Shown here: piece by piece, positions 1-64,000 of the stretch
Position numbering within the stretch: position 1 is the first letter of the stretch
Layout: each line of letters begins with the position of its first letter
Origin: Pedobacter mucosus
GTDB lineage: Bacteria > Bacteroidota > Bacteroidia > Sphingobacteriales > Sphingobacteriaceae
Assembly: GCF_022200785.1 (NCBI RefSeq)
Contig: NZ_CP087585.1
Location: 1,116,001-1,180,000, forward strand
Direction: 5' to 3'
Length of the DNA stretch: 64,000 bases
Made by a program: the position numbers and the translations under genes
The notes under the pieces: model-generated
What the model was told of the DNA's origin: nothing
Databases searched by the model: none
What the model saw: only the letters and a program-made list of their open reading frames with translations

Positions 1-792
1 ACCGATTTTCAGTATGGTCCGGTTCGAATTGAAGACTACGCGGTAGAAATCCCGAACGGGGATGTCCTCGAGCGGATCTATTTTCTGGTGAGCGTACATA
101 GCTCGCAGGTACTCAAACTGATCAACCGCCTGGAAAAGCTAAGGGATCTGAGCCGGCAGGCCTCCTCTTTTAGCCCTTTTTAAAAGCACCTCAAGGCTGT
201 TCGGGCTGAGCTTTATAAGATCGGACTGTACGGAACGGATGTGGAAAAGCAGATCAGGGAATTTTTGTATGACCCGCAGAATGCGGAGACGATTTTCATC
301 TCGCGGGTATTTTAGGGAAAACAGGAGGCGTTCGAAATCTTTATTCAAGCCGGTGCCGAAAAGAAATTTCATCTTTCCGGGGATGCCCTGATCCTAAAGC
401 CGGATTACAGAAAACTCGTGCACAATAAGATCAACGGGGTAGATAGCCGTAAGGTCGAAGAACGCATGAAAAAGTTCTATTGGTCTCTGCATTCTGGGCA
501 TTTTTTTTCGCAGGACTAAAGGAGACCTGATCCGGTCAGGGAGCAGATGGACAAAATCATGAAGGAACTGTATAGGTTCACCAACGTTGATCCAATAATG
601 GGCAAAAAAGCTGGGCCTGGGCAAATGAAATTGTCGTTCAGCTCATCTATAGGTATTTCAAAGGGAAGCCCCTGGAAAAATCCATTCTTAGCGATATTCC
701 TTTTCGCAGGGGAACTTTTTACCGTTCGGTTTATTTTCCGGCCAGCATCCATTCGGGCGTGCTGGGGAACCGGGGGGGACGATCTTTACTAG
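1..792 (+). pseudogene. Decayed mobile-element gene, three in-frame stops
   Basis: Frame 1 reads as ordinary protein-like sequence from the window edge but is broken by TAA at 181, TAG at 313 and TAA at 517. The stretches between the stops have normal charged/helical composition (for example IYFLVSVHSSQVLKLINRLE before the first stop and QEAFEIFIQAGAEKKFHLSG after the second). From about 612 the more protein-like reading moves to frame 3 (WAWANEIVVQLIYRYFKGKP), just after an A6 run at 604-609, so a frameshift is also likely. I do not recognise the family. The position directly before the DUF3945 gene suggests a gene of the same integrative element. The true start lies left of the window. Confidence 0.5.
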
Positions 793-812
793 AAATAGAG
801 AAACTAAGCGCA

Positions 813-1832
813 ATGGCGCATAATATTAACCATAAAAACCAATATCTTATGAATTTGAACAATCTGGAAAATCTCAAAGCGGAGATGAAAAGCCTAGGCT
901 TCAAACCGGAGCTAATCGAAAAAATGGAAGAACAGGTCAAAGCCGGGCTTCCCGAATTTACACTCAAGGACCAGGTTAAGAGCCACAAAGGTCAGGTCGA
1001 TCTGAATGTTTTCTTTAAGCAGTCGGGACAGAGCGAGAACTATTACTTGAACAAGTTCGAGGTTTCGCTAAACGAGGGAAAGGCCCTGGAATCGGGACAG
1101 CAGTATCTTGTTATTTCTCCCTCCGATACGCCGGGAAAAAACAATGTTTGGAAAAGGGAAAATGTTGCCGAAGCCATTGAACTTTTTAAAAAACATACCG
1201 GTAATGCTGAACTTGCTTCCGGCAAAGATGCTGCCCACAAGACCCAGCTTGCCTCTATGGAGAACGGCAAGATCAATTATGTGGATAAGGATTTCGGCAG
1301 GATCTTCCGAAACCCACCATTGCCTCAAACCATTTGGGTAGATAGGGGCAAAGGCTTTACCGCACCACAGGCAATCAACTTGATCGAGGGACGCGCTGTT
1401 TACCGTGAGGATATGCTAACTCAAGGTGGGATGCCGTATAAAGCCTGGATGAAACTCGACCTTGACGGACCGCGCGACAGGCACATGAATTATAACATGA
1501 ACCAGTATCATGATCCTTCTTACGGATTTAATCTGAAAGAAGTGTTGGACAAGTTTAACATCAAAGAACTTGAAACACCAAAGGAAAGAGAGAAACTTGA
1601 AGCCCAGCTAAAAAACGGTGACCGCCCAGCAGTAACTGTTGAAAAAAACGGTGAACCGCTTAAGGTCTTTGTAGAAGCCGTTCCCCGCTATTCGCAGCTG
1701 AACATGTATACTTCAAGCGGCAGAGCTGAAAAAAGAGAGCAGTTTTTGAAACAACCATCCCTTAACAAGGAAATTTCCAAGACTAAAATAAAGGAAAAGG
1801 GCGTTTCTGAAGCCCAGGGTTTGGGCGTCTAG
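813..1832 (+). CDS. DUF3945-like mobile-element protein
   Basis: This is a soluble protein of about 339 residues with no membrane segment. It resembles the DUF3945 family common on Bacteroidota integrative and conjugative elements: an N-terminal YLMNLNNLENLKAEMKSLGF segment, a central block with IWVDRGKGFTAPQAINLIEGRAVY, then YKAWMKLDL and a lysine-rich tail. Biochemical function is unknown; in the family it tracks with topoisomerase and histone H1-like genes of these elements. The frame is open upstream to 759, but that part continues the decayed gene, so I choose the ATG at 813 (MAHNINHKN). The histone H1-like gene follows in the same direction, fitting a short element operon. Base composition is richer in G+C than the AT-rich core at the right of the window. 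Confidence 0.72.
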   Translation: MAHNINHKNQYLMNLNNLENLKAEMKSLGFKPELIEKMEEQVKAGLPEFTLKDQVKSHKGQVDLNVFFKQSGQSENYYLNKFEVSLNEGKALESGQQYLVISPSDTPGKNNVWKRENVAEAIELFKKHTGNAELASGKDAAHKTQLASMENGKINYVDKDFGRIFRNPPLPQTIWVDRGKGFTAPQAINLIEGRAVYREDMLTQGGMPYKAWMKLDLDGPRDRHMNYNMNQYHDPSYGFNLKEVLDKFNIKELETPKEREKLEAQLKNGDRPAVTVEKNGEPLKVFVEAVPRYSQLNMYTSSGRAEKREQFLKQPSLNKEISKTKIKEKGVSEAQGLGV

Positions 1833-1893
1833 AAAATCCAACCTATTTTAGTGGCTCGTTTTTTGTAAAAACAAATCAATCAAATTTAAATCA

Positions 1894-1912
1894 CCTGCCC
1901 TTAAGGGGCAGG
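1894..1912 (+). promoter_or_regulatory. Leader hairpin with CCTGCCC arm before histone H1-like gene
   Basis: CCTGCCC (1894-1900) pairs with GGGCAGG (1906-1912) around a TTAAG loop, followed by an A-rich stretch and the ATG at 1927. The same CCTGCCC core occurs just upstream of two other genes of this element. It could be an intercistronic processing, attenuation or translation-control element; there is no T-tract, so it is not a typical terminator. Confidence 0.45.
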
Positions 1913-1926
1913 CAAAAAAAACAATT

Positions 1927-2106
1927 ATGGACAAATTTCAAAAAGTTAAAGACTTGATTGCTTCAGCTGAAGCTGATGTAACAAAATTTTATGATGGTGG
2001 CAATGCTGCGGCCGGAACCCGGGTGCGTAAAGCGATGCAGGAACTTAAAAATCTCGCTCAGGAAATCAGGTCAGAAGTAACGGAAAAGAAAAACAACGCA
2101 AAATAA
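1927..2106 (+). CDS. Histone H1-like (Hc1-type) nucleoid protein
   Basis: This 59-residue protein (MDKFQKVKDLIASAEADVTK...) has the alternating lysine/alanine/glutamate helical pattern of the short histone H1-like proteins found in Bacteroidota chromosomes and integrative elements. They are expected to bind DNA non-specifically and organise it. The start is the ATG at 1927, 15 bases after a CCTGCCC hairpin. A strong intrinsic terminator begins 27 bases after the stop, so this is the last gene of its operon with the DUF3945 gene. It is shorter and less lysine-rich at the C-terminus than chlamydial Hc1, as usual for this group. Confidence 0.75.
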   Translation: MDKFQKVKDLIASAEADVTKFYDGGNAAAGTRVRKAMQELKNLAQEIRSEVTEKKNNAK

Positions 2107-2132
2107 GTTCACAGCGTTTTGGGAAATCAGGA

Positions 2133-2160
2133 AAGTCCCGGCCATTGGCCGGGACTTTTT
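2133..2160 (+). terminator. Intrinsic terminator after histone H1-like gene
   Basis: A perfect 11-bp stem (AAGTCCCGGCC at 2133-2143 with GGCCGGGACTT at 2147-2157, ATT loop) runs into a T-tract. It closes the DUF3945/histone operon. Confidence 0.88.
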
Positions 2161-2857
2161 ATCGATATTCGCCCTAGAATATCTCTATTCCAGTTTGGCA
2201 GTTTTTCAACTTTAGCAGGGTGCATGTAGTTACAGATCATCATCTGTATTTAAAGATAATAACAAATCAGAATCATTATTTGGTTTCTTTAAAGTAGATA
2301 CTTCATTACTCTTTTGACTACGTTGTTTCGCTCATCAACTCCGCAGGAAAAGTATCGAGTACGGTCATCTTGTTTGCTATGGAAAGTGTTTTGCTCAGCG
2401 AAATTTCTTACTCCTGTTTTGTCAAGTTTACAGGCATGCGCGACTATGTATGGATTTCGATAACTAAGCATCTTCCTAATTAGTTATAATACAGTTGTTT
2501 ATGAATTTATCTTTCGTTTCAGGATCCACGCCCTGCGACCAAAGTCCGGCGAAACAGGACATTTTTCTGTCCTTCACCGTATTTGTCGTTCCATTGATGA
2601 TTGCTCGCATTTATAGGTAAATGATGGCTGAAAGAAAAATACAGTAACGAACCATACCTTAGTTTTGTGAGACATTTTTTCTCTTCGCTATATTTTGCAT
2701 AAAAAGATTTTAAGTTAAAAAAACACATTAAGAGTTAACAAGTAATTTTTTTATTAAAAAATCTATTTAAACATTTTTTTTAAGCAAGCTACAAATATCT
2801 AAATCAAAACTTTGGTCTCCAACATATGTTTAAAAACAATATATAAAATATTTGCAT
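2161..2857. other. Intergenic region, no convincing gene
   Basis: About 700 bases of low-complexity AT-rich sequence. Short open frames exist on the minus strand (2289-2471 and 2519-2728), but neither has recognisable motifs. A minus-strand reading near 2645-2675 begins MSHKTKVWFVT, like the start of a short-chain dehydrogenase, but it has no glycine-rich motif and stops soon after. I see no gene I can support. Confidence 0.5.
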
Positions 2858-3262
2858 ATGAAAACATCAATGATATGGGGTAACCTAGCTGTCCAAGATA
2901 TAAAACGAACTAAATCATTCTACCAAAATCTAGGATTTAAAATCAATGGATATGATGAAGTCGAAAATATCGCTAGTTTCAAGTTTGGCGATAATGAATT
3001 TGTTATTAATTTTTTCTTGTCTGATCGCATAGCTTCCAGCATGAACGGAAATGTTAGCTCTACTAAAAATGGTAATGAGGTAATCTTTTCTCTTGCCGCG
3101 AGCAATACTGAAGAAGTAGACAAATGGGCAGGTCTAGTAAAATCATCCGGAGGGTCAATAGTAATGGGACCAAAGATTGATGAAAATGGATTTTATGTTT
3201 GCGTTTTTGCAGATCCGGATGGACACAAATTTAATCTTGTTCGAATGGATGAGCGAATGTAA
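2858..3262 (+). CDS. VOC-family (glyoxalase/bleomycin-resistance-like) protein
   Basis: A 134-residue cytoplasmic protein with the two beta-alpha-beta modules of the vicinal oxygen chelate fold. The first module starts at WGNLAVQDIKRTKSFYQNLG, and the second ends with the family-typical FADPDGHKFNLV near the C-terminus. VOC proteins include metal-dependent lyases, dioxygenases and drug-binding resistance proteins; the substrate cannot be told from sequence. The ATG at 2858 is preferred over an in-frame TTG at 2852. It stands alone: the flanking genes are on the opposite strand or far away. Confidence 0.82.
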   Translation: MKTSMIWGNLAVQDIKRTKSFYQNLGFKINGYDEVENIASFKFGDNEFVINFFLSDRIASSMNGNVSSTKNGNEVIFSLAASNTEEVDKWAGLVKSSGGSIVMGPKIDENGFYVCVFADPDGHKFNLVRMDERM

Positions 3263-3448
3263 GATAACGAGCTCAAAATTCGATGTTTTGGCACTTCAAT
3301 GGCATTATATGAGAAATTTTCTTCGAATAGATTTTATAGTGTTCTATAAAGTCCAAGCTAATTTAATAGCTTTCGTTTTTTGAGACATTATCCTACTGGG
3401 AAAATTTTCAAGGCTATTAAAACTTGCAGTTTGTGATTTTTAGTTTGC

Positions 3449-4870
3449 CTAATATTCTCCTCGTTTACTCCATTCATATTTATCCTTAGAGGCAAAATTG
3501 CGCTTTGAAAGTTCAGATAGCATTCCTTTTATAAGAGAGTTGTCAAGCCATCGACCGTCAACAAATACACCAAAGATACTTCGTGTATTTTTTATGCTTT
3601 CGAGAGGATTCGCATCAAGCAAAACCAGGTCTGCGAACTTCCCTGATTCAACAGTTCCAATTTTGCTCTCTATACCAAGCCAGGTCGCTGGTAGCCTCGT
3701 TGCTGAAACTAACGCTTCTTCCGTAGTTAGTCCTGCTTTGACCAAAAGTTCCAATTCGTCATGAAGCGAAAATCCCGCAATTACACCAGAGCTTCCTGCG
3801 TCTGTACCGGCTACTATAGGAACGCCTGTTTCTTTGAAAGCTTTCACCAATTGATTGTTAAATTCTACAATTTTTTCGAGACGAATTACACGCTCTGAAC
3901 TTGTCTCAATATTATACTTGTTCGCAGTTAACCACTTATTTTGGATAAGTGGGTGTACGTATTGCAAACTCACCAGACTACGAATACTGTCGAGGGTTCG
4001 GGTTTGTTCGGCAATCTTTGATATCACTATTAAAGTTGGTGAAAGCCAAGTCCCATTTTGTTTGGCAAGCTTCGCAAAACGCTGGGCATCATGGTAGCTG
4101 AAATCTTCACTTTGCTTAGCATACTCTTCAGCATGCGCAACCATGCCAAAATAGGGTACAAAAGCTTCTTCTATTTTATTTTTAAATTCGTTAGGAATAT
4201 GACCGATGACTTTCATTCCTTGCATATGAGCTTCATCAACTATTGCTTTGTAAGTTTCTGTATTAAGACTTGAATAAACCTTGATAAACTCATATCCTTC
4301 GGCCTTTGCAAATCGAACAGATTGACGTCCATCGGAAGGCGTATTTGCTGTACCAACCTCATTTCCTCCATTTATCATCGCGGCCAGCGCCATACGGGGG
4401 CCTATCACGTCTCCTCTTATGATTTCATTTCGTTGCCCGAAATTCCCAACAACACTATTCAGCGAAAAGATTGTCGTTACACCGTTAGCAACAAAGGGCG
4501 TCATGACATCTTGTGTGCTAGTGAAAATTGCAGCAGCTCGTGTCGGATAAATGTTATTAAAGGTGCCATCTGTTGGTACATGAACATGCATGTCTACAAG
4601 CCCTGGAATTAGCCATTTTCCTTTACCATTGATTATATGGGCATCACTTGGAATATGCCCATTGATTGAAACAATTATTCTATTTTCAATTATTACTGTA
4701 GCATTTAGCAGCACCTCACCTTTGTTAACCATGGGTATGACATTCACATTTTTGATAACAAATCTCTTTTGAGGATAATTTTTAAGTCCTGAATTTAGTG
4801 ATGTGCAACCATTAACGAATATGAGAAAGGGTAGTAACAGGAAATAACGAAGTAAATGTTTGTATTGCAT
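3449..4870 (-). CDS. Amidohydrolase-family lipoprotein
   Basis: A 473-residue protein with a lipoprotein signal peptide (hydrophobic stretch ending FVNGC, predicted lipid-modified Cys22), so it is likely anchored in the envelope. The metal-dependent amidohydrolase signature is complete: DMHVHV (the HxH pair), the IKVYS lysine region, GHIP and VAHAEE histidines, and GTDAGSS with the catalytic aspartate. The C-terminal part closes the small beta-sandwich (GKFADLVLLDANPLESI). Members hydrolyse imides, amides or dipeptides (imidazolonepropionase/prolidase-like); the substrate is not predictable. It is monocistronic on the minus strand. Confidence 0.88.
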   Translation of the reverse strand: MQYKHLLRYFLLLPFLIFVNGCTSLNSGLKNYPQKRFVIKNVNVIPMVNKGEVLLNATVIIENRIIVSINGHIPSDAHIINGKGKWLIPGLVDMHVHVPTDGTFNNIYPTRAAAIFTSTQDVMTPFVANGVTTIFSLNSVVGNFGQRNEIIRGDVIGPRMALAAMINGGNEVGTANTPSDGRQSVRFAKAEGYEFIKVYSSLNTETYKAIVDEAHMQGMKVIGHIPNEFKNKIEEAFVPYFGMVAHAEEYAKQSEDFSYHDAQRFAKLAKQNGTWLSPTLIVISKIAEQTRTLDSIRSLVSLQYVHPLIQNKWLTANKYNIETSSERVIRLEKIVEFNNQLVKAFKETGVPIVAGTDAGSSGVIAGFSLHDELELLVKAGLTTEEALVSATRLPATWLGIESKIGTVESGKFADLVLLDANPLESIKNTRSIFGVFVDGRWLDNSLIKGMLSELSKRNFASKDKYEWSKRGEY

Positions 4871-5609
4871 ATTTCTATTTAATTATGTATTAGAAGCATT
4901 TTTGCTGGAAACTTCTAAAATTGTATTGTTACCATTACAGGAATTTTTTACCTATCAACACGTCTACTACGTTTTCAGGTAATTAAGGGACCTTTTAACA
5001 ATTTTTTTAGCATTAAGGATTTAAGTTTAAAGTTAGATAAAAACATAAAGGTCAGTATTTTCATCCCTAATATCATTCTTAAATTAAACATTAAGATTTT
5101 CATGTCATTTGTTTTTTAAATTTTCTTCGTTTTTTGAGCCAAAATATTTAAAATGAAGATCTATTGGCCTATCAAAATTCAACCTTTTAATGAGGTTGAA
5201 CCAGCGTAATAAAAATGAACGGAATTATTTTAAAGTAAGCAGCTGTGCAACTATTAACTTACACTATTCATAGAAAGTAAGAACTTTAAGTTCTTTATAA
5301 ACTAGAAACACGATGAGATTGATAAACACTCTTAGGTTTTGCTTTCTATAAGGGAATACAATACCTAACAAATAAAAAGCGGACTCGGTAAGGTTAAAAG
5401 TGAATTAAAAGACAATGCACCCAATATTATCGATAAAGCTAAAAATTTAGATGGTAATTTATTAGTTACTAAAACTTTTCGAGGGTGCGAATTAAGGTAA
5501 ATCCCTCGTTTCTCTTGGTCTCCCTGCTGCATTTGCAAATTTTGGCAACAGAGAACGAGTTGTTTATAGTAGGGATACTTTAAACATAAGAATTAAATTA
5601 AATACTAAA
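4871..5609. other. Intergenic region with small hairpin
   Basis: 739 bases between two minus-strand genes. TTCAACC and GGTTGAA form a small hairpin near 5177-5199. Around 5375-5500 a plus-strand stretch reads GKVKSELKDNAPNIIDKAKN before a stop; it has no start codon or partner segment and may be a gene scrap. No complete gene is supported. Confidence 0.45.
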
Positions 5610-7601
5610 TTATGTCAATGGTAAGGTGAATGTGAAGGTAGAACCTTCACCCGACTTACTTTCAACAGAGATTTTGCCTTCATGGCGTTCGATGATTTCC
5701 GCACATAAGTAGAGGCCTATCCCGAAACCGGCAATATTGTTGGTATGCTTGCTTTTTATCCGATAATATCGGTCAAAGAGTTTTTCAATGTCATCTGGTT
5801 TTATGCCCATTCCATGATCTGTAACGCTAACTTTCACACTGTTCTGATCTCTACCGCACACTACCTGGATAATTTTTCCTTTCGGTGAATATTTTACAGC
5901 ATTGGTAAGCAGATTGGTTATAACAGATCCTATCTTATCCCGATCGGCATAAATATCAAGCCGGTTACAGGGCAAAAGATCGATAGAATGGCTGGTTACT
6001 GTAAGTTTAATCTCTTCAATAATTTCCTTAGTCAGCTGATCCAGAGCAAAATTTTCTTTCTCGATATGTATTTTCCCAGATTCCAAACGTGAAATGTCAA
6101 GAAACCCCTTAATCATATTTGCCATTTTTTTTACTTGGGTGTTCGATTTTGAGATTGCCCCTGCAATAAAAGGATCAGCATTATTTTTTAGCTTCGAATT
6201 TAACATTTGCAACAGCGCTGTAAGCGAGGTTAACGGCGTTTTAAGCTCATGGCTTACCATCCCGATAAAGTCATTTTTTCTGATTTCATCCTGCTTTCGC
6301 TCCGTTATATCCATTACCGAGCCGATGAATCGAACAGGCTGATCCTGTTCATCAAAATAAGCCTTGCCCATGGCTCTAACCCACCTTAGCTGATTATCTT
6401 CTACACCTATAGTGCGGTACTCAACATCGTAATGGCCATTGCTGATCGATTTGACAAATACATTCTTGACTATTGTTTCAATTCTATCTCTATCATCGGG
6501 ATGAAGACCCGGCAGGAAATCTTTTTCATAGTCAACCGTATCGTTATGGCTGATACCAAAAAGCATACGGCAGCGCTTGTCCCAATCCATAGTCCCTTTT
6601 TTAATGTCAAGATCGAAAGTTCCCAGTTGTGCAGCTGTTACGGCCATTGTTAAGGTATCCTGAGCTTTTATCAATTCTTGTTTGGATAAGATTATATCTG
6701 TAACCTCAATAACAAATACAAGTATACCATCTGATTCATTTTGGGCATCAGTTCTAGCTTGATAAATAAAATTGAAATATCGGTCTTCAATAGGGCCGTT
6801 TTCATATTTGGCAAGGGGAATTAGCAATTCTTTCCCTTCATAAGTTTCCCCTGTTTGAAAAACCTCCTGTAAAATTTCCCAGATTGGTTGTCCTTTGATT
6901 TCTGGTATGGCATCCAATAAAGCCTTGCCCATTAATTTCCGGCCTAGAAAAAGTTGTTGATAAAGTGGGTTGACCAGCTCAAAAACCAGATTGGCCCCAT
7001 CCAGGATACAGATCCCAACAGGAGCTTCCATTAAGAAGCGGTTGAATCTATCACGCTGACCTTCCGCTTGTAACTGAGCAATACTCAACTTTTCGTTTGC
7101 CCCGGTAACTGTTTTTATGTTTTTGACTGTATTTGTTGTTTCATTACAGATAACGAGCACCCCCGCGGGATCGCCTATTTCATCTTCGACTCTGGTATAA
7201 CTAAAAGTCCAATAAACATCTTCCAATTTATTATTGCGAAATATTGGGATGAGCTGATCTTCATGCCAGATCGACTCCCCACCAGAAAGGACCTGGTCAA
7301 TCATAGGCTTGATAACCGGCCATGTTTCAGGCCAGCATTCTTCACCCCGTTGACCCAGTGCTCTTGGGTGTTTTCCTTCGAATCCCAAACTTGGACGGTA
7401 TGCATCATTGTAAAATTGTATCAGTTCTGGTCCCCACCACAAAAACATAGGAAATTTAGAGTTCAGAACCACGTTCAAAAGAGTCAATAAACTTTGGGGC
7501 CATAACCCAGCTGCTCCTAAGGGTGTTTTAGACCAGTCGAAGGAACGGGTCAGTTCCCCCATCTCTCCGCCAGCGCGTAATAATTTGGACTGAGCTTTCA
7601 T
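5610..7601 (-). CDS. PAS-domain sensor histidine kinase
   Basis: A 663-residue cytoplasmic kinase with no membrane segment. Three PAS-type sensor regions (roughly residues 15-150, 185-310 and 315-440) precede HisKA with phospho-acceptor His451 in SHELKTPL. The HATPase_c domain shows the N box (VITNLLTNAVKYSPKG), G1 (DHGMGIKP), F box (LFDRYYR) and G2 (GFGIGLYL). It would autophosphorylate and pass phosphate to a separate receiver, since it has no REC domain; no response regulator is next to it. The ATG at 7601 is preferred over an upstream in-frame TTG at 7610. The ligand is unknown; soluble PAS kinases of this type often sense redox, light or small metabolites. Confidence 0.9.
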   Translation of the reverse strand: MKAQSKLLRAGGEMGELTRSFDWSKTPLGAAGLWPQSLLTLLNVVLNSKFPMFLWWGPELIQFYNDAYRPSLGFEGKHPRALGQRGEECWPETWPVIKPMIDQVLSGGESIWHEDQLIPIFRNNKLEDVYWTFSYTRVEDEIGDPAGVLVICNETTNTVKNIKTVTGANEKLSIAQLQAEGQRDRFNRFLMEAPVGICILDGANLVFELVNPLYQQLFLGRKLMGKALLDAIPEIKGQPIWEILQEVFQTGETYEGKELLIPLAKYENGPIEDRYFNFIYQARTDAQNESDGILVFVIEVTDIILSKQELIKAQDTLTMAVTAAQLGTFDLDIKKGTMDWDKRCRMLFGISHNDTVDYEKDFLPGLHPDDRDRIETIVKNVFVKSISNGHYDVEYRTIGVEDNQLRWVRAMGKAYFDEQDQPVRFIGSVMDITERKQDEIRKNDFIGMVSHELKTPLTSLTALLQMLNSKLKNNADPFIAGAISKSNTQVKKMANMIKGFLDISRLESGKIHIEKENFALDQLTKEIIEEIKLTVTSHSIDLLPCNRLDIYADRDKIGSVITNLLTNAVKYSPKGKIIQVVCGRDQNSVKVSVTDHGMGIKPDDIEKLFDRYYRIKSKHTNNIAGFGIGLYLCAEIIERHEGKISVESKSGEGSTFTFTLPLT

Positions 7602-7610
7602 AGAAGCCAA

Positions 7611-8680
7611 ATGTAAGAAAACGGGTTAATAAATAAATATATTAGCTTCATAAGTTCGGTCCAAAAAGATCATCAGGAACTTTTTTATCTTTTTATGAAA
7701 AAATAAGGCGCTGTTAAACTCTCTAACCTATCTACAATCTGATTACAAGTTAGTTATTAATTATATCTTTAATTGGGTAACAGTTGATAACATGTATGCA
7801 TCAAAAGCCCTTATCTTAACACACTTGGTCATATTGGATAAACCGAAGTAGATTGATCCCTTCTAATGGGAAATAAATTTGTTATAAATTATTGATTGTC
7901 TGCATATTATTAAATTGGCGAGAAGGGGTCAAATGGATTGGTTTATCCACAAGGATCGCAAATTCTTCAAATTTGAAAACTTTGCATGCAGCTGAGTCTA
8001 TGGATCATATTGTCTTTGGTCATCAATAGTAGACAGTTCGTCCATTGCATTTTCAATGTTCGATTTTAGTAAAATTGGATGTTCCATATTTTGATTTATT
8101 CGAATATATCATCATTTGTTTGTGTAAATTCATAGATAATGAGTCAATAGTTTTGATTAGAGCATAAAAGCTCATCAATCGGAAAAATCGCCAATAGATT
8201 CAATGAGTATCAGAAAGATATGATTACCATCACTTTTATCCTGGCGCCGTATCATTCTGAGACAGCAGGTTTTACGATATATTTGACTACATCACTTAGG
8301 AAATCTTGATAAGATATAGAGTCTGTAACAAGTTTTACTTGCATAGGAGGTAATAGCGCAGGAAAGCATTGCTTCCTTTATGACCATTGTTTTAGCTATT
8401 CCAAAGAGAGTGGCGCAGAAAACGCCGTAAAAACTTACCTGCAAATACGGCAAAATTTGAAGTCAAGTTTGCCAGACGCAGCAATCGCAAAATAAAGACA
8501 TCCTAGTTGATATACTTACTGTGATAAATAATATATAAACTAAAAAATTGAACCGTTATGAACGAGGAAGCCAAATGACAATGGATAAAATTTATGTATA
8601 TTACCAAAACTTGATTTAACTTCAAATCATCTCCAGGACGATCCGGTCTTGACTAACCAAATAAGTAGAAAACCATCTCT
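7611..8680. other. Long intergenic region between divergent sensor kinases
   Basis: About 1.07 kb separates the two divergently oriented sensor kinases and must hold both promoters. It is AT-rich, with no open frame longer than a few dozen codons and no recognisable motif. A short plus-strand stretch near 8410-8500 (YLQIRQNLKSSLPDAAIAK before a stop) may be a gene remnant. Confidence 0.45.
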
Positions 8681-11600
8681 ATGTTAAGTAACATAATATC
8701 TGACCCGATTAGTCATTTTAGCGACCTTGCTTCTGCTGCGAAGTTAATCTCTGGCTTAGAATATTTTTTTCTCACCTTTGATGGTACTAAAGTTTGTGGT
8801 AATATGTCCGAGCTCAGCGCCGGTATTTTATCTGAAACAGAGTTTGATTCGGTGCTATCTAATTTCAGCAGAAAAAAAACTCGTAATAATGTGTCTTTTG
8901 ATAAATTAAATCCAATTGATTTTAAAAGCCTTAAGCCATATAAAACATGTTACGCATTTGCCATACCAGATGAAGTTGATGGCATATTAGGCGTACTAGG
9001 TTTGCTGGATAAAGATGAAAAATCTTTACAAGCTTCACAGATCGAGGCAATAGAACAGTTAAGTTCTCTAATCGGAAAATTACATAAAGAAAGGAGCTGT
9101 AATGAATTACAAAACTTCTCAGAAATATTTGAGCTTTCTGAAGATTTGATTTGCATTTGCAGTTTAGATGGAAATCTGGAAAACGTAAACCCAAGTTTTG
9201 AACGTATCCTTGGCTGGAGAAAAGAAGAGATTATAGGTAAACTGCTGTACGATTTTGTGCATGAAAAAGATAAAAGGTACACTAAAACTAAACTTGGCAG
9301 TTTATTAAAAGATGCCAGTAGAATAGGATTTACACATCGATTGCTAACCGCTAAAAACGAATTCAAAACAATTGAATGGGTTGCAACTGTTGTACCTACA
9401 ACGGGAAAAGTTTCTGCTATTGGTAGAGACATTACCGAAGAACTTGATAAACAACAAAAGCTGCTACAAAGCGAAAAAAAGTTTAAACTATTCTTTGAAA
9501 ATTCGCAAGGCTTAATGTGTACACACGATTTGACGGGTAAATTCATTTCTGTAAACGAATCTGGAGCAAAAATACTAGGTTACACAAAAGCCGAACTCGA
9601 TGGATATTCACTTTACAATATTGTTCCAAAAAACAGGCACATATATCTCGACCAATACCTTCAATTAATACAACAACAAGGGTTTGCTAAAGGACAGATG
9701 TTAACCTTAGCTAAAAATGGCAGCGAAAGAACGTGGATGTTTTCAAACGTAGTGCAGGAAGATGATGCTGGTGGTTTTTATGTTATTGGTAATGCTGTTG
9801 ACATCACAGAAAAGCATGCCTTAGAAAAAGATTTACTGCGCACAAAGAGCATTTTGGAACAAACCAATAAGGTTGCGAAAGTAGGTGGATGGGAAATGGA
9901 TATGGCTACCAATAAAATAGAGTGGACATCAATAACAAGAGAAATTCATGAAGTGGATGAGTCTTTTGTGCCAGAAATTTCGGTCGCCATTAGCTTTTAT
10001 AAGCCTGGAGGAAGTAGAGAGAAGATTGAAAAGGCTTTCCAGAATAATGTAACAACTGGTGAACCTTATGATTTGGAGTTGGAAATTACAACTGCAAAAG
10101 GCAGAGATATTTGGGTAAGGGCTATTGGAAATGCCGTATTTAAAGATGGCGTTTGCACTCGCCTGTTTGGTACTTTTCAGGATATAGATGAGGATAAAAA
10201 ATCGGAAATGGCTTTGGCAGAATCTAAAAAACTTTTGGATGATGTATTAAATGCTGCTTCTGACTTGTGTATTATAGCCACAGATATCAATGGTATAATT
10301 ACAGTTTTTAATAAAGGCGCAGAAAACCTGCTTGGATATACTGCTGCTGAGTTAATCGGAAAACAGAATCCCGAGATGCTTTACATCAGGCATGAAGTTG
10401 AAAGTCAGGAGCCTGCCGTTAAAGTTTTCGAAAATGACCTGATTGGTTTTGAGTATTTCCTCGAGATATCTAAGAAAAATTCTTCTGCCAAGCACGAATT
10501 GAGTTTCGTATCCAAAAATGGCAATAAATTAGATGTTTCGCTAATTGTTTCATTAATTACCGACCCACAAGGCGAAGTAATCGGTTTTCTTGGTGTGGCA
10601 ACTGATATCACCAATCAAAAGAAAATGGAAGAGGCGCTTTCTACAGAAAGGGCTCGTCTATTGGCTTTTATAGAGCATACGCCGGCAGCCGTTGCTATGC
10701 TTGATAACGATATGAAATATTTGGCCGTTAGCCAGAAATGGATTGATGATTATAAATTTAAAACCAACGATTTAATTGGTGCCTCACATTACCAGATGTT
10801 TCCAAACTTGGATGAAGAAAGAAAGGCAAGGCACAAAGAAATTTTAAAAGGAAAAATTGTTAGACGAGAGGAAGATATTTTTATCGATTCTCAAACCGAA
10901 GAGCAGCATTTCATAACCATGGAGATGCGCCCTTGGTATCGTTCTGAAGCTGAAATTGGTGGTATGATGATTTTTACCCAAGATATTTCTGGTATGATTG
11001 CCCAACGTGAAGAACTAAAAATGGCAAGAATACATGCCGATGAGGCGAATTTGGCAAAATCTGAGTTTTTGGCGAACATGAGCCACGAAATCAGAACGCC
11101 GTTAAATGGTGTAATTGGCTTTACCGATTTGGTTTTGAAAACAAAACTTGATGAAATTCAAGAACAATACCTCAAAATTGTAAGCCAATCTGCTGGTGCT
11201 TTGCTTAATATTATTAACGATATTTTAGACTTTTCTAAAATTGAGGCAGGGAAATTTGAACTGGATATTGATAAGTGCGATTTGTATGAAATGACTTGTC
11301 AGGCAACTGACATTACTACGTATCAAATTCAGTCTAAAAAACTGGAAATGTTGCTGAATTTAAGTCCAGAACTACCGCGATTTGTATGGGCTGATGATGT
11401 TCGTTTGAAACAGGTGATAACCAATTTGCTTGGGAATGCAGCCAAATTCACCGAACGTGGTGAAATAGAATTGAAAGTAGAAATTTTAGAAGAAGAAGCT
11501 AAAAAGTGCATGTTTCGATTCAGTATTCGCGATACTGGAATTGGTATTCAGGCCGATAAACAAGATAAAATATTTGAAGCTTTTGCTCAAGAAGATTCAT

Positions 11601-12970
11601 CAACTACGAAAAAATATGGCGGAACCGGATTAGGGCTAACCATATCAAACAAGTTGTTAAGGATGATGGGAAGCAGATTAGAACTCTTAAGCGAGGCAGG
11701 AAAAGGAAGTACATTTTATTTCGATATCTGGCTTGAATGCGAAAAGGGTGATGCAATTGAGTGGAAAGAAATTGATGCAGTCAAAAACGTTCTGATTGTG
11801 GACGATAATGATAACAACAGGAATTTCCTTAGAGATATGCTCAACTTAAAAGGCATTAGTACCGACTTGGCAAAAAGTGGCTTTGAGGCATTACAGTATT
11901 TAGCCGAAGGCAGATTGTATGATGCTGTTTTAATGGATTATCACATGCCATTTATGGATGGTTTGGAAACGATTGATAAAATCAGAAAAAGTTTTTTTGA
12001 ATCACATGACAGCTTGCCAATACTTTTACTACACAGTTCGGCCGATGATAACACTTTAATTACATCGAGCAAAAGTTTGCAAGTTAACCGCAGACTGGTT
12101 AAGCCAATTAAAATGCCCGATTTGTACGATGCCTTGTCCAAATTACACATTAAACAGGATCTTGAAACAAACATCGCCGCCAATAAAAAAGAGCCGAAAG
12201 CGGTGATAAGAACTGATACCGGAAAAGTTAAAATATTAATAGTTGAAGACAACGAAGTAAACCGATTTTTAACCAGAAGCTTAATTTCAAATATGTTGGA
12301 TGGAATAGAAATTATTGAAGCAAATAATGGCAAAGATGGTTTAGAGTGTTTTATCAAACATGCGCCCAATCTTATATTAATGGATGTGCAAATGCCAGTA
12401 ATGAATGGTTTGCAGGCTACTAAAGCTATCCGTGAATTAGAAAAGGGAAAACATACACCAATTATTGCGGTAACAGCTGGTAATGTATCGGGAGAGCGTG
12501 AAAAATGTTTGGATGCAGGTATGGATGATTTTATTACGAAACCAATCTTTCAAGGCGCTTTAGAATTGGTAATAAATAAATGGATTGGAAAACTTACTGA
12601 TGATAAACCTACAGCAATTGAATCAGATGCTGAAGGCGATGAGCATTTCGATTCATCAAGATTAAGCATGTATTATGGAGAGAATAAAGAAAAGCTTGCT
12701 AAAATTGCATCCTTAACCATTATGCAACTAGAAAAGGTTGCAGAACAGCTAAAAGAACTGGCTAAAATAGGCGATATAGAAAATATCAAATTGCTTGGGC
12801 ATAAAATTTATGGAACTTCCTCATCTGCCGGATTGATGCTGCTACAAAAATATTCTTCTAAACTGGAAGCCATTACTCAAGTTGATTTCCCGATGTTGGC
12901 CGACCTAACAAATGATTTTATAAACGAAGTGTTAATCCTTAAAAAAATCTTAACGGAAAAATATTTATAA
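8681..12970 (+). CDS. Hybrid histidine kinase: multi-PAS, HisKA, HATPase, two REC, HPt
   Basis: A 1429-residue soluble hybrid kinase holding a complete phosphorelay in one chain. The first ~150 residues look GAF-like. Five or so PAS/PAC units follow (roughly 150-780), and then HisKA with His802 (MSHEIRTPLNG) and HATPase_c (N box LLGNAAKFTERG, G boxes RDTGIGI and GGTGLGLTIS). REC1 carries Asp1086 in LMDYHMP, REC2 carries Asp1235 in LMDVQMP with a KP motif, and a C-terminal HPt domain carries His1374 in LGHKIYG. No DNA-binding output and no transmembrane helix are present, so the output partner is elsewhere. The start at 8681 is the first ATG after stops. It diverges from another PAS kinase about 1 kb upstream. 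Confidence 0.93.
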   Translation: MLSNIISDPISHFSDLASAAKLISGLEYFFLTFDGTKVCGNMSELSAGILSETEFDSVLSNFSRKKTRNNVSFDKLNPIDFKSLKPYKTCYAFAIPDEVDGILGVLGLLDKDEKSLQASQIEAIEQLSSLIGKLHKERSCNELQNFSEIFELSEDLICICSLDGNLENVNPSFERILGWRKEEIIGKLLYDFVHEKDKRYTKTKLGSLLKDASRIGFTHRLLTAKNEFKTIEWVATVVPTTGKVSAIGRDITEELDKQQKLLQSEKKFKLFFENSQGLMCTHDLTGKFISVNESGAKILGYTKAELDGYSLYNIVPKNRHIYLDQYLQLIQQQGFAKGQMLTLAKNGSERTWMFSNVVQEDDAGGFYVIGNAVDITEKHALEKDLLRTKSILEQTNKVAKVGGWEMDMATNKIEWTSITREIHEVDESFVPEISVAISFYKPGGSREKIEKAFQNNVTTGEPYDLELEITTAKGRDIWVRAIGNAVFKDGVCTRLFGTFQDIDEDKKSEMALAESKKLLDDVLNAASDLCIIATDINGIITVFNKGAENLLGYTAAELIGKQNPEMLYIRHEVESQEPAVKVFENDLIGFEYFLEISKKNSSAKHELSFVSKNGNKLDVSLIVSLITDPQGEVIGFLGVATDITNQKKMEEALSTERARLLAFIEHTPAAVAMLDNDMKYLAVSQKWIDDYKFKTNDLIGASHYQMFPNLDEERKARHKEILKGKIVRREEDIFIDSQTEEQHFITMEMRPWYRSEAEIGGMMIFTQDISGMIAQREELKMARIHADEANLAKSEFLANMSHEIRTPLNGVIGFTDLVLKTKLDEIQEQYLKIVSQSAGALLNIINDILDFSKIEAGKFELDIDKCDLYEMTCQATDITTYQIQSKKLEMLLNLSPELPRFVWADDVRLKQVITNLLGNAAKFTERGEIELKVEILEEEAKKCMFRFSIRDTGIGIQADKQDKIFEAFAQEDSSTTKKYGGTGLGLTISNKLLRMMGSRLELLSEAGKGSTFYFDIWLECEKGDAIEWKEIDAVKNVLIVDDNDNNRNFLRDMLNLKGISTDLAKSGFEALQYLAEGRLYDAVLMDYHMPFMDGLETIDKIRKSFFESHDSLPILLLHSSADDNTLITSSKSLQVNRRLVKPIKMPDLYDALSKLHIKQDLETNIAANKKEPKAVIRTDTGKVKILIVEDNEVNRFLTRSLISNMLDGIEIIEANNGKDGLECFIKHAPNLILMDVQMPVMNGLQATKAIRELEKGKHTPIIAVTAGNVSGEREKCLDAGMDDFITKPIFQGALELVINKWIGKLTDDKPTAIESDAEGDEHFDSSRLSMYYGENKEKLAKIASLTIMQLEKVAEQLKELAKIGDIENIKLLGHKIYGTSSSAGLMLLQKYSSKLEAITQVDFPMLADLTNDFINEVLILKKILTEKYL

Positions 12971-13217
12971 TAGTAGGCGACCAAATCTTTTATAAAGTAA
13001 TATAACAGCTCATGTTTTTTTTATCTTACTATGTTTGAATTCGAAAAAGGGTAATTTTTTGGTAGTGTCAAATAGTTAAGGAAGAGCAAGCAATGTATAT
13101 CGTATGACTCCGGTTTTCCAAATCCATACAGCAGCAAAAGTTATCCTTTCTCTTTTGCCGTACTTAACATTAAAATTAACAGCTAGAAGAAGAATAGGGT
13201 AGGTATACCTTCGTTTT

Positions 13218-13783
13218 TTGAGATTTTTCTTCATGTTTCGCGGGAAACTGGTACTGGTCGATCAGTACGAGCCTCCCAGGTTTCATATCCTCGCATTTCA
13301 TTTAGATGGCGGGGAGGCCTTCGCGCTTATTGACCTTCAGAAACAGGCTACTCCGACACTTAATCCCCATGAGGTAGACGTTCCCGATGCGCTTGGAATG
13401 CAAGGGGATTATTTTTTAAATCTTCTATTTAGAAAAAGAGCGGTAATTAAAACGCTGCTGATGGAACAGCACCTGATGGGGGCATTGGAAACTCCTACTC
13501 GGACGAAATCCTTTACCATGCCGGTATATCTCCGTTTTCGGTAGCCAAAGCCATCCCCTAAAAAGAGGCGAGAAAGTTATTTAAAAGTATTGGCTCAGTT
13601 TTAAATTTGGCCATATCAAAAATAGCAATGGAGAACGGTAGTGAACTGAATGGAGAACTCCAAAAGTTTATGCAGGTTCACGGGGCTGGGAATAAATAAA
13701 CACACAGAGGCGAAGAAGTTTTATCCGGCAAGATCGGCGGAAGAAAAAGCTATTACACAAAAAGCCATATGCATTTTCACTAG
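13218..13783 (+). pseudogene. Fpg/Nei-type DNA glycosylase pseudogene (5' truncated, frameshift, stops)
   Basis: The first frame reads FMFRGKLVLVDQ, then FALIDLQKQATPTLNP and IKTLLMEQHLMG, which matches the middle of Bacteroidota formamidopyrimidine-DNA glycosylase-like proteins. The reading then shifts by one base inside the G-run at about 13478-13482, and the next frame gives GIGNSYSDEILYHAGISPFS (the H2TH helix region). Later come EARKLFKSIGSVL and GEEVLSGKIGGRKSYYTK, the C-terminal region. TAA at 13559 and 13697 interrupt it. The N-terminal ~80 residues with the catalytic Pro/Glu are missing. It is a dead base-excision-repair gene carried by the mobile element. Confidence 0.8.
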
Positions 13784-14105
13784 ACTGCCGATTTAGCGGT
13801 TCTTACCTCAAGGGTTTGTTTTTTTTATGCATTTGCCCCCTTAAATTAGTTAGGCTCATCAATGCCGTTCGAGGCAAGGTTAGTAATTCGGTCAAAATTC
13901 TTTCTTGACCGATCTTCGGATACAATTATTAAGAGAAAGACAATCATTTAATTAGAAACAAATTTAGGCCTGAAGCCCGGCACGCAAAAGAAATTCCGGC
14001 ATAAACCCTCCTGTAGCCTTTGCCCGCATATCCATTTATTCCGTTGCTTCTTTCGCTTTGGCGGACTTGCAGACCTGCCCGGTCCCATAATTAAAAAAAA
14101 ATATT
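13784..14105. other. Intergenic leader region before RadC-like gene
   Basis: About 320 bases without a gene. CGGTCAA (13889-13895) and TTGACCG (13905-13911) form a hairpin. Close to the next gene is a CCTGCCC motif followed by an A-rich stretch, the same arrangement seen before the histone H1-like gene. It probably carries the promoter and leader of the JAB-domain gene. Confidence 0.4.
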
Positions 14106-14561
14106 ATGGAAAAGTCAATGTACCAGCTGGCAGAAATCGAGATCAGCTACAAGCCAAAATTTAAATCTTCACAGCATCCCGTAATCGATAGCCCCGATAA
14201 GGCCTATAGGATTATACTTGAAAACTGGAGTGACAATAAAATAGAACTTCTTGAAGAATTCAAGATTGTTTTGCTGAACAGAAGAAATCGCGTCTTGGGG
14301 TTTGTAAATCTGTCACAGGGTGGCATTTCCGGAACCATCGCCGATGCAAAGATCATATTTGCCATAGCACTGAAGGCATGTGCCAGCGGAATCATTCTTT
14401 CCCATAACCATCCATCGGGCGAACCGAACCCAAGCGAGGCCGATATCCATCTAACAGAGAAACTTGTCCAGGCTGGCGTGCTATTAGATATCCCAATTCT
14501 CGACCACATCATCGTCTGTAATGATTGTTTTTACAGTTTTAAAGAAGAAGGCATAATCTGA
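14106..14561 (+). CDS. RadC-like JAB-domain protein
   Basis: A 151-residue protein of the RadC/JAB family as carried on Bacteroidota mobile elements. The JAMM zinc-metalloprotease-like motif is intact: SHNHPSGEPNPSEAD gives His100, His102 and Asp113, with an upstream glutamate near ELLEEFKIVLL. It lacks the N-terminal helix-hairpin-helix of chromosomal RadC, so it is the short mobile-element form. The function of these proteins is unsettled (a DNA repair role has been questioned). The start is the ATG at 14106. It is a single gene closed by a strong terminator. Confidence 0.87.
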   Translation: MEKSMYQLAEIEISYKPKFKSSQHPVIDSPDKAYRIILENWSDNKIELLEEFKIVLLNRRNRVLGFVNLSQGGISGTIADAKIIFAIALKACASGIILSHNHPSGEPNPSEADIHLTEKLVQAGVLLDIPILDHIIVCNDCFYSFKEEGII

Positions 14562-14571
14562 AGCTACTTCA

Positions 14572-14605
14572 GGCTTCCCCGGGATCCCCGGGGAAGCCTT
14601 TTTCT
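14572..14605 (+). terminator. Intrinsic terminator after RadC-like gene
   Basis: A perfect 12-bp stem (GGCTTCCCCGGG at 14572-14583, CCCGGGGAAGCC at 14587-14598) with a 3-base loop is followed by a T-rich tract. Confidence 0.92.
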
Positions 14606-15026
14606 TTATTTTTTTTCTTTACTTCTTCTTCGTTCTCTGTTTTTTTTCATCCGTTACTACTGTCTTTACCCCAAAAATTCATCTGTAGGCATTTTGAGTA
14701 GCAAATTTCTGAACAATCTGCTTGCCGGAAAGACCGGGCCCCTGCGGGGTTTGCCGAAAAAAAATCTTCCTCTCTGCAAGAGCGTATTTTTTTCGCAAAG
14801 TCTTGCCTTGCAAACGGATTGTATCAAGGTGAGATGGCTTAACAAAAAGCCAGAAGGCTCCTGCCGACTGACTTTATTACTAAAACGCATTAAGCCATGA
14901 ACCAAAAAAAAGGAAGAAGCCCGCCAGCAGTCCCGAATCGAAACCATTCGGAAACGCTCGAATACCATTGCCCCGATAGGGGAGATTATCAAACAGTTTT
15001 TTTATAAAAGTTCAAAATTCAGTATC
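14606..15026 (+). other. Leader of element operon, with likely frameshifted N-terminal extension
   Basis: No intact gene. From ATG 14897 the frame runs only to 15007 (36 codons). However, the frame of the following gene (15027) is open back to 14901 and reads KKEEARQQSRIETIRKRSNT, a normal helical segment. The two frames meet at an A8 run (14904-14911). Removing one A would join ATG 14897 to the downstream gene as one longer protein. This is either a recent slippage mutation, a sequencing error or ribosomal/polymerase slippage. The region 14694-14896 has an open frame without recognisable content. Confidence 0.35.
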
Positions 15027-15608
15027 ATGAAAAATCAGAGCATCAATTCAGTAAACGCAAAAGCAGACTTCGTAGACTTAAACGCCAAAAATCCAATCTA
15101 TCAGGCACTTGCAGGCAGAGTGCCAAATGCAGAAAATAGGGCTGAGATCACGGATGATGGGAAAAAAACAGATGTTAATCCTGCATCCAAAACAGATGAA
15201 GACAAGGCACCTGAGCAGGCGCCGAAATCGGTAGGGGCGGTTGTGCTTACAGAACAAAAAGCACAGGAAAAGAAAACGGAAAAAGTAGAGCCAAAAACGG
15301 AAAAACCTGCCCTCAACCTTGAAAGCACGCTTAAGCTCGTTGAGGAACTGCACCGCAGAATGGTTCAAAGGGGCAGACTGGTTCACACCATCGATAACCT
15401 TGATAAATTCGAACTTGAACAGAAAGAGGAAGCAGAAGACACGACCTCAAATTATTACCAGGGGTGTGAACTTGAAATCTTTGACGATAAACGCAACAAG
15501 TTTTCGACAAAAAACCCTGTAATCATTAGAGCCGTAGCGACTTTTGTACGTGACCTGTGCACAAATAGACTTGGCGAAATTGAAGCCGAAATTACTATTC
15601 CTGCCTAA
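15027..15608 (+). CDS. Hypothetical mobile-element protein, disordered N-terminus
   Basis: A 193-residue protein not assignable to a named family. Residues ~25-100 are rich in Lys, Glu, Pro and Ala and look disordered. The C-terminal half is ordered, with a helix (TLKLVEELHRRMVQRGRLVH) and a strand-rich end (YYQGCELEIFDDKRNKFSTK ... GEIEAEITIPA). Its setting among RadC-like, DUF932 and small ORFs is typical of element maintenance regions. The annotated ATG at 15027 may be internal: the frame is open upstream to 14901 and could be joined to ATG 14897 across an A8 run. A hairpin follows the stop by nine bases. Confidence 0.6.
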   Translation: MKNQSINSVNAKADFVDLNAKNPIYQALAGRVPNAENRAEITDDGKKTDVNPASKTDEDKAPEQAPKSVGAVVLTEQKAQEKKTEKVEPKTEKPALNLESTLKLVEELHRRMVQRGRLVHTIDNLDKFELEQKEEAEDTTSNYYQGCELEIFDDKRNKFSTKNPVIIRAVATFVRDLCTNRLGEIEAEITIPA

Positions 15609-15617
15609 GTGTTTTTT

Positions 15618-15640
15618 GCCCTGCCCGAACTGGGCAGGGC
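15618..15640 (+). promoter_or_regulatory. Intercistronic GC-rich hairpin with CTGCCC core
   Basis: GCCCTGCCC (15618-15626) pairs with GGGCAGGGC (15632-15640) over a GAACT loop. There is no T-tract after it (TTAACC), so it is more likely a processing or attenuation element than a full terminator. It shares the CCTGCCC core with the leaders near 1894 and 14070. Confidence 0.45.
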
Positions 15641-15672
15641 TTAACCTAAATCCAATAAGCCATGTACGAAGC

Positions 15673-15732
15673 ATGTTTGAACTTTTAGACCAGTTATACT
15701 GGAAAGGGAATGACGAGGAACTGCTCGGATAA
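15673..15732 (+). CDS. Possible 19-residue peptide
   Basis: An ATG at 15673 opens a 19-codon frame (MFELLDQLYWKGNDEELLG) between the hairpin and the next small gene. Its composition is protein-like, but it is too short to test. It may be the decayed end of a larger gene, because the frame is open upstream to 15544 across the end of the preceding gene. Confidence 0.22.
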   Translation: MFELLDQLYWKGNDEELLG

Positions 15733-15795
15733 AACCCCCTGATTTTCAAATTTAATTATCATGAATTCTTAAACAACTACCAAAATTAAAATACC

Positions 15796-15990
15796 ATGAA
15801 AACAGAAGAAATATTTTTTATCGTTCGGATTGAGGTAAAAACCGAACACGGACATATTGATGAAACTCTACAGGAAATGGAAAAAACCTCAAGGTTTTTT
15901 ATAACCAATACACCAAAGGTCAAAGTCCTGACCTCCGAGATACTCTCCACAAAAACAAGAAACCTAAAAAACAGAGACCATGGCGCATAA
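15796..15990 (+). CDS. Small hypothetical mobile-element protein
   Basis: A 64-residue protein (MKTEEIFFIVRIEVKTEHG...) of alternating strand and helix, no membrane segment or known motif. Its last 11 bases overlap the start of the DUF932 gene, so the two are probably translationally coupled. Small proteins in this position are usual in Bacteroidota element operons; the function is unknown. Confidence 0.6.
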   Translation: MKTEEIFFIVRIEVKTEHGHIDETLQEMEKTSRFFITNTPKVKVLTSEILSTKTRNLKNRDHGA

Positions 15991-17059
15991 CCTTAATTAC
16001 AATACGGCAAAACAGAAGCACAGTTTTTTTTCTGTTAAAGAAAAGGTATGGCATAACCTGGGTACGGTTATAGAAAATTACCCCACAAGCGCCGAAGCAC
16101 TTTTATATGCTGGTCTTGATTATACCGTTGAAAAAAGACCTCTATTTACATTAGGTAACCACAGCGATAGTATTTTGAATAATCCCGACTATCACGGTTC
16201 AATAGAAAACGTTAATGCACAAATTTTGGTTCCCGATTATTATTCGACCCTTAGAACAGATACAAAGGAGGTTTTGGGTGTAGTCGGCAAAGATTACCAT
16301 GTCGTACAAAATATTGAAGCCTTTTCTTTTTTTGACAGCATTGTGGGTTCGGGTGATGGTATCCGTTACGAAACTGCTGGCGCACTTGGAAAAGGTGAAA
16401 AGATTTTTATTACTGCAAAACTGCCCGATTATATCCGAGTTGGCCGTGATGACCTTTTGGAACAGTACATTTTTTTAACCACCTCGCACGACGGTTTTGG
16501 AAGCATTACTGCATCATTTACGCCCGTAAGAATTGTATGTCAGAATACCCTTAATGCAGCTTTGCGGAACTGTACAAATACTGTTAAAATCAGACACACC
16601 GTAAACGCAAACGAAAGACTTAAACAGGCACACCAGCTAATGGGCCTTAGTAACCTGTTTGCAAAAGAAATAGGTGAAATATTTAACCATTGGGCAAAGG
16701 TTCGAATAACGGATGCTGAAATAAAAAGGCTCGTTCAGGTGGCCATGGCGCCAAGCAAAGAAATTCTGCAAAATCTCCAGGACAGAAAAGAGGACGAACT
16801 TTCCACCCATTATAAAAATATTGTTGATGGCGTACTCGAATATTCAGCTGCAAGTCCGACCCAGAAAGAAGTCACCACACTAAATACGCTCTTTGGTACA
16901 TATAACGCCGTTACGGGTTATTTTCAGAATGTACGGAATTTCAAAAACGATGAGCGTAAATTCAAAAGCATAATGTACGGCGCAGGTATGCAGCGCATGC
17001 AGAGCGCCTTTAATCTATGTGATGCATTCGCTAGAAAAGGCAATATCGTTTTAAACTAG
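15980..17059 (+). CDS. DUF932 phage/plasmid-like protein
   Basis: A 359-residue soluble protein of the DUF932 family (phage/plasmid-like protein). Recognisable family features include the N-terminal WHNLGTVIENYPTSAEAL, the internal VVGKDYHVVQNIEAFSFFD, the central TASFTPVRIVCQNTLNAAL and the C-terminal LNTLFGTYNAVTGYFQN. It is carried by phages, plasmids and integrative elements; the biochemical role is not established, though anti-restriction or replication-related roles have been suggested. The start (ATG 15980) overlaps the upstream small ORF. A terminator begins at its stop codon, making it the last gene of this operon. Confidence 0.87.
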   Translation: MAHNLNYNTAKQKHSFFSVKEKVWHNLGTVIENYPTSAEALLYAGLDYTVEKRPLFTLGNHSDSILNNPDYHGSIENVNAQILVPDYYSTLRTDTKEVLGVVGKDYHVVQNIEAFSFFDSIVGSGDGIRYETAGALGKGEKIFITAKLPDYIRVGRDDLLEQYIFLTTSHDGFGSITASFTPVRIVCQNTLNAALRNCTNTVKIRHTVNANERLKQAHQLMGLSNLFAKEIGEIFNHWAKVRITDAEIKRLVQVAMAPSKEILQNLQDRKEDELSTHYKNIVDGVLEYSAASPTQKEVTTLNTLFGTYNAVTGYFQNVRNFKNDERKFKSIMYGAGMQRMQSAFNLCDAFARKGNIVLN

Positions 17060-17090
17060 GTTAAGTGGCTTAGCGCCACTTAACCCTTTT
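17059..17090 (+). terminator. Intrinsic terminator after DUF932 gene
   Basis: GGTTAAGTGGC (17059-17069) pairs perfectly with GCCACTTAACC (17075-17085), TTAGC loop, followed by CTTTT. The stem begins inside the stop codon. Confidence 0.85.
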
Positions 17091-17489
17091 AAAACGCGGG
17101 TCGCGCTCGGCGCCTCATGTCATTATACAGCTTCTCTCAAGAGACCTCATTGAATTTCTAAGTTTCAGAATGAATAGCCGTTAAATATTAACGCCCAATC
17201 GCTTTATCTAGCAAAACCGAATTAATTCTATCGAAATGAGGAGAGTTTTAATAGTTGAAAATAACACGTATATCTATTTCTCGATATATTAAGTCGCTGG
17301 CAATGGAATTCATTATTCAGGTTAAAAAAATTATGATAACAACAACTTCGTTAAAATCTTTCCGGGTTGAATAATTTTGCCCGAGCAAAATCATCAATGT
17401 TGGCAACTACATATTGTGGAAAAAATCGTATTCTTTAACCCTAAAAAAAGAGTTAAATTGTATCATAAATTTACTTAATATACAAAATT
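17091..17489. other. Intergenic region
   Basis: About 400 bases. It starts with a short G+C-rich stretch (ACGCGGGTCGCGCTCGG) and then drops to AT-rich sequence. It presumably holds the promoter of the 43-residue ORF. Otherwise I see no feature. Confidence 0.45.
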
Positions 17490-17621
17490 ATGGGTATCAA
17501 ACCAGGACCGAAAAAGATCGCTGAATCTACAGGTCAACCGGACAAACGTCAAAGAGACAACAAAGCAACACCAGGCAATACGCCTACGTTGAAGCCGCAT
17601 GATCATAAAAAAGGAAAATAA
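17490..17621 (+). CDS. 43-residue basic, disordered small protein
   Basis: An ATG at 17490 opens 43 codons (MGIKPGPKKIAESTGQPDKR...) ending in TAA. The peptide is rich in Lys, Pro, Thr and Asn with a His-Lys tail, has no hydrophobic segment and looks disordered. A clear terminator 40 bases downstream supports a real transcription unit. Function unknown. Confidence 0.5.
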   Translation: MGIKPGPKKIAESTGQPDKRQRDNKATPGNTPTLKPHDHKKGK

Positions 17622-17660
17622 GCTAAATTCTCCGATTTATGGCCCTTTGTCAAGTCTTAT

Positions 17661-17702
17661 AATGCTGCAAGGTACAATATTTTAATCCTTGCAGCATTTT
17701 AT
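17661..17702 (+). terminator. Intrinsic terminator after small ORF
   Basis: AATGCTGCAAGG (17661-17672) pairs with CCTTGCAGCATT (17687-17698), 14-base loop, followed by TTA-rich sequence. It can serve the plus-strand small ORF. Confidence 0.7.
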
Positions 17703-17833
17703 CCTATTTCTTTCCCACTTGGTTGACATTTATTTGCTTTAGTAATAATCTTATTCACAACTACTTCAGTCTAACATTTGTGAATAGTTTTCTCTCTTGA
17801 AAGCCACATGTTGATTTAACAAATGAAAACTCT

Positions 17834-18310
17834 TTAAACCATATAAGCAGTTTCTCGCTTGCTCTGTGATAAAACCATAAAACTTTGAATCTTGCCCACC
17901 AGGGGATTGGTTGAAATATTTTCTCTTAGGAAATCATTATAAGCCGTCATATCAATAGTAACAACTTTAAGCATAAAGTCAAAATTGCCGGTTACATGGT
18001 AACATTCCATTACCTGCGTATGCCGTCCCATCTCTTGCTTAAAAATACCAATCGAGTCCTGACCATGATTTTTTAACTGGACAAGAGGAAAAGCTGTAAA
18101 AATATTTCTGATTTTTTGGATGTCAATGATCGCAACCTTTTTCTCGATATACCCCGCAGTCTTAAGATTTTTTATTCGTTCGACAATCGTGGATTTGCTT
18201 CTCTTAAGCTTTCCGGAAATCTCTTTGTAGGTAAGCTCCCCGTCAACTTGTAATAAATTTAAGATTCCTGTGTCAATCTCATCTAAGATAAAATCTGTCA
18301 TTTTCGGCAT
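17834..18310 (-). CDS. Lrp/AsnC-family transcriptional regulator
   Basis: A 158-residue regulator. It has an N-terminal winged helix-turn-helix (DEIDTGILNLLQVDGELTYK then SKSTIVERIKNLKTAGYI) and a C-terminal RAM/AsnC effector-binding domain containing HVTGNFDFMLKVVTIDMTAY. These proteins form octamers and respond to amino acids. It is transcribed divergently from the SerC-like gene across about 280 bases, the usual arrangement for an Lrp-type local regulator and its target. That makes control of the neighbour plausible but not shown. Translation could also begin at ATG 18301. Confidence 0.88.
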   Translation of the reverse strand: MPKMTDFILDEIDTGILNLLQVDGELTYKEISGKLKRSKSTIVERIKNLKTAGYIEKKVAIIDIQKIRNIFTAFPLVQLKNHGQDSIGIFKQEMGRHTQVMECYHVTGNFDFMLKVVTIDMTAYNDFLRENISTNPLVGKIQSFMVLSQSKRETAYMV

Positions 18311-18589
18311 GATAAGTTATTTATTTGGCTGGCCAAATATATCTATAAATACACCGGTTTATAAAATATTTACAGCTATTTAAATTTATAAATATTTGAT
18401 AGTGTACGAATTACAATAACTTTTATCCCAAGAGATTTCTAATAAAATATAATTTCAAATTTGGCTTTTAATTTAATTGGCATCAGAATAAAATTGCGCT
18501 TGCAGGCATCGAAAAAGTATTCTAGACCATTTTTTTACCGCGGTTTTTCATCTGTATATATTCTGTTGAATTTTGCCTCTGAAATTATA

Positions 18590-19642
18590 ATGTATATGCA
18601 GGAGCACAACCGAAAAAATCCAAATTTCGAATACAATAAGCTTGAAAGGTTAATTTTCGAGCCTTCCTCGGACAGGTTAATATTGAATAAATCAGGCAAT
18701 GAGCAAGTTCACCAAAAAATAGAAGATATACAGAGATTGCTCAGAAGATTATTAAATATTCCCTCAGATTATCGTGTTTTGATATTTGACAACAGGGGCC
18801 TGGAAAACAATAACGTTTTCGCGCTGCTAAATTTTTCAAACGACCTACGCGCAGGTTTTCTGGACACCGGAAGCCGGTCTTCCGCTGCAATAATTGCAGC
18901 CAGGAAATACTTTAATGTGGAAATTATTGGCTCATCCAGAGAATCGGCTTATTCATATGTTCCAGGATGTGACTGGATACCCCATAATATTTCTTTTTTG
19001 CATTTAACATCAACGAATGAATTGCAGGGAAACCAGATTTCAAAATTTCCAAAGCTCGCCTTGCCTTTGATTTGTGATTATTCAGCTGATTTGTTCTGCT
19101 CAAAAGTTGCATTTAAGAATCTTGATTTAATTTATGCTCATGGCGGCTGCTTTATAATGCCTGAAAATCTAACGACTATTTTCATACGGGATTCATTATT
19201 GCAAACAGGCCCTCTCGCACTATTCAATAACCCTTTTTTGGTCAACAAAATACAAGATGGAATTGTGCCACGATTTAAGGACTTGTTTGTCCTAAAACAC
19301 AGCCTCACTGAACTTGAGGCAAATGGGGGAGTGGTAGAAAACGTTCGCCATTTATCCAGATTTTCTAACACTTTCTACAGGGAAATTGACAGGAACAAAA
19401 AGTTCTTTGCGATTGTCAATTCTAAAGACCGATCAATGAAGGCAATAAGATTCTTTGTTACCAACGTTGAGGATGAATTCAGGTTTATTTTGATGCTTGA
19501 TAAGAATGATATAAACATCGTCAAAAGATCACCCCATGGCGACTTTCTGATTTCATTATTGGAATGCAAGGAGGAAGAGATTTTTCAGCTTGTAAATGTC
19601 ATTCAGGAATTTGAGAAAAGTCCTAAAAGTGAAATTAATTAA
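18590..19642 (+). CDS. SerC-like fold-type V aminotransferase homolog lacking the PLP lysine
   Basis: A 350-residue protein that aligns by eye with phosphoserine aminotransferase. It has the LLNIPSDYRVLIFDNRG region, GFLDTGSRSSAAIIAARKYF, ICDYSADLFCSKV, LDLIYAHGGCF and LEANGGVVENV. In SerC the PLP lysine sits in YAGAQKN; here the matching segment is Y182-A-H-G-G-C187-F, so Cys replaces the lysine. The N-terminal FNPGP-like motif is also altered to FEPSS. It is therefore probably not an aminotransferase and may bind a ligand or partner. I choose the ATG at 18590, because the extra N-terminal 43 residues do not match the family. It diverges from the Lrp gene and is followed 7 bases later by a small membrane protein. 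Confidence 0.75.
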   Translation: MYMQEHNRKNPNFEYNKLERLIFEPSSDRLILNKSGNEQVHQKIEDIQRLLRRLLNIPSDYRVLIFDNRGLENNNVFALLNFSNDLRAGFLDTGSRSSAAIIAARKYFNVEIIGSSRESAYSYVPGCDWIPHNISFLHLTSTNELQGNQISKFPKLALPLICDYSADLFCSKVAFKNLDLIYAHGGCFIMPENLTTIFIRDSLLQTGPLALFNNPFLVNKIQDGIVPRFKDLFVLKHSLTELEANGGVVENVRHLSRFSNTFYREIDRNKKFFAIVNSKDRSMKAIRFFVTNVEDEFRFILMLDKNDINIVKRSPHGDFLISLLECKEEEIFQLVNVIQEFEKSPKSEIN

Positions 19643-19649
19643 TATACAT

Positions 19650-19778
19650 ATGGGCCCGGAACAGATCTTATCATTTCTCTTACTATTCCTTTATTTTCTT
19701 TCTTATTTGCTAAACAAAATGGTTTTGAAACGCCAGAAAAAAGAACGTGAACAAAACGGAGACGGAAAATGGATTTAA
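19650..19778 (+). CDS. Small single-pass membrane protein
   Basis: A 42-residue ORF from the ATG at 19650. It has one hydrophobic helix (residues ~5-23, ILSFLLLFLYFLSYLL) followed by a strongly basic tail (KRQKKEREQ). It starts seven bases after the SerC-like gene, suggesting co-transcription. A further 19-codon ATG frame overlaps its end (19769-19828). Function unknown. Confidence 0.45.
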   Translation: MGPEQILSFLLLFLYFLSYLLNKMVLKRQKKEREQNGDGKWI

Positions 19779-19841
19779 TCATGGAACAACGTAAATCAAA
19801 AGAACTTCATGAAAAGAAGGTTAAATAGTTAATTTTTGATA

Positions 19842-19869
19842 AAATCGGTCGGTGGATGCCGGCCGATTT
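19842..19869 (+). terminator. Hairpin after SerC-like operon
   Basis: AAATCGGTCGG (19842-19852) pairs with CCGGCCGATTT (19859-19869) with one G-T pair and a 6-base loop. There is no long T-tract afterwards, so termination strength is uncertain. Confidence 0.5.
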
Positions 19870-19992
19870 GTAGGTAACTCCTAAAATCCAATACAGGCAA
19901 TGTCCAGGGCATTGCTCACTTAGTTCAATAAAAGATTTGAAAATCAACTATGTTGTACCAGAGCAAATTTAACCGATAATTACTTTATTAAA

Positions 19993-20265
19993 ATGAATAT
20001 AGATCTGACTAAAAAAGAAGACTTGAAGGAATTTGAGGCTTCTCTTATTCTTGAGTTAAGAGAAATGATTAAACCTGAACTCAAAGCGCATAAGAAATGG
20101 CTTAGATGCGCTGAAGTGAGAAAAATCTTAAATATTCCTCCGGGGACATTACAGAATCTTCGAATTAATGTCACCCTAGCCTTCACAAAGGTTGGAAGTA
20201 TTTTCTATTATGCCTATGATGACATTCAAGGTTTGCTGCATAAGGGAGATAAGGGTGGAAAGTAA
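19993..20265 (+). CDS. Helix-turn-helix domain protein (mobile-element type)
   Basis: A 90-residue protein. An acidic N-terminal helix is followed by a MerR/excisionase-like HTH (KKWLRCAEVRKILNIPPGTL) and a wing (FTKVGSIFYYAYDDIQGLL). This form is frequent near integrases in Bacteroidota elements and acts as a DNA-binding accessory or regulator. Its stop overlaps the likely GTG start of the next gene, so the two are coupled. Confidence 0.78.
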   Translation: MNIDLTKKEDLKEFEASLILELREMIKPELKAHKKWLRCAEVRKILNIPPGTLQNLRINVTLAFTKVGSIFYYAYDDIQGLLHKGDKGGK

Positions 20266-20500
20266 CATCAATCAAATAAAACGGTTTTTGTTTTTCGCAC
20301 AAGGAAATAACCTGTCTTCGTGTTATATAAGTCTTTATGTAGCAATAATAGCAACATCTGGGGTGCAACAAAATCTTTACAGCATCAGAGTTAGTAGAAA
20401 AAAATTGATGGCCCTTTCATCTATTAAATCTATCACGACTTATCATAAATGTATTCATAACTTTGTGGCATTGGGCATAATTAAATATTCGCCATCTTAA
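20255..20500 (+). CDS. Hypothetical mobile-element protein, winged-helix-like
   Basis: An 81-residue frame starting with GTG at 20255, overlapping the previous gene by 11 bases. An open frame also extends to an ATG at 20192, but that lies inside the HTH gene and lacks family-like sequence. Features shared with proteins that commonly follow HTH genes on Bacteroidota elements are NNLSSCYISLYVAI near the middle and TTYHKCIHNFVALGIIKYSP at the C-terminus. The middle departs from the usual pattern, so it may be diverging or decaying. The role is unknown; replication- or regulation-associated DNA binding is a guess. Confidence 0.55.
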   Translation: MESNINQIKRFLFFAQGNNLSSCYISLYVAIIATSGVQQNLYSIRVSRKKLMALSSIKSITTYHKCIHNFVALGIIKYSPS

Positions 20501-20835
20501 TATCCAAAATTAGGAAGTGAGGTTCAAATTTTGGCTATTACATAGTGTTAGAGAGATTTGACCCGCATCTCTTGTATGATAAGTTATCAAATAATTTGTA
20601 GAAAATTAAAGGTAGTCCGGAATTTATTCCTTAAATCAAACTTAATATATCTTTATACTGCCGATAACTGCAGTCTTTACATTTTTTAAAAAATGTCATC
20701 GCTAGGGAGAAATTAAACCTAGCATAGACAGACTTAAAAGTTAACTTAAAACCAAAAGAACAGTAAATAAATTAAATCTGTAAAGCGGGTTAAATAAGGG
20801 CACGGTTTTACTAGTAGTATAGAAAAAACAAAAGA
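20501..20835. other. Intergenic region between convergent genes
   Basis: 335 bases of AT-rich sequence between the converging element gene and helicase gene. No clear terminator hairpin or gene is seen. Confidence 0.45.
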
Positions 20836-23265
20836 CTACTGTTGTCCATTAGTTGAACCTATTCCAAATCGTTCGACAATTTCTTTCAGGAACTTACTTT
20901 GGTTGTGGGGATTATGAAGCAGGTAAACCAGGTGACGTGCCCGGGTCAAGGCGACGTAGAAAAGCCGTCTTTCTTCTGCGTTTTCGTAAGTTTCGCCCTC
21001 ACGGAGCAGGTTATTCAGGATAGGATCATCAGCCATCTCAGAAGGAAAGCCAAAGACCCCCGCATCCAGATCCAAGATTATGGATACATCACAGGTCAGG
21101 CCTTTACAGGCATGGGCGGTGTGGAAGGCAATCTTTAGATTGGAATATGCTTTTTGCAACTGGCGTAAATCAGGTGGTGCGTTATGGTGATAGCGCCCGA
21201 TTAAAAATATCGTTCCTTTCGGATGGTTGAGGGCGATTCTGTTGATAAGCCCATTAAGGGTATCGAACTTTTGTAGGGCACGGTTTGCCTTGTTGCCAAA
21301 AGTATTTAAAGGGATTAATTCAAATGACGGGTGCTTTGCTTTGAATGGCGAAGATAGCCGCTTCTTTAGCTGCGCAGGATTGCTTTGAATAAAACCACTG
21401 GTCAGATTCAGGATCTCCTCATTAAACCGGTAGGTCTGTAAAACCCCGTTTTCAGCAGTCACCCCAAAATGTTTTGAAAACTCGGTAATGATGCCTATAT
21501 CGCTCCCGGTAAAGCGGAAAATGGATTGCCAGTCATCCCCAACGGCATAAAGCTTCGCCTCGGGATTTGCGGATTTCAGGGCTTTTAGCAAATCATACCT
21601 GCCCAGTGACATGTCCTGAAATTCATCAACCAAGATGTACTTGTATTTTTTATGAAATTTTCCTTTTTGTATATGCAAAGTGGCTAGATTTACCATGTCG
21701 TTGTAATCAATGGTGCCTGTTCGGGAAAGTTCGGCCTGATAGGATTGATATAATGGTTCGAAAACATCCAGGAAAACCCTGAAGCGCTGATCTTTCGCCT
21801 TTGCTTTTAGTTCGTTTACCGAGGCGTTATTGGATTTCATCAGAGTCAGGAAAGTATAAATCAGGCCCATGAAATCCTCATAATCATCGAGGCTTTTGAC
21901 TTTGCTGAGAATTTCTTCAGGAGGCCTCTTATTCAAGATCACCCCGTTTTGGTCAAGCTGAATTTTGAGTGCCTTGAGCAGAGTACCACTTCTGTTCTGA
22001 AAGGAATAGGTTGTTATGAGTTTGGTTTGATATTTTTCATGGATTTTAGCTTTCCATTGCATGCCACTCTGGTATTGCTCGGTAGCAGAACGGTAGGGTG
22101 CTTTAAACTTAAAATGGGGTGGTACATTTCCATTCTCATCAATCCCATAGTGTTCATGGTAAATGCCGTAATCCTTTAGGTAAAAGTCCGGCTGATAATG
22201 TCCAAAATCTAGGTTCCGATCTTGCACTTCCAAAGGGTAAAAGCGCTCATATTCAAATTCAACCTGGTGCAGGTAAAGAAAGTTTGCTATCATCACTTCA
22301 TCAATGCTTTTACATTCCAGGCCATTCAGGGTCACATTTCGGAATGACTGCTCATGCTGTAGATAATCCGTTTCCGTCTTAAATTCAAATTCATCCCGGG
22401 GCGGGCGGGCAAAAAAAGCAATAAAATTAATGGCTTTTTGCTGAAAGTCACTATCATCAGTAAAGAGCTTGTCGAAGGATTCCTGAAGGAAAACTTTTGC
22501 CCTGTAGTCTTTGCCGTCGAAGGCGATTTTCTTTGGATGAGGATTGCAATACCGGGTAACCATGTTTCCAAAACTGTTAAAAGTCTTGAAAGTAATCAGA
22601 CGAGCCATTTCATCGTCTTTCAAAAAGTTACATGTGCGGTCGGACATTTCTTCTACGGCGGTATTGGTAAAGGATATCACCAGCAACTCTTCCGCTGGTG
22701 CTAGGTTCTTTTCTAGAATGTAGGAGATCTTGGCGCTGATTGTTGTTGTTTTTCCAGTTCCTGCGCCAGCGATAACCAAGTTGTTGTCTTCATCACAGAC
22801 TACGGCCTGCATTTGTTCCTCAGATAACGGATACCCGTCAAGCTGCGCTAGAAAGTCTTTGAACTCTGCAATTTCATGAGGAATGAAACGTTCGTTATAG
22901 TTCTTTCGGATGTTGTCCAAGTTTTGATGGTAGGATACAAAATAGCTGATGGTGGCAATTTCTTTCTCGTCAAGGCCGCACTTTTGATAATTAATGGGTA
23001 TAGCTTTTATTAACGTGTTATGAGTGTTTTTTAGTTTAACCGCATCCAGATTTGAAAAATACAATACCAATTCCTGCGTCTTTCGAAAGGCATCAATTGC
23101 ACGGAGAATATCCGGAATCAGCTTGCGGATGTTTGCCCTTTTTTCGAGTTCTGCCTGCCTTTGTTTGAAAAAGTAAAGGATGCCTAAAGTTAGGATAAAT
23201 AGGATGACTTGTAGCCCAATGGGCAATTCCCCGATTTTCATCGGTTTCTTGTGTGGTTGAGTCAT
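20836..23265 (-). CDS. Helicase IV-like UvrD/Rep superfamily helicase, N-terminal membrane segment
   Basis: An 809-residue superfamily 1A helicase. The motifs are complete: Walker A GAGTGKTT (167-174), DEFQD, GDDWQSIFRF, QTYRFNEEIL, HTAHACKGL and FYVALTRAR. A block between motifs Ia and II has HYQPDFYLKDYGIYHEHYGI, the nuclease-like insertion typical of helicase IV relatives. Residues ~14-33 are hydrophobic (IGLQVILFILTLGILYFF), giving a probable membrane anchor. It would unwind DNA 3'-5'. It borders the GTPase/TIR operon but is separated from it by about 720 bases, so functional linkage is open. The ATG at 23265 is preferred over TTG at 23271. Confidence 0.88.
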   Translation of the reverse strand: MTQPHKKPMKIGELPIGLQVILFILTLGILYFFKQRQAELEKRANIRKLIPDILRAIDAFRKTQELVLYFSNLDAVKLKNTHNTLIKAIPINYQKCGLDEKEIATISYFVSYHQNLDNIRKNYNERFIPHEIAEFKDFLAQLDGYPLSEEQMQAVVCDEDNNLVIAGAGTGKTTTISAKISYILEKNLAPAEELLVISFTNTAVEEMSDRTCNFLKDDEMARLITFKTFNSFGNMVTRYCNPHPKKIAFDGKDYRAKVFLQESFDKLFTDDSDFQQKAINFIAFFARPPRDEFEFKTETDYLQHEQSFRNVTLNGLECKSIDEVMIANFLYLHQVEFEYERFYPLEVQDRNLDFGHYQPDFYLKDYGIYHEHYGIDENGNVPPHFKFKAPYRSATEQYQSGMQWKAKIHEKYQTKLITTYSFQNRSGTLLKALKIQLDQNGVILNKRPPEEILSKVKSLDDYEDFMGLIYTFLTLMKSNNASVNELKAKAKDQRFRVFLDVFEPLYQSYQAELSRTGTIDYNDMVNLATLHIQKGKFHKKYKYILVDEFQDMSLGRYDLLKALKSANPEAKLYAVGDDWQSIFRFTGSDIGIITEFSKHFGVTAENGVLQTYRFNEEILNLTSGFIQSNPAQLKKRLSSPFKAKHPSFELIPLNTFGNKANRALQKFDTLNGLINRIALNHPKGTIFLIGRYHHNAPPDLRQLQKAYSNLKIAFHTAHACKGLTCDVSIILDLDAGVFGFPSEMADDPILNNLLREGETYENAEERRLFYVALTRARHLVYLLHNPHNQSKFLKEIVERFGIGSTNGQQ

Positions 23266-23988
23266 TAACAATAGGGTAACTGTTAAACAAATATAATGTT
23301 TAGGTAATAATTCTTTTGCTTAAAATGCAAGTTCATCATACTAATGCTTACTAACTGGTGATCTGGCTGAAATTAGTCACTTTCAATGGATTTAAACGGA
23401 ATAAACCAAAATAAATCGACCCTGCCTTAACCGAAATATTTGCCCGAAAAAACAGACTGGCCGACTGGAGTTGTGATTTGGCCGAAAGGGCTGATACGAT
23501 TTGATTTATTAATTACATGAGAAAAAGTGCTCAAAATTTTTCCCCTTTAGTTCTTTTATGATACCAGTCGAATAAATCTCTTATTACGTTAGATAAATAC
23601 GTTGCAAATGTAGCTTAACTAAATGTTCACAAGTTGGCGAAAAGGCGTAAAATAGCAATGTCAGATATTTCATATAAGAACAATTTAAGTCTGAAAATCT
23701 TATAAAATGAATCAAAACGTTGGCCTTTCATTCGTTAGTTTTACCTGATTCGGAAACATTTCGAGAGCATCCTATCGACAATTAATGAGTTAGAAGTTTG
23801 TGAAAACTTGGAAAACGTTTTTCAATAATCGACTTGTCCAAAGAAAATTCGAGCTTCAAGGTTGTAAAGCGCACATCCACCTCTAATAACGAAATCGATA
23901 ATATGGAAAATAATTGGTTGGCATGCATATAATTTAGGACAATTCACAGGGAAATTATTTAATAACTGCCCAACAATTATTCAGATTA
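23266..23988. other. Intergenic region
   Basis: About 720 AT-rich bases between the conflict operon end and the helicase gene, both on the minus strand. It should contain the helicase promoter. No open frame with recognisable content and no strong hairpin is seen. Confidence 0.45.
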
Positions 23989-24762
23989 TCAAAATTTTTC
24001 AAACTCTAGCGAATATTTGACTTTTGAAGTTGTAGCTCGCATGAAAATAGTATTGTCGTAGCCTTTCGATAACATTAATTTTCGGATTCTTTTCATATCA
24101 TCAGGGGGACAATTTGAACCGAAGGTGATTTCAACTAGTGCCTCTTTCTTGAAATAATTTGCTCCTGCTTTGTCCTTGAGTATTCTGACTTCTTCCTCAT
24201 AATTCCAAATGCTGGATTTATTCTGGATTAGAAGTTTAATCAGATTTTTGTTGTCCCGAATGTGGTTATATACCGGGTAGTCATCGCTATAATTCACCTT
24301 TATTGGATGCACAAAAAAATCAAGATCTAGAGTAACATCAAATTTCATTGAAATACCTTTGTGACAATTTGCATAGTGTGACCACATGAGTATACTTAGG
24401 TTATGACTTGCAAAACAGCATATTCCTTTGGAGCTGATACTTTTTTTAATGATCTTTTCCAGAGTTGTAGGCCAGTAGTCAGGATCGTCGCTAATACTTT
24501 TTACAATTTTGTCAATTTCATGTTCCGAAATACCAGGCGAAGCTTTTCTTATGTAATCTTTAATTTCCTTTATAGTATTCTGCGTGTCAGGTTGAATTTG
24601 ACAGTCAAAAGGATCATTAAATGATAAAGGATCGGCAAACCATAAACTGGAATCATTAATGATTCTTTCCAAAGTAGTATCTATTTGTCTGTATTTATAA
24701 AGAAATCTAAGTAAGGTTCCATTTAATATATCTCTTTTTATAATGTCGGTTAGAGCTGGCAT
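23989..24762 (-). CDS. DUF2971-domain protein, last gene of GTPase/TIR operon
   Basis: A 257-residue soluble protein with the DUF2971 pattern: LYKYRQ, LWFADPLSFNDPFDC near residues 39-53, then GICCFASHNLSILMWSHYAN with HKGISMKFD, and the late IWNYEEEVRILK. The family is widespread, is often found in defence or accessory loci, and has no settled activity. Its ATG overlaps the GAP1-like stop by one base (TAATG), so it is translationally coupled and belongs to the six-gene operon. A role as an effector or modulator is inference. Confidence 0.82.
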   Translation of the reverse strand: MPALTDIIKRDILNGTLLRFLYKYRQIDTTLERIINDSSLWFADPLSFNDPFDCQIQPDTQNTIKEIKDYIRKASPGISEHEIDKIVKSISDDPDYWPTTLEKIIKKSISSKGICCFASHNLSILMWSHYANCHKGISMKFDVTLDLDFFVHPIKVNYSDDYPVYNHIRDNKNLIKLLIQNKSSIWNYEEEVRILKDKAGANYFKKEALVEITFGSNCPPDDMKRIRKLMLSKGYDNTIFMRATTSKVKYSLEFEKF

Positions 24763-26897
24763 TAACTAAGTTTTTTTATTTTTCGCAAATATTGATATTG
24801 AAATGGCTCAAACTGGATTTGTCTATTTTCAATATGCCTTATAATTTTCATGGTCAGTTGCCGCCCTTTTTTAAAAGTTACGCAATATGCGGCTGCACGA
24901 TAAAACAATTTAGGTTCTTTCAATGTGCTTAAAAATGCCCCTGGGTTCCAATTGTTTTTTATTGTTTTATTACAAAATGTACGAATCAAGTTCTCGCAGT
25001 AGTCCCATGATTCCACTTGATATTGCTTTTTAGGTTTGAATTTTAATATGTTTACTAATGTTTCTATAATTCCCCAATCATCATTATCCATATTCTCTTC
25101 GAAATCTTTCGGAATTATATTCCAATTATGCTGGCCGAGTTGCAAATTTTCTGCAAAGACATAGACATCTTGAAAAGTGACAGATACTAGCCATTCTGAA
25201 TTGGCAATATCATTATTAAAGCCTATCGTTAATAAAAGTGAGGCAATATATTCAACATTACCTCGATACTCCGTTAGTTTAAGTTTCTTATATGCTGTTA
25301 ACCAGGTGTTATGGCTGAAACCGAGAGTGAGAATCTTTCGACTGGCAAGATTATCGAATATTAACGCAAACATTTTGGAATGTATTCTTCTTTCGTTGGT
25401 TCTTAACCACTTGATAAACTGTTGATCTTTTTCTTTTGTAATAAAGTCTTTCCAACCAGCAGTAAATTGTTGTGTTGCTTTACCCTGGTTATACCATTCT
25501 AACGAAGAGTTAAATACTAAATCGTTATTCTTCCAGTATAATTCAAAAATCAATTCACTTCCTACCTCTAATATGACTTTGATAAGACGCGGCCAATCTC
25601 GAATTAAATTATGTTGAAGAAACTGAAAAAATAAATCTCGCTGCTGCTGATGCGGTAATCGCCAGATGGTTTCACTGTAAACGATGTTTTCAGAACGCAA
25701 TATTAGAGGTAAGGCGGTAGCATAGTTCCTTGCAAGCAAATCTAATATTAGGTTATCCGGAAGCTCGATTTCATCCCACAGATGATTAGAAATTCTTCCA
25801 CTTGGACAATCAAAAATCATAGATAGGAGCTCTTCCAGTTGAATTTTTCCATTCTGTAACAAATTGATAAGCCGACGTTCGATATTCAAAGTTATGCCAT
25901 CCAAATAGTCTAAATCGGGCGCAAATAGGAGGTATTTAACAATTTCTTTCTCTGATTCAGGGTAGTCTATTAAGCTATCTTCTGTATAAATTTTTGACTT
26001 AATATTTTTTCCCTGCTTCGGGTTAGAAAAATTAGTCTGAATAAGACTGTTAACCTCATGAAAATCTTTTTCAAAATAAATTAAATGATACAATTTGATT
26101 AAAGGAATATAATTTTTTCTAAAACCGTCTATGTCAGAGCCAAAATTCCACAAAAATTTACGTAAGTCGTTCTTTTTACTAGTATGAAGTATCTTAACCC
26201 AATCGTGAATCGGATCATTTTTGTGATATATTAAAATTTCTGTCTCAGATCGGCTAACAGACTTCAGACTTTCTTCAGGAATTATCTGCAAATCAAACAG
26301 CCGATTGTTCAGTGATTTTAAATTTAAGGCTCCACTACAGAAAAAGAAGTTTCTTCTTAGACGTGGCCACTGATTACTCCAAAGATTAATAATTTCATTT
26401 TCATATTCATTCGGTGAGCTTGCTGGTATAATTATCGGTACACCTGAATTCTCATATAATATTTGATAAATGGAATTATTGATTTCTCTGTTGGAAATAT
26501 TCTCTGAACTCCTTAGTAGTGAATTGAATTCAACTTCAATCTCTGAGTTATACTTATCATATTCGTTTACAATTGGTCGCTCAAACAACTTAACAAGAGC
26601 CAGTAAGTCAGGTATTTTACCTAAATCTGGATATCTAATTAATAAGGTTTGCGTCCAAACACAGCCTGGCCGTCTCATTTCACTTGCATACCAAGTCCTT
26701 GCAAAAGCATATAGGCTTTCAGAGGCCAGAGGATAGCCTGTAATATAACTTTCAAAATTTGCATTAATCAACGTTCCGGAAAGATCAGACTGGAAGAGTA
26801 ATACTTTATTACCTTCTTCACCAATGGGAATAGAACTGGCAAGTACCTGATGCCCGTTTTGATAACCATGCAAAGTTTGTTGTAGTGTGATGATCAT
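24762..26897 (-). CDS. GAP1-N1-type GTPase-associated protein
   Basis: A 711-residue protein. The N-terminal ~130 residues carry the hallmarks of the GAP1-N1 domain: QQTLHGYQNGHQVLASS, then FESYITGYPLA and a FARTWYASEMRRPGCVWTQT segment. This domain was defined by comparative genomics in GTPase-centred conflict systems. The rest is helical and likely corresponds to the middle and C-terminal GAP1 regions. No enzyme motif is seen; a regulatory or scaffold role toward the adjacent GTPases is expected from the family. The start overlaps the upstream GTPase stop (ATGA), giving tight coupling. Confidence 0.8.
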   Translation of the reverse strand: MIITLQQTLHGYQNGHQVLASSIPIGEEGNKVLLFQSDLSGTLINANFESYITGYPLASESLYAFARTWYASEMRRPGCVWTQTLLIRYPDLGKIPDLLALVKLFERPIVNEYDKYNSEIEVEFNSLLRSSENISNREINNSIYQILYENSGVPIIIPASSPNEYENEIINLWSNQWPRLRRNFFFCSGALNLKSLNNRLFDLQIIPEESLKSVSRSETEILIYHKNDPIHDWVKILHTSKKNDLRKFLWNFGSDIDGFRKNYIPLIKLYHLIYFEKDFHEVNSLIQTNFSNPKQGKNIKSKIYTEDSLIDYPESEKEIVKYLLFAPDLDYLDGITLNIERRLINLLQNGKIQLEELLSMIFDCPSGRISNHLWDEIELPDNLILDLLARNYATALPLILRSENIVYSETIWRLPHQQQRDLFFQFLQHNLIRDWPRLIKVILEVGSELIFELYWKNNDLVFNSSLEWYNQGKATQQFTAGWKDFITKEKDQQFIKWLRTNERRIHSKMFALIFDNLASRKILTLGFSHNTWLTAYKKLKLTEYRGNVEYIASLLLTIGFNNDIANSEWLVSVTFQDVYVFAENLQLGQHNWNIIPKDFEENMDNDDWGIIETLVNILKFKPKKQYQVESWDYCENLIRTFCNKTIKNNWNPGAFLSTLKEPKLFYRAAAYCVTFKKGRQLTMKIIRHIENRQIQFEPFQYQYLRKIKKLS

Positions 26898-27838
26898 TCA
26901 AGTAACCAGGTTATGGGTGTTGCTATATCTTTAGAATAATTCACACCATCAAAAATATTTACTCTATCTTCGGGAAGCATCTTAACAAACTCGTCTAATC
27001 CGTCCGTATTATGATAGTCAACACCTTGTGCACTTACACCAAAGAACTTAAAAATTAAATCACTAGCATTACAGTTTAAAAATTGATACAGTAAAGGCAA
27101 ATTTCTTTTCACAACTTCATCAGGCCTCTTATTTGGGAAATTTTCCATTACTTTATCCCATTTGGAGACGACAATAGCAATTTTAAATGGTTCTGCTCTA
27201 CTTAAACTAAATAAAAGGTATTGTAAAATTTCTACTAATTTTACTTGATTAGAGCTATTGATGTGCTGATAAATCTTTGCGTTTGCCAAAGGAGGCTTAC
27301 TTTCCTTTGTATCTACTTTACCACTTTCTTTATTCTCTTCCGTGCCACGCTGTTTTTGCTCAGCCGACTCTTCCATAACATTTTCCAAATCAGCGTATTG
27401 CTCTAATATCTGCCGCTCATCCATAATAGTTCTGGCGATATTATTCTCATGGTAGGGATCTACAAATAAGATTAACTGACGAGAAGATTTCATTAAATCT
27501 AAATAGTCTTCCGTCCATTCCCGATCTTTGAAATGAGCATCGAAAAGTTCTCCAAAGAAATCTGGAATATTGAGAACTGCAACTTTCTGTGAATCCTTAT
27601 ATTGTAAGTTCATTACAACTTCACCAACATCTTTCGCTAAAAAAGTACGGCCGATCTCGGAAAATGATAACCAAGCCTCACTGATCTTATTTAAATATTG
27701 CTGATTGCCTGATTTTAGCGAGTTAAGAAGTAAGGAACAATGAGGACTATTGTTAAGCATTAGTGCCCACAATGCTGCTATATAGGTCGTCTTCCCAGAT
27801 GCAGGCAAGCCAATAATTGAAATTTTTTTTTCTGGCAT
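26894..27838 (-). CDS. P-loop GTPase (double-GTPase/TRAFAC type) of conflict system
   Basis: About 314 residues. The P-loop GLPASGKTT is at residues 10-18, the switch/Walker B region is VLNIPDFFGELF, and the base-specificity motif is VVSKWDKV in place of NKxD. This matches the double-GTPase proteins that pair with GAP1 and GASH genes. A charged insertion (about residues 155-190, EQKQRGTEENKES) looks disordered. I choose ATG 27838 (MPEKKISIIG), one base after the upstream stop; an in-frame upstream start at 27859 would overlap by 20 bases. It probably hydrolyses GTP as a signalling switch with the neighbouring GTPase. Confidence 0.8.
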   Translation of the reverse strand: MPEKKISIIGLPASGKTTYIAALWALMLNNSPHCSLLLNSLKSGNQQYLNKISEAWLSFSEIGRTFLAKDVGEVVMNLQYKDSQKVAVLNIPDFFGELFDAHFKDREWTEDYLDLMKSSRQLILFVDPYHENNIARTIMDERQILEQYADLENVMEESAEQKQRGTEENKESGKVDTKESKPPLANAKIYQHINSSNQVKLVEILQYLLFSLSRAEPFKIAIVVSKWDKVMENFPNKRPDEVVKRNLPLLYQFLNCNASDLIFKFFGVSAQGVDYHNTDGLDEFVKMLPEDRVNIFDGVNYSKDIATPITWLLE

Positions 27839-27839
27839 A

Positions 27840-28859
27840 TTAAAATATAAGTTTGTCAATCATTCTGGTAGATTTTTCCAGAGCAATTGGATTCGGTAAA
27901 TCCTGAGCTTTAACTGTCCATAAATCCATTAACTTGGAAAGACCATGACCAAGTTTATATTTAACAAAAGTCCGAGGCCTCACTGCGATTTGTAAAAAGC
28001 TTAAATCCATGAAACTATTATTAAAATCCCTAGTGAATGGGGCAACAATCAGAGATTCAAAATCAAAATTGATTTCATCTAGCACATCCCATTTAGAAAC
28101 GATTATGGAAAGTCTAATGGATTTAGTGAAAATCTGTTCGTCGATAGCCTTCCTTATAAAGGTTTTTGCTTGTGTTAAAACTGACTGGACTGTTCTAGCA
28201 TTCAGCAGTTTTTCACCATCAATGATATAGCTTATATGTACGGAATCCGTTATGATCTCCAAGTCTTTCATATCATTGGTATTACCCTTTGCTCGTTGTA
28301 CTTTTTCTCCTGCTATATCTGAAATCAGTAAGTGCAATGCCTTTTTCGCGTTAGGATCATGCTTTAAAGCGAGATGCAAAAATCGGAATTCGTCGCTTTT
28401 AGTTCTCTCTGTGTCGTAATCGCTATTGGCTGACGCTAATCTTGAATAAAAGCATCGTTTTTCAAACCCAATTTGAGTCAGTGACCCTGCAAAATGCAAT
28501 TTGTTAAATACACCAACCTGAAACATCTCAAATAATGTAGCAAGAATAGTTGTCTTGCCACTGTCCTGTTCACCCAAAATAAAAATCTTATTTACTGGGT
28601 ACCTGTAAGACACCTGCGTTAGTTCATCAAGTTTAAATTCTTCGCCTTTGAAAAGTTTAAATGTGTTGGTGATGACCGGTTTTTGAATGGTCGATGGGCC
28701 TTGGCCATTTTCCTCCGCCGCACTATCAACATCAAGTCCTGCAATATTCTCATCCAAATAAAAATGTGGACATTGAGTAAGATCTTCAATCCCCTCTAAA
28801 CACTTGCCATCTTTTTTTACTGTACAATCCTCCTGATCGCATTTCTTAAGTCCGGCCAT
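27840..28859 (-). CDS. TRAFAC-type GTPase with N-terminal four-cysteine cluster
   Basis: A 339-residue protein. The N-terminus has Cys7, Cys12, Cys20 and Cys30, spaced like a small zinc-binding knuckle. The GTPase domain follows, with P-loop GEQDSGKTT at 96-104, Walker B-like LISDIAGEK and specificity motif IIVSKWDVL. It is the partner GTPase of the next gene; two GTPases side by side with GASH and GAP1 is the expected make-up of these systems. The gene lies two bases after the GASH-like stop. The C-terminal third is helical without further motifs. Zinc binding and GTP hydrolysis are inferred. Confidence 0.8.
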   Translation of the reverse strand: MAGLKKCDQEDCTVKKDGKCLEGIEDLTQCPHFYLDENIAGLDVDSAAEENGQGPSTIQKPVITNTFKLFKGEEFKLDELTQVSYRYPVNKIFILGEQDSGKTTILATLFEMFQVGVFNKLHFAGSLTQIGFEKRCFYSRLASANSDYDTERTKSDEFRFLHLALKHDPNAKKALHLLISDIAGEKVQRAKGNTNDMKDLEIITDSVHISYIIDGEKLLNARTVQSVLTQAKTFIRKAIDEQIFTKSIRLSIIVSKWDVLDEINFDFESLIVAPFTRDFNNSFMDLSFLQIAVRPRTFVKYKLGHGLSKLMDLWTVKAQDLPNPIALEKSTRMIDKLIF

Positions 28860-28860
28860 A

Positions 28861-29901
28861 CTACCTAAGGTTATGTAGAAGAAAAAGTTCTTGAAGAATC
28901 TGCGATGCCAAGGCAGATGGCTGGAAAGTTTTCTTTAAATCACCACCGTTAAACTCAGAAGCGTATATATTGGTCCAATCGGATGATTTGCCTGTGGTGA
29001 TAAATCTTGAAAATGCGGTGAGAATAGGGGTAAACTCAGTTTCAGGTTTAAATCCATTTAAAATAGAGGTGATCTCTGAGCCTTCAAATTTGCTAATCAT
29101 ATCAACAGGCGAATACGCCTTCTCTGAACCCTTTGATTGAATACAGTTTGAAATTGCTTTATTTATTATCGCGTCTATTTTTCTGTTGCTCAATGAAAAT
29201 TCGATAATATCAAATATCTCATTAGCAATAATTGGTATAGCCTTAGGCAATCCTATAGCTTTTAACGGCTGCTCATAAGTTTGACTGGCTTCACCAAACA
29301 GCCACCATAATATATTAGTTTCCTCGGAAAATACTTTCTGAGACTGGAGCAAAGAATTGACCGCAGTTGTTAAAACGGAATTATCCGCAGCTACAAATGC
29401 ATAACCCGGCACTTCGCTACGATTCGTAAGGTCGGTTATCTCTGTTCGTTGTTCTTCAAGATTAGTTTCACGCAGAATTGCCGATTGTTCGCTTAGAAAC
29501 GTCGTAGCATTGCTCAAAACAGGAATATTGGAAGCAATTTCATATTGCCCTAAGAAGTTAATCGATTTTATTGCCAAACCAATTGAAATGTTCAAATGAA
29601 AATCTTCTTCAAGTTGGAAACAAATCAAGATCCCGGCAAGAACTTGCAAAAGATGGTCATTTCCGCTAACAGGGAATACAGGGTCTGCGTCTTTGAATGC
29701 TTTTATAAATTCCTTTCTTGAATCTTCACTAACTACCGGTAATCCCCAATACATCCTAATGATGTCCAGCCAAAAGTCCATATCGTCGGTGTCCAATAAT
29801 TCCCTTATGGCAGTGATTCTGAAGGCCTGGGTTTCCGCGGTTAATTGACTGTCTACAGGTCTATACCAATCTGCGAAGTTATATTCTGTTGTTGAGCTCA
29901 T
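28861..29901 (-). CDS. GASH-like all-helical GTPase-system protein
   Basis: A 346-residue, almost wholly helical acidic protein without membrane segments or enzyme motifs. The N-terminal WYRPVDSQLTAETQAFRITA then RELLDTDDMDFWLDIIRMYW, and its slot between the TIR gene and the GTPases, fit the GTPase-associated system helical (GASH) family. I recognise the pattern but cannot run a profile search. It probably works as an adaptor between effector and GTPases. It starts seven bases after the TIR gene and ends two bases before the GTPase start. Confidence 0.68.
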   Translation of the reverse strand: MSSTTEYNFADWYRPVDSQLTAETQAFRITAIRELLDTDDMDFWLDIIRMYWGLPVVSEDSRKEFIKAFKDADPVFPVSGNDHLLQVLAGILICFQLEEDFHLNISIGLAIKSINFLGQYEIASNIPVLSNATTFLSEQSAILRETNLEEQRTEITDLTNRSEVPGYAFVAADNSVLTTAVNSLLQSQKVFSEETNILWWLFGEASQTYEQPLKAIGLPKAIPIIANEIFDIIEFSLSNRKIDAIINKAISNCIQSKGSEKAYSPVDMISKFEGSEITSILNGFKPETEFTPILTAFSRFITTGKSSDWTNIYASEFNGGDLKKTFQPSALASQILQELFLLHNLR

Positions 29902-29907
29902 TAATTT

Positions 29908-30762
29908 TTATTTTATGAATGGATTTTTAAGATTACCAAATGATTTAATTTCGTTTATGCAATTCCATAAAGAGGCAATTAACTCTTGTTCCTTTACGAG
30001 TTTAAATACTTCCTTATCTCGTTCAATGATGTTTTCATGATTCAGAGCGCCAATATCAATTCCGATAGAATTAATTATTTTTAATTTATCAAAGTCGTTT
30101 AAACTTAGATAGGCTCTTATGGTATTTTGAATTGGTGACAGCATATTTGTCTCCTTTTTTTGTAATGTAAATGTAAACTGGCTCAGAATTTCTTTAGCAA
30201 TTTCGGTATTAATTTTTTCTTGAATGTCATTTGCAATTGATTCTTTTACTGCTTCACCAACAGAGGAAGCTTCAAAAAATTGTCTAACATGGTCAAATGT
30301 GGGATTATCATTTAATATCATCTTAAGTATTCCCTCATTACCTGATGGAAAAAAATGACCGTTGAAATATTGCTGTAAAATAACGGGAATGTTTTCTATG
30401 TCCCCGTCATCTGGTACGATTGGGAAAAACTTTTCATTAATTGTTTGATTGTTAATCAATTCCTGAGTAATAATTCCACCTTCATAAATCACTCCGCGTC
30501 CTTTTCCCAGCTCCTCTTTCTTTCGAAATCTACTTAGATAGGCGGGAGTACAAACAATCAAAACCACTTCGCTGGATTCAATTTGATCTGCCATCCATGT
30601 TGGCCATCCCATTTTCGGTGGTCTGTGAGCAAATAAGTGATCAGTCGTAACCAATACTTTACCATTTGCGTTAGTAGTGATCCACTGGGCAAGATCTGTG
30701 ACCTCCTTCTTTAGTTTTTCGCTCTCCCATGCGTAACTTATAAAAACGTTAATTACAGACAA
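29908..30762 (-). CDS. TIR/SEFIR-domain protein, first gene of conflict operon
   Basis: A 284-residue protein. Residues 1-150 form a TIR/SEFIR domain: FISYAW at 7-12, VVLIVCTPAY near 66-75 and VIYEGGIITQELI with Glu94 in the position expected for a catalytic or structural glutamate, then FFPIVP. The remaining ~130 residues are helical and may bind the adjacent GASH-like protein. Bacterial TIR domains often degrade NAD+ or make cyclic ADP-ribose products; SEFIR relatives may only be adaptors. The only usable start is TTG (30762), since a TAA lies four codons upstream, so translation may be weak. As the first gene it likely carries the operon promoter just upstream. Confidence 0.83.
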   Translation of the reverse strand: MSVINVFISYAWESEKLKKEVTDLAQWITTNANGKVLVTTDHLFAHRPPKMGWPTWMADQIESSEVVLIVCTPAYLSRFRKKEELGKGRGVIYEGGIITQELINNQTINEKFFPIVPDDGDIENIPVILQQYFNGHFFPSGNEGILKMILNDNPTFDHVRQFFEASSVGEAVKESIANDIQEKINTEIAKEILSQFTFTLQKKETNMLSPIQNTIRAYLSLNDFDKLKIINSIGIDIGALNHENIIERDKEVFKLVKEQELIASLWNCINEIKSFGNLKNPFIK

Positions 30763-30897
30763 GTGATTTTAAATTAGGTTAATATTAAGTGTAAATATAG
30801 TGATAAAAGTTGTTCTCAATAAACCTATTAGAAATGTGTCTAATTTACGTCTCAATTTGACAGCTAATAATTAATCGAGATTGGCAAACAGTTCAAT

Positions 30898-31313
30898 GTG
30901 AAAGGTGGTAAGCTAAACAATATTCAATCCCAGTTTTCCGAGATTGATTTTAATCTTTCATCCAGTATAGATTAATTGGATCAAATGGCCAGTACCACTG
31001 GGGATGAAATAAAACAAATCCGCAATCAGAAATCAGAATTAAATAAACCCGCGGACGAGAAATATCTAAAGTTAATCAAGTCAAATTTCCGACTCGCCTG
31101 TTGCGCTTCACAATTTTTGCGAGTTCTCGATAAAACCTCAAGATAGAGACCTTCACAAACCTCATTTCACCAACCGCCAAACTAGGCATCTCCAAAACAC
31201 TCGAAATCAAATTGATCCCAACAAATTTTTTGGTAGATAAAAATGGTCAAGTTGTCGCACTTAATTTGCATGGCGAAAATCTTAAAAAGAAAGTCGAAAT
31301 GTTATTGAAATAA
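30898..31313 (+). pseudogene. Remnant of thioredoxin-fold (TlpA/DUF4369-like) protein
   Basis: The first frame reads VKGGKLNNIQSQFSEID, broken by TAA at 30973, and continues DEIKQIRNQKSELNKPADEK to TAG at 31144. In another frame, LEIKLIPTNFLVDKNGQVVA and LNLHGENLKKKVEMLLK ends at TAA 31311. That end has the cis-Pro (IPTNF) of thioredoxin-like thiol-disulfide proteins typical of Bacteroidota envelopes. The CxxC centre is deleted. It lies upstream of, and divergent from, the TIR operon. Confidence 0.6.
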
Positions 31314-31542
31314 AGATTTTTTCAGGTAATACTTTTTTCTCCCCTTTGTATCACCAATTGGCATTAAATATCGCCAAACCATCACCACCTAGTTACTCAA
31401 ATAAATACTAATGATTGCAGATCCCGTTAATGGCAAACCTTGGGTTCCATCTATTAATTTAAGTGATATTTTTAATAACACAAAAAAATCCTATATTAGG
31501 CAAGAATGCCTTTTGTATTTCTTTTTTTATCATGCTTTTTCG

Positions 31543-32676
31543 TTATTCATATAAAGTTATATTAACACTCATAGATGGGTTTGCAATGGTCCACTCTTTA
31601 AAGATTGAAGCGAAATATTTTTCCTTTTTTTTGATTTGGTTCGCGACTTCACTAGCAAGTTTTGAATCCTTGCACTGATTGATCGTAGCTACCTCCAAGC
31701 TTGCTGCGCTACTTACCGATGCATTTAAATGAATGATTTCAGTACCGCCAGTTTTGGCTTTTTGACAAATTGTAAATTGAAACTTGGCGCCATTTTTTAT
31801 GTGCTGATGGCTGTCGATTATGATTTCGATGTCGGAGATTTCTGCTGAAAAGAAGCTTAATAATTCTTCTTTAACAATCAAATAGTTGTTTTCATGATTT
31901 ATAATCTGATAAAGTGTCAAAAATAAATCAGCTATCAATTCAAGACTTTGCAGAAGGTATTGTTTACTATAAATTTTTATCGTCCGTTTATTGTCGAATT
32001 GCCCTTCAGATATGATTACTGCTTCTTTGGCATCATTAAGGGCCTGCTTTAATAAATTCTTTTCCTCATTAGTGGAATTAGGAGAAAGTTCAGCAGAACT
32101 GTGAACAATTCGGTTGCGGAAAAGCTGTAAATAGGAAATCTTGGTTTGAAATGATTCTAATGGATGAGCAGGAAGCTCAATCACCAGATCTAGGTAATTG
32201 AAACAGCCTTTTATGTAATTTGAATTACTAAAATGCTCTATCCCTATTCTGGACATTTTGATCTCTTGCATAATCTGGCAGAGTTTCTTGAGTTCGCTTT
32301 CTAATAATGAATATAGCATGATGAGAGAAGATTTATTGAAAAAATCGTGCAATTCATCGTGTTCTTGCTGAATGTTTTCTTCTAGGTATTGGTAATAACC
32401 TTCCGCGTCATCTAATCCAGATTCGTGAAGCGCAATAAGTTCAGCATCTTTATTCCCTTTATTTTCTCTTAGTACGGATTCATGTTTGGCTCGAACCTCA
32501 ATTAATTTTGCATTACTTTCTTCATGAAGTGGTGTTAAAGCTTCAGCTAGTTTCTGCTCATAAATTTCCGAAGTCGACAGGATGTGTTCTTTGTAAAGGA
32601 ATATCTTTTCTTGTATATTTTGAAAGAATAGGGCAACAGCGGAGTATTTGGGTTCTGGTTTAAAACTAAATATCAT
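31543..32676 (-). CDS. HEPN-domain candidate (RNxxxH motif), 377 aa
   Basis: A 377-residue cytoplasmic protein. Residues ~20-115 form a long charged coiled-coil-like helix (TPLHEESNAKLIEVRAKHES). A helical domain with LFRNRIVHSSAEL follows, giving the RNxxxH (R187...H192) signature of HEPN ribonuclease/toxin domains. The C-terminal ~100 residues contain strands. HEPN proteins often act as RNA-cutting effectors in defence and toxin-antitoxin loci. No MNT antitoxin gene is adjacent. It is oriented with the TIR operon but separated from it by about 780 bases and a pseudogene. Specific family unknown. Confidence 0.6.
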   Translation of the reverse strand: MIFSFKPEPKYSAVALFFQNIQEKIFLYKEHILSTSEIYEQKLAEALTPLHEESNAKLIEVRAKHESVLRENKGNKDAELIALHESGLDDAEGYYQYLEENIQQEHDELHDFFNKSSLIMLYSLLESELKKLCQIMQEIKMSRIGIEHFSNSNYIKGCFNYLDLVIELPAHPLESFQTKISYLQLFRNRIVHSSAELSPNSTNEEKNLLKQALNDAKEAVIISEGQFDNKRTIKIYSKQYLLQSLELIADLFLTLYQIINHENNYLIVKEELLSFFSAEISDIEIIIDSHQHIKNGAKFQFTICQKAKTGGTEIIHLNASVSSAASLEVATINQCKDSKLASEVANQIKKKEKYFASIFKEWTIANPSMSVNITLYE

Positions 32677-33797
32677 ATTTAATAATTGAGTTGCAATATT
32701 AGTTACTCTGCAGAAAAATACAAATCTAAAATGCGATTTATAATAAATTATCTGACCTCTTTTGATATTATTGCTTTTTTTACCGAGACGGATAAAAATA
32801 GGGTATCATCCTTAAATTAAGTTATGAAATCTTTTCTAATCATGAGTCATCTACGTATACGATTGATGAAAAGTAAGCGAGCAGTGAAGTAATGCATATA
32901 TCTGTGTTGCTTCAAGAAAGTGCAGGTAACTTTCTTGGCGGTTGTATTGGAATTGCTGAAAAAAATGACAAATCACTAATCTAAAGGATGGCTGAGGGTA
33001 AAGGTGGAGGTTTGCTTCCAGTTGATAAAAGACATAGAGGAAATTAATTTACTATCTCAGTATTGCGCTGTTATTTTATTTCTATCCCGTTCGATAAGTT
33101 CATCGTTAAACATTTTAAAACCATGGCCACATCAACCAAAGCTACTAAACCTATATAGCTCCAGGAGTCGAAAAATATTGGCTTTTGTGGGATAGAAACT
33201 ATTCCTTGGTATTAGCCTCTTCGGACGGAGAGAAAATTATTTTTGTGAAAAATTAATTCACAGCGTCTTTAACTTTAGCAGCTTAATATTTTTTACAGTA
33301 TTGGCATTAACGTCTTACATTATTATCATGACTTTTCACGCAAAAAAGATCACTTAATAAAAACTTGAAGCAGGAACTTAATGTTTAATTCCTTTGTCCT
33401 AATTAGTGAAATAACGGATAAAAAGTCCGTATTAGACTAATTATAAATCATTCGGCCTAATTTATTATATATGATTTCTGGATAACTGGATTTTCAATGA
33501 GATCCAAGTTAAAATTCCATCTTTAATCATGAGTTTGCATTATAATCGTCTTTTAGAATATGCTAAACTCTCCGAATTTTATTTCGTTACTTCTTGACAT
33601 CAGCAACTTATAGTAATTTGTTAATGAATCACTGAAAATATTTATCGAATTCATTAAGGTAGGGATTTCGCTTAATTAGGATTTTCTGCGCTTCGCTAAT
33701 AATTTTTTCGCATTGATATCCGTTTTCGGTATTATCATTTTAAGATTGCTTTACTAAAATCGACTAATAATAGTGAAGTAAACAAACATCAAACTGT
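32677..33797. other. Long intergenic region between HEPN candidates
   Basis: About 1.1 kb of AT-rich sequence. A plus-strand frame at 33004-33195 lacks recognisable content. Near 33210-33358 a short hydrophobic reading (SSLIFFTVLALTSYIIIMTF before TAA) could be the tail of a lost membrane protein gene. I see no intact gene. Confidence 0.4.
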
Positions 33798-34367
33798 TTA
33801 ATTATTCTTTTTTATACTATCATAATCATCGCCAATCTCTTTGTCTTTCCAGTTGTCTCTAACTTGATCCATCTGGGCTTGATATACTTCTGCCGTCAAT
33901 CCATACATCTGATCATACCTATCCGAATAAACAACTAGCTTAGCGTCAATGGATTTTACACGAATTGTAAAGGCATTAAAATCTTTTATCATTTTTATTT
34001 TTCCGGAATCTGAATGCATTAAAACATCGTTGAAACGGAAATAACTATGTGTAAAATGATTTCTTAACTTTATTACAGCCTCCAATTCCATAACATCTTC
34101 AGTCGATAAATTGAAAGATTTCGCTATGGTTTTTGAAAAGGTTCCCAACGTTTGCTTACTAAAATCATATTTATCAAAGATCTCATCAACTTTTGCAGAG
34201 GTGAAATCTGAGATCCCAGACAATTCCTTGACAGCGAGCATATTTATAGATTGCTGTTCTAATAATTGCGAGTAATAAATTGTTCTTCCAAAATGAGCCA
34301 TCAGCAACTTAAATTGCTGTTCTGGGTCGGCTTCCTCAAATTCTTCTAATATCGACTGCTCATTCAT
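33798..34367 (-). CDS. HEPN-domain candidate (RNxxxH motif), 189 aa
   Basis: A 189-residue all-helical protein with KLRNHFTHSYFRF, an RNxxxH motif (R102...H107) as in HEPN nucleases. The N-terminus is acidic (LEEFEEADPEQQF). The helices before the motif (LSTEDVMELEAVIKL) match a compact HEPN fold. There is no partner nucleotidyltransferase. Distance from the first HEPN candidate is about 1.1 kb, same strand. It may be a stand-alone RNase toxin, a defence effector or a non-catalytic HEPN protein. Confidence 0.58.
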   Translation of the reverse strand: MNEQSILEEFEEADPEQQFKLLMAHFGRTIYYSQLLEQQSINMLAVKELSGISDFTSAKVDEIFDKYDFSKQTLGTFSKTIAKSFNLSTEDVMELEAVIKLRNHFTHSYFRFNDVLMHSDSGKIKMIKDFNAFTIRVKSIDAKLVVYSDRYDQMYGLTAEVYQAQMDQVRDNWKDKEIGDDYDSIKKNN

Positions 34368-34498
34368 TCCCCATTATATTTTATTTATAAATAATGATTA
34401 TTACTCCTGAAGCCCAGAAAAAAATGTACTGCTCTTGTAGAAATTGCCTATAATCCAAACGGACAGGTTGCAGCATTTATTTAGAAGCTCAATAGGTA

Positions 34499-36055
34499 TT
34501 AAAAATTGTATTGTAGCCCAATATACCAACCTTTGGGGTCTATCTTGAAATTGTTCTTAATGTCTTTTTCTAATTCAGTTGTGGATGTAATTTTATCGCC
34601 TGCTTTAAGTTTGTTAAGTGTAGGTTCGAAAGTCCAAATTCCACCTGCAGTAATTGCCATGTTAGCTACTGGGAAAGCTAAACCACCTCCTAAAAGTAAA
34701 AACGGACGCCTCTTTGTAGGGTCTATTCCAATTTGAAAAGTTGGAGCTATATATCTCGATTTCACACCTAAAGTAAAATTTCCAAAGAGAGCTGGCACCA
34801 CTGTATTCCGGTTTATGGTATCCTGCGTCACAACAGTTTCACCATTAGCAGTAGAGGTGCCGAAACCCACAAGGCTAGTGCTACCATAAAATATACCTGC
34901 ACTTACTGAAAATGTTGTAGGGTCATATCTGCGAAAAATTAGCTTCTTATATGTTGTCGACTTATCCTTCTCAATAGAAATACCATCGCTCGCTACTTTA
35001 AATTTATCAATAGTCAAAACCGTTTCTATCTTCTTCCCTTCTTCTAGCTCAATCGTTCGTACTCTACTCATGCTGTTATGTTGTGCAAAGCTAAATAGCG
35101 AATAGTCGCCATCAACGGATTTTTTAAGCTTTTCTATAAAAGGAGGGAGCTTTGCAATCGCGGACTTGGAACTTGCATTCATATCCTTGCTTTTTGTAAG
35201 ATACTTTGCAATTCCAGCCTGAAACAACGCATTACTGTTCGCATCCGTAAAGCTAACTTTACCGAATTCGTCTTTTGCCAGTTCATAGGCCTTGCTATTT
35301 TGTTCAAGTGATGTATTCCATCCCGCTAGGTTAGTTTCCGCAATATCTGCTACCCCATCCTTTCCCGCTTTACTGATTTGTAATGGATCATTAACGTTAA
35401 AAAGCTCTAAAAAAGTTTTCTTTGCATCTGTCTTATAGCTTTCTGTATCCGTTGACTCCAATGCCTGTAGTTTAACTGTAAACCTATTCAGCGCTTCTCT
35501 TTCTTCTTTAGTAAATTTATCCTGGTAGGATACCAGTAGTGTATACAATACTATCAAATCGTAATCCTTAAAATTGGCATTAACAATTACAGGACTCACT
35601 CCGGCAGCACTCTTAACAGCAGCCAGCCCCAAAGAATTATTGCCCCCTGCAGTATTGTCCGAAGAAAGGTTAAATAGTGGCATAGTAAGTTTCAAAAACT
35701 CTTTCATGGCAGCCTCCTGTTCGTCATCAACAAGCTCATCCTTCCATGTATAGGAATATTTTAGTGGATTTTTCCACTTGAAGTTGATATTAGCATAATC
35801 ATCAGTCATTGAAAAGGTTTGCACTTCTTTTTTTAGATCCCTAGGAGCTGCCGTCCCATTCTCTATATTAAGGTACTTCAAAAGCGAGTCTGATGTGTCG
35901 AAATTGATATTTGTCGTACTAACCTTAATACCGGTTATTTTGATGTTCTTTTGCTGCCCATAAGTGTATGTAGCAGATAAAAGAATAATAGCTATCCAAA
36001 TTATACTGGCTTTGCCATTTACGGATTTTACTGGAGATGTTTTGCGTATATTCAT
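34499..36055 (-). CDS. Exported protein, probable outer-membrane barrel end
   Basis: A 518-residue protein with a signal peptide (IIWIAIILLSATYTYGQ). Residues ~40-350 are a mostly helical, charged region. The C-terminal ~170 residues are strand-rich with a glycine-rich turn pattern and end in an aromatic (GLQYNF), as in outer-membrane beta-barrels. I do not recognise the family. It starts 31 bases after the secreted metalloprotease stop and is probably co-transcribed with it. Confidence 0.6.
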   Translation of the reverse strand: MNIRKTSPVKSVNGKASIIWIAIILLSATYTYGQQKNIKITGIKVSTTNINFDTSDSLLKYLNIENGTAAPRDLKKEVQTFSMTDDYANINFKWKNPLKYSYTWKDELVDDEQEAAMKEFLKLTMPLFNLSSDNTAGGNNSLGLAAVKSAAGVSPVIVNANFKDYDLIVLYTLLVSYQDKFTKEEREALNRFTVKLQALESTDTESYKTDAKKTFLELFNVNDPLQISKAGKDGVADIAETNLAGWNTSLEQNSKAYELAKDEFGKVSFTDANSNALFQAGIAKYLTKSKDMNASSKSAIAKLPPFIEKLKKSVDGDYSLFSFAQHNSMSRVRTIELEEGKKIETVLTIDKFKVASDGISIEKDKSTTYKKLIFRRYDPTTFSVSAGIFYGSTSLVGFGTSTANGETVVTQDTINRNTVVPALFGNFTLGVKSRYIAPTFQIGIDPTKRRPFLLLGGGLAFPVANMAITAGGIWTFEPTLNKLKAGDKITSTTELEKDIKNNFKIDPKGWYIGLQYNF

Positions 36056-36086
36056 TGTCTTATTAGATGGTTTTTTGTTTAATTTT

Positions 36087-37049
36087 TTATTCTGATGCGT
36101 ATTCGTTGAAAGTCAGATTCCGCTTTAATATCTGTACGTCTCCATTTTTATGAAATACAGCCGCGACAAGCATAAATTCGCCCCATACTCTTAATCCCAG
36201 CCCGAATTTGGTTTCCTTCGTTCTAATCGTAACTTCTGGATGTTTGAAAGAATCATCATCTAAAAAATAGACAACCTTCCGTATATCTTCTAGAATTTCT
36301 GAATCACCAACCACGAAAATGTTAAATTGATGGCTGATTTTGCCCGTTCCAATGTTATTGGGATTTATAATTTTAGTGTTGTGAACGAGTTCGATTCCGC
36401 GGTAGAGACTTGACTGACTTCCTGGTTTCTTATAGAAATATTGCAATGCCTTAATATCCCCAGCACTTAGCATTCCATTATTGTTCCAATTGGGGTTACA
36501 ATAGTTCATTATAGACTGTGGGTCACATTGGTCCATATGCCAGTCACCGTCATCTCCTTGCCGGCCCTCTAAACAATTTGGAGGTTTGCATTCCAATTTG
36601 TTCTGTTCATGTGCAAAACCAAGAACATGACCAAATTCATGTACTGCGATTGCTTTAATGCAAAATTCCCTGGTATGATTTTGATTCGGACATCCCCATT
36701 TCTGGAAAGTGAAATTGAGAATAACCGCTCTAGGCTTATTTTTTATCTCGTTCCCGAGCTTAATCGTTTCTGGGTTCTCATCGCTAATGTAGATATGTAC
36801 ATCCCCATCTTTCTGCTTCGCGTCCGTCCAGTCAGTGAACTTAACTGAAGAGTATTTCTCCCAAGTTTGCGCTATAGCTTCTTGTACCCATTTGCGTTCG
36901 GTTAGGTTACTGGGGTTCGGATTATCCCAACACACAGATATGCGGTTGGTTTGCCACATCTTTGTCCTAAGCGGAAATGCATAGTTTTGAGCATTTGCCA
37001 CTAAACTTAAGAATATAATAATACAGCCCAATAAAAGGGTCTTTTTCAT
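36087..37049 (-). CDS. Secreted zinc metalloprotease (metzincin)
   Basis: A 320-residue protein with a signal peptide (LLLGCIIIFLSLVANA). The metzincin zinc site is VHEFGHVLGFAHEQ: His137, Glu138, His141 and His147. The Met-turn follows in SIMNYC (Met181). The HE right after the third His resembles astacin/matrixin-type enzymes. Several cysteines around KLECKPPNCL suggest disulfides. Residues after ~210 form a separate beta-rich domain. It should cleave protein substrates outside the cytoplasm. The barrel-like gene lies directly downstream. Confidence 0.87.
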   Translation of the reverse strand: MKKTLLLGCIIIFLSLVANAQNYAFPLRTKMWQTNRISVCWDNPNPSNLTERKWVQEAIAQTWEKYSSVKFTDWTDAKQKDGDVHIYISDENPETIKLGNEIKNKPRAVILNFTFQKWGCPNQNHTREFCIKAIAVHEFGHVLGFAHEQNKLECKPPNCLEGRQGDDGDWHMDQCDPQSIMNYCNPNWNNNGMLSAGDIKALQYFYKKPGSQSSLYRGIELVHNTKIINPNNIGTGKISHQFNIFVVGDSEILEDIRKVVYFLDDDSFKHPEVTIRTKETKFGLGLRVWGEFMLVAAVFHKNGDVQILKRNLTFNEYASE

Positions 37050-37359
37050 AAGAGCGTAATAGAGTGTTGCGTAATTGACTATAAAAATAATTAAAAGTAT
37101 TTAAAAAATAAATGCTAAAATGCTTGTTTTTAGGCTGGTATATTTTCACTTAATGTCGCTTTTGGATAGTTTTAAATTCCTTTGAGTTGATGTGTCATTA
37201 ACTATCTTTGTTTTGGGCTAAAAGTTGCAGAGGAATTAATATACACATATTCACTATCCAAAGTAAAAAATAGATCATGTTCGGCTTCATAGTTTTTAGC
37301 TTAACTAGCTTTATTAATTAGTTTAAGCTAAATTGTTCGTATCGATTAGATGAGATTTT
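37050..37359. other. Intergenic region upstream of metalloprotease
   Basis: 310 AT-rich bases holding the promoter side of the minus-strand metalloprotease operon and the truncated start of the next pseudogene. No clear gene is present. Confidence 0.4.
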
Positions 37360-37803
37360 TTGTTTTCCCCTCTGATAAAATTGATTTTTGAATTAACAAG
37401 TTGGAGATATGATTTATTGTTAAATGCTAATTGCTCAGGCGTGGCTGCCTTTATACATCTTCGCAGGATTGTTGAGAATTTCTTTTTAAAACAAGCTCAT
37501 GGACAAGCAAAACTGGAAGCAGATTGGGATGAAACGTCATTTAGATCACATAGGTTCGCCGAAAAACTAAAAACCCTAAGAAGATTTTTGCCAGATAGTT
37601 TAGTGGGAAATGCTGTCATATATGGAATACTTATTAAAGGAATTCATGAGCTTTCCGAAAAGGATTGTGCCGTGTAATTCAATGCCGTTAAATCATGCAT
37701 ATTTCTTGCTCTTGATGACATATTAAATGAAATAAAAAGGAAGGAGGCTGAAAAAAAGATAACTGCGAACTTAATAAAAACAAGCCAAACAATCAGTTCA
37801 TAA
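37360..37803 (+). pseudogene. Remnant of helical mobile-element protein
   Basis: The frame reads GVAAFIHLRRIVENFFLKQA, then FAEKLKTLRRFLPDSLVGN and AVIYGILIKGIHELSEKDCA, is interrupted by TAA at 37675, and continues ALDDILNEIKRKEAEKKIT to TAA 37801. This resembles a family of short helical proteins, common near restriction and defence loci, whose members carry an 'IYGxLSKGIHELSE' segment. The N-terminus is missing. It looks like a dead gene; the family name is unknown to me. Confidence 0.5.
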
Positions 37804-38671
37804 GAGGCTTTAACTATAAAAAGGTGACACGTGAAATTTGTAGGAATGTTATTGTATCACCAAATAATTTTTTTGTATAGAGTGGTATTTTACAAGTAAT
37901 ATTTAAAGAAAAAATAGATTGATTTGTTTAAATAAACCCTAGCATCCTTGCGTTCTATCCTATAAGAATAATATCCTTTTCTATTATGATTTAAATATAT
38001 AAGTGTATACTTTTCAGTGTATTGGCAATTTGACATAGCAATGCTAACATGGTTATTTCAGTGCATAAAAACAAAAGTTTATTAACTTCTCAACGCTCAA
38101 CAATATGCGCTTTTTTAAAGCGTTTCGCCAACATCGGTAAGCAGTTTATTCTAGGCCTATTTTGTTAGGAGAAATCTTCCCTTATTGTTCTACAAACTTT
38201 TAAATAAACCAAACTACTCTAATTCATGTTTGCCAAGTTTTCGTGTTCTAAATTTTTGGTACAACGGTTTGCATTTTTTCGAAAAACTAGTTTTCTATAT
38301 AAAACCTTTGCTTTTTAGGTCATCAACAATTGGCCCCAGTACCTGTAAAAAGGCACTTAAGTGTTCAAAGTACTCCTCAGAGAGGGTAGTTAACTTTTTT
38401 CGATTCGCAAGCAATCTAGCCAGGCTATTTTCAATCAATTATTATGATGCTAAAGAATTCGGATCAACGACCTTTGAAAAATAAATGAATCAGTGTTTGA
38501 TAAGCTACAAATATATTTATTCTAGAAGATTGCATTGTTAGCGTGATCCGAGAATAACAATAAAGTTCATCAAGTTTTATAAATTTAAAATAATAACTAT
38601 GCCTCACCTCAGTGATACCTAAAAAGAGATTTTTTAATGATGCATTTTGCTTCAAAATAGAGCACATAGGC
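37804..38671. other. Intergenic region with gene scraps
   Basis: 868 bases between a pseudogene and the tandem small genes. The only protein-like stretch is a 47-codon minus-strand frame at 38295-38438, listed separately. A plus-strand frame at 38185-38484 is judged a shadow. No RNA gene or repeat is seen. Confidence 0.45.
38295..38438 (-). pseudogene. Possible C-terminal remnant of an unknown protein
   Basis: A short minus-strand frame reads LIENSLARLLANRKKLTTLS and then FEHLSAFLQVLGPIVDDLKS before TAG. It has normal helical composition but no ATG, and a stop codon lies directly upstream. It is probably the surviving end of a deleted gene. Confidence 0.25.
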
Positions 38672-38962
38672 ATGACATTGAATTCCATTCCATCTACAAG
38701 TTTAATACAGATTTTTAAAACCGCTGCTATAAAAGGAGCAGCACAGGCGATGAAAAAGAATGTATGTTATGAGGAAAGCCTTAAAAAATGTGAAGCCTAT
38801 AAGCAGTTTGGTAGGGTAAACGTCGACAGATGGATCAAAGAAGGTTTACTTACCAAACAATGCAAACCATATAAAAACAGATTGCTCAATAAAGATGATC
38901 TAAAAAAGATAGCTTCTTCTAGTAATCGAATTACTTATCTAACCGTTGAAAACAGGCGCTAA
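38672..38962 (+). CDS. Small DNA-binding-like protein A (tandem paralog)
   Basis: A 96-residue protein. The segment KCEAYKQFGRVNVDRWIKEG followed by NKDDLKKIAS resembles the excisionase/MerR-like HTH of element accessory proteins. The ATG at 38672 is preferred over upstream in-frame codons. The next gene encodes a paralog (KSEAFREYGRSNIIKWIEKG) and starts one base after this stop. Both point toward the integrase end, which suggests roles as directionality factors or regulators of the element; this is inference. Confidence 0.6.
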   Translation: MTLNSIPSTSLIQIFKTAAIKGAAQAMKKNVCYEESLKKCEAYKQFGRVNVDRWIKEGLLTKQCKPYKNRLLNKDDLKKIASSSNRITYLTVENRR

Positions 38963-38963
38963 A

Positions 38964-39242
38964 ATGAACAATAATTTATCACATTTTGAACTGGCACGGA
39001 TTGTTGAATTAGCGGCAGAACTCGGAGCGATAAGTGCATTGATAGAGACAGGACGAATTAAGCCTTATCTAAATAAGTCAGAAGCTTTTAGAGAATATGG
39101 TCGAAGTAATATTATAAAATGGATAGAGAAAGGCATGATTGTGCCATTGAAAGATGGAAACCATTCTGCTGCCTATCGAATTGATAGATTGGAAATCGAA
39201 ACAATTAAAAAATGCTACCAGTTGCTTAAAATGTTTCTATAA
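38964..39242 (+). CDS. Small DNA-binding-like protein B (tandem paralog)
   Basis: A 92-residue paralog of the preceding protein. Shared features are the N-terminal helix (ELAAELGAISALIETG compared with TAAIKGAAQAMKK) and the AFREYGRSNIIKWIEKGMIV core, then a wing and recognition-like segment (AYRIDRLEIETIKKCYQLL). The start ATG at 38964 follows the first gene's stop by one base. It converges with the integrase gene 21 bases away. Confidence 0.6.
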   Translation: MNNNLSHFELARIVELAAELGAISALIETGRIKPYLNKSEAFREYGRSNIIKWIEKGMIVPLKDGNHSAAYRIDRLEIETIKKCYQLLKMFL

Positions 39243-39263
39243 GTTTATTAATGAGTGATATTT

Positions 39264-40544
39264 TCAGTCTTTAGAGTAGTTAGAAAGAAGTTTAACCACG
39301 TCATCCTGAATACTGTCAATTAGGTCCCAGTCCTGTGCAATGTATGTATCGGTCACGGTGCGATCTGTTTGATTTAACGCCTCGGCAACATCGTCCTTTG
39401 AATACCCACATTTTCTTCTTGCCCATGTTCCAACACAGTGTCTCATGTCATAGAAATCGATTCCGGGAATATTTGTAGCTTGACTGACAACTTTCAGTCC
39501 TTCATCCAATGCCTGGTTTAGTCCTTCACGTGTAGAATATCGCTGCTGTAACTTTCCTGCATACTTATCAAGTAGTGGTCTAGCTTCCCTAATCACTTTA
39601 ACACTGAAAAAGGCTTTATCTTTTCTTTTATTCCTGGTTTTCGCCCGATTATAGTCAATTCGTTCTCTAATTTTTTCCCCTGTAGGAAGCTCGTAAAGGT
39701 CAGCTGCATTCATGCCTAGAAGATATAGTGACAACATGGCCAGATCCCTTGCCAGTTCCGCTCTTGAATTAGGGGGAAGATCCGCATCCCTAAATTTTAT
39801 AATTTCTGAAACAGGTCGGTCACGGTGTGCAGTGACTGGTGCACTGCCAACTTTGTATTTTTTGAATGGATAGTGAAAAATTTTTATAGTTCCCAAATCC
39901 TCGTCATTATATATATTTCTCGCTTCATTGAAAAGTAATCTCAGATCCCTCATATGGTTGTGAAGCCCGGAATCTGATAAACCTTTCTGTATATATGTGC
40001 GGATATTACCACTATGGTTTCTTCTGGTGAGTTCGCGATCTTGGCGTAGGTAAAGTTCATAACTTTTAAGAAAATTGAAATTTATCTCTGTTATCGGAAT
40101 AAATGGCAACCTGAAATAATCCATCAAACTATTTCTAACAGTTGCCAGGGTCCGGGCACTGCTTGCTTTGGGTGAATTCTGCTTTGCTGATATAAAATTG
40201 TTGCAGAATTCCAAAAAGTCAATCTGATCAGGCTTATTATGTTTGTCCAAACTTACCAGGCTATCTCTTAACTGTCCCGCTGTGATCTTATCAATAAGCT
40301 CAGAATGATCACTAATCCAGTCCCTATATTTTTTTAAATCTGGAGCAATTCTGTCTAGTATGAACTTATCCTTGATCACAAGTGTATCACTTTCTTTACT
40401 TTTTTTTCCGAGCTGTTTTAAAGTGACATAGTGCACCGTGTCAATATATGCTGCCTTGCTGTTATGCCATATTCTAACCTTGACGTTCCAGGTTCCATCT
40501 GATTTTTTATCAGATTTCTTAATGCTAGTTGCTACAGTTGCCAT
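39264..40544 (-). CDS. Tyrosine recombinase/integrase
   Basis: A 426-residue site-specific integrase. The N-terminal arm-binding region (VRIWHNSKAAYIDTV) is followed by a SAM-like core-binding domain (FLEFCNNFISAKQNS to LYLRQDRELTRRNH) and the catalytic domain ending DMRHCVGTWARRK and TVTDTYIAQDW, with the nucleophilic Tyr and the second Arg. The first Arg position reads LLGMNAADLYEL and the His before the Tyr is not evident (ALNQTDRTVT), which departs from the textbook set but is seen in some Bacteroidota integrases. It sits about 310 bases from the tRNA 3' end, so it probably mediated island insertion there. Confidence 0.85.
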   Translation of the reverse strand: MATVATSIKKSDKKSDGTWNVKVRIWHNSKAAYIDTVHYVTLKQLGKKSKESDTLVIKDKFILDRIAPDLKKYRDWISDHSELIDKITAGQLRDSLVSLDKHNKPDQIDFLEFCNNFISAKQNSPKASSARTLATVRNSLMDYFRLPFIPITEINFNFLKSYELYLRQDRELTRRNHSGNIRTYIQKGLSDSGLHNHMRDLRLLFNEARNIYNDEDLGTIKIFHYPFKKYKVGSAPVTAHRDRPVSEIIKFRDADLPPNSRAELARDLAMLSLYLLGMNAADLYELPTGEKIRERIDYNRAKTRNKRKDKAFFSVKVIREARPLLDKYAGKLQQRYSTREGLNQALDEGLKVVSQATNIPGIDFYDMRHCVGTWARRKCGYSKDDVAEALNQTDRTVTDTYIAQDWDLIDSIQDDVVKLLSNYSKD

Positions 40545-40856
40545 TGTCCGTATATTTAGTTGTAATTTATCAGGATCCTTCCAGAGATTATCATTCTTGA
40601 ACCTAGTAACTATTCAACTTCCATTAGGATTTCGTAAGTCTTTATAAAATTATCAAGCACAATAGGTTATTATTAAGAATGTTGAAATTCCTAAAAAATC
40701 CGTGAGGTTTCCGCAAGGTTTTGATACTAAGTTAAGCAAAAAGTGGTGCTGAACCTAATAAATAGCATTTATGTAAAATATGATTTTTTTTTGAAAATGG
40801 GCTTTCAAATTAATAAAAAAGCCCTTCAAGCTTACTTAAAGGGCGATTTTTGTTTG
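40545..40856. other. Integrase promoter and probable att region
   Basis: About 310 bases between the integrase start and the tRNA 3' end. It includes the tRNA terminator. As the integrase is adjacent and the tRNA 3' end points here, the attachment core most likely lies at or just past 40857; the matching repeat would be at the other island end, outside the window. Confidence 0.5.
40815..40844 (-). terminator. Intrinsic terminator of tRNA-Met(CAT)
   Basis: On the minus strand GCCCTTTAAG and CTTGAAGGGC form a stem (plus-strand arms about 40821-40830 and 40835-40844), followed by a run of T (plus-strand AAAAAA at 40815-40820). It lies 13 bases beyond the tRNA. Confidence 0.8.
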
Positions 40857-40930
40857 TGGGCCCAGCTGGGCTCGAACCAGCGACCAAAAGATTATGAGTC
40901 TTCTACTCTAACCAGCTGAGCTATAGGCCC
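40857..40930 (-). tRNA. tRNA with CAT anticodon (Met, or Ile2)
   Basis: A 74-nt cloverleaf on the minus strand. The acceptor arms are GGGCCTA and TGGGCCC with discriminator A. The D-arm region is GCTCAGCTGGTTAGAGT, the anticodon stem AAGA/TCTT holds loop CTCATAA (anticodon CAT), and the T-loop is GGTTCGAGCC. CCA is not encoded. The acceptor begins with a normal G-C pair, so it is not the initiator; elongator Met is most likely, though lysidine-modified Ile2 cannot be ruled out. The 3' end faces the integrase. Confidence 0.93.
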
Positions 40931-41274
40931 GATAAAAACTGTCGTTTTTAGCGATGCAATGTTACAAATTTGTATCCAAATAATAAAAATTTTTTATCCT
41001 TAAAATCGTAAAAAGTAAAGTTATAGCTCATTTTCAGCTTATTAATTATTGCGGGTATTTTTTTCCGCCCTATAAAAACGATTTTTTTGGCTCGTCATCC
41101 TTAACGCGATTGTAAAATTTAACAGGCCATAACTATTGCGAACATTAAGAAGCTTCATTTATTTGAAATTAAGCGTAATTTTAATATTTATTACAAAACA
41201 TTTTTAAGCTTTTAAATATTTACATATCATGCTTTCTCTTCATACCGATAATTATTGCCAAACAAATTACCTTC
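40931..41274. other. Intergenic region, island/core junction side
   Basis: 344 very AT-rich bases between the tRNA (minus) and the HD-domain gene (plus), containing both promoters. No further feature is recognised. Confidence 0.45.
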
Positions 41275-42489
41275 ATGAATTATAAACAACTGTTGGAAAA
41301 CGTTAAACAACACGTTAAAAACTATTTTGAAACCAATAATGATCCACGTTTGGTTTATCATAATTTTGATCATACTAAAGAAGTTGTAAACGCTGCACAA
41401 CAAATAGCCAATCATTTTCAATTAAATGAGCAAGATTTCTTTGTAGTAACTGTTGCTGCATATTTTCATGATACGGGTTATTTTGATGATGCCTTACATC
41501 ATGAAGCTAAAGGTGCAGCACTTGCAGTCGAGTTTTTAAAGAAACATAAGGTAGATGAGGAGGTTTGCGAAAATGTAACTTCTGCGATATTAAGTACTAA
41601 AATACCTCAAAGCCCGATTACCCAGCTTGATAAAATTATTTGTGATGCTGACTTGTTCCACCTTGGTCTGCCAGATTTCCGTGAAAAAGGGAAACTTATG
41701 CATAAAGAATTTGAATTGATTCATAAAAAAGACATCAGCAAACTTGATTGGCGTAAACGCGATATCCAATTTATGGAAGCGCACCATTATCATACAGACT
41801 ATGCAAACTTGCTGTTAAATGATCAAAAGCAAAAAAATATAGAAAAGTTAAAAAGTAAGTTACCTGTTCAGGAAGAAATAAAACTCGAGCAAGAAGAGCC
41901 AATAAATTTTGCGCCTGTTATTGTTAGCGGCAAAAATAAAAAGGATAAAGATAATCGGCCAGATAAAGGAATTGAAACGATGTTTAGGATTACTTCATCT
42001 AACAATCAGCGGCTAAGTGATATGGCAGATAATAAAGCTCACATTTTAATTACCGTTAATTCAATTATGCTATCCTTAATTGTGAGTTTACTTTTAAGGA
42101 GATTAGAAGATCATAGCAATCTAATTATACCAACATTTATTCTTTTAATGGTCTGTTTGGCTTGTGTAGTCATTTCAATTTTATCTACTCGTCCGTCTAT
42201 CCCGAAAGGAGAATTTACTAAAGAAGATATGGATAATAAAAAGGTAAATCTTTTATTCTTTGGGAACTTTTATAAAATGAGTTTACCAAGTTACACCGAT
42301 GGGATGATCAAAGTAATGAACGATAAAGATTTCCTTTATGGCACACTTATTACTGATGTTTACTCACAGGGAGTAGTACTTGGCAGAAAATATAAACTTA
42401 TTCGCTTGGCTTATAATGTTTTTATGTTTGGATTAATTGCCGCGGTATTTGCATTTATAATCGCTTACGCAGCTTACGGTAAACTTTAA
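41275..42489 (+). CDS. HD-domain hydrolase fused to Pycsar-effector-like (DUF5706) membrane domain
   Basis: A 404-residue protein. The N-terminal ~200 residues form an HD phosphohydrolase domain (YHNFDHTKEVV, AYFHDTGYF with the HD pair, and DADLFHLG). Next come a linker and a PycTM/DUF5706 domain (MFRITSSNNQRLSDMADNKA) with two hydrophobic helices around residues 255-310 and a third at the C-terminus. DUF5706 alone is the membrane effector of Pycsar systems that respond to cyclic pyrimidine nucleotides. The HD part could degrade such a signal; this is inference. It overlaps the polyphosphate kinase start by one base and so forms an operon with it. Confidence 0.83.
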   Translation: MNYKQLLENVKQHVKNYFETNNDPRLVYHNFDHTKEVVNAAQQIANHFQLNEQDFFVVTVAAYFHDTGYFDDALHHEAKGAALAVEFLKKHKVDEEVCENVTSAILSTKIPQSPITQLDKIICDADLFHLGLPDFREKGKLMHKEFELIHKKDISKLDWRKRDIQFMEAHHYHTDYANLLLNDQKQKNIEKLKSKLPVQEEIKLEQEEPINFAPVIVSGKNKKDKDNRPDKGIETMFRITSSNNQRLSDMADNKAHILITVNSIMLSLIVSLLLRRLEDHSNLIIPTFILLMVCLACVVISILSTRPSIPKGEFTKEDMDNKKVNLLFFGNFYKMSLPSYTDGMIKVMNDKDFLYGTLITDVYSQGVVLGRKYKLIRLAYNVFMFGLIAAVFAFIIAYAAYGKL

Positions 42490-44555
42490 TGAGTAAAATT
42501 ATTGCAACATCTTTTTTTAATAGAGATTTAAGTTGGTTAAAATTTAACGAACGGATTTTAATGGAAGCTGAAAAGGAAACTGTTCAGTTATTGGAGAGAA
42601 TAAAATTTTTGTCTATTTTTTCTTCTAATCTTGATGAATTTTATCGCGTAAGAATGCCGGTGCTTCTGGCTTTAGAAAAGTTAAGCAATAAGGATAATAA
42701 TGAAATTCATATCGAGGATGATCTTTTAAAAACGGCTAATCAATTAATTGCTGATCAGCAGCAACGTTTTGGAAAAACGCTACAGCTGAATATTATTCCA
42801 CTTTTAAAGCAAAACCAAATAAATTTAATTTATGGTCATGCTTTTCCATTAGAGATTGAAAAAGAAATAAAGCGTTATTTTTTAAGTCAGGTTTTGGCTT
42901 TTCTGCAGCCTGTTTATATTGAAAATGATGCTAAATTTTTCCCAACAAATAATGAGCTTTATTTATTAGTAATTATAAAAAAGGACAACGATACTAAAGC
43001 GGTAATTCTAAATATTCCATCGGATCAATTACCTCGTTTCTATAAAATTGATCAAGAAAATGAAACGTTTATTGTTTTTTTAGATGATATTGTACGCTTC
43101 CATTTGCCTATAATTTTTCCTTCATTTGAAGTTGAAAATTGTTATAGTTTTAAAATTACTAGAGATGCTGAAATTGATTTAAAAGATGAATATTCTGGTA
43201 ATTTATCAGAGCAGCTTGAAAAACAATTACTGAAAAGAGATTTAGGTTTAGCAACTCGTTTTCTTCATCAACCAGGTATTCCGGTAAATGTTATAGACTT
43301 ACTTAAAAAGCTTTTCAACCTAAAAAAAGCAAATATGGTTGAAGGTGGACAGTATCACAACCTCAAGGATTTAATGTCTTTCCCGGTAAGTTCAAAATTG
43401 CTATCAAACCAATCATGGCCTAAATTATGCAATACAGATAATATTGAAGGCACATTAACGGATGCAATTTATAAAAATGATATTTTAATTCATACACCAT
43501 ATCAAAGTTACGATAGCATTTTAAGATTTTTTAATGAGGCTGCAATAGATGCAGATGTTAAAGAAATCTACGTAACACTTTATCGTGTTGCTAGTGATTC
43601 TAAAATTGTTAATGCTTTAATCAGCGCTGCTAAAAATGGCAAGAAAGTTACCGTATTGGTAGAACTTAAAGCCCGTTTCGATGAGGCAAATAATATTAAG
43701 TGGGCAAAAAAAATGAAGTCTGCCGGCGTAAATATTATATACAGTGTTACTGCCTTAAAAGTTCACGCAAAGGTTGCGTTAGTGAAGAGAAAAGATGGAG
43801 ATCGAATGCACTATTCCGGTTTGTTTTCTACAGGCAACTTTAATGAAAGTACGGCGTCTTTTTACACAGATCATGTTTTAATGACCGCTAACAAAGAAAT
43901 GTTGAGAGAGGTTGAATTGTTATTTATTTTTCTTGCTAAAAAGGTAAAACCATCTGCAGCAGAATTTATACAATTTAATTATTTATTAGTAGCTCAATTT
44001 AACTTGCAAAATACCTTTCTAGATTCAATTGATAGAGAAATTGCAAATGCAAAATTAGGAAAGCCCGCAGGCATTACGATTAAAATGAACAATCTGGAAG
44101 AGAAGATCCTGATCAATAAATTGTACGAGGCATCGCAAGCTGGCGTTAAAATTGAGATGATTGTGCGTAGCATCTGCAGACTTATTCCAGGTGTTAAGGG
44201 AATGAGTGAAAATATTAAAGTAACCAGAATTGTTGATCGATACCTGGAGCATGGTCGGATTTTTATATTTCATAATTTAGGGGAAAATTCAATTTATTTA
44301 GGTTCGGCAGATTGGATGAATAGAAATATTTATCGCCGAATTGAAGTTTGCTTTCCCATTTATGATCCTAAAATAAAACAAGAAATTTTAGATATTATCG
44401 AAATTCAAAAACTGGATAATGTGCAAGCTGTTACAATTAATGAACACATGAATAACATTCCAATTGTAAATCAAAATGCCATTGTAGCCTCTCAAAATAC
44501 TATTTATCAATACTTAAAAAGTAAAATTAATCATAATGAAGAATTTAAAAATTAA
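42489..44555 (+). CDS. ppk1: Polyphosphate kinase 1
   Basis: A 688-residue protein, full family length. It opens with the PPK N-domain (FFNRDLSWLKFNERIL). The catalytic PLD-like half includes LKVHAKVALVKR with the autophosphorylated His region, LFSTGNFNESTASFYTD, YLEHGRIFIFHN and YLGSADWMNRN. It reversibly makes inorganic polyphosphate from ATP, usually at the membrane. The start ATG overlaps the upstream stop (TAATG), and the next gene starts 20 bases before its stop, so all three are translationally coupled. Confidence 0.95.
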   Translation: MSKIIATSFFNRDLSWLKFNERILMEAEKETVQLLERIKFLSIFSSNLDEFYRVRMPVLLALEKLSNKDNNEIHIEDDLLKTANQLIADQQQRFGKTLQLNIIPLLKQNQINLIYGHAFPLEIEKEIKRYFLSQVLAFLQPVYIENDAKFFPTNNELYLLVIIKKDNDTKAVILNIPSDQLPRFYKIDQENETFIVFLDDIVRFHLPIIFPSFEVENCYSFKITRDAEIDLKDEYSGNLSEQLEKQLLKRDLGLATRFLHQPGIPVNVIDLLKKLFNLKKANMVEGGQYHNLKDLMSFPVSSKLLSNQSWPKLCNTDNIEGTLTDAIYKNDILIHTPYQSYDSILRFFNEAAIDADVKEIYVTLYRVASDSKIVNALISAAKNGKKVTVLVELKARFDEANNIKWAKKMKSAGVNIIYSVTALKVHAKVALVKRKDGDRMHYSGLFSTGNFNESTASFYTDHVLMTANKEMLREVELLFIFLAKKVKPSAAEFIQFNYLLVAQFNLQNTFLDSIDREIANAKLGKPAGITIKMNNLEEKILINKLYEASQAGVKIEMIVRSICRLIPGVKGMSENIKVTRIVDRYLEHGRIFIFHNLGENSIYLGSADWMNRNIYRRIEVCFPIYDPKIKQEILDIIEIQKLDNVQAVTINEHMNNIPIVNQNAIVASQNTIYQYLKSKINHNEEFKN

Positions 44556-45444
44556 TATAGCCGCATTTTTTACACTGGTTTTAATCGCTTTCGTAGGCAT
44601 CTCTTGTGTAAATGGAAAACATGATGATGGTAAAGAAAATGCTGGTGAAACAACTGCATCAAGTAAGGTAGTAAGCAATTTTCCATACGATTTAGAGAAT
44701 CCTGTTGAATATAATATGCCACAAAATTTATTTGAAATTTCTGGAATTGCCTTCTACAATGGCGACCCGAAAGATGTTTTTGCTATACAGGATGAGGATG
44801 GTGATTTGTTTCATTTAGGTTTAAGCGATAAAGAATCAAAGTTTACGAAATTCGGTGCGAAAGGCGATTATGAAGATTTAGCCATCATTAACAATTATGT
44901 GATTGTATTGAAAAGTAACGGGGAATTGCATACTTTCCCTCTCTCGGAGAGTAATAAAGCTGAAGCGGAAAACGTAGTTAAAACAAAAGATTTAGTTCCA
45001 AAAGCTGAGTACGAAGGTTTGGCAGCAGATGCAAAAAATAACATGGTTTATGTTTTAACAAAAGATAGTAAATCTGATTCTAAAGCTAAATCATCAAGCA
45101 TTTATGGCTTCAAATTTTCTGCCAATGGCACGCTTTCAGCAAGCGGACAATTTTCTTTATCTCACAAGGAGATAGAAAAATTTTCTGGAGCTGGTAAATC
45201 AAAATTCCGTCCATCTGCGTTAGCTAAAAATTTAAAAACTAATGAATGGTATGTACTTTCTTCTGTAAATAAGGTGCTTGTTATAACCGATGCTGATTTT
45301 AAAGTGAAAGCAGTGCATGCCTTAAATCCAAAGTTTTTTAATCAGCCTGAAGGGATTGCTTTTGATAAAAATAACAACTTATACATTTCAAATGAAGGTG
45401 GAACTTTATCTGCAGGAAACATTTTAATGTTTAAGCAGAAATAG
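44536..45444 (+). CDS. SdiA-regulated-like beta-propeller lipoprotein
   Basis: A 302-residue protein with a lipoprotein signal peptide (IAAFFTLVLIAFVGISC, likely lipidated Cys). The mature part shows repeated propeller blades, for example NLFEISGIAFYNGDPKDVFA, then AEYEGLAADAKNNMVYVLTK and FNQPEGIAFDKNNNLYISNE, as in SdiA-regulated/NHL-like proteins. Ligand unknown. It overlaps ppk1 by 20 bases and so belongs to the same operon. Confidence 0.8.
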   Translation: MKNLKINIAAFFTLVLIAFVGISCVNGKHDDGKENAGETTASSKVVSNFPYDLENPVEYNMPQNLFEISGIAFYNGDPKDVFAIQDEDGDLFHLGLSDKESKFTKFGAKGDYEDLAIINNYVIVLKSNGELHTFPLSESNKAEAENVVKTKDLVPKAEYEGLAADAKNNMVYVLTKDSKSDSKAKSSSIYGFKFSANGTLSASGQFSLSHKEIEKFSGAGKSKFRPSALAKNLKTNEWYVLSSVNKVLVITDADFKVKAVHALNPKFFNQPEGIAFDKNNNLYISNEGGTLSAGNILMFKQK

Positions 45445-45484
45445 TCGTTATTTTATTTTCTATCTTTAATGCTAAATTCCTAAA

Positions 45485-48400
45485 ATGACTAAAATATTTA
45501 CCCTATTTATATTTTTATTTTCATTCAATTTAATTGCATTTGCTCAAGATGATGTAAAATATCGAGTTATACTTTTTGGAGATGCAGGTGAAATGAATAC
45601 TGGTCAAATGCAGGATTTAAAAAATGCTGCGAAGCAAATTATCCCTAAAAAAACAACTGTTGTTTACCTTGGCGATAATATTTACCCAACGGGAATGGGC
45701 TTGCCAGGAAGTACTGAAGAAGAGGATACCAAGAAAATTTTACGATCTCAATTTGAACCCATGCGGAAGATGGGTGCAGCAGTTTATTTTGTTCCTGGTA
45801 ATCATGATTGGGATAAATCTGGACCAAATGGACTAGCGAAAATTAAAGCACAAGATGATTTTTTGCAAGCTCAAAATGATCCTTTACTTCAGCTTCTTCC
45901 TCACAATGGTTGTCCTGATCCAGTAGCTATAAACCTTACTGATAAACTTACTATTATTGCATACGATAGCGAATGGTGGCTTTTTCCATACAATAAATCT
46001 AATCCAAACGGCGAATGTGAATGCAAAACAAAAGATGAAGTGCTGGTTAAAATGGAGCAGCTTTTAGCCCAAAATAAAGATAAGGTAATCATCTTAACCT
46101 CTCACCATCCGTTTCAAAGTTATGGCCCACATGGAGGTTTTTTTAACTTGCGGAATCACCTTTTTCCACTTACTTCATTAAACAAAAACCTCTACATTCC
46201 TTTGCCTGTACTTGGTTCTGTTTATCCAATGCTGCGCTCAACTTTATTAAGTCCTGAAGACTTAAACCATCCTGCATATCGGGATATGATAAAATCTGTT
46301 AATGGAGTTTTTGGTGATTATCCAAATGTAACCTATGCCGCAGGCCACGAGCATGGTTTACAGCTTATTAAAAGTAAGCAATTGCAAATTATAAGTGGTT
46401 CTGGCTCAAAAGTTTCGCCCAATAAAGAAGGTAAAAATTCTTTATTTCATGAGATGCAACAAGGTTACGTGGTTGCTGATCAGCTGAAAAATAATGATAT
46501 GCGATATGAATATTACATCTATGCAGATTCTGGAGTTAAGCGTGTTTTTAGTTACATTAAAAAATTTGAAACCATTCCTTTAAAGGTTAGAAATAGAGAT
46601 AAACCACTTACAGCTGATAGTATTTTCGTTCGCATAAAGCCTGAATATGATAGCGTAGGAAGATTCCATAGAAAAGTTTTTGGAGAAAATTACCGCAAGG
46701 AATACGCTGAGAGAACTAAAGTTCCGGTTTTTAGGGTTTCGCAGATGTTAGGTGGTTTAAAAGCTACTCAGCAAGGCGGAGGAAATCAATCCAGATCTTT
46801 AAGGTTGGAAGATAAAAATGGGAAGGAATATGTTTTACGAAGTGTCGAAAAATATCCTGAAGTTTTACTTCCCGCCGGACTTAGAGAGACCTTTGCAAAA
46901 GATATTATTAAAGATAATATGTCTGCTCAACATCCGTTTTCGGCATTAGTTGTTCCCGAGCTTTCAAAAGCTGCAGGTATTCCACATACAAATCCTATTA
47001 TAGGCTGGGTTTCTCCTGATGATAATTTAGGTGAATTTGAACCGGCTTTTGCCAATACGCTTTGTCTATTTGAAGAAAGAGAACCTGATGGAGATTCAGA
47101 TAATTCTGCCAAAATGGATAAAAAGTTAACGGATGATAATGACAATACCGTTGATGGAGCCGCTTGGATAAAAGCAAGAGCTTTGGATGTTTTGCTTGGC
47201 GATTGGGACAGGCACGAAGGCCAATGGCGCTGGAAAAAAATCAAGACTGATGATGGCGATAAATATATTCCAATACCAAAAGATAGAGATCAGGTTTTTT
47301 TTATGTCTGATGGTTTTTTGCAGCGTTACACACAATCTTCGTCGCTATTGCCAATGATGCAAGGTTACGAACGACCGATAAAAGATATCAATTGGTTTTT
47401 ATGGGAAGGAAGAGAAATTAGTAGTCGATGGACCGCTAATATCGATGAAAAAGAATGGGATAAAATTGTAAAAGAGTTCTGTTCTAACTATAATGATCAG
47501 ATTTTTGAACGTGCCATCAGGAAGTTGCCAGAGCCAAGTTATTCATTACATCATGATGTGCTTTTGGCTACAATGAGAGATCGGATTGCAAAGCTGCCAA
47601 AAATGATGAATGATTATTACCACTTTTTTAACCGCATTGTAGATGTAGAAGTGACTAATAAGAATGAATTTATTCAAGTAAATGATGCTCCAGATAACAA
47701 GCTTGAAATAAAAATTAATAAAATATCCAAAGAAGGGGATGTTAAACAAGAGTTATTTAATCGTCTATTTGATCCAAAAGTTACCAAAGAGATAAGAATT
47801 TACATGCATAATGGCGATGATAGCCTTGTTTTGAATAACAAAAATGCAAGCATTAAACTTCGGATTATCGGTGGGAAAGGCAAAAAAAATTACGACTTTG
47901 AACATGTTAATAGTAGCGTAAAACTATATGGTAGAACCGATAAGGCTACCTATATTGGTGATGATAAAGATAAAATCAGAAAAATAATCTCTAATGACAC
48001 TTCGAATTTCAGTTACATTCCTAAAGATATGTACCGACGAAATTCTTATAATTTAAATGCAGGGTACAATAACGATGATGGAATTTTACTAGGCTTAATT
48101 TACAAGCAAACAAATCCAGGCTTTAGAAAACAACCTTACGGAAATTCGCAAACGCTTTCTTTTTTACACTCATTTTCTACCAGGGCATTCAGGTTTAATT
48201 ATAGAGGCGAATGGCTTAAGGCGCTTGGAAGGGCTGATTTTGTATTAAAAGGTGACGCTTATGCACCGAACAACACACAAAACTTTTTTGGTTTAGGTAA
48301 CGAAACCCGTTTTGATGAGCATGGCGATGATATAAAATATTACAGAGCAAGGTTTAATTTGTATCAAATTGATGCTGCCTTAAGATGGCGAAGACCAAAA

Positions 48401-49090
48401 TCATCGTTTAGCGTTGGGCCTTCTTTTCAATATTATAAATTGAATCAAGAAGAGAACGACGGGCGATTTATCCAGAATTCTGCTCAATTGCATTCTTCGG
48501 ATAGTTTAACGGTTCGAAATGAAAAGATGTTTGCAGGTGCAATTGTCAATTTCACAAATAATACCCGTGATAATGATTTGTTGCCAACTTTAGGAAGTTA
48601 TGTTGATTTTAAATTATTAGGATACAAAGGCGTAAACAAATATTCCAATTCTTACGGGCAATTTATTGCAAGCATTGCTTTGTATAAAAACTTAGATGGA
48701 AGAAAGAATTTTATTCTGGCTGATCGTTTTGGAGGTGGATTTACAGTTGGTAAACCAGCTTTTTATCAAGCATTATACCTTGGCGGACAAGGAAATTTAT
48801 TGGGGTACCGACAGTTTAGATTTGCAGGTGAGCAAAGCTTTTACAACAATTTAGAATTAAGAGCAAAACTAGGTGATTTGGTAAGCTACGTTTTACCAGG
48901 GCAAATAGGCTTGCTTGGTTTTTATGATGTTGGTCGCGTATGGAAACGTAATGAAGTTTCCAATGCTTGGCATCATGGGGTAGGAGCAGGCGTGTATTTC
49001 GCCCCAGCATCACTTACAGTTGTTCGATTTGTAATGGGCCACTCCACCGATGGATGGTATCCATATATTTCACTAAATTTTAGGTATTAA
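45485..49090 (+). CDS. Metallophosphoesterase fused to BamA/TamA-like outer-membrane barrel
   Basis: A 1201-residue protein with a signal peptide. Residues ~25-330 form a calcineurin-like phosphoesterase: LFGDAGEM, YLGDNIYPTG, VPGNHDW, LTSHHPFQSYGPH and GHEHGLQ, all metal-binding motifs present. A long middle region follows. The C-terminal ~350 residues are strand-rich and end ISLNFRY, matching the surface-antigen D15/BamA barrel type, with LGGQGNLLGYRQFRFAGEQ resembling the conserved barrel motif. It is thus an outer-membrane-anchored phosphatase, a fusion common in Bacteroidota. It starts 40 bases after the SdiA-regulated-like gene. Confidence 0.88.
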   Translation: MTKIFTLFIFLFSFNLIAFAQDDVKYRVILFGDAGEMNTGQMQDLKNAAKQIIPKKTTVVYLGDNIYPTGMGLPGSTEEEDTKKILRSQFEPMRKMGAAVYFVPGNHDWDKSGPNGLAKIKAQDDFLQAQNDPLLQLLPHNGCPDPVAINLTDKLTIIAYDSEWWLFPYNKSNPNGECECKTKDEVLVKMEQLLAQNKDKVIILTSHHPFQSYGPHGGFFNLRNHLFPLTSLNKNLYIPLPVLGSVYPMLRSTLLSPEDLNHPAYRDMIKSVNGVFGDYPNVTYAAGHEHGLQLIKSKQLQIISGSGSKVSPNKEGKNSLFHEMQQGYVVADQLKNNDMRYEYYIYADSGVKRVFSYIKKFETIPLKVRNRDKPLTADSIFVRIKPEYDSVGRFHRKVFGENYRKEYAERTKVPVFRVSQMLGGLKATQQGGGNQSRSLRLEDKNGKEYVLRSVEKYPEVLLPAGLRETFAKDIIKDNMSAQHPFSALVVPELSKAAGIPHTNPIIGWVSPDDNLGEFEPAFANTLCLFEEREPDGDSDNSAKMDKKLTDDNDNTVDGAAWIKARALDVLLGDWDRHEGQWRWKKIKTDDGDKYIPIPKDRDQVFFMSDGFLQRYTQSSSLLPMMQGYERPIKDINWFLWEGREISSRWTANIDEKEWDKIVKEFCSNYNDQIFERAIRKLPEPSYSLHHDVLLATMRDRIAKLPKMMNDYYHFFNRIVDVEVTNKNEFIQVNDAPDNKLEIKINKISKEGDVKQELFNRLFDPKVTKEIRIYMHNGDDSLVLNNKNASIKLRIIGGKGKKNYDFEHVNSSVKLYGRTDKATYIGDDKDKIRKIISNDTSNFSYIPKDMYRRNSYNLNAGYNNDDGILLGLIYKQTNPGFRKQPYGNSQTLSFLHSFSTRAFRFNYRGEWLKALGRADFVLKGDAYAPNNTQNFFGLGNETRFDEHGDDIKYYRARFNLYQIDAALRWRRPKSSFSVGPSFQYYKLNQEENDGRFIQNSAQLHSSDSLTVRNEKMFAGAIVNFTNNTRDNDLLPTLGSYVDFKLLGYKGVNKYSNSYGQFIASIALYKNLDGRKNFILADRFGGGFTVGKPAFYQALYLGGQGNLLGYRQFRFAGEQSFYNNLELRAKLGDLVSYVLPGQIGLLGFYDVGRVWKRNEVSNAWHHGVGAGVYFAPASLTVVRFVMGHSTDGWYPYISLNFRY

Positions 49091-49144
49091 ATTTGTGTAA
49101 CACAAACATTGGCTCAAAATCTAAGTATTACGTTATGCAGACCA

Positions 49145-49172
49145 TTTAATATTTGAGCAGTTTGTATATTTG
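49145..49172 (+). promoter_or_regulatory. Bacteroidota-type promoter before GAF protein gene
   Basis: TATATTTG at 49165-49172 matches the TAnnTTTG -7 box of Bacteroidota sigma factor. A T-rich -33-like element (TTTA at 49145) precedes it by 16 bases. It lies about 57 bases before the ATG at 49230. Confidence 0.5.
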
Positions 49173-49229
49173 TAATAAATTAGTTACTAATTATTTAACA
49201 TAACTTAACGTTATTAAAAAATATATACC

Positions 49230-51635
49230 ATGAATACCAATGTGATACAAGTACATAAAAATGAATGTATTCATTGCCAAGTGGAATCAAATTTATCTTT
49301 CCGACCCCTTGTTGAATACTTAAAAGGCAGATTGAAAACAGAAAAGTCTGTTAAATCTGAATTTTATAGATTTTTACTGCAAAAAATAGAGAAAGATGAT
49401 GTTCTTTTAGAGAGCGTTACCGCACAGGAATTATCCAAATATACTGATACCCTTGAATTGATATTTACTATTCTGACGCCTTTAATGGCCAACGAAGACG
49501 ATTTATTTTGGGCGCTAAGTACACCAATACCTGACGAGATATTCTTTAGTACAAATGCTTTTTATAAATTTTTTAAGGATCACGATCCAAAAAATAAAGT
49601 CACTAAAGATAACGAGCCAATTGAAAAAAAGCAGCTTAAATTTATCTACAACATCATTTTAGATCGTTTTTACAATTTTACTTCCGTGCTTAAAAATGAG
49701 ATTATTTATGCTCATTTAAATCAAGAGACTAAACTTACACAATACTATAATATTCAAACTGATACAAAGTTTGTAGATATTTTGCATAAAGGAGATTTAC
49801 CAGAAATTAACTTTGAGGAACTAGGTCAGCATTTTCAAAACGATTCTGAACTAGAATATCTAATGAAAAATCTTCCTTTAACTGATTTTCGTTTTGATGG
49901 ATTTAGTATTATCTCAATAACTGATGTTACTTTACAACATGCAATTGAAGGTATTCGTAATGCTTTGGTAGATCACAACTATCAATCAGATGCTTATACC
50001 CACGTTATCCAAGCTTTAAAATCATTAAGTGGAAACGGAAAATTAGAGTTTGGCCTAATGCCATTTTTGACGGTAAATAAAAAGCTTGTTTTTGATAATC
50101 AGGAATTTTCTCAAAGTATGCTAATAAATTCTGCAAAGGCATCAAATTTAGAAGAAGAAGTATTTTATTCACTGGTAGATAAATATAAAGAAAACCCAAG
50201 GGCAATATTTGTAAGCTCCATTACTGATGATCAAATTTTGCAAGATCCATTTCTTAAGGTTCTAAAAGCTGCTGGAGTATGTTCTTATTCGGTTTTGCCG
50301 GTTTATTATAATACTCAACTTGCAGGTGTTTTAGAGGTTTACTCTAATGAAGAAGTTGTTGTCGATGATAAATTATTATCTAGATTAAGGCCAGCTATGC
50401 CTTTGATTGGTCAGCTTTTTCAATACAGTATCGAAGAATTTGATTCCAAGATGGATGAAGTTTTGATGGATAAATTCACAGCTTTACAACCTTCTGTTCA
50501 GTGGAAATTTAATGAAGTGGTTTGGCACTTTTTACAACAAAATAAGAGTTATCATAAATTAAAAGAAATTGAAACAGTAACTTTTAAAAATATGTATCCT
50601 TTGTTTGGTGCGATTGATATTCGTAACTCAACAGTAGAAAGAAACAGAGCTTTAAAGGATGATATGGAAGTGCAATTGAATAGCTTAATTGATACTTTAA
50701 AGGCTATTAAAAAGCTGATTACTTTAGAGCTTACTGATAAGTTATTATTTAATTGTAAAGAATGGATAAAACATATTGGAGGTTTTGCTTCATCCAATGA
50801 AGAAAATAGATTGAATGAATTTTTAGAAGTGGAAGTTTACCCATTTTTATCCATTATTAAAGGCAATTATCCAAAAACTGCCGATATTATTAATCTTTAT
50901 TTCGAAGCAATTGTACCTGAAACAGGAGCGGCTTTTGAAAATCGCAGACAGCTTGAGGTTTCTATGCAATTAATAAATACAGAAGTTAGTCAGTATTTGG
51001 AGTCTGCACAAGTTAATCTACAGGCATCTTATCCTTGTTACTTCGCTAAATTTAGAACTGATGGTGTTGAATACGATATTTACATCGGTCAAGAAATTGC
51101 ACCTACAAAACCATTCGATCTTTTATATTTAAAAAATATTCGTCTATGGCAACTGACTTCGATGGCAGAAATTGCTCGTTTATCTAAAAGTTTAATTGGC
51201 GAAATGCCTCGTCCATTAGAAACAACGCAACTTATTTTTATTCATTCGAATGCAATTGATATTAGTTTCAGAAATGATGAACGCCGTTTTGATGTTGAAG
51301 GCGCTTATAATATCAGATACGAAGTTGTTAAAAAACGTATCGATAAAGTGATGATTAAAGGAACAACTGAAAGATTGACTCAGCCGCATAAAATTTCCAT
51401 GGTATATTTTAATGTAGAGGAAGCAAAAGAATATAAGGAATACATTAAATATATGCAAGGACAAGGTTATTTAAACGATGATTTAGAACAATTGGAATTG
51501 GACGAACTGCAAGGTGTTTCTGGATTAAAGGCCTTGCGTGTTGGTGTTAAGTTTTTAGAAACTAAGAAAATAAAAGAGGTTAAGACGGAAGTTAAAACCG
51601 TTAAAAAAGAAATGGAAAAACATTTGCAAAATTAG
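49230..51635 (+). CDS. GAF-domain protein, 801 aa
   Basis: An 801-residue soluble protein. A GAF-like ligand-binding domain lies at about residues 265-410 (FSQSMLINSAKASNLEEEVF ... VLPVYYNTQLAGVLEVYSNE). The rest is helical with no enzyme, kinase or DNA-binding motif. It may sense a small molecule and act on an unknown partner. N-terminal CIHC (Cys14/Cys17) could bind metal, but only two cysteines are seen. It is transcribed alone behind a probable TAnnTTTG promoter. Output unknown. Confidence 0.75.
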   Translation: MNTNVIQVHKNECIHCQVESNLSFRPLVEYLKGRLKTEKSVKSEFYRFLLQKIEKDDVLLESVTAQELSKYTDTLELIFTILTPLMANEDDLFWALSTPIPDEIFFSTNAFYKFFKDHDPKNKVTKDNEPIEKKQLKFIYNIILDRFYNFTSVLKNEIIYAHLNQETKLTQYYNIQTDTKFVDILHKGDLPEINFEELGQHFQNDSELEYLMKNLPLTDFRFDGFSIISITDVTLQHAIEGIRNALVDHNYQSDAYTHVIQALKSLSGNGKLEFGLMPFLTVNKKLVFDNQEFSQSMLINSAKASNLEEEVFYSLVDKYKENPRAIFVSSITDDQILQDPFLKVLKAAGVCSYSVLPVYYNTQLAGVLEVYSNEEVVVDDKLLSRLRPAMPLIGQLFQYSIEEFDSKMDEVLMDKFTALQPSVQWKFNEVVWHFLQQNKSYHKLKEIETVTFKNMYPLFGAIDIRNSTVERNRALKDDMEVQLNSLIDTLKAIKKLITLELTDKLLFNCKEWIKHIGGFASSNEENRLNEFLEVEVYPFLSIIKGNYPKTADIINLYFEAIVPETGAAFENRRQLEVSMQLINTEVSQYLESAQVNLQASYPCYFAKFRTDGVEYDIYIGQEIAPTKPFDLLYLKNIRLWQLTSMAEIARLSKSLIGEMPRPLETTQLIFIHSNAIDISFRNDERRFDVEGAYNIRYEVVKKRIDKVMIKGTTERLTQPHKISMVYFNVEEAKEYKEYIKYMQGQGYLNDDLEQLELDELQGVSGLKALRVGVKFLETKKIKEVKTEVKTVKKEMEKHLQN

Positions 51636-51684
51636 CAGATGCATTTAATGTTTGGGCTCTAATGATTAGCGGCCTAATTTGCAA

Positions 51685-53628
51685 TTAAAACCTCAGCTTC
51701 CCATCTTTAAATAAATCAAATGCAGTTTGATAATTTGCAATCCCTTCATTGATAATTTTTTTGGGAAAAATTGTTGGTTTCTGCTCATTTCTAATCTTAT
51801 TATAAAGGTAAGTATCTATCTTTCGGTGCGGACTTAACAGCACGATACTATCCCCTTTCATATAAACCAATTTTTGATATGTTCCTAAAAATATCCGTGG
51901 CTCATAGCTTTCGTTAAGTACATTTTTACCATAAAATTCGCTTTTATAATTCCATCCTAAAAAGCCCCACAGTGTTGGAAAAAGGTCTATTTGTGAAGTC
52001 ATTTTGGAGATATTCATTTTTGGTTGGTTTCTCAAATTCAATATTAAACATGGAATTTGATATTTAGAGATATCAATTTCATTTTTACCTGCGCTGCTAG
52101 CACAATGATCAGCAACAATAATTACAACTGTATTTTTATACCAGGCTTTTTTCTTTATTTTATCTAAAAATTGTCCAATTGCATAATCAGTGTATAAAAC
52201 TGCTGCTTCACGAGTTCCTGAGGGCATTTTTATTTGTTTTTCAGGAAATGTATATGGCCTATGATTTGAAGTAGTCATTATAAAATTGTTAAATAACTGA
52301 TGGTTCTTATACTTTTCATCAGCATTTTTGATAACAATATTAAAAATATCACCGTCACAAATTCCCCAGGCATTTTCAAAAGTTACCTCTTTATCCTGAA
52401 TAATTGTTCGGCTACCTTCGTAAGTTTCGTCTAATAGTTTCCTTCCTCTATCAACAATATTGTAACCATTCGTTCCGAAAAAGTGGTTCATGTTGTCGAA
52501 ATAGCCGTCTCCACCATAAAAAAATGTGTTGGTATAACCTTTATCTTTAAAAACATGTCCAACGGTAAAAAGATTCTCATTATCCATTCTTCTAACAATA
52601 CTACTTCCGGGTGTAGGTGGAATTGCCAAAGTTAACGCCTCCATCCCGCGAACAGTTCGTGTTCCTGTTGCATACATATTACTAAAAAAGACGCTATTAT
52701 CTGCAAGTGAATCCAAAATTGGTGTAATGTGTTGCGTATTGCCATAGTGTGCCAAAAATTCAGCACTTAAACTTTCAACGGTAATTAATATCACATTAGG
52801 CTTATAGGAAGAATTTGTTCCGGCAATGGTTCTAAAAATGGAGTTTCCTGACTGAAATATATCTGATTTTTCTTTTAACTGATTTCTAACAATAGTAAAG
52901 GCACTATCATTTCCTATTAAACTGTAAAAATCATGGTAGTTTAATTCATTATTTTTAAAAGCAGCAAAAAAAGAATAGATTCCAGCTTTCCCTAATTCAT
53001 TTGCATAACGATTGTTTCCTTTTTCTGGCCAACTGTTTTTAGCTATTAACGCAAAAAGTATTGCCGAAGTAATTAATGTTGACGATATTATTATTCGCTT
53101 ACTGGTTTTGACCTTACTCTCAAAACTCGATTTGAAAAGTTTTAGAATGTGAAAAATATAAGTAATCGCAATGGTTAATACTACCATTCCGGATATTAAT
53201 AAAGGCAATGGGTAAGATTCGTTTATGTTATGAATAACTTCGTAGGTGTAAATAAGATAATCTACCGCAATAAAATTAAACCTGCTTTCAAACTCCTGCC
53301 AGAACGTTAATTCAGCAAAAAAAGAAAAAAGAGTTGTAATCAATAAAAGCAAAAAAAAGATGATCGTTATTATTCTATTCCATTTTCTATAATAAAATCT
53401 ATCGGAAATAAGCATAAGGTACAATGCGTAAAAACTACTTAAAATTAATCCAGTTCCTATGTCGAAAAATAGTCCAAATGAGTATATTTTTAAAATTTCA
53501 ATAAAAGAAAAATCAGTTTGTTGGGTTGAACAAATAAATAAAATGTTGCGAATGATAAATGAAAAAAGGACAAAATAAGTTATAAATCCCATGAGAATGG
53601 AATATCGGCCCTTGAATATATTGGTCAT
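51685..53628 (-). CDS. LTA synthase-like membrane sulfatase/phosphoglycerol transferase
   Basis: A 647-residue protein with about five N-terminal transmembrane helices (residues ~10-210), followed by a periplasmic alkaline phosphatase/sulfatase fold. Motifs are VILITVESLSAEFLAHYGN (catalytic Thr), RGMEALTLAIPPTPGSSIVR, FYGGDGYFDNMNHFFG, TTSNHRPYTF and VVIIVADHCA. In Gram-negatives such proteins transfer phosphoglycerol or phosphoethanolamine to envelope glycans or lipids. Substrate unknown. ATG 53628 is used rather than a TTG at 53646. It lies downstream of a DUF2807 gene but is separated by a terminator. Confidence 0.88.
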   Translation of the reverse strand: MTNIFKGRYSILMGFITYFVLFSFIIRNILFICSTQQTDFSFIEILKIYSFGLFFDIGTGLILSSFYALYLMLISDRFYYRKWNRIITIIFFLLLLITTLFSFFAELTFWQEFESRFNFIAVDYLIYTYEVIHNINESYPLPLLISGMVVLTIAITYIFHILKLFKSSFESKVKTSKRIIISSTLITSAILFALIAKNSWPEKGNNRYANELGKAGIYSFFAAFKNNELNYHDFYSLIGNDSAFTIVRNQLKEKSDIFQSGNSIFRTIAGTNSSYKPNVILITVESLSAEFLAHYGNTQHITPILDSLADNSVFFSNMYATGTRTVRGMEALTLAIPPTPGSSIVRRMDNENLFTVGHVFKDKGYTNTFFYGGDGYFDNMNHFFGTNGYNIVDRGRKLLDETYEGSRTIIQDKEVTFENAWGICDGDIFNIVIKNADEKYKNHQLFNNFIMTTSNHRPYTFPEKQIKMPSGTREAAVLYTDYAIGQFLDKIKKKAWYKNTVVIIVADHCASSAGKNEIDISKYQIPCLILNLRNQPKMNISKMTSQIDLFPTLWGFLGWNYKSEFYGKNVLNESYEPRIFLGTYQKLVYMKGDSIVLLSPHRKIDTYLYNKIRNEQKPTIFPKKIINEGIANYQTAFDLFKDGKLRF

Positions 53629-53712
53629 GTTAAAAGTTTGGCGCAAGTTAGTTTATCATTCTGAAGAAATACTGAAGATTAAAATTTGATGATTAGTGTC
53701 TTATGATCAAAA

Positions 53713-53746
53713 AAAAAGGGAACAGATTGGTATCTGTTCCCTTTTT
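53713..53746 (-). terminator. Bidirectional-looking terminator after DUF2807 gene
   Basis: GGGAACAGAT (53718-53727) and ATCTGTTCCC (53732-53741) form a perfect 10-bp stem with a TGGT loop, extended by A- and T-tracts on both sides. It ends about 20 bases downstream of the DUF2807 gene stop. Confidence 0.9.
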
Positions 53747-53763
53747 AACTTATAATATAGTTT

Positions 53764-54378
53764 TTATTTTATTGAAGCAATTTCTTTTTCTACTGAGTTA
53801 GTTTCAATTGCAGTTTCGGTTGCGCTTATATTAGTTTTTAAGGCTGCAAATCTTTCGATTGTCAACTTTGAAGTTTTGCCCATTACTAAAGAGTGGTTAT
53901 CAGTCGATCCACTTAATTTTAATTCTGCATTATCTTTAATTATAGTATATAAACCTTCGGTGCTTGTATTTAAATCAGCATGTGCATTTCCATTTAAAAA
54001 TACTTGAAGAAATTTTATTGATATTTTACCATTAGTTTTAATCACTGCATTTTCTGATGCTTCGATTCTATAAATATCTTTTACATAGACTACTAATTTC
54101 GCAACATTTTTATCTGTCGAACTGATTCGAAGAATATCTCCATCTTGTACTATTTTTGCATTTCCAGTATTATCATCACTATAAGTTACGCCTTCGGTAA
54201 CTCTTTGTATTAAGGTTATTTCTACATTTCCTTTTACATAAACTCTTTTTACACTTACTGGTGCTGCAACTTTAATTTTACTTGATTCTACAGCTGATAC
54301 ACTTGTTGTAAACAATGTTGAAGTTAAAACAATAGCTGTTAAAGATGATGCGATTAGGTTTTGGATTGAATTTTTCAT
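53764..54378 (-). CDS. Head GIN/DUF2807-type exported protein
   Basis: A 204-residue protein with an N-terminal signal sequence (SLTAIVLTSTLFTTSVSA). The mature part is a strand-rich repeat domain (VYVKGNVEITLIQR, RISSTDKNVAKLVVYVKD, FLQVFLNGNAHADLN) as in DUF2807 beta-helix-like proteins. These are common exported proteins of Bacteroidota; function unknown. This copy is short, one DUF2807 unit. A strong terminator follows. Confidence 0.7.
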   Translation of the reverse strand: MKNSIQNLIASSLTAIVLTSTLFTTSVSAVESSKIKVAAPVSVKRVYVKGNVEITLIQRVTEGVTYSDDNTGNAKIVQDGDILRISSTDKNVAKLVVYVKDIYRIEASENAVIKTNGKISIKFLQVFLNGNAHADLNTSTEGLYTIIKDNAELKLSGSTDNHSLVMGKTSKLTIERFAALKTNISATETAIETNSVEKEIASIK

Positions 54379-54635
54379 AATATTTTAATTTATAATTATC
54401 TGTTGTTTAATTGATTAAGGTTTTTAATGTTTGTTTTGTAGATAAGACGCTGATAAACTAAAAACGTTGCAGCCCATATTGCATTTTTATACAAGCATTA
54501 TAAACCAATCGACAAACAGGCAATAATAGAAGACGAAAACAGGATAAATTTTCTGTTGATTGTAAAAAAAATTAAGAAGTTGTCTGCCGATTAATCTTTT
54601 CTTATCTTTAAAATCTTATTAACGTGAAAAATTCT

Positions 54636-54992
54636 ATGAGGAAAAAGGTTGTTCTTGTTCAGGATAATAAAGATATTTTGGAAATTATGGACCAAGTTTT
54701 GGTGGAAGAAGGATTTGATGTTATTGCATCACTAACAACCGATCCAATAGAAAAAATAGACCAAATTGATCCTGATCTTGTTGTTGTGGACGACTATATA
54801 AAAGGAAGAAAAAAAGGTTCAGAAGTTATAAATGCGCTAAAATCTGATCCTGACACAGAGGAGATTTCTGCGATATTGACTTCTACAGCTAATAATTTAC
54901 CAGAAATTGCAGAAGCTTGCAAAGCTGATGATTATATAGAAAAACCTTTTGACTTAGATTATATGGTAGATGTAGTAAAAAGAAACGCTTAA
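54636..54992 (+). CDS. Single-domain response regulator (CheY-like receiver)
   Basis: 118 residues covering only a receiver domain. The phospho-acceptor Asp lies in LVVVDDYIKG, the Thr/Ser in ILTSTANN and the conserved Lys in IEKPFD. The N-terminal acidic pair is VQDNKD. No output domain is present, so it should act by protein contact or pass phosphate on. I choose ATG 54636 (MRKKVVLVQD); GTG 54624 is also possible. It converges with the ABC1 kinase gene, overlapping by 4 bases. Confidence 0.85.
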   Translation: MRKKVVLVQDNKDILEIMDQVLVEEGFDVIASLTTDPIEKIDQIDPDLVVVDDYIKGRKKGSEVINALKSDPDTEEISAILTSTANNLPEIAEACKADDYIEKPFDLDYMVDVVKRNA

Positions 54993-56299
54993 GATTTTTT
55001 TTCTAAAGTGGGTTGAAAGGTATTCGTTTTAACAACAGCATTTAATTCATGTAATATTGTATAAAGACCGAAATTAGTTCTGTTTACATAAATAAAATGC
55101 TTAACACCCCGAGCTTGTTTAAATTCAGGCATTTTAGCTATTTTTTCTCCATAAGCGTAAAGTTGCTCGAAAAATTCAGGTTTACTAAAATCAAAAGAAT
55201 CACTTACATAAGGCTTAGCAAATAATTCAATCATTTCTCGGTAAGCTTTATAATAAAATTCTATCTGTTCATTTGTATCATTCGGTAAAATCATTTCCAA
55301 TTTCCGGAATGCATCGATGGTTTTTTGCTTATCATTTATAACATCACTGGAAATTAAAGAGAAAAAAGGATAATAAAAGTCATCAGGCATCTCTTTAATA
55401 CAACCGAAATCGATGACGCCCAAATTTTCTTCTGGTGTAATCATGAAATTTCCAGGGTGAGGATCGGCATGAACTGCCCTTAATTGGTGCTGTTGAAAAT
55501 TATAAAAATCCCAAAGTGCCTGACCGATTTTATTCTTTAACTCTTGCGATGGATTGGTTTTTAAAAATTCTTTTAAATGCAATCCCTCAATCCAATCCAT
55601 GGTAATAATCCGTTTTCCAGATAGTAATGGGTAGTATTTAGGAAAAACAACATGATCCAAATTTTTACAAGCTTCAGAAAATTCAATAGATCTTCTTACT
55701 TCTAATTCATAATCAGTTTCTTCTAAAAGGCGTTCCTCAACTTCTTTAATATAAATATTGAGTTCTTTTTCAGACATGCCCAATAAGCGAAATGCAAAAG
55801 GCTTCACCAATTTCAAATCGGATGAAATACTATCTCCAACTCCTGGGTATTGAATTTTAATTGCAAGTTTTTTTCCATCTAATGTTGCCTGATGAACTTG
55901 GCCAATAGAGGCAGCATTACTCGAATTCAAATTAAAAGTATCAAAAATATTTTCAGGAGTTTTACCAAAATTTTTAGTAAAAGTTCTAACAATTAACGGT
56001 CCAGATAATGGTGGAGCATTATATTGAGATTGAGTAAATTTATCAACGTACGATTTTGGAAGTATGTTTTTATCCATACTTAACATTTGCGCTATCTTTA
56101 AAGCGCTGCCTTTTAACTCGCTTAAAGATTTATAAATATCAGTCGCATTATCCTCATTTAATTGTTCTCTATCCATCTCTGGATTAAAAAGTTTTTTAGA
56201 ATAATGTTTAATGTAATTACCACCAATTTGAAAACCAGTTTTAACAAACTTTGCTGAACGCTCTACCTTAGTTACAGGAATACTTTTTTGTGTTTTCAT
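54989..56299 (-). CDS. ABC1/UbiB/AarF-family atypical protein kinase
   Basis: A 436-residue protein. The KxGQ-type motif reads LKGSALKIAQMLSMD. The kinase core has NAASIGQVHQATLDGKKLAIK, and the catalytic-loop region is HADPHPGNFMITPE with IDFGCIKEM (the DFG-like motif). Family members are ATPases or kinases that support isoprenoid-quinone and lipid metabolism. It is seven bases downstream of a TetR gene and is likely co-transcribed with it and regulated by it. Confidence 0.9.
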   Translation of the reverse strand: MKTQKSIPVTKVERSAKFVKTGFQIGGNYIKHYSKKLFNPEMDREQLNEDNATDIYKSLSELKGSALKIAQMLSMDKNILPKSYVDKFTQSQYNAPPLSGPLIVRTFTKNFGKTPENIFDTFNLNSSNAASIGQVHQATLDGKKLAIKIQYPGVGDSISSDLKLVKPFAFRLLGMSEKELNIYIKEVEERLLEETDYELEVRRSIEFSEACKNLDHVVFPKYYPLLSGKRIITMDWIEGLHLKEFLKTNPSQELKNKIGQALWDFYNFQQHQLRAVHADPHPGNFMITPEENLGVIDFGCIKEMPDDFYYPFFSLISSDVINDKQKTIDAFRKLEMILPNDTNEQIEFYYKAYREMIELFAKPYVSDSFDFSKPEFFEQLYAYGEKIAKMPEFKQARGVKHFIYVNRTNFGLYTILHELNAVVKTNTFQPTLEKKS

Positions 56300-56305
56300 T
56301 AAATT

Positions 56306-56959
56306 TTAAAACCCCATGCTCTCTTTAAATTTCCCGTTACGGGTTAAAAATTTACCATACTCGAAAAGATTATCAATTGGAGAACGTTGAAAAAGATCAA
56401 AAGTAACATTGATACCTTTTTCTATCGCCTCATCACTTTTTTCAAATCCATCGCTATCGTCACTAATCCAAAATTTTACAATAAACGCAAACTGAAGCCA
56501 TAATGCATCTTTGTATCGTTTACTAAAAAATCTGCGATCAGCTAATTCTCCACTTTCTAAACCTTCATTTATTACTTCTTCTGCAAAGTTTTCGAAAATG
56601 GGCTTAACTCCAGTTAAAACATTTGGCAAACCAATTTTACCCACATAATTTTTTAAACTATAAACTACAAAACTTCTATTTGTTTTTAAGTTCTCTAAAT
56701 AGCTATAGAAAAATGAAAGCATTTTCTCTCTTGAAGAATATTGGTTCCAGACCTCTTGTTCCTTTATTTTGGTGATGGTATCAAAGGTCAATTCAAACCA
56801 AATGGTTTTTTCGATGCTCTCAAACGATGGATGAAATTGATAGAATTCTGCTTCTGTAATTTTTATTTTCTTAACAAAACTGTAAACAGATTTAGGTTTC
56901 TCATTGTTAGATAAAACATAATCTAAATACGCGTTTCTGATTTGCTGAGCTGTTGCCAT
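56306..56959 (-). CDS. TetR/AcrR-family transcriptional regulator
   Basis: A 217-residue, all-helical protein. The N-terminal HTH region (IRNAYLDYVLSNNEKPKSVY then ITEAEFYQFHPSFESIEKTI) fits the TetR fold, with a ligand-binding C-terminal domain (FFYSYLENLKTNRSFVVYSL). It is the first gene of a two-gene operon with the ABC1-family kinase and likely represses it. The inducer is unknown. Confidence 0.75.
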   Translation of the reverse strand: MATAQQIRNAYLDYVLSNNEKPKSVYSFVKKIKITEAEFYQFHPSFESIEKTIWFELTFDTITKIKEQEVWNQYSSREKMLSFFYSYLENLKTNRSFVVYSLKNYVGKIGLPNVLTGVKPIFENFAEEVINEGLESGELADRRFFSKRYKDALWLQFAFIVKFWISDDSDGFEKSDEAIEKGINVTFDLFQRSPIDNLFEYGKFLTRNGKFKESMGF

Positions 56960-57131
56960 AAAAAGCTTTTTATTTATAACGTATTAACGTAATAATGGTT
57001 TCAATTCGTTTGGTATTGTTAATCAGTCATTTGTAATTTTAATGATTTATGTTTTAATAAGTAGGCTAAAAAAATTAGTTAACTGCTGCGGATTGTCAAT
57101 AAATTTAGCCTTAATAAACTAAAATTATTAG

Positions 57132-57139
57132 TATTTTTG
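57132..57139 (+). promoter_or_regulatory. TAnnTTTG -7 box before HD hydrolase gene
   Basis: TATTTTTG at 57132-57139 fits the Bacteroidota -7 consensus and lies 31 bases before the ATG at 57171. The -33 element is weak. Confidence 0.42.
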
Positions 57140-57170
57140 TTCTATATTAAAAGTAGATAATATTTAAATT

Positions 57171-58025
57171 ATGGTTCAAGTTGATGATTTTTTATACGGT
57201 AAAATGCAATTCAGTCAAGTATTTCTTGATTTGTTAAATACTGAAGCGTTAATTCGCTTAGCTGGAATTCATCAAAGTGGTGCTGTTTTTTTAGTAAATC
57301 CAGGTATTTGCCATTCGCGTTTAGAACATTCCAAAGGTGTAATGATGCTGATAAAGTATTTGGGTGGAACTGAATTAGAACAAATTGCAGGTTTATTGCA
57401 TGATGTATCTCACACTGCATTTTCTCATGTAGGAGATTATGTTTTCAACAATACTGATGAAAATTATCACGAGCAAATTTTTGAAGAATTTTTATTAAAA
57501 TCTGATATTCCTCAAGTGTTAATCAACCATGGTTATCACATTGATGAAATAATTTTCGGAGATTTTAAAATTCTCGAACAGCCATTGCCATTACTATGTG
57601 CAGATCGATTGGATTATACTTTAAGAGATGCTATACATGGAGGGATTATTTCCAGGCAAAGAGCAAAAATATTTTTAAATGATATCACACTAAAAAATGG
57701 TGTAATTGCTGTAAATTCTGAAAACGAAGTAGAGTGGATTAATGAAACTTTTGTAAAATTGAATAACGAACTTTTTAGGCTTCCAATAAATTTATATGCA
57801 AATGGTAAAATGGCAGAAATCATTAGGGATTTTATGGATAAAAATATTTTATCTAAAGATGATATGCTAAAAACTGATACCATGCTTTTAAATAAAATTA
57901 GAAGTACAATAGATGGATATGAAGCAATAAAAGCTATAAAGCAGTTAAAAGGATTTGCCGAATTTATGAGACATGGAGCCGTTCCGAAAATTAAAGCTAG
58001 AGTTTTAAAAGCCTTCATTACCTAA
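57171..58025 (+). CDS. HD-superfamily phosphohydrolase
   Basis: A 284-residue soluble protein. CHSRLEHSKGV supplies the first His, GLLHDVSHTAFSHVGD the HD pair plus second His, and LPLLCADRLDYTLRD the final Asp. The spacing resembles dGTPase-like/YdhJ-type HD hydrolases, but it is short and lacks a dGTPase C-terminal region. The substrate is a nucleotide or similar phosphate ester by family. A TatA/E gene follows 55 bases downstream. Confidence 0.87.
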   Translation: MVQVDDFLYGKMQFSQVFLDLLNTEALIRLAGIHQSGAVFLVNPGICHSRLEHSKGVMMLIKYLGGTELEQIAGLLHDVSHTAFSHVGDYVFNNTDENYHEQIFEEFLLKSDIPQVLINHGYHIDEIIFGDFKILEQPLPLLCADRLDYTLRDAIHGGIISRQRAKIFLNDITLKNGVIAVNSENEVEWINETFVKLNNELFRLPINLYANGKMAEIIRDFMDKNILSKDDMLKTDTMLLNKIRSTIDGYEAIKAIKQLKGFAEFMRHGAVPKIKARVLKAFIT

Positions 58026-58080
58026 TTATATTTCAAATCTTGGTTGGTGTTTTTATCGTATATTGTAAAAAAATAAAGTT

Positions 58081-58221
58081 ATGTCTGCAATAGAAATTAT
58101 TTTAATTGGTGTTGTTATCTTACTACTTTTTGGAGGAAAGAAACTTCCAGAGTTGATGAGAGGAATTGGGAAAAGCATTAAAGAATTTAAGAATGCGAAA
58201 GGTGAACCAAGCATTAAATAG
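58081..58221 (+). CDS. tatA: TatA/E-family Sec-independent translocase subunit
   Basis: A 46-residue protein. It has an N-terminal transmembrane helix (MSAIEIILIGVVILLLF), the FGGKKLPEL hinge and an amphipathic helix (RGIGKSIKEFKNAKGE), which together define TatA/E. It forms the pore component for folded-protein export. tatB/tatC are not adjacent. TatA and TatE cannot be told apart. Confidence 0.88.
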   Translation: MSAIEIILIGVVILLLFGGKKLPELMRGIGKSIKEFKNAKGEPSIK

Positions 58222-58261
58222 TTTATTTTTTTTTAGTACAAAATACTTTTAATTTTTAGAA

Positions 58262-58468
58262 ATGGAAAACGGGCAAAGAAATTTAACTAATAAAAATGAG
58301 AATATTACAACTGATAACTCAGAAGAATTAAATTCTGGTTTGGACGCTTGGAACGATCGCTTGGATGAAAATTTTGAATCAGAAAAAAATAACGATCCGA
58401 TAGCTGACGAAAAAGCAAAAGATTTCTCAGAAGAAGATGGAAGTGGCGATCAATCTGATCAGGCATAA
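58262..58468 (+). CDS. Small acidic hypothetical protein
   Basis: A 68-residue, strongly acidic and probably disordered protein (ENGQRNLTNKNENITTDNSE ... DEKAKDFSEEDGSGDQ). No motif. It starts 40 bases after the TatA/E gene and may be co-transcribed with it. Confidence 0.5.
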   Translation: MENGQRNLTNKNENITTDNSEELNSGLDAWNDRLDENFESEKNNDPIADEKAKDFSEEDGSGDQSDQA

Positions 58469-58746
58469 TTTGTGTTTCAACATTAATTTTAAATACGTTT
58501 AATAATTATTTTTTTAAATATCTGCAGCATATTTTATTGTGTCTGTATGGCCTTTGCTTGTTCTCAAATTTAATAAAATTGAGAAAAAATTTACACCAAT
58601 ATTCCGGTTCTTTACACCAACTATATCTTTTGGTTACATAAAATGTTAATTTATGTAAACCTGTTTTTCTTGTATTTGAATAATAGTATATTGCATTCCC
58701 ATATTAATCAAGTAAATGTATTACATCTCTCAATTAAGCTAATAAA

Positions 58747-61700
58747 ATGAATAGGTTTGGTTTAATAGGATTAATACTTTTTACGCTATTTTCAAAACTT
58801 GTATTCAGTCAAAATGTATCAAACGAAGGCACTGATTTTTGGGCAGTTTTTCCAACTCATGTAGCAAGTGGGAATGGGGGAACAACAACTGGTAATCATG
58901 CAAATTTATCAATATTTGTAACATCAAAATCTAACTCTATTGTAACTGTAAGCTGTGGTTTAGCTTATTCAGAAACAAAGAATATTCCTGCAAATACATC
59001 TGTGGAATTTGTAGTCGATTGGGCAAGTGCCTATATACCATTTAGTAGTGCAAATGGCAATCTTTTAAATAAAGGTATTCATATTAAAGTAGCTGATGGC
59101 TCCCCAAAGGTTTCTGCGTATGCTCATATTTATGGCCAAGCAAGATCTGCGGCGTCTTTAATATTACCTTACGAAACATTAGGACAGACCTATTATTCAA
59201 TGAATTATACACAGAACGCAGGTGGAAATAATTATTTAACACTTGTTGCTGTTGAAGATAATACATCAATTTTATTGCATAGTAAAAGTGGAGGCGTTAT
59301 TACGATTAATCTTGATCATGCTGGAGATGTTTATGAATATATTTCTGGTTCTGATGACTTAACTGGAGTTTATGCAGAAATAAATCCCGCTAGTTCTTCT
59401 TGTAAAAGATTTGCAGCTTTTTCGGGTTCATCAGTAGTTACAATAGTTTGCAATGGCTCTCAAGATCCTTTGTATCAACAACTTTATCCAACCGTTAGTT
59501 GGGGTAGAAATTATGGGGTTGTTCCTTTTAAAGATAGGCGGTATATTTTACGAATATTAGCTCAAGAAGATAATACCAAGGTAATTTATAACGGTTTGAC
59601 AACAATTATAAACAAAGGAAAATATATAGAAAGTGATTTACTAACAGAATCTACTTTTATTACAGCTGATAAATTGATTAGCGTTGCTCAATACTCGCTT
59701 ACTCAAGCATGTTCATCTACCAATGGTGGGAATATAATTGGTGATCCCGAAATGGTTATGCTTAATCCAATCGAATTTAATATTAAAGGGATAACAGTAT
59801 TTTCTTCTCCATTACAAAATATCTTAGTCAGGTATATTAATGTATTGATAAGAACTTCTCAAACTGCCACTTTTAAAATTAATAATCTTGCACCAAATAC
59901 TACGTGGACACCACTTACAGGAAATTCTTCCTTTTCTTTTGCTCAAATTCCTATTTCTGAAATAAGTTTAACGCTCACAGCTGACGATGGTTTTAATGCT
60001 ATTGCATATGGCTTCGGTAATGCGGAATCGTACTCCTATTCAGCAGGTACAAACCTATCATCTAATAATTATTTAACTGTTGTTAATGAATCTACAAACG
60101 AAGAAAGTCCCAACGGATGTATTGGTCAACAAGTAGATTTTAAAGTAAATTTACCATATCAACCTGACAAAATAACGTGGACTTTGGAGGGAGAAATGCC
60201 TGAAGTGGTTATTAATCCTGTAGCAGAAATTAAAGTTGTTAACGGACAAAACACTTATATTTATAAGTATCCGGTTAATAAAGTTTATACAGTTACTGGA
60301 GAATATCATTTAGAAGTTTTAGCACATGTAGAAAATAATGCAACCAACTGTATTAATGGTGATTTAACAACTAATTATGTTTTCAATATTTATGATCTAC
60401 CTACGGCTAAGTTTATTGCAGATATTGCTGGCTGCGCCAAATCAGATATTTTATTTACCGATCGAAGTATCTCGAATACCACTGATTTTGCGATTACAGA
60501 CTGGATTTGGGATCTTGGGGATGGATCTACATCAACAGATCGCAATCCTAAACATCAATACGCCACGGAAGGAAATTATAATGTAACCTTGTCTGTAAAA
60601 TCTGGTACTGGCTGTTATTCCGATCCTGCTCCTTTACAAAGTGTCCATATCAATCCATTGCCAGAATCTAAATTCAGTATTGATCACCTTACATCATGCA
60701 TAAATACGAATGTTTTATTTACAGATCAGTCAATAATTAGTACAGCTTTAACATCTAATTCAAAAATAATTAAATGGCATTGGGATTTCGGTGACGGAAC
60801 AAGTGAAGATAAAACTGACAAATTACCTTTTACGCATCCATATTTAAGTGTTGGAACTTTTTCAGTCGTTTTAACAACTACTTCTGATAATGGATGTACA
60901 ACATCCTCATTACCTCAAAGTTTAACAATAACTAACTTACCTATAGCCGATTTTTCTTTACCTGATGTCTGCTTTGATGATGGTGTTGCAAAATTTATTA
61001 ATTTATCTAAAAATACAGATGGTACAACAAATGGATTAACTTATGAATGGGATTTTGGAGATCCTAGTTCAACAAACAATTTATCTGATGATAAAGACGG
61101 CTCTCATATTTTTTCTGCCCCTGATAAATATTTTATTATTTTAAAAGTAATAAACGAGAATGGCTGCATTATTTCAGTATCAAAAGATTTTACCATCAAT
61201 GGTCAAGTAAAAAATGCAGAATTTACTGTTCAGAATGAAAATAATTTATGTAGCAACAACGACGTAATTATTAATAATATATCAGAGGCAATTAGCGGAA
61301 AAATTACTAAAATCGAGGTCTATCAAGATTTTGGTAATAATCCAACAGATAAAATAACTATTGATTTCCCTACGACTGTAGATATTCCACTTCATTATAC
61401 ATCTTTTGGTGGTAATGCTGATAAAATAATTACTATTAAATTAATAGCTTACTCTGGTATCGTTTGTTCTAAAGAATTTATTAAAACAATTACTTTAAGG
61501 CCTTCTCCAATTTTACAATTCAATGCAATTCCCACTATTTGTGAAAATGATGGTTTAATTTTGCTTAACCAAGCAAGCGAAACTTCTGGTACTACGGGAA
61601 GTGGTATTTATTCAATAGATGGAATAAATTTTAGTGGCAATTTTAATCCAAAACTTACTGGAGTAGGCACGCATAACATAATGTATACCTACACAACTCC

Positions 61701-62250
61701 AAATGGATGTGCATTATCAATAACGAAAACAATCACCGTTAATGCATCTCCAACAGCTGATTCCGGACCCGATATTTTTGTTTTAGCAGGGGGGGAGGTT
61801 ACCATTCCTGCTACGGCTCAAGGATCCAATTTAACTTACCAATGGACACCAGCGCTTGGTCTTAGCAAAAACAATATCTTAAATCCTGTGGTTAATCCAG
61901 ATCAAGATACAGAATATACACTAACCGTTACCACGAATCCTGAAGGCTGTACCGCTACATCTAAAGTAAAAGTAAAAGTTTTACAAGCCTTAGATTTACG
62001 AAATACTTTTACGCCTAACGGAGATAATGTGAATGATGTTTGGACGATAAATTACTTAGAAACTTATCCAAATGCCACAGTAGAAATTTTCAATAGAAAT
62101 GGTAATAGGGTTTTTTTTAGCAGTGGATATAAAATTCCATTCGACGGAAATTATCAAAACCAGCCACTTCCAGTTGGCGTTTATTATTATATTATTAACC
62201 CAAGAAATGGACGAAAAATTTTAACCGGTCCATTAACTCTACTAAGATAA
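58747..62250 (+). CDS. Large secreted T9SS substrate: IgGFc-binding-like, PKD domains, gliding C-terminal domain
   Basis: A 1167-residue exported protein with a signal peptide. Residues ~25-430 resemble the IgGFc-binding N-terminal domain found in Bacteroidota surface proteins (GTDFWAVFPTHVASG). At least three PKD-like Ig folds follow (WDLGDGSTSTDRNPKHQY, WDFGDGTSEDK, WDFGDPSSTNN). The end is a CHU_C-type gliding-motility/T9SS type B sorting domain (LRNTFTPNGDNVNDVWTI ... PVGVYYYIINPRNGRKILTG). It should be exported by the type IX system and attached to, or released from, the cell surface. The PorP/SprF gene follows two bases later. Confidence 0.9.
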   Translation: MNRFGLIGLILFTLFSKLVFSQNVSNEGTDFWAVFPTHVASGNGGTTTGNHANLSIFVTSKSNSIVTVSCGLAYSETKNIPANTSVEFVVDWASAYIPFSSANGNLLNKGIHIKVADGSPKVSAYAHIYGQARSAASLILPYETLGQTYYSMNYTQNAGGNNYLTLVAVEDNTSILLHSKSGGVITINLDHAGDVYEYISGSDDLTGVYAEINPASSSCKRFAAFSGSSVVTIVCNGSQDPLYQQLYPTVSWGRNYGVVPFKDRRYILRILAQEDNTKVIYNGLTTIINKGKYIESDLLTESTFITADKLISVAQYSLTQACSSTNGGNIIGDPEMVMLNPIEFNIKGITVFSSPLQNILVRYINVLIRTSQTATFKINNLAPNTTWTPLTGNSSFSFAQIPISEISLTLTADDGFNAIAYGFGNAESYSYSAGTNLSSNNYLTVVNESTNEESPNGCIGQQVDFKVNLPYQPDKITWTLEGEMPEVVINPVAEIKVVNGQNTYIYKYPVNKVYTVTGEYHLEVLAHVENNATNCINGDLTTNYVFNIYDLPTAKFIADIAGCAKSDILFTDRSISNTTDFAITDWIWDLGDGSTSTDRNPKHQYATEGNYNVTLSVKSGTGCYSDPAPLQSVHINPLPESKFSIDHLTSCINTNVLFTDQSIISTALTSNSKIIKWHWDFGDGTSEDKTDKLPFTHPYLSVGTFSVVLTTTSDNGCTTSSLPQSLTITNLPIADFSLPDVCFDDGVAKFINLSKNTDGTTNGLTYEWDFGDPSSTNNLSDDKDGSHIFSAPDKYFIILKVINENGCIISVSKDFTINGQVKNAEFTVQNENNLCSNNDVIINNISEAISGKITKIEVYQDFGNNPTDKITIDFPTTVDIPLHYTSFGGNADKIITIKLIAYSGIVCSKEFIKTITLRPSPILQFNAIPTICENDGLILLNQASETSGTTGSGIYSIDGINFSGNFNPKLTGVGTHNIMYTYTTPNGCALSITKTITVNASPTADSGPDIFVLAGGEVTIPATAQGSNLTYQWTPALGLSKNNILNPVVNPDQDTEYTLTVTTNPEGCTATSKVKVKVLQALDLRNTFTPNGDNVNDVWTINYLETYPNATVEIFNRNGNRVFFSSGYKIPFDGNYQNQPLPVGVYYYIINPRNGRKILTGPLTLLR

Positions 62251-62252
62251 TT

Positions 62253-63263
62253 TTGAAAAAATACATACTAATATTGGCTGTTTTAATTTCCTTTGAGTGT
62301 TATGCTCAACAGAAACCTCAATATACCCAATACATTTTTAACCAATATTTGCTTAATCCCGCTCTTTCAGGAATTGAAAATTATATAGATTTTAAAGCGG
62401 GTTATAGGCAACAATGGTCTGGAATAAATGAAGCACCACAAACTTCTTTTGTTTCTGCACATTGGGCACTTGGTGATAACCAATTGTGGAGTAATGCATT
62501 AACGGATTTTCCAGAACAATCTGGTAATCCAATGGATAGAAACTATATGCAAAATTATATGTCGTCGCCAGCCCATCATGGAATGGGGATAACTGCAGTT
62601 TTAGACAAAACCGGACCACTATCAAGATTAGATGCCAATTTAACTTATGCTTATCATATACAATTAAGTAATAGCTTTAATTTGTCGGCTGGAGTAGCTG
62701 CCGGCCTTTCCAGAATTTCTTTAGATGTTAATGCGTTAACCTTTGATCAACCAAATGATCCAGCAGTTTCCTCTGCTTTTGTAAATCAATTGAAACCAGA
62801 TTTAAGTGTCGGACTTTGGCTATATGGCGCAAGAGTTTTTGCAGGCTTATCTGTTCAACAAATATTGCCGCAAAAATTAAGTTTTACGAATGATAATACT
62901 TATAATTTGGGAAAAGAAGTGCCTCATTTCTTCGCTACAGCAGGATATAAATTTTTCTTAGATGAAGATATTGCTGCAATTCCTTCAATAATGGTTAAAT
63001 ATGTTCAACCTAGTCCAATATCTATAGATTTAAATATGAAAGTGGCTTTTAAAGATAGAATTTGGCTTGGCGGAAGTTATCGAAAAGACGATTCATTTTC
63101 CGCAATGGCAGGGTTTAATATTGGGAAAATGGTTAATTTAACCTATTCTTATGATTTTACGACATCAGATCTTAACCAGGTAAGTAATGGATCACATGAA
63201 ATTGTGCTGGGATTATTACTTAATAATATTTATAAGGTTCCTTCTTATATTAGGATGTGGTAA
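62253..63263 (+). CDS. PorP/SprF-family type IX secretion outer-membrane protein
   Basis: A 336-residue protein with a signal peptide (ILILAVLISFECYAQ) and the family opening YTQYIFNQYLLNPALSGIE. It is strand-rich with repeated GL/AG turns, as expected for an outer-membrane barrel. PorP/SprF proteins pair with a neighbouring T9SS type B substrate, exactly the arrangement here. The start codon is TTG (62253), since no in-frame ATG precedes the signal peptide; it lies two bases after the previous stop. Confidence 0.9.
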   Translation: MKKYILILAVLISFECYAQQKPQYTQYIFNQYLLNPALSGIENYIDFKAGYRQQWSGINEAPQTSFVSAHWALGDNQLWSNALTDFPEQSGNPMDRNYMQNYMSSPAHHGMGITAVLDKTGPLSRLDANLTYAYHIQLSNSFNLSAGVAAGLSRISLDVNALTFDQPNDPAVSSAFVNQLKPDLSVGLWLYGARVFAGLSVQQILPQKLSFTNDNTYNLGKEVPHFFATAGYKFFLDEDIAAIPSIMVKYVQPSPISIDLNMKVAFKDRIWLGGSYRKDDSFSAMAGFNIGKMVNLTYSYDFTTSDLNQVSNGSHEIVLGLLLNNIYKVPSYIRMW

Positions 63264-63322
63264 ATTTACTTTCCAAGTAAAAACTCAACTGTATTCATGA
63301 ATTAAGATAAAATCTCCTTCAA

Positions 63323-64000
63323 TTAAAGTTCTTTTCTAAGTCGTGCAACCGGAATATTCATTTGTTCCCTATATTTTGCAACAGTTCTTCTCGCTATATT
63401 ATAACCCCTTTCCTTTAAAATATCAGTCAATTTTTCGTCGGCTAAAGGCTTACGTTTATCTTCACTTCCAATGCAATCTTCCAAAATTTTCTTTACTTCT
63501 TTGTTGGATACTTCTTCACCACTCTCTGTTTGAATAGCTTCGGAGAAAAAAGATTTTAATAAAAATGTGCCAAATTCTGTTTGAACATATTTAGAGTTCG
63601 CAACCCTCGATACGGTTGAAATATCCATATCAATTTTATCAGCAATATCTTTTAAAATCATTGGGCGCATTTTACGCTCATCTGCAGTAAGCAAATATTC
63701 ATACTGATAATGCATTATCGCATTCATGGTTTTTAATAAAGTTTGCTGGCGTTGTTTAATCGCATCTATAAACCATTTAGCAGAATCTAATTTTTGTTTT
63801 ACAAACTGTACGGCTTCTTTTAGTTTTTTATCTTTAGATGATGCTTTATCATAATGTTCAAACATCTCTAAATAAGAGCGACTAACCTTTAGCTCAGGCG
63901 CATTTTTTGAATTCAAGGTTAAAATTAAAACGCCGTCATTATTGCTGATATGAAAATCAGGAATAATCTGCATCTGCTTGGTTGTAACCTGGTTTGCATC
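63323..64000 (-). CDS. rpoN: RNA polymerase sigma-54 factor, C-terminal part (cut by window)
   Basis: The frame is open to the window edge. The visible ~226 residues include IPDFHISNNDGVLIL, the core-binding and HTH regions (MILKDIADKIDMDISTVSRV) and the RpoN box (ARRTVAKYREQMNIP) followed by VARLRKEL. It is sigma-54, which starts transcription together with AAA+ enhancer-binding proteins. The N-terminal region lies to the right of the window. A gap of about 60 bases separates it from the convergent PorP/SprF gene. Confidence 0.93.
   Translation of the reverse strand, partial: DANQVTTKQMQIIPDFHISNNDGVLILTLNSKNAPELKVSRSYLEMFEHYDKASSKDKKLKEAVQFVKQKLDSAKWFIDAIKQRQQTLLKTMNAIMHYQYEYLLTADERKMRPMILKDIADKIDMDISTVSRVANSKYVQTEFGTFLLKSFFSEAIQTESGEEVSNKEVKKILEDCIGSEDKRKPLADEKLTDILKERGYNIARRTVAKYREQMNIPVARLRKEL

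What the first reader, a model, noticed from the sequence alone, without database searches (positions are those of the whole stretch)
23989..30762. Six-gene GTPase-coupled TIR/SEFIR conflict operon
On the minus strand, TIR/SEFIR, GASH-like helical, TRAFAC GTPase with Cys cluster, second P-loop GTPase, GAP1-N1-like and DUF2971 genes are packed with junctions of at most 7 bases or short overlaps. GAP1 and double-GTPase proteins are known from comparative genomics as parts of prokaryotic conflict systems. This particular combination, with a stand-alone TIR/SEFIR at the front and DUF2971 at the end, may be a poorly described variant. Sequence shows the genes, motifs and coupling; the immune function and the TIR-as-effector role are inference.
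Basis: partly seen in the sequence, partly recalled or inferred. Interest (0 to 1): 0.9.

Follow-up and report, generated by a model that had tools for sequence, protein, structure and literature searches.

The report
GTPase-controlled TIR defence operon, six genes
A bacterium (probably a Pedobacter) carries a compact six-gene operon of a predicted immune system for which no experiment was found, in which two GTPases and partner proteins probably hold back an NAD-destroying TIR enzyme; five genes are standard parts and the sixth is an undescribed add-on.

Summary
Six minus-strand genes (23989-30762) have junctions of +6, +1, +1, -4 and -1 bases. Profiles identify SEFIR/TIR, GASH, DO-GTPase2 with a four-Cys head, DO-GTPase1, GAP1-N1 and DUF2971.

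The first five are the GAP1-N1 GTPase-centric conflict system predicted by Kaur et al. (eLife 2020), who already list TIR among its effectors. Its C-terminus (about 209-282) is a GAAD adaptor domain; a profile of 63 non-TIR effectors finds it at E 1.3e-11. The order effector-GAAD > GASH > GTPase2 > GTPase1 > GAP1 is exact in 60 of 83 sources. The effector part is swapped while the GAAD stays. Glu94 is invariant in the 27 TIR-GAAD proteins aligned.

DUF2971 is a lineage-specific addition: absent from the 71 other sources with enough sequence after GAP1, but apparently kept in Pedobacter sp. AK017 (95%) and on a divergent 65,095-base contig (58%). I found it in no text on these systems.

Likely mechanism: the GTPase/GAP1 switch holds, then releases, a GAAD-tethered TIR NADase. 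This is inferred, without experiment. DUF2971's function is unknown; no structure was obtained.

The parts
29908..30762 (-). Effector: SEFIR/TIR domain (res. 4-137) with invariant Glu94, linker, C-terminal GAAD adaptor domain (res. about 209-282) ending in an NPF tail; 284 aa, TTG start
   Evidence: Pfam SEFIR 8.1e-8, TIR_2 2e-7; PADLOC bSEFIR 3.2e-26 over 4-137; solved SEFIR chains 5y8e/5y8f, profile E about 2e-17; GAAD profile from 63 non-TIR effectors E 1.3e-11; PF19976 in 14 of 27 relatives, below cut-off for the window protein itself; same start in two near relatives P0242 and P0243
28861..29901 (-). GASH protein (GTPase-associated system helical), 346 aa
   Evidence: Pfam GASH 4.4e-10 over res. 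152-342
27840..28859 (-). DO-GTPase2 with N-terminal four-Cys zinc-ribbon-like head; P-loop GEQDSGKT at 96, DIAGE at 181, SKWD at 255; 339 aa
   Evidence: Pfam 3.1e-37; motifs; Cys head
26894..27838 (-). DO-GTPase1; P-loop GLPASGKT, DFFGE, SKWD. The longest ORF starts at TTG 27859; ATG at 27838 is likelier
   Evidence: Pfam 2.8e-59; motifs at 17, 100, 232 counted from the TTG; junctions
24762..26897 (-). GAP1 with N1-type N-terminal domain, 711 aa
   Evidence: Pfam GAP1-N1 1.4e-30; all 36 aligned relatives match PF20012
23989..24762 (-). DUF2971 protein, 257 aa, start codon overlaps the GAP1 stop by one base; lineage-specific addition
   Evidence: Pfam 1.9e-7; PADLOC PDC-S31 2.6e-50; invariant NDP, WSHY and W-x-Y-E-x-E-x-R positions in 66 aligned

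Best explanation
A GAP1-N1 GTPase-centric conflict system with a TIR/SEFIR-GAAD effector and a DUF2971 add-on. Shown: gene order, families, the GAAD fusion, swapping of the effector part, intact P-loops, invariant Glu94. Inferred: the two DO-GTPases, GASH and GAP1 form a sensing and threshold complex; GAP1 holds the effector through its GAAD; a trigger such as phage infection changes the GTPase state so that the SEFIR/TIR domains assemble and cleave NAD+ through Glu94, stopping growth of the infected cell. DUF2971 would be an accessory effector or modifier, translated by coupling to GAP1.
For: All five core families above Pfam cut-off. Exact core order in 60 of 83 sources, with 238 of 240 core junctions at most 30 bases and a median of -4. 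In 70 of 70 proteins recruited the GAAD-like part ends within 20 residues of the C-terminus, and 62 of the 70 lie directly before GASH. A profile from non-TIR effectors finds the window protein. Effector labels swap on the GAP1 tree: TIR and PNP intermix in one clade of 10 rows, and an alpha/beta-hydrolase sits among phosphoesterases; labels were checked by Pfam for a few representatives. Sporadic distribution: 2 of 145 genus genomes, own included, and 29 plasmid records. Glu94 invariant in 27 of 27, aligned with a Glu of the solved SEFIR chains 5y8e/5y8f. A passage of PMC12774641 states that activated TIR, SIR2 or SEFIR domains cleave NAD+. Kaur et al. predicted this system and the coupling role of GAAD.
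Against: No experiment on any GAP1-N1 system was found. The trigger is unknown. The window TIR protein itself falls below the Pfam GAAD cut-off (13.1 against 23.6 bits). DO-GTPase1 proteins mostly lack a canonical [TNS]KxD motif (present in 9 of 75), so GTP specificity of that subunit is unproven. The GAP1-M and GAP1-C domains named by Kaur were not matched by Pfam in any of 36 relatives at E 0.1. GAP1 was found on no phage or viral contig at the sensitivity used. Kaur et al. found no special association of GAP1-N1 systems with a multicellular habit, unlike their MoxR-vWA systems.
Confidence: 0.72

Rival explanations
1. The SEFIR/TIR domain makes a nucleotide signal rather than depleting NAD+, and a partner (possibly DUF2971) responds to it, as in two-part TIR systems.
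For: Kaur et al. note that nucleotide-related effectors of these systems are on several occasions accompanied by a second putative responder, SLATT. DUF2971 is a second protein overlapping GAP1 by one base with an enzyme-like set of invariant positions.
Against: Four other TIR-GAAD operons with ample sequence after GAP1 (L005, L012, L016, L025) lack DUF2971; L006 and L034 have only 768 and 419 bases there and cannot be judged. No SLATT family appeared in the Pfam scans of the neighbouring proteins that were scanned.
Confidence: 0.15
2. DUF2971 is an unrelated passenger or independent defence gene that happens to sit behind GAP1.
For: A DUF2971 profile finds only the window among 84 sources and none of 12 further stretches, five of which repeat earlier loci and two of which show no GAP1 by my profile. 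DUF2971 relatives occur in 21 of 145 genus genomes, GAP1 in 2 of 145, own included in both. PADLOC lists the family as candidate PDC-S31 (the reading of 'S' as single-gene is recalled).
Against: One-base overlap with GAP1. Pedobacter sp. AK017 has DUF2971 (HDC92_002848) and TIR (HDC92_002853) five locus tags apart on contigs of the same length. GAP1 59%, TIR 65% and DUF2971 58% share contig length 65095.
Confidence: 0.4
3. The operon serves a stress or developmental role, not immunity.
For: No direct phage evidence; trigger unknown.
Against: Sporadic presence, interchangeable effectors, SEFIR domain matching a known defence family.
Confidence: 0.1

Closest known systems
GAP1-N1 GTPase-centric conflict systems (Kaur, Burroughs, Iyer, Aravind 2020, PMC7159879)
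   Same: GAP1-N1, GASH, two DO-GTPases, one with an N-terminal zinc-ribbon-type Cys head; TIR named as an effector; effector coupled through GAAD
   Different: A DUF2971 gene follows GAP1; the word DUF2971 does not occur in the main text (figures and supplements not seen)
bSEFIR defence protein (PADLOC PDLC03957)
   Same: SEFIR domain, residues 4-137, E 3.2e-26
   Different: Only positions 39-163 of the 412-position model match; the rest of the window protein ends in a GAAD, and it sits in a GTPase operon
DUF2971 / PADLOC candidate PDC-S31
   Same: Residues 19-255 match positions 7-256 of the 259-position model PDLC04990, E 2.6e-50
   Different: Here coupled to a GAP1-N1 operon; the family's matches in 20 other genus genomes are 23-45% identical over the matched part and lie in genomes without a GAP1 hit

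Membership tests
GAP1-N1 GTPase-centric system | GAP1 protein with N1-type N-terminal domain | tested here: met
   PF20012 E 1.4e-30, over cut-off
GAP1-N1 GTPase-centric system | GAP1-M and GAP1-C domains | tested here: inconclusive
   The protein continues to 711 aa, but no M or C domain was named by Pfam in 36 relatives at E 0.1; whether Pfam holds models suited to the N1 type was not checked
GAP1-N1 GTPase-centric system | Two paralogous DO-GTPases, one with a zinc-ribbon head | tested here: met
   PF19993 3.1e-37 and PF19975 2.8e-59; four Cys in the first 60 residues of the window G2, and exactly four in 43 of 75 G2 proteins; zinc binding not tested
GAP1-N1 GTPase-centric system | GASH protein | tested here: met
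   PF19994 4.4e-10
GAP1-N1 GTPase-centric system | Variable effector coupled by GAAD, EAD1 or fusion to GAP1 | tested here: met
   GAAD at about 209-282: non-TIR profile 1.3e-11, PF19976 in 14 of 27 relatives; the direct Pfam hit of the window protein is sub-threshold
GAP1-N1 GTPase-centric system | Anti-viral or conflict function | not testable with these tools
   No experiment; a prediction in the source paper too
bSEFIR single-gene defence | Whole-protein bSEFIR architecture | tested here: not met
   Only 125 of 412 model positions match
Thoeris or another named TIR system | Partner proteins of the named system nearby | tested here: not met
   No such PADLOC model among the hits shown for 17 distinct window proteins (8, 10, one in both); for the UvrD-type protein only 25 of 54 families were shown

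The most novel reading that the evidence does not exclude
DUF2971 is a second, enzymatic effector that works with the TIR NADase in a two-effector GAP1-N1 system, so that one GTPase switch fires two enzymes. A fold and chemistry for DUF2971 were not obtained; its invariant NDP, WSHY and W-x-Y-E-x-E-x-R positions look like an active site.
Probability: 0.25. Interest if true: 0.6.

Novelty: new variant of a known kind. Interest (0 to 1): 0.38.

Why it matters
The DO-GTPase/GAP1 systems were predicted in 2020, and I found no experimental test in the held library. This copy is compact, has all the named gene types, lies in a single-contig genome, and has an effector whose output (NAD+ loss) is easy to measure, so it makes the prediction testable: does a GTPase switch control a GAAD-tethered TIR enzyme? 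The DUF2971 add-on could lead to a function for a widespread unnamed family.

Tried and rejected
Tried without result: an att repeat of the tRNA-Met end in the window (one site only) and direct repeats marking an island (nothing convincing); GAP1 in viral contigs and phages (none); solved structures for GAP1 and DUF2971 by sequence (nothing significant); DUF2971 beside GAP1 in 12 further stretches (none). An idea that DUF2971 has an ADP-ribosyltransferase-like fold came from motif resemblance recalled from memory; no call supports it and it is not claimed. Rejected: 'stand-alone TIR' (GAAD fusion); the operon as an unknown system.

Full report
OBSERVATION. Six minus-strand ORFs lie at 30762-23989. 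With the internal ATG at 27838 as the start of DO-GTPase1, the junctions from first to last gene are +6, +1, +1, -4 and -1 bases. Pfam matches above curated cut-offs, in order: SEFIR/TIR_2, GASH, DO-GTPase2, DO-GTPase1, GAP1-N1, DUF2971. PADLOC adds bSEFIR for the first protein and the candidate family PDC-S31 for the last. NCBIfam gives nothing for four of the six and only weak hits below cut-off for the two GTPases. The host is probably a Pedobacter: a same-genus genome (G807) has a GAP1 contig of 252,218 bases, the length of the Pedobacter sp. L105 contig of L014, and the nearest named DUF2971 and TIR relatives are from Pedobacter sp. AK017.

WHAT IT IS. The main text of Kaur et al. 2020 (PMC7159879; I saw passages, the outline and abstract, and section 28 in full) describes GAP1-N1 GTPase-centric systems: GAP1, GASH, two DO-GTPases of which one has a zinc ribbon, and a variable effector, TIR being one of those named. 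The effector is coupled by fusion to GAP1, by EAD1, or by a small helical adaptor, GAAD. The window's first five genes fit this description.

THE TIR PROTEIN IS A GAAD FUSION. Pfam gives the window protein only a sub-threshold GAAD hit (13.1 bits against 23.6, residues 213-271). Its last 134 residues, used iteratively, recruit 70 of 1490 proteins predicted from the window and 83 fetched loci; in 70 of 70 the matched part ends within 20 residues of the C-terminus, and 62 lie directly before GASH. To reduce circularity I built a profile from the 63 non-TIR members alone: it finds the window protein at E 1.3e-11 (residues 209-282) and the six other TIR proteins, and no other non-member at E up to 10. 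The 63 rows were first recruited with the window's C-terminus, so their choice and boundaries, though not their letters, depend on it. Scanned one by one, 14 of 27 TIR relatives match PF19976 at E 0.001 or better; the window protein does not. An NPF lies in the last 30 residues of 30 of the 70, including all seven TIR ones. The 27 were 21 of the 45 homologues listed, nearly all full-length ones, plus six loci; P0244 and P0248 (full-length) and the 22 partial ones were left out.

CONSERVATION AND MODULARITY. A scan of named genomes with a 36-row GAP1 alignment gave 142 relatives, of which the best 80 were kept. Of 83 sources in which GAP1 was called (one more, L004, had none by my profile), 60 have the exact order effector-GAAD, GASH, GTPase2, GTPase1, GAP1; 66 have GASH-G2-G1-GAP1 and 73 have G2-G1-GAP1. 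The remainder include short contigs, loci where my 200-base gap rule ended the walk, and two 3.3-kb pieces; I did not sort these causes out. Of 240 core junctions 238 are at most 30 bases, median -4, range -143 to 140. The effector parts fall into groups of 48, 7 (TIR), 6 and 6, two singles, and one too short to place. Pfam on ten chosen proteins shows calcineurin-like phosphoesterase, PNP_UDP_1 and alpha/beta-hydrolase parts, one group without a Pfam name, and a GAP1 directly fused to PNP_UDP_1 (L104). The '48' label rests on BLAST linkage; only L040, L014 and L039 of it were checked by Pfam, and one member (L007) of the PNP group. On a 68-row GAP1 tree (quick method; many long branches and skewed compositions flagged) the five labels need 7 changes against 19.3 in shuffles. 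TIR and PNP mix inside one well-supported clade of 10, and the single hydrolase sits next to phosphoesterases at short distance. So effectors cluster by lineage but are swapped on a constant core.

DISTRIBUTION. GAP1-N1 was found in 1 of 59 relatives (the own genome only), 4 of 395 phylum genomes including own, one of them below cut-off, 10 of 399 family genomes including own, and, by protein, 2 of 145 genus genomes including own; in 29 plasmid records, none with 80% of the query covered; in no phage or viral contig. This fits sporadic horizontal spread.

DUF2971. A DUF2971 profile finds no copy among the called proteins of the other 83 sources or of 12 extra stretches. Of the 83 sources with a GAP1 call, 72 including the window have at least 900 bases after it; in 11 the sequence ends too soon to judge. 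The family occurs in 21 of 145 genus genomes, the other 20 remote from this copy, so it often lives without GAP1. For a real link: Pedobacter sp. AK017 has HDC92_002848 (DUF2971, 95%) and HDC92_002853 (TIR, 95%) on contigs of equal length 272817, the spacing expected of the same six genes; and one contig length, 65095, is listed for GAP1 at 59%, TIR at 65% and DUF2971 at 58% identity. These are inferences from locus tags and contig lengths; I could not read those contigs, and no GAP1 entry with contig length 272817 is in the list (it may be merged into the window's own 90% cluster). Other close GAP1 and TIR contigs (for example 152046, 182451, 295934) show no matching DUF2971 contig among the 120 of 464 listed, where only the longest contig per cluster is given. 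Sixty-six DUF2971 proteins share invariant NDP, WSHY and W-x-Y-E-x-E-x-R positions. No solved relative exists at E up to 10 for the profile, and a structure job was accepted but never collected. 'DUF2971' or 'PF11185' occurs in one paper of the held library, a genome reannotation (listing only); DUF2971 together with 'anti-phage' in none.

MECHANISM. Shown: parts, order, fusion, swapping, conserved Glu. Inferred: the GTPase pair with GASH and GAP1 is the sensor or threshold; GAAD tethers the effector to GAP1 (Kaur's prediction); release or clustering of SEFIR/TIR domains cleaves NAD+ at Glu94. Support for SEFIR as an NAD+-cleaving domain is one passage of PMC12774641; passages of PMC13142454 treat SEFIR as an outgroup to TIRs and link a catalytic Glu of TIR-STING to NAD+ depletion. 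Against a simple picture: GTPase1 proteins rarely keep a [TNS]KxD motif (9 of 75; GTPase2 66 of 71), although the window copy has SKWD in both.

VERDICT. A sound observation of a known kind of system for which I found no experiment, with a correction (GAAD fusion) and one lineage-specific addition (DUF2971). Searches behind 'no experiment': of a library that lacks most subscription papers.

Noticed in passing
window 39264-40930: A tyrosine-recombinase-type integrase (Phage_int_SAM_5) lies just downstream of tRNA-Met. In five relatives the two genes right of it (41275-44555) are conserved, while apart from low-identity paralogue-type hits nothing of the window's left side lies within about 14 kb; tRNA-Met itself was found there in 2 of 5. 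This suggests an integration hotspot; the left end of any island was not found.
   Followed up: partly
window about 31134-31313, + strand: A short open stretch upstream of the operon reads like the C-terminal end of a thioredoxin-like protein, possibly a gene remnant (family recalled, not searched).
   Followed up: no
L015, L018, L020, L029, L030, L036: Six GAAD effectors (Acidobacteriota, Nitrospirota, Verrucomicrobiota) share an N-terminal part; the one scanned (L018) has no convincing Pfam match there: an unnamed effector type of these systems.
   Followed up: partly
L098:4092-10068: GAP1 is split over two overlapping ORFs (187 and 494 aa) and the first-gene effector is short with only a sub-threshold phosphoesterase match: a decayed copy or a sequencing error.
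   Followed up: no
window 41275-42489: An HD-type protein (recalled) whose C-terminus matches Pycsar/CBASS 2TM effector models (PycTM 1.4e-15), next to a polyphosphate-kinase-like gene (recalled); both conserved in the five relatives looked at, so probably core genes, not defence.
   Followed up: partly
window 36087-37049: Matrixin-type metalloprotease fused to a prokaryotic YEATS domain, a pairing that looks unusual.
   Followed up: no
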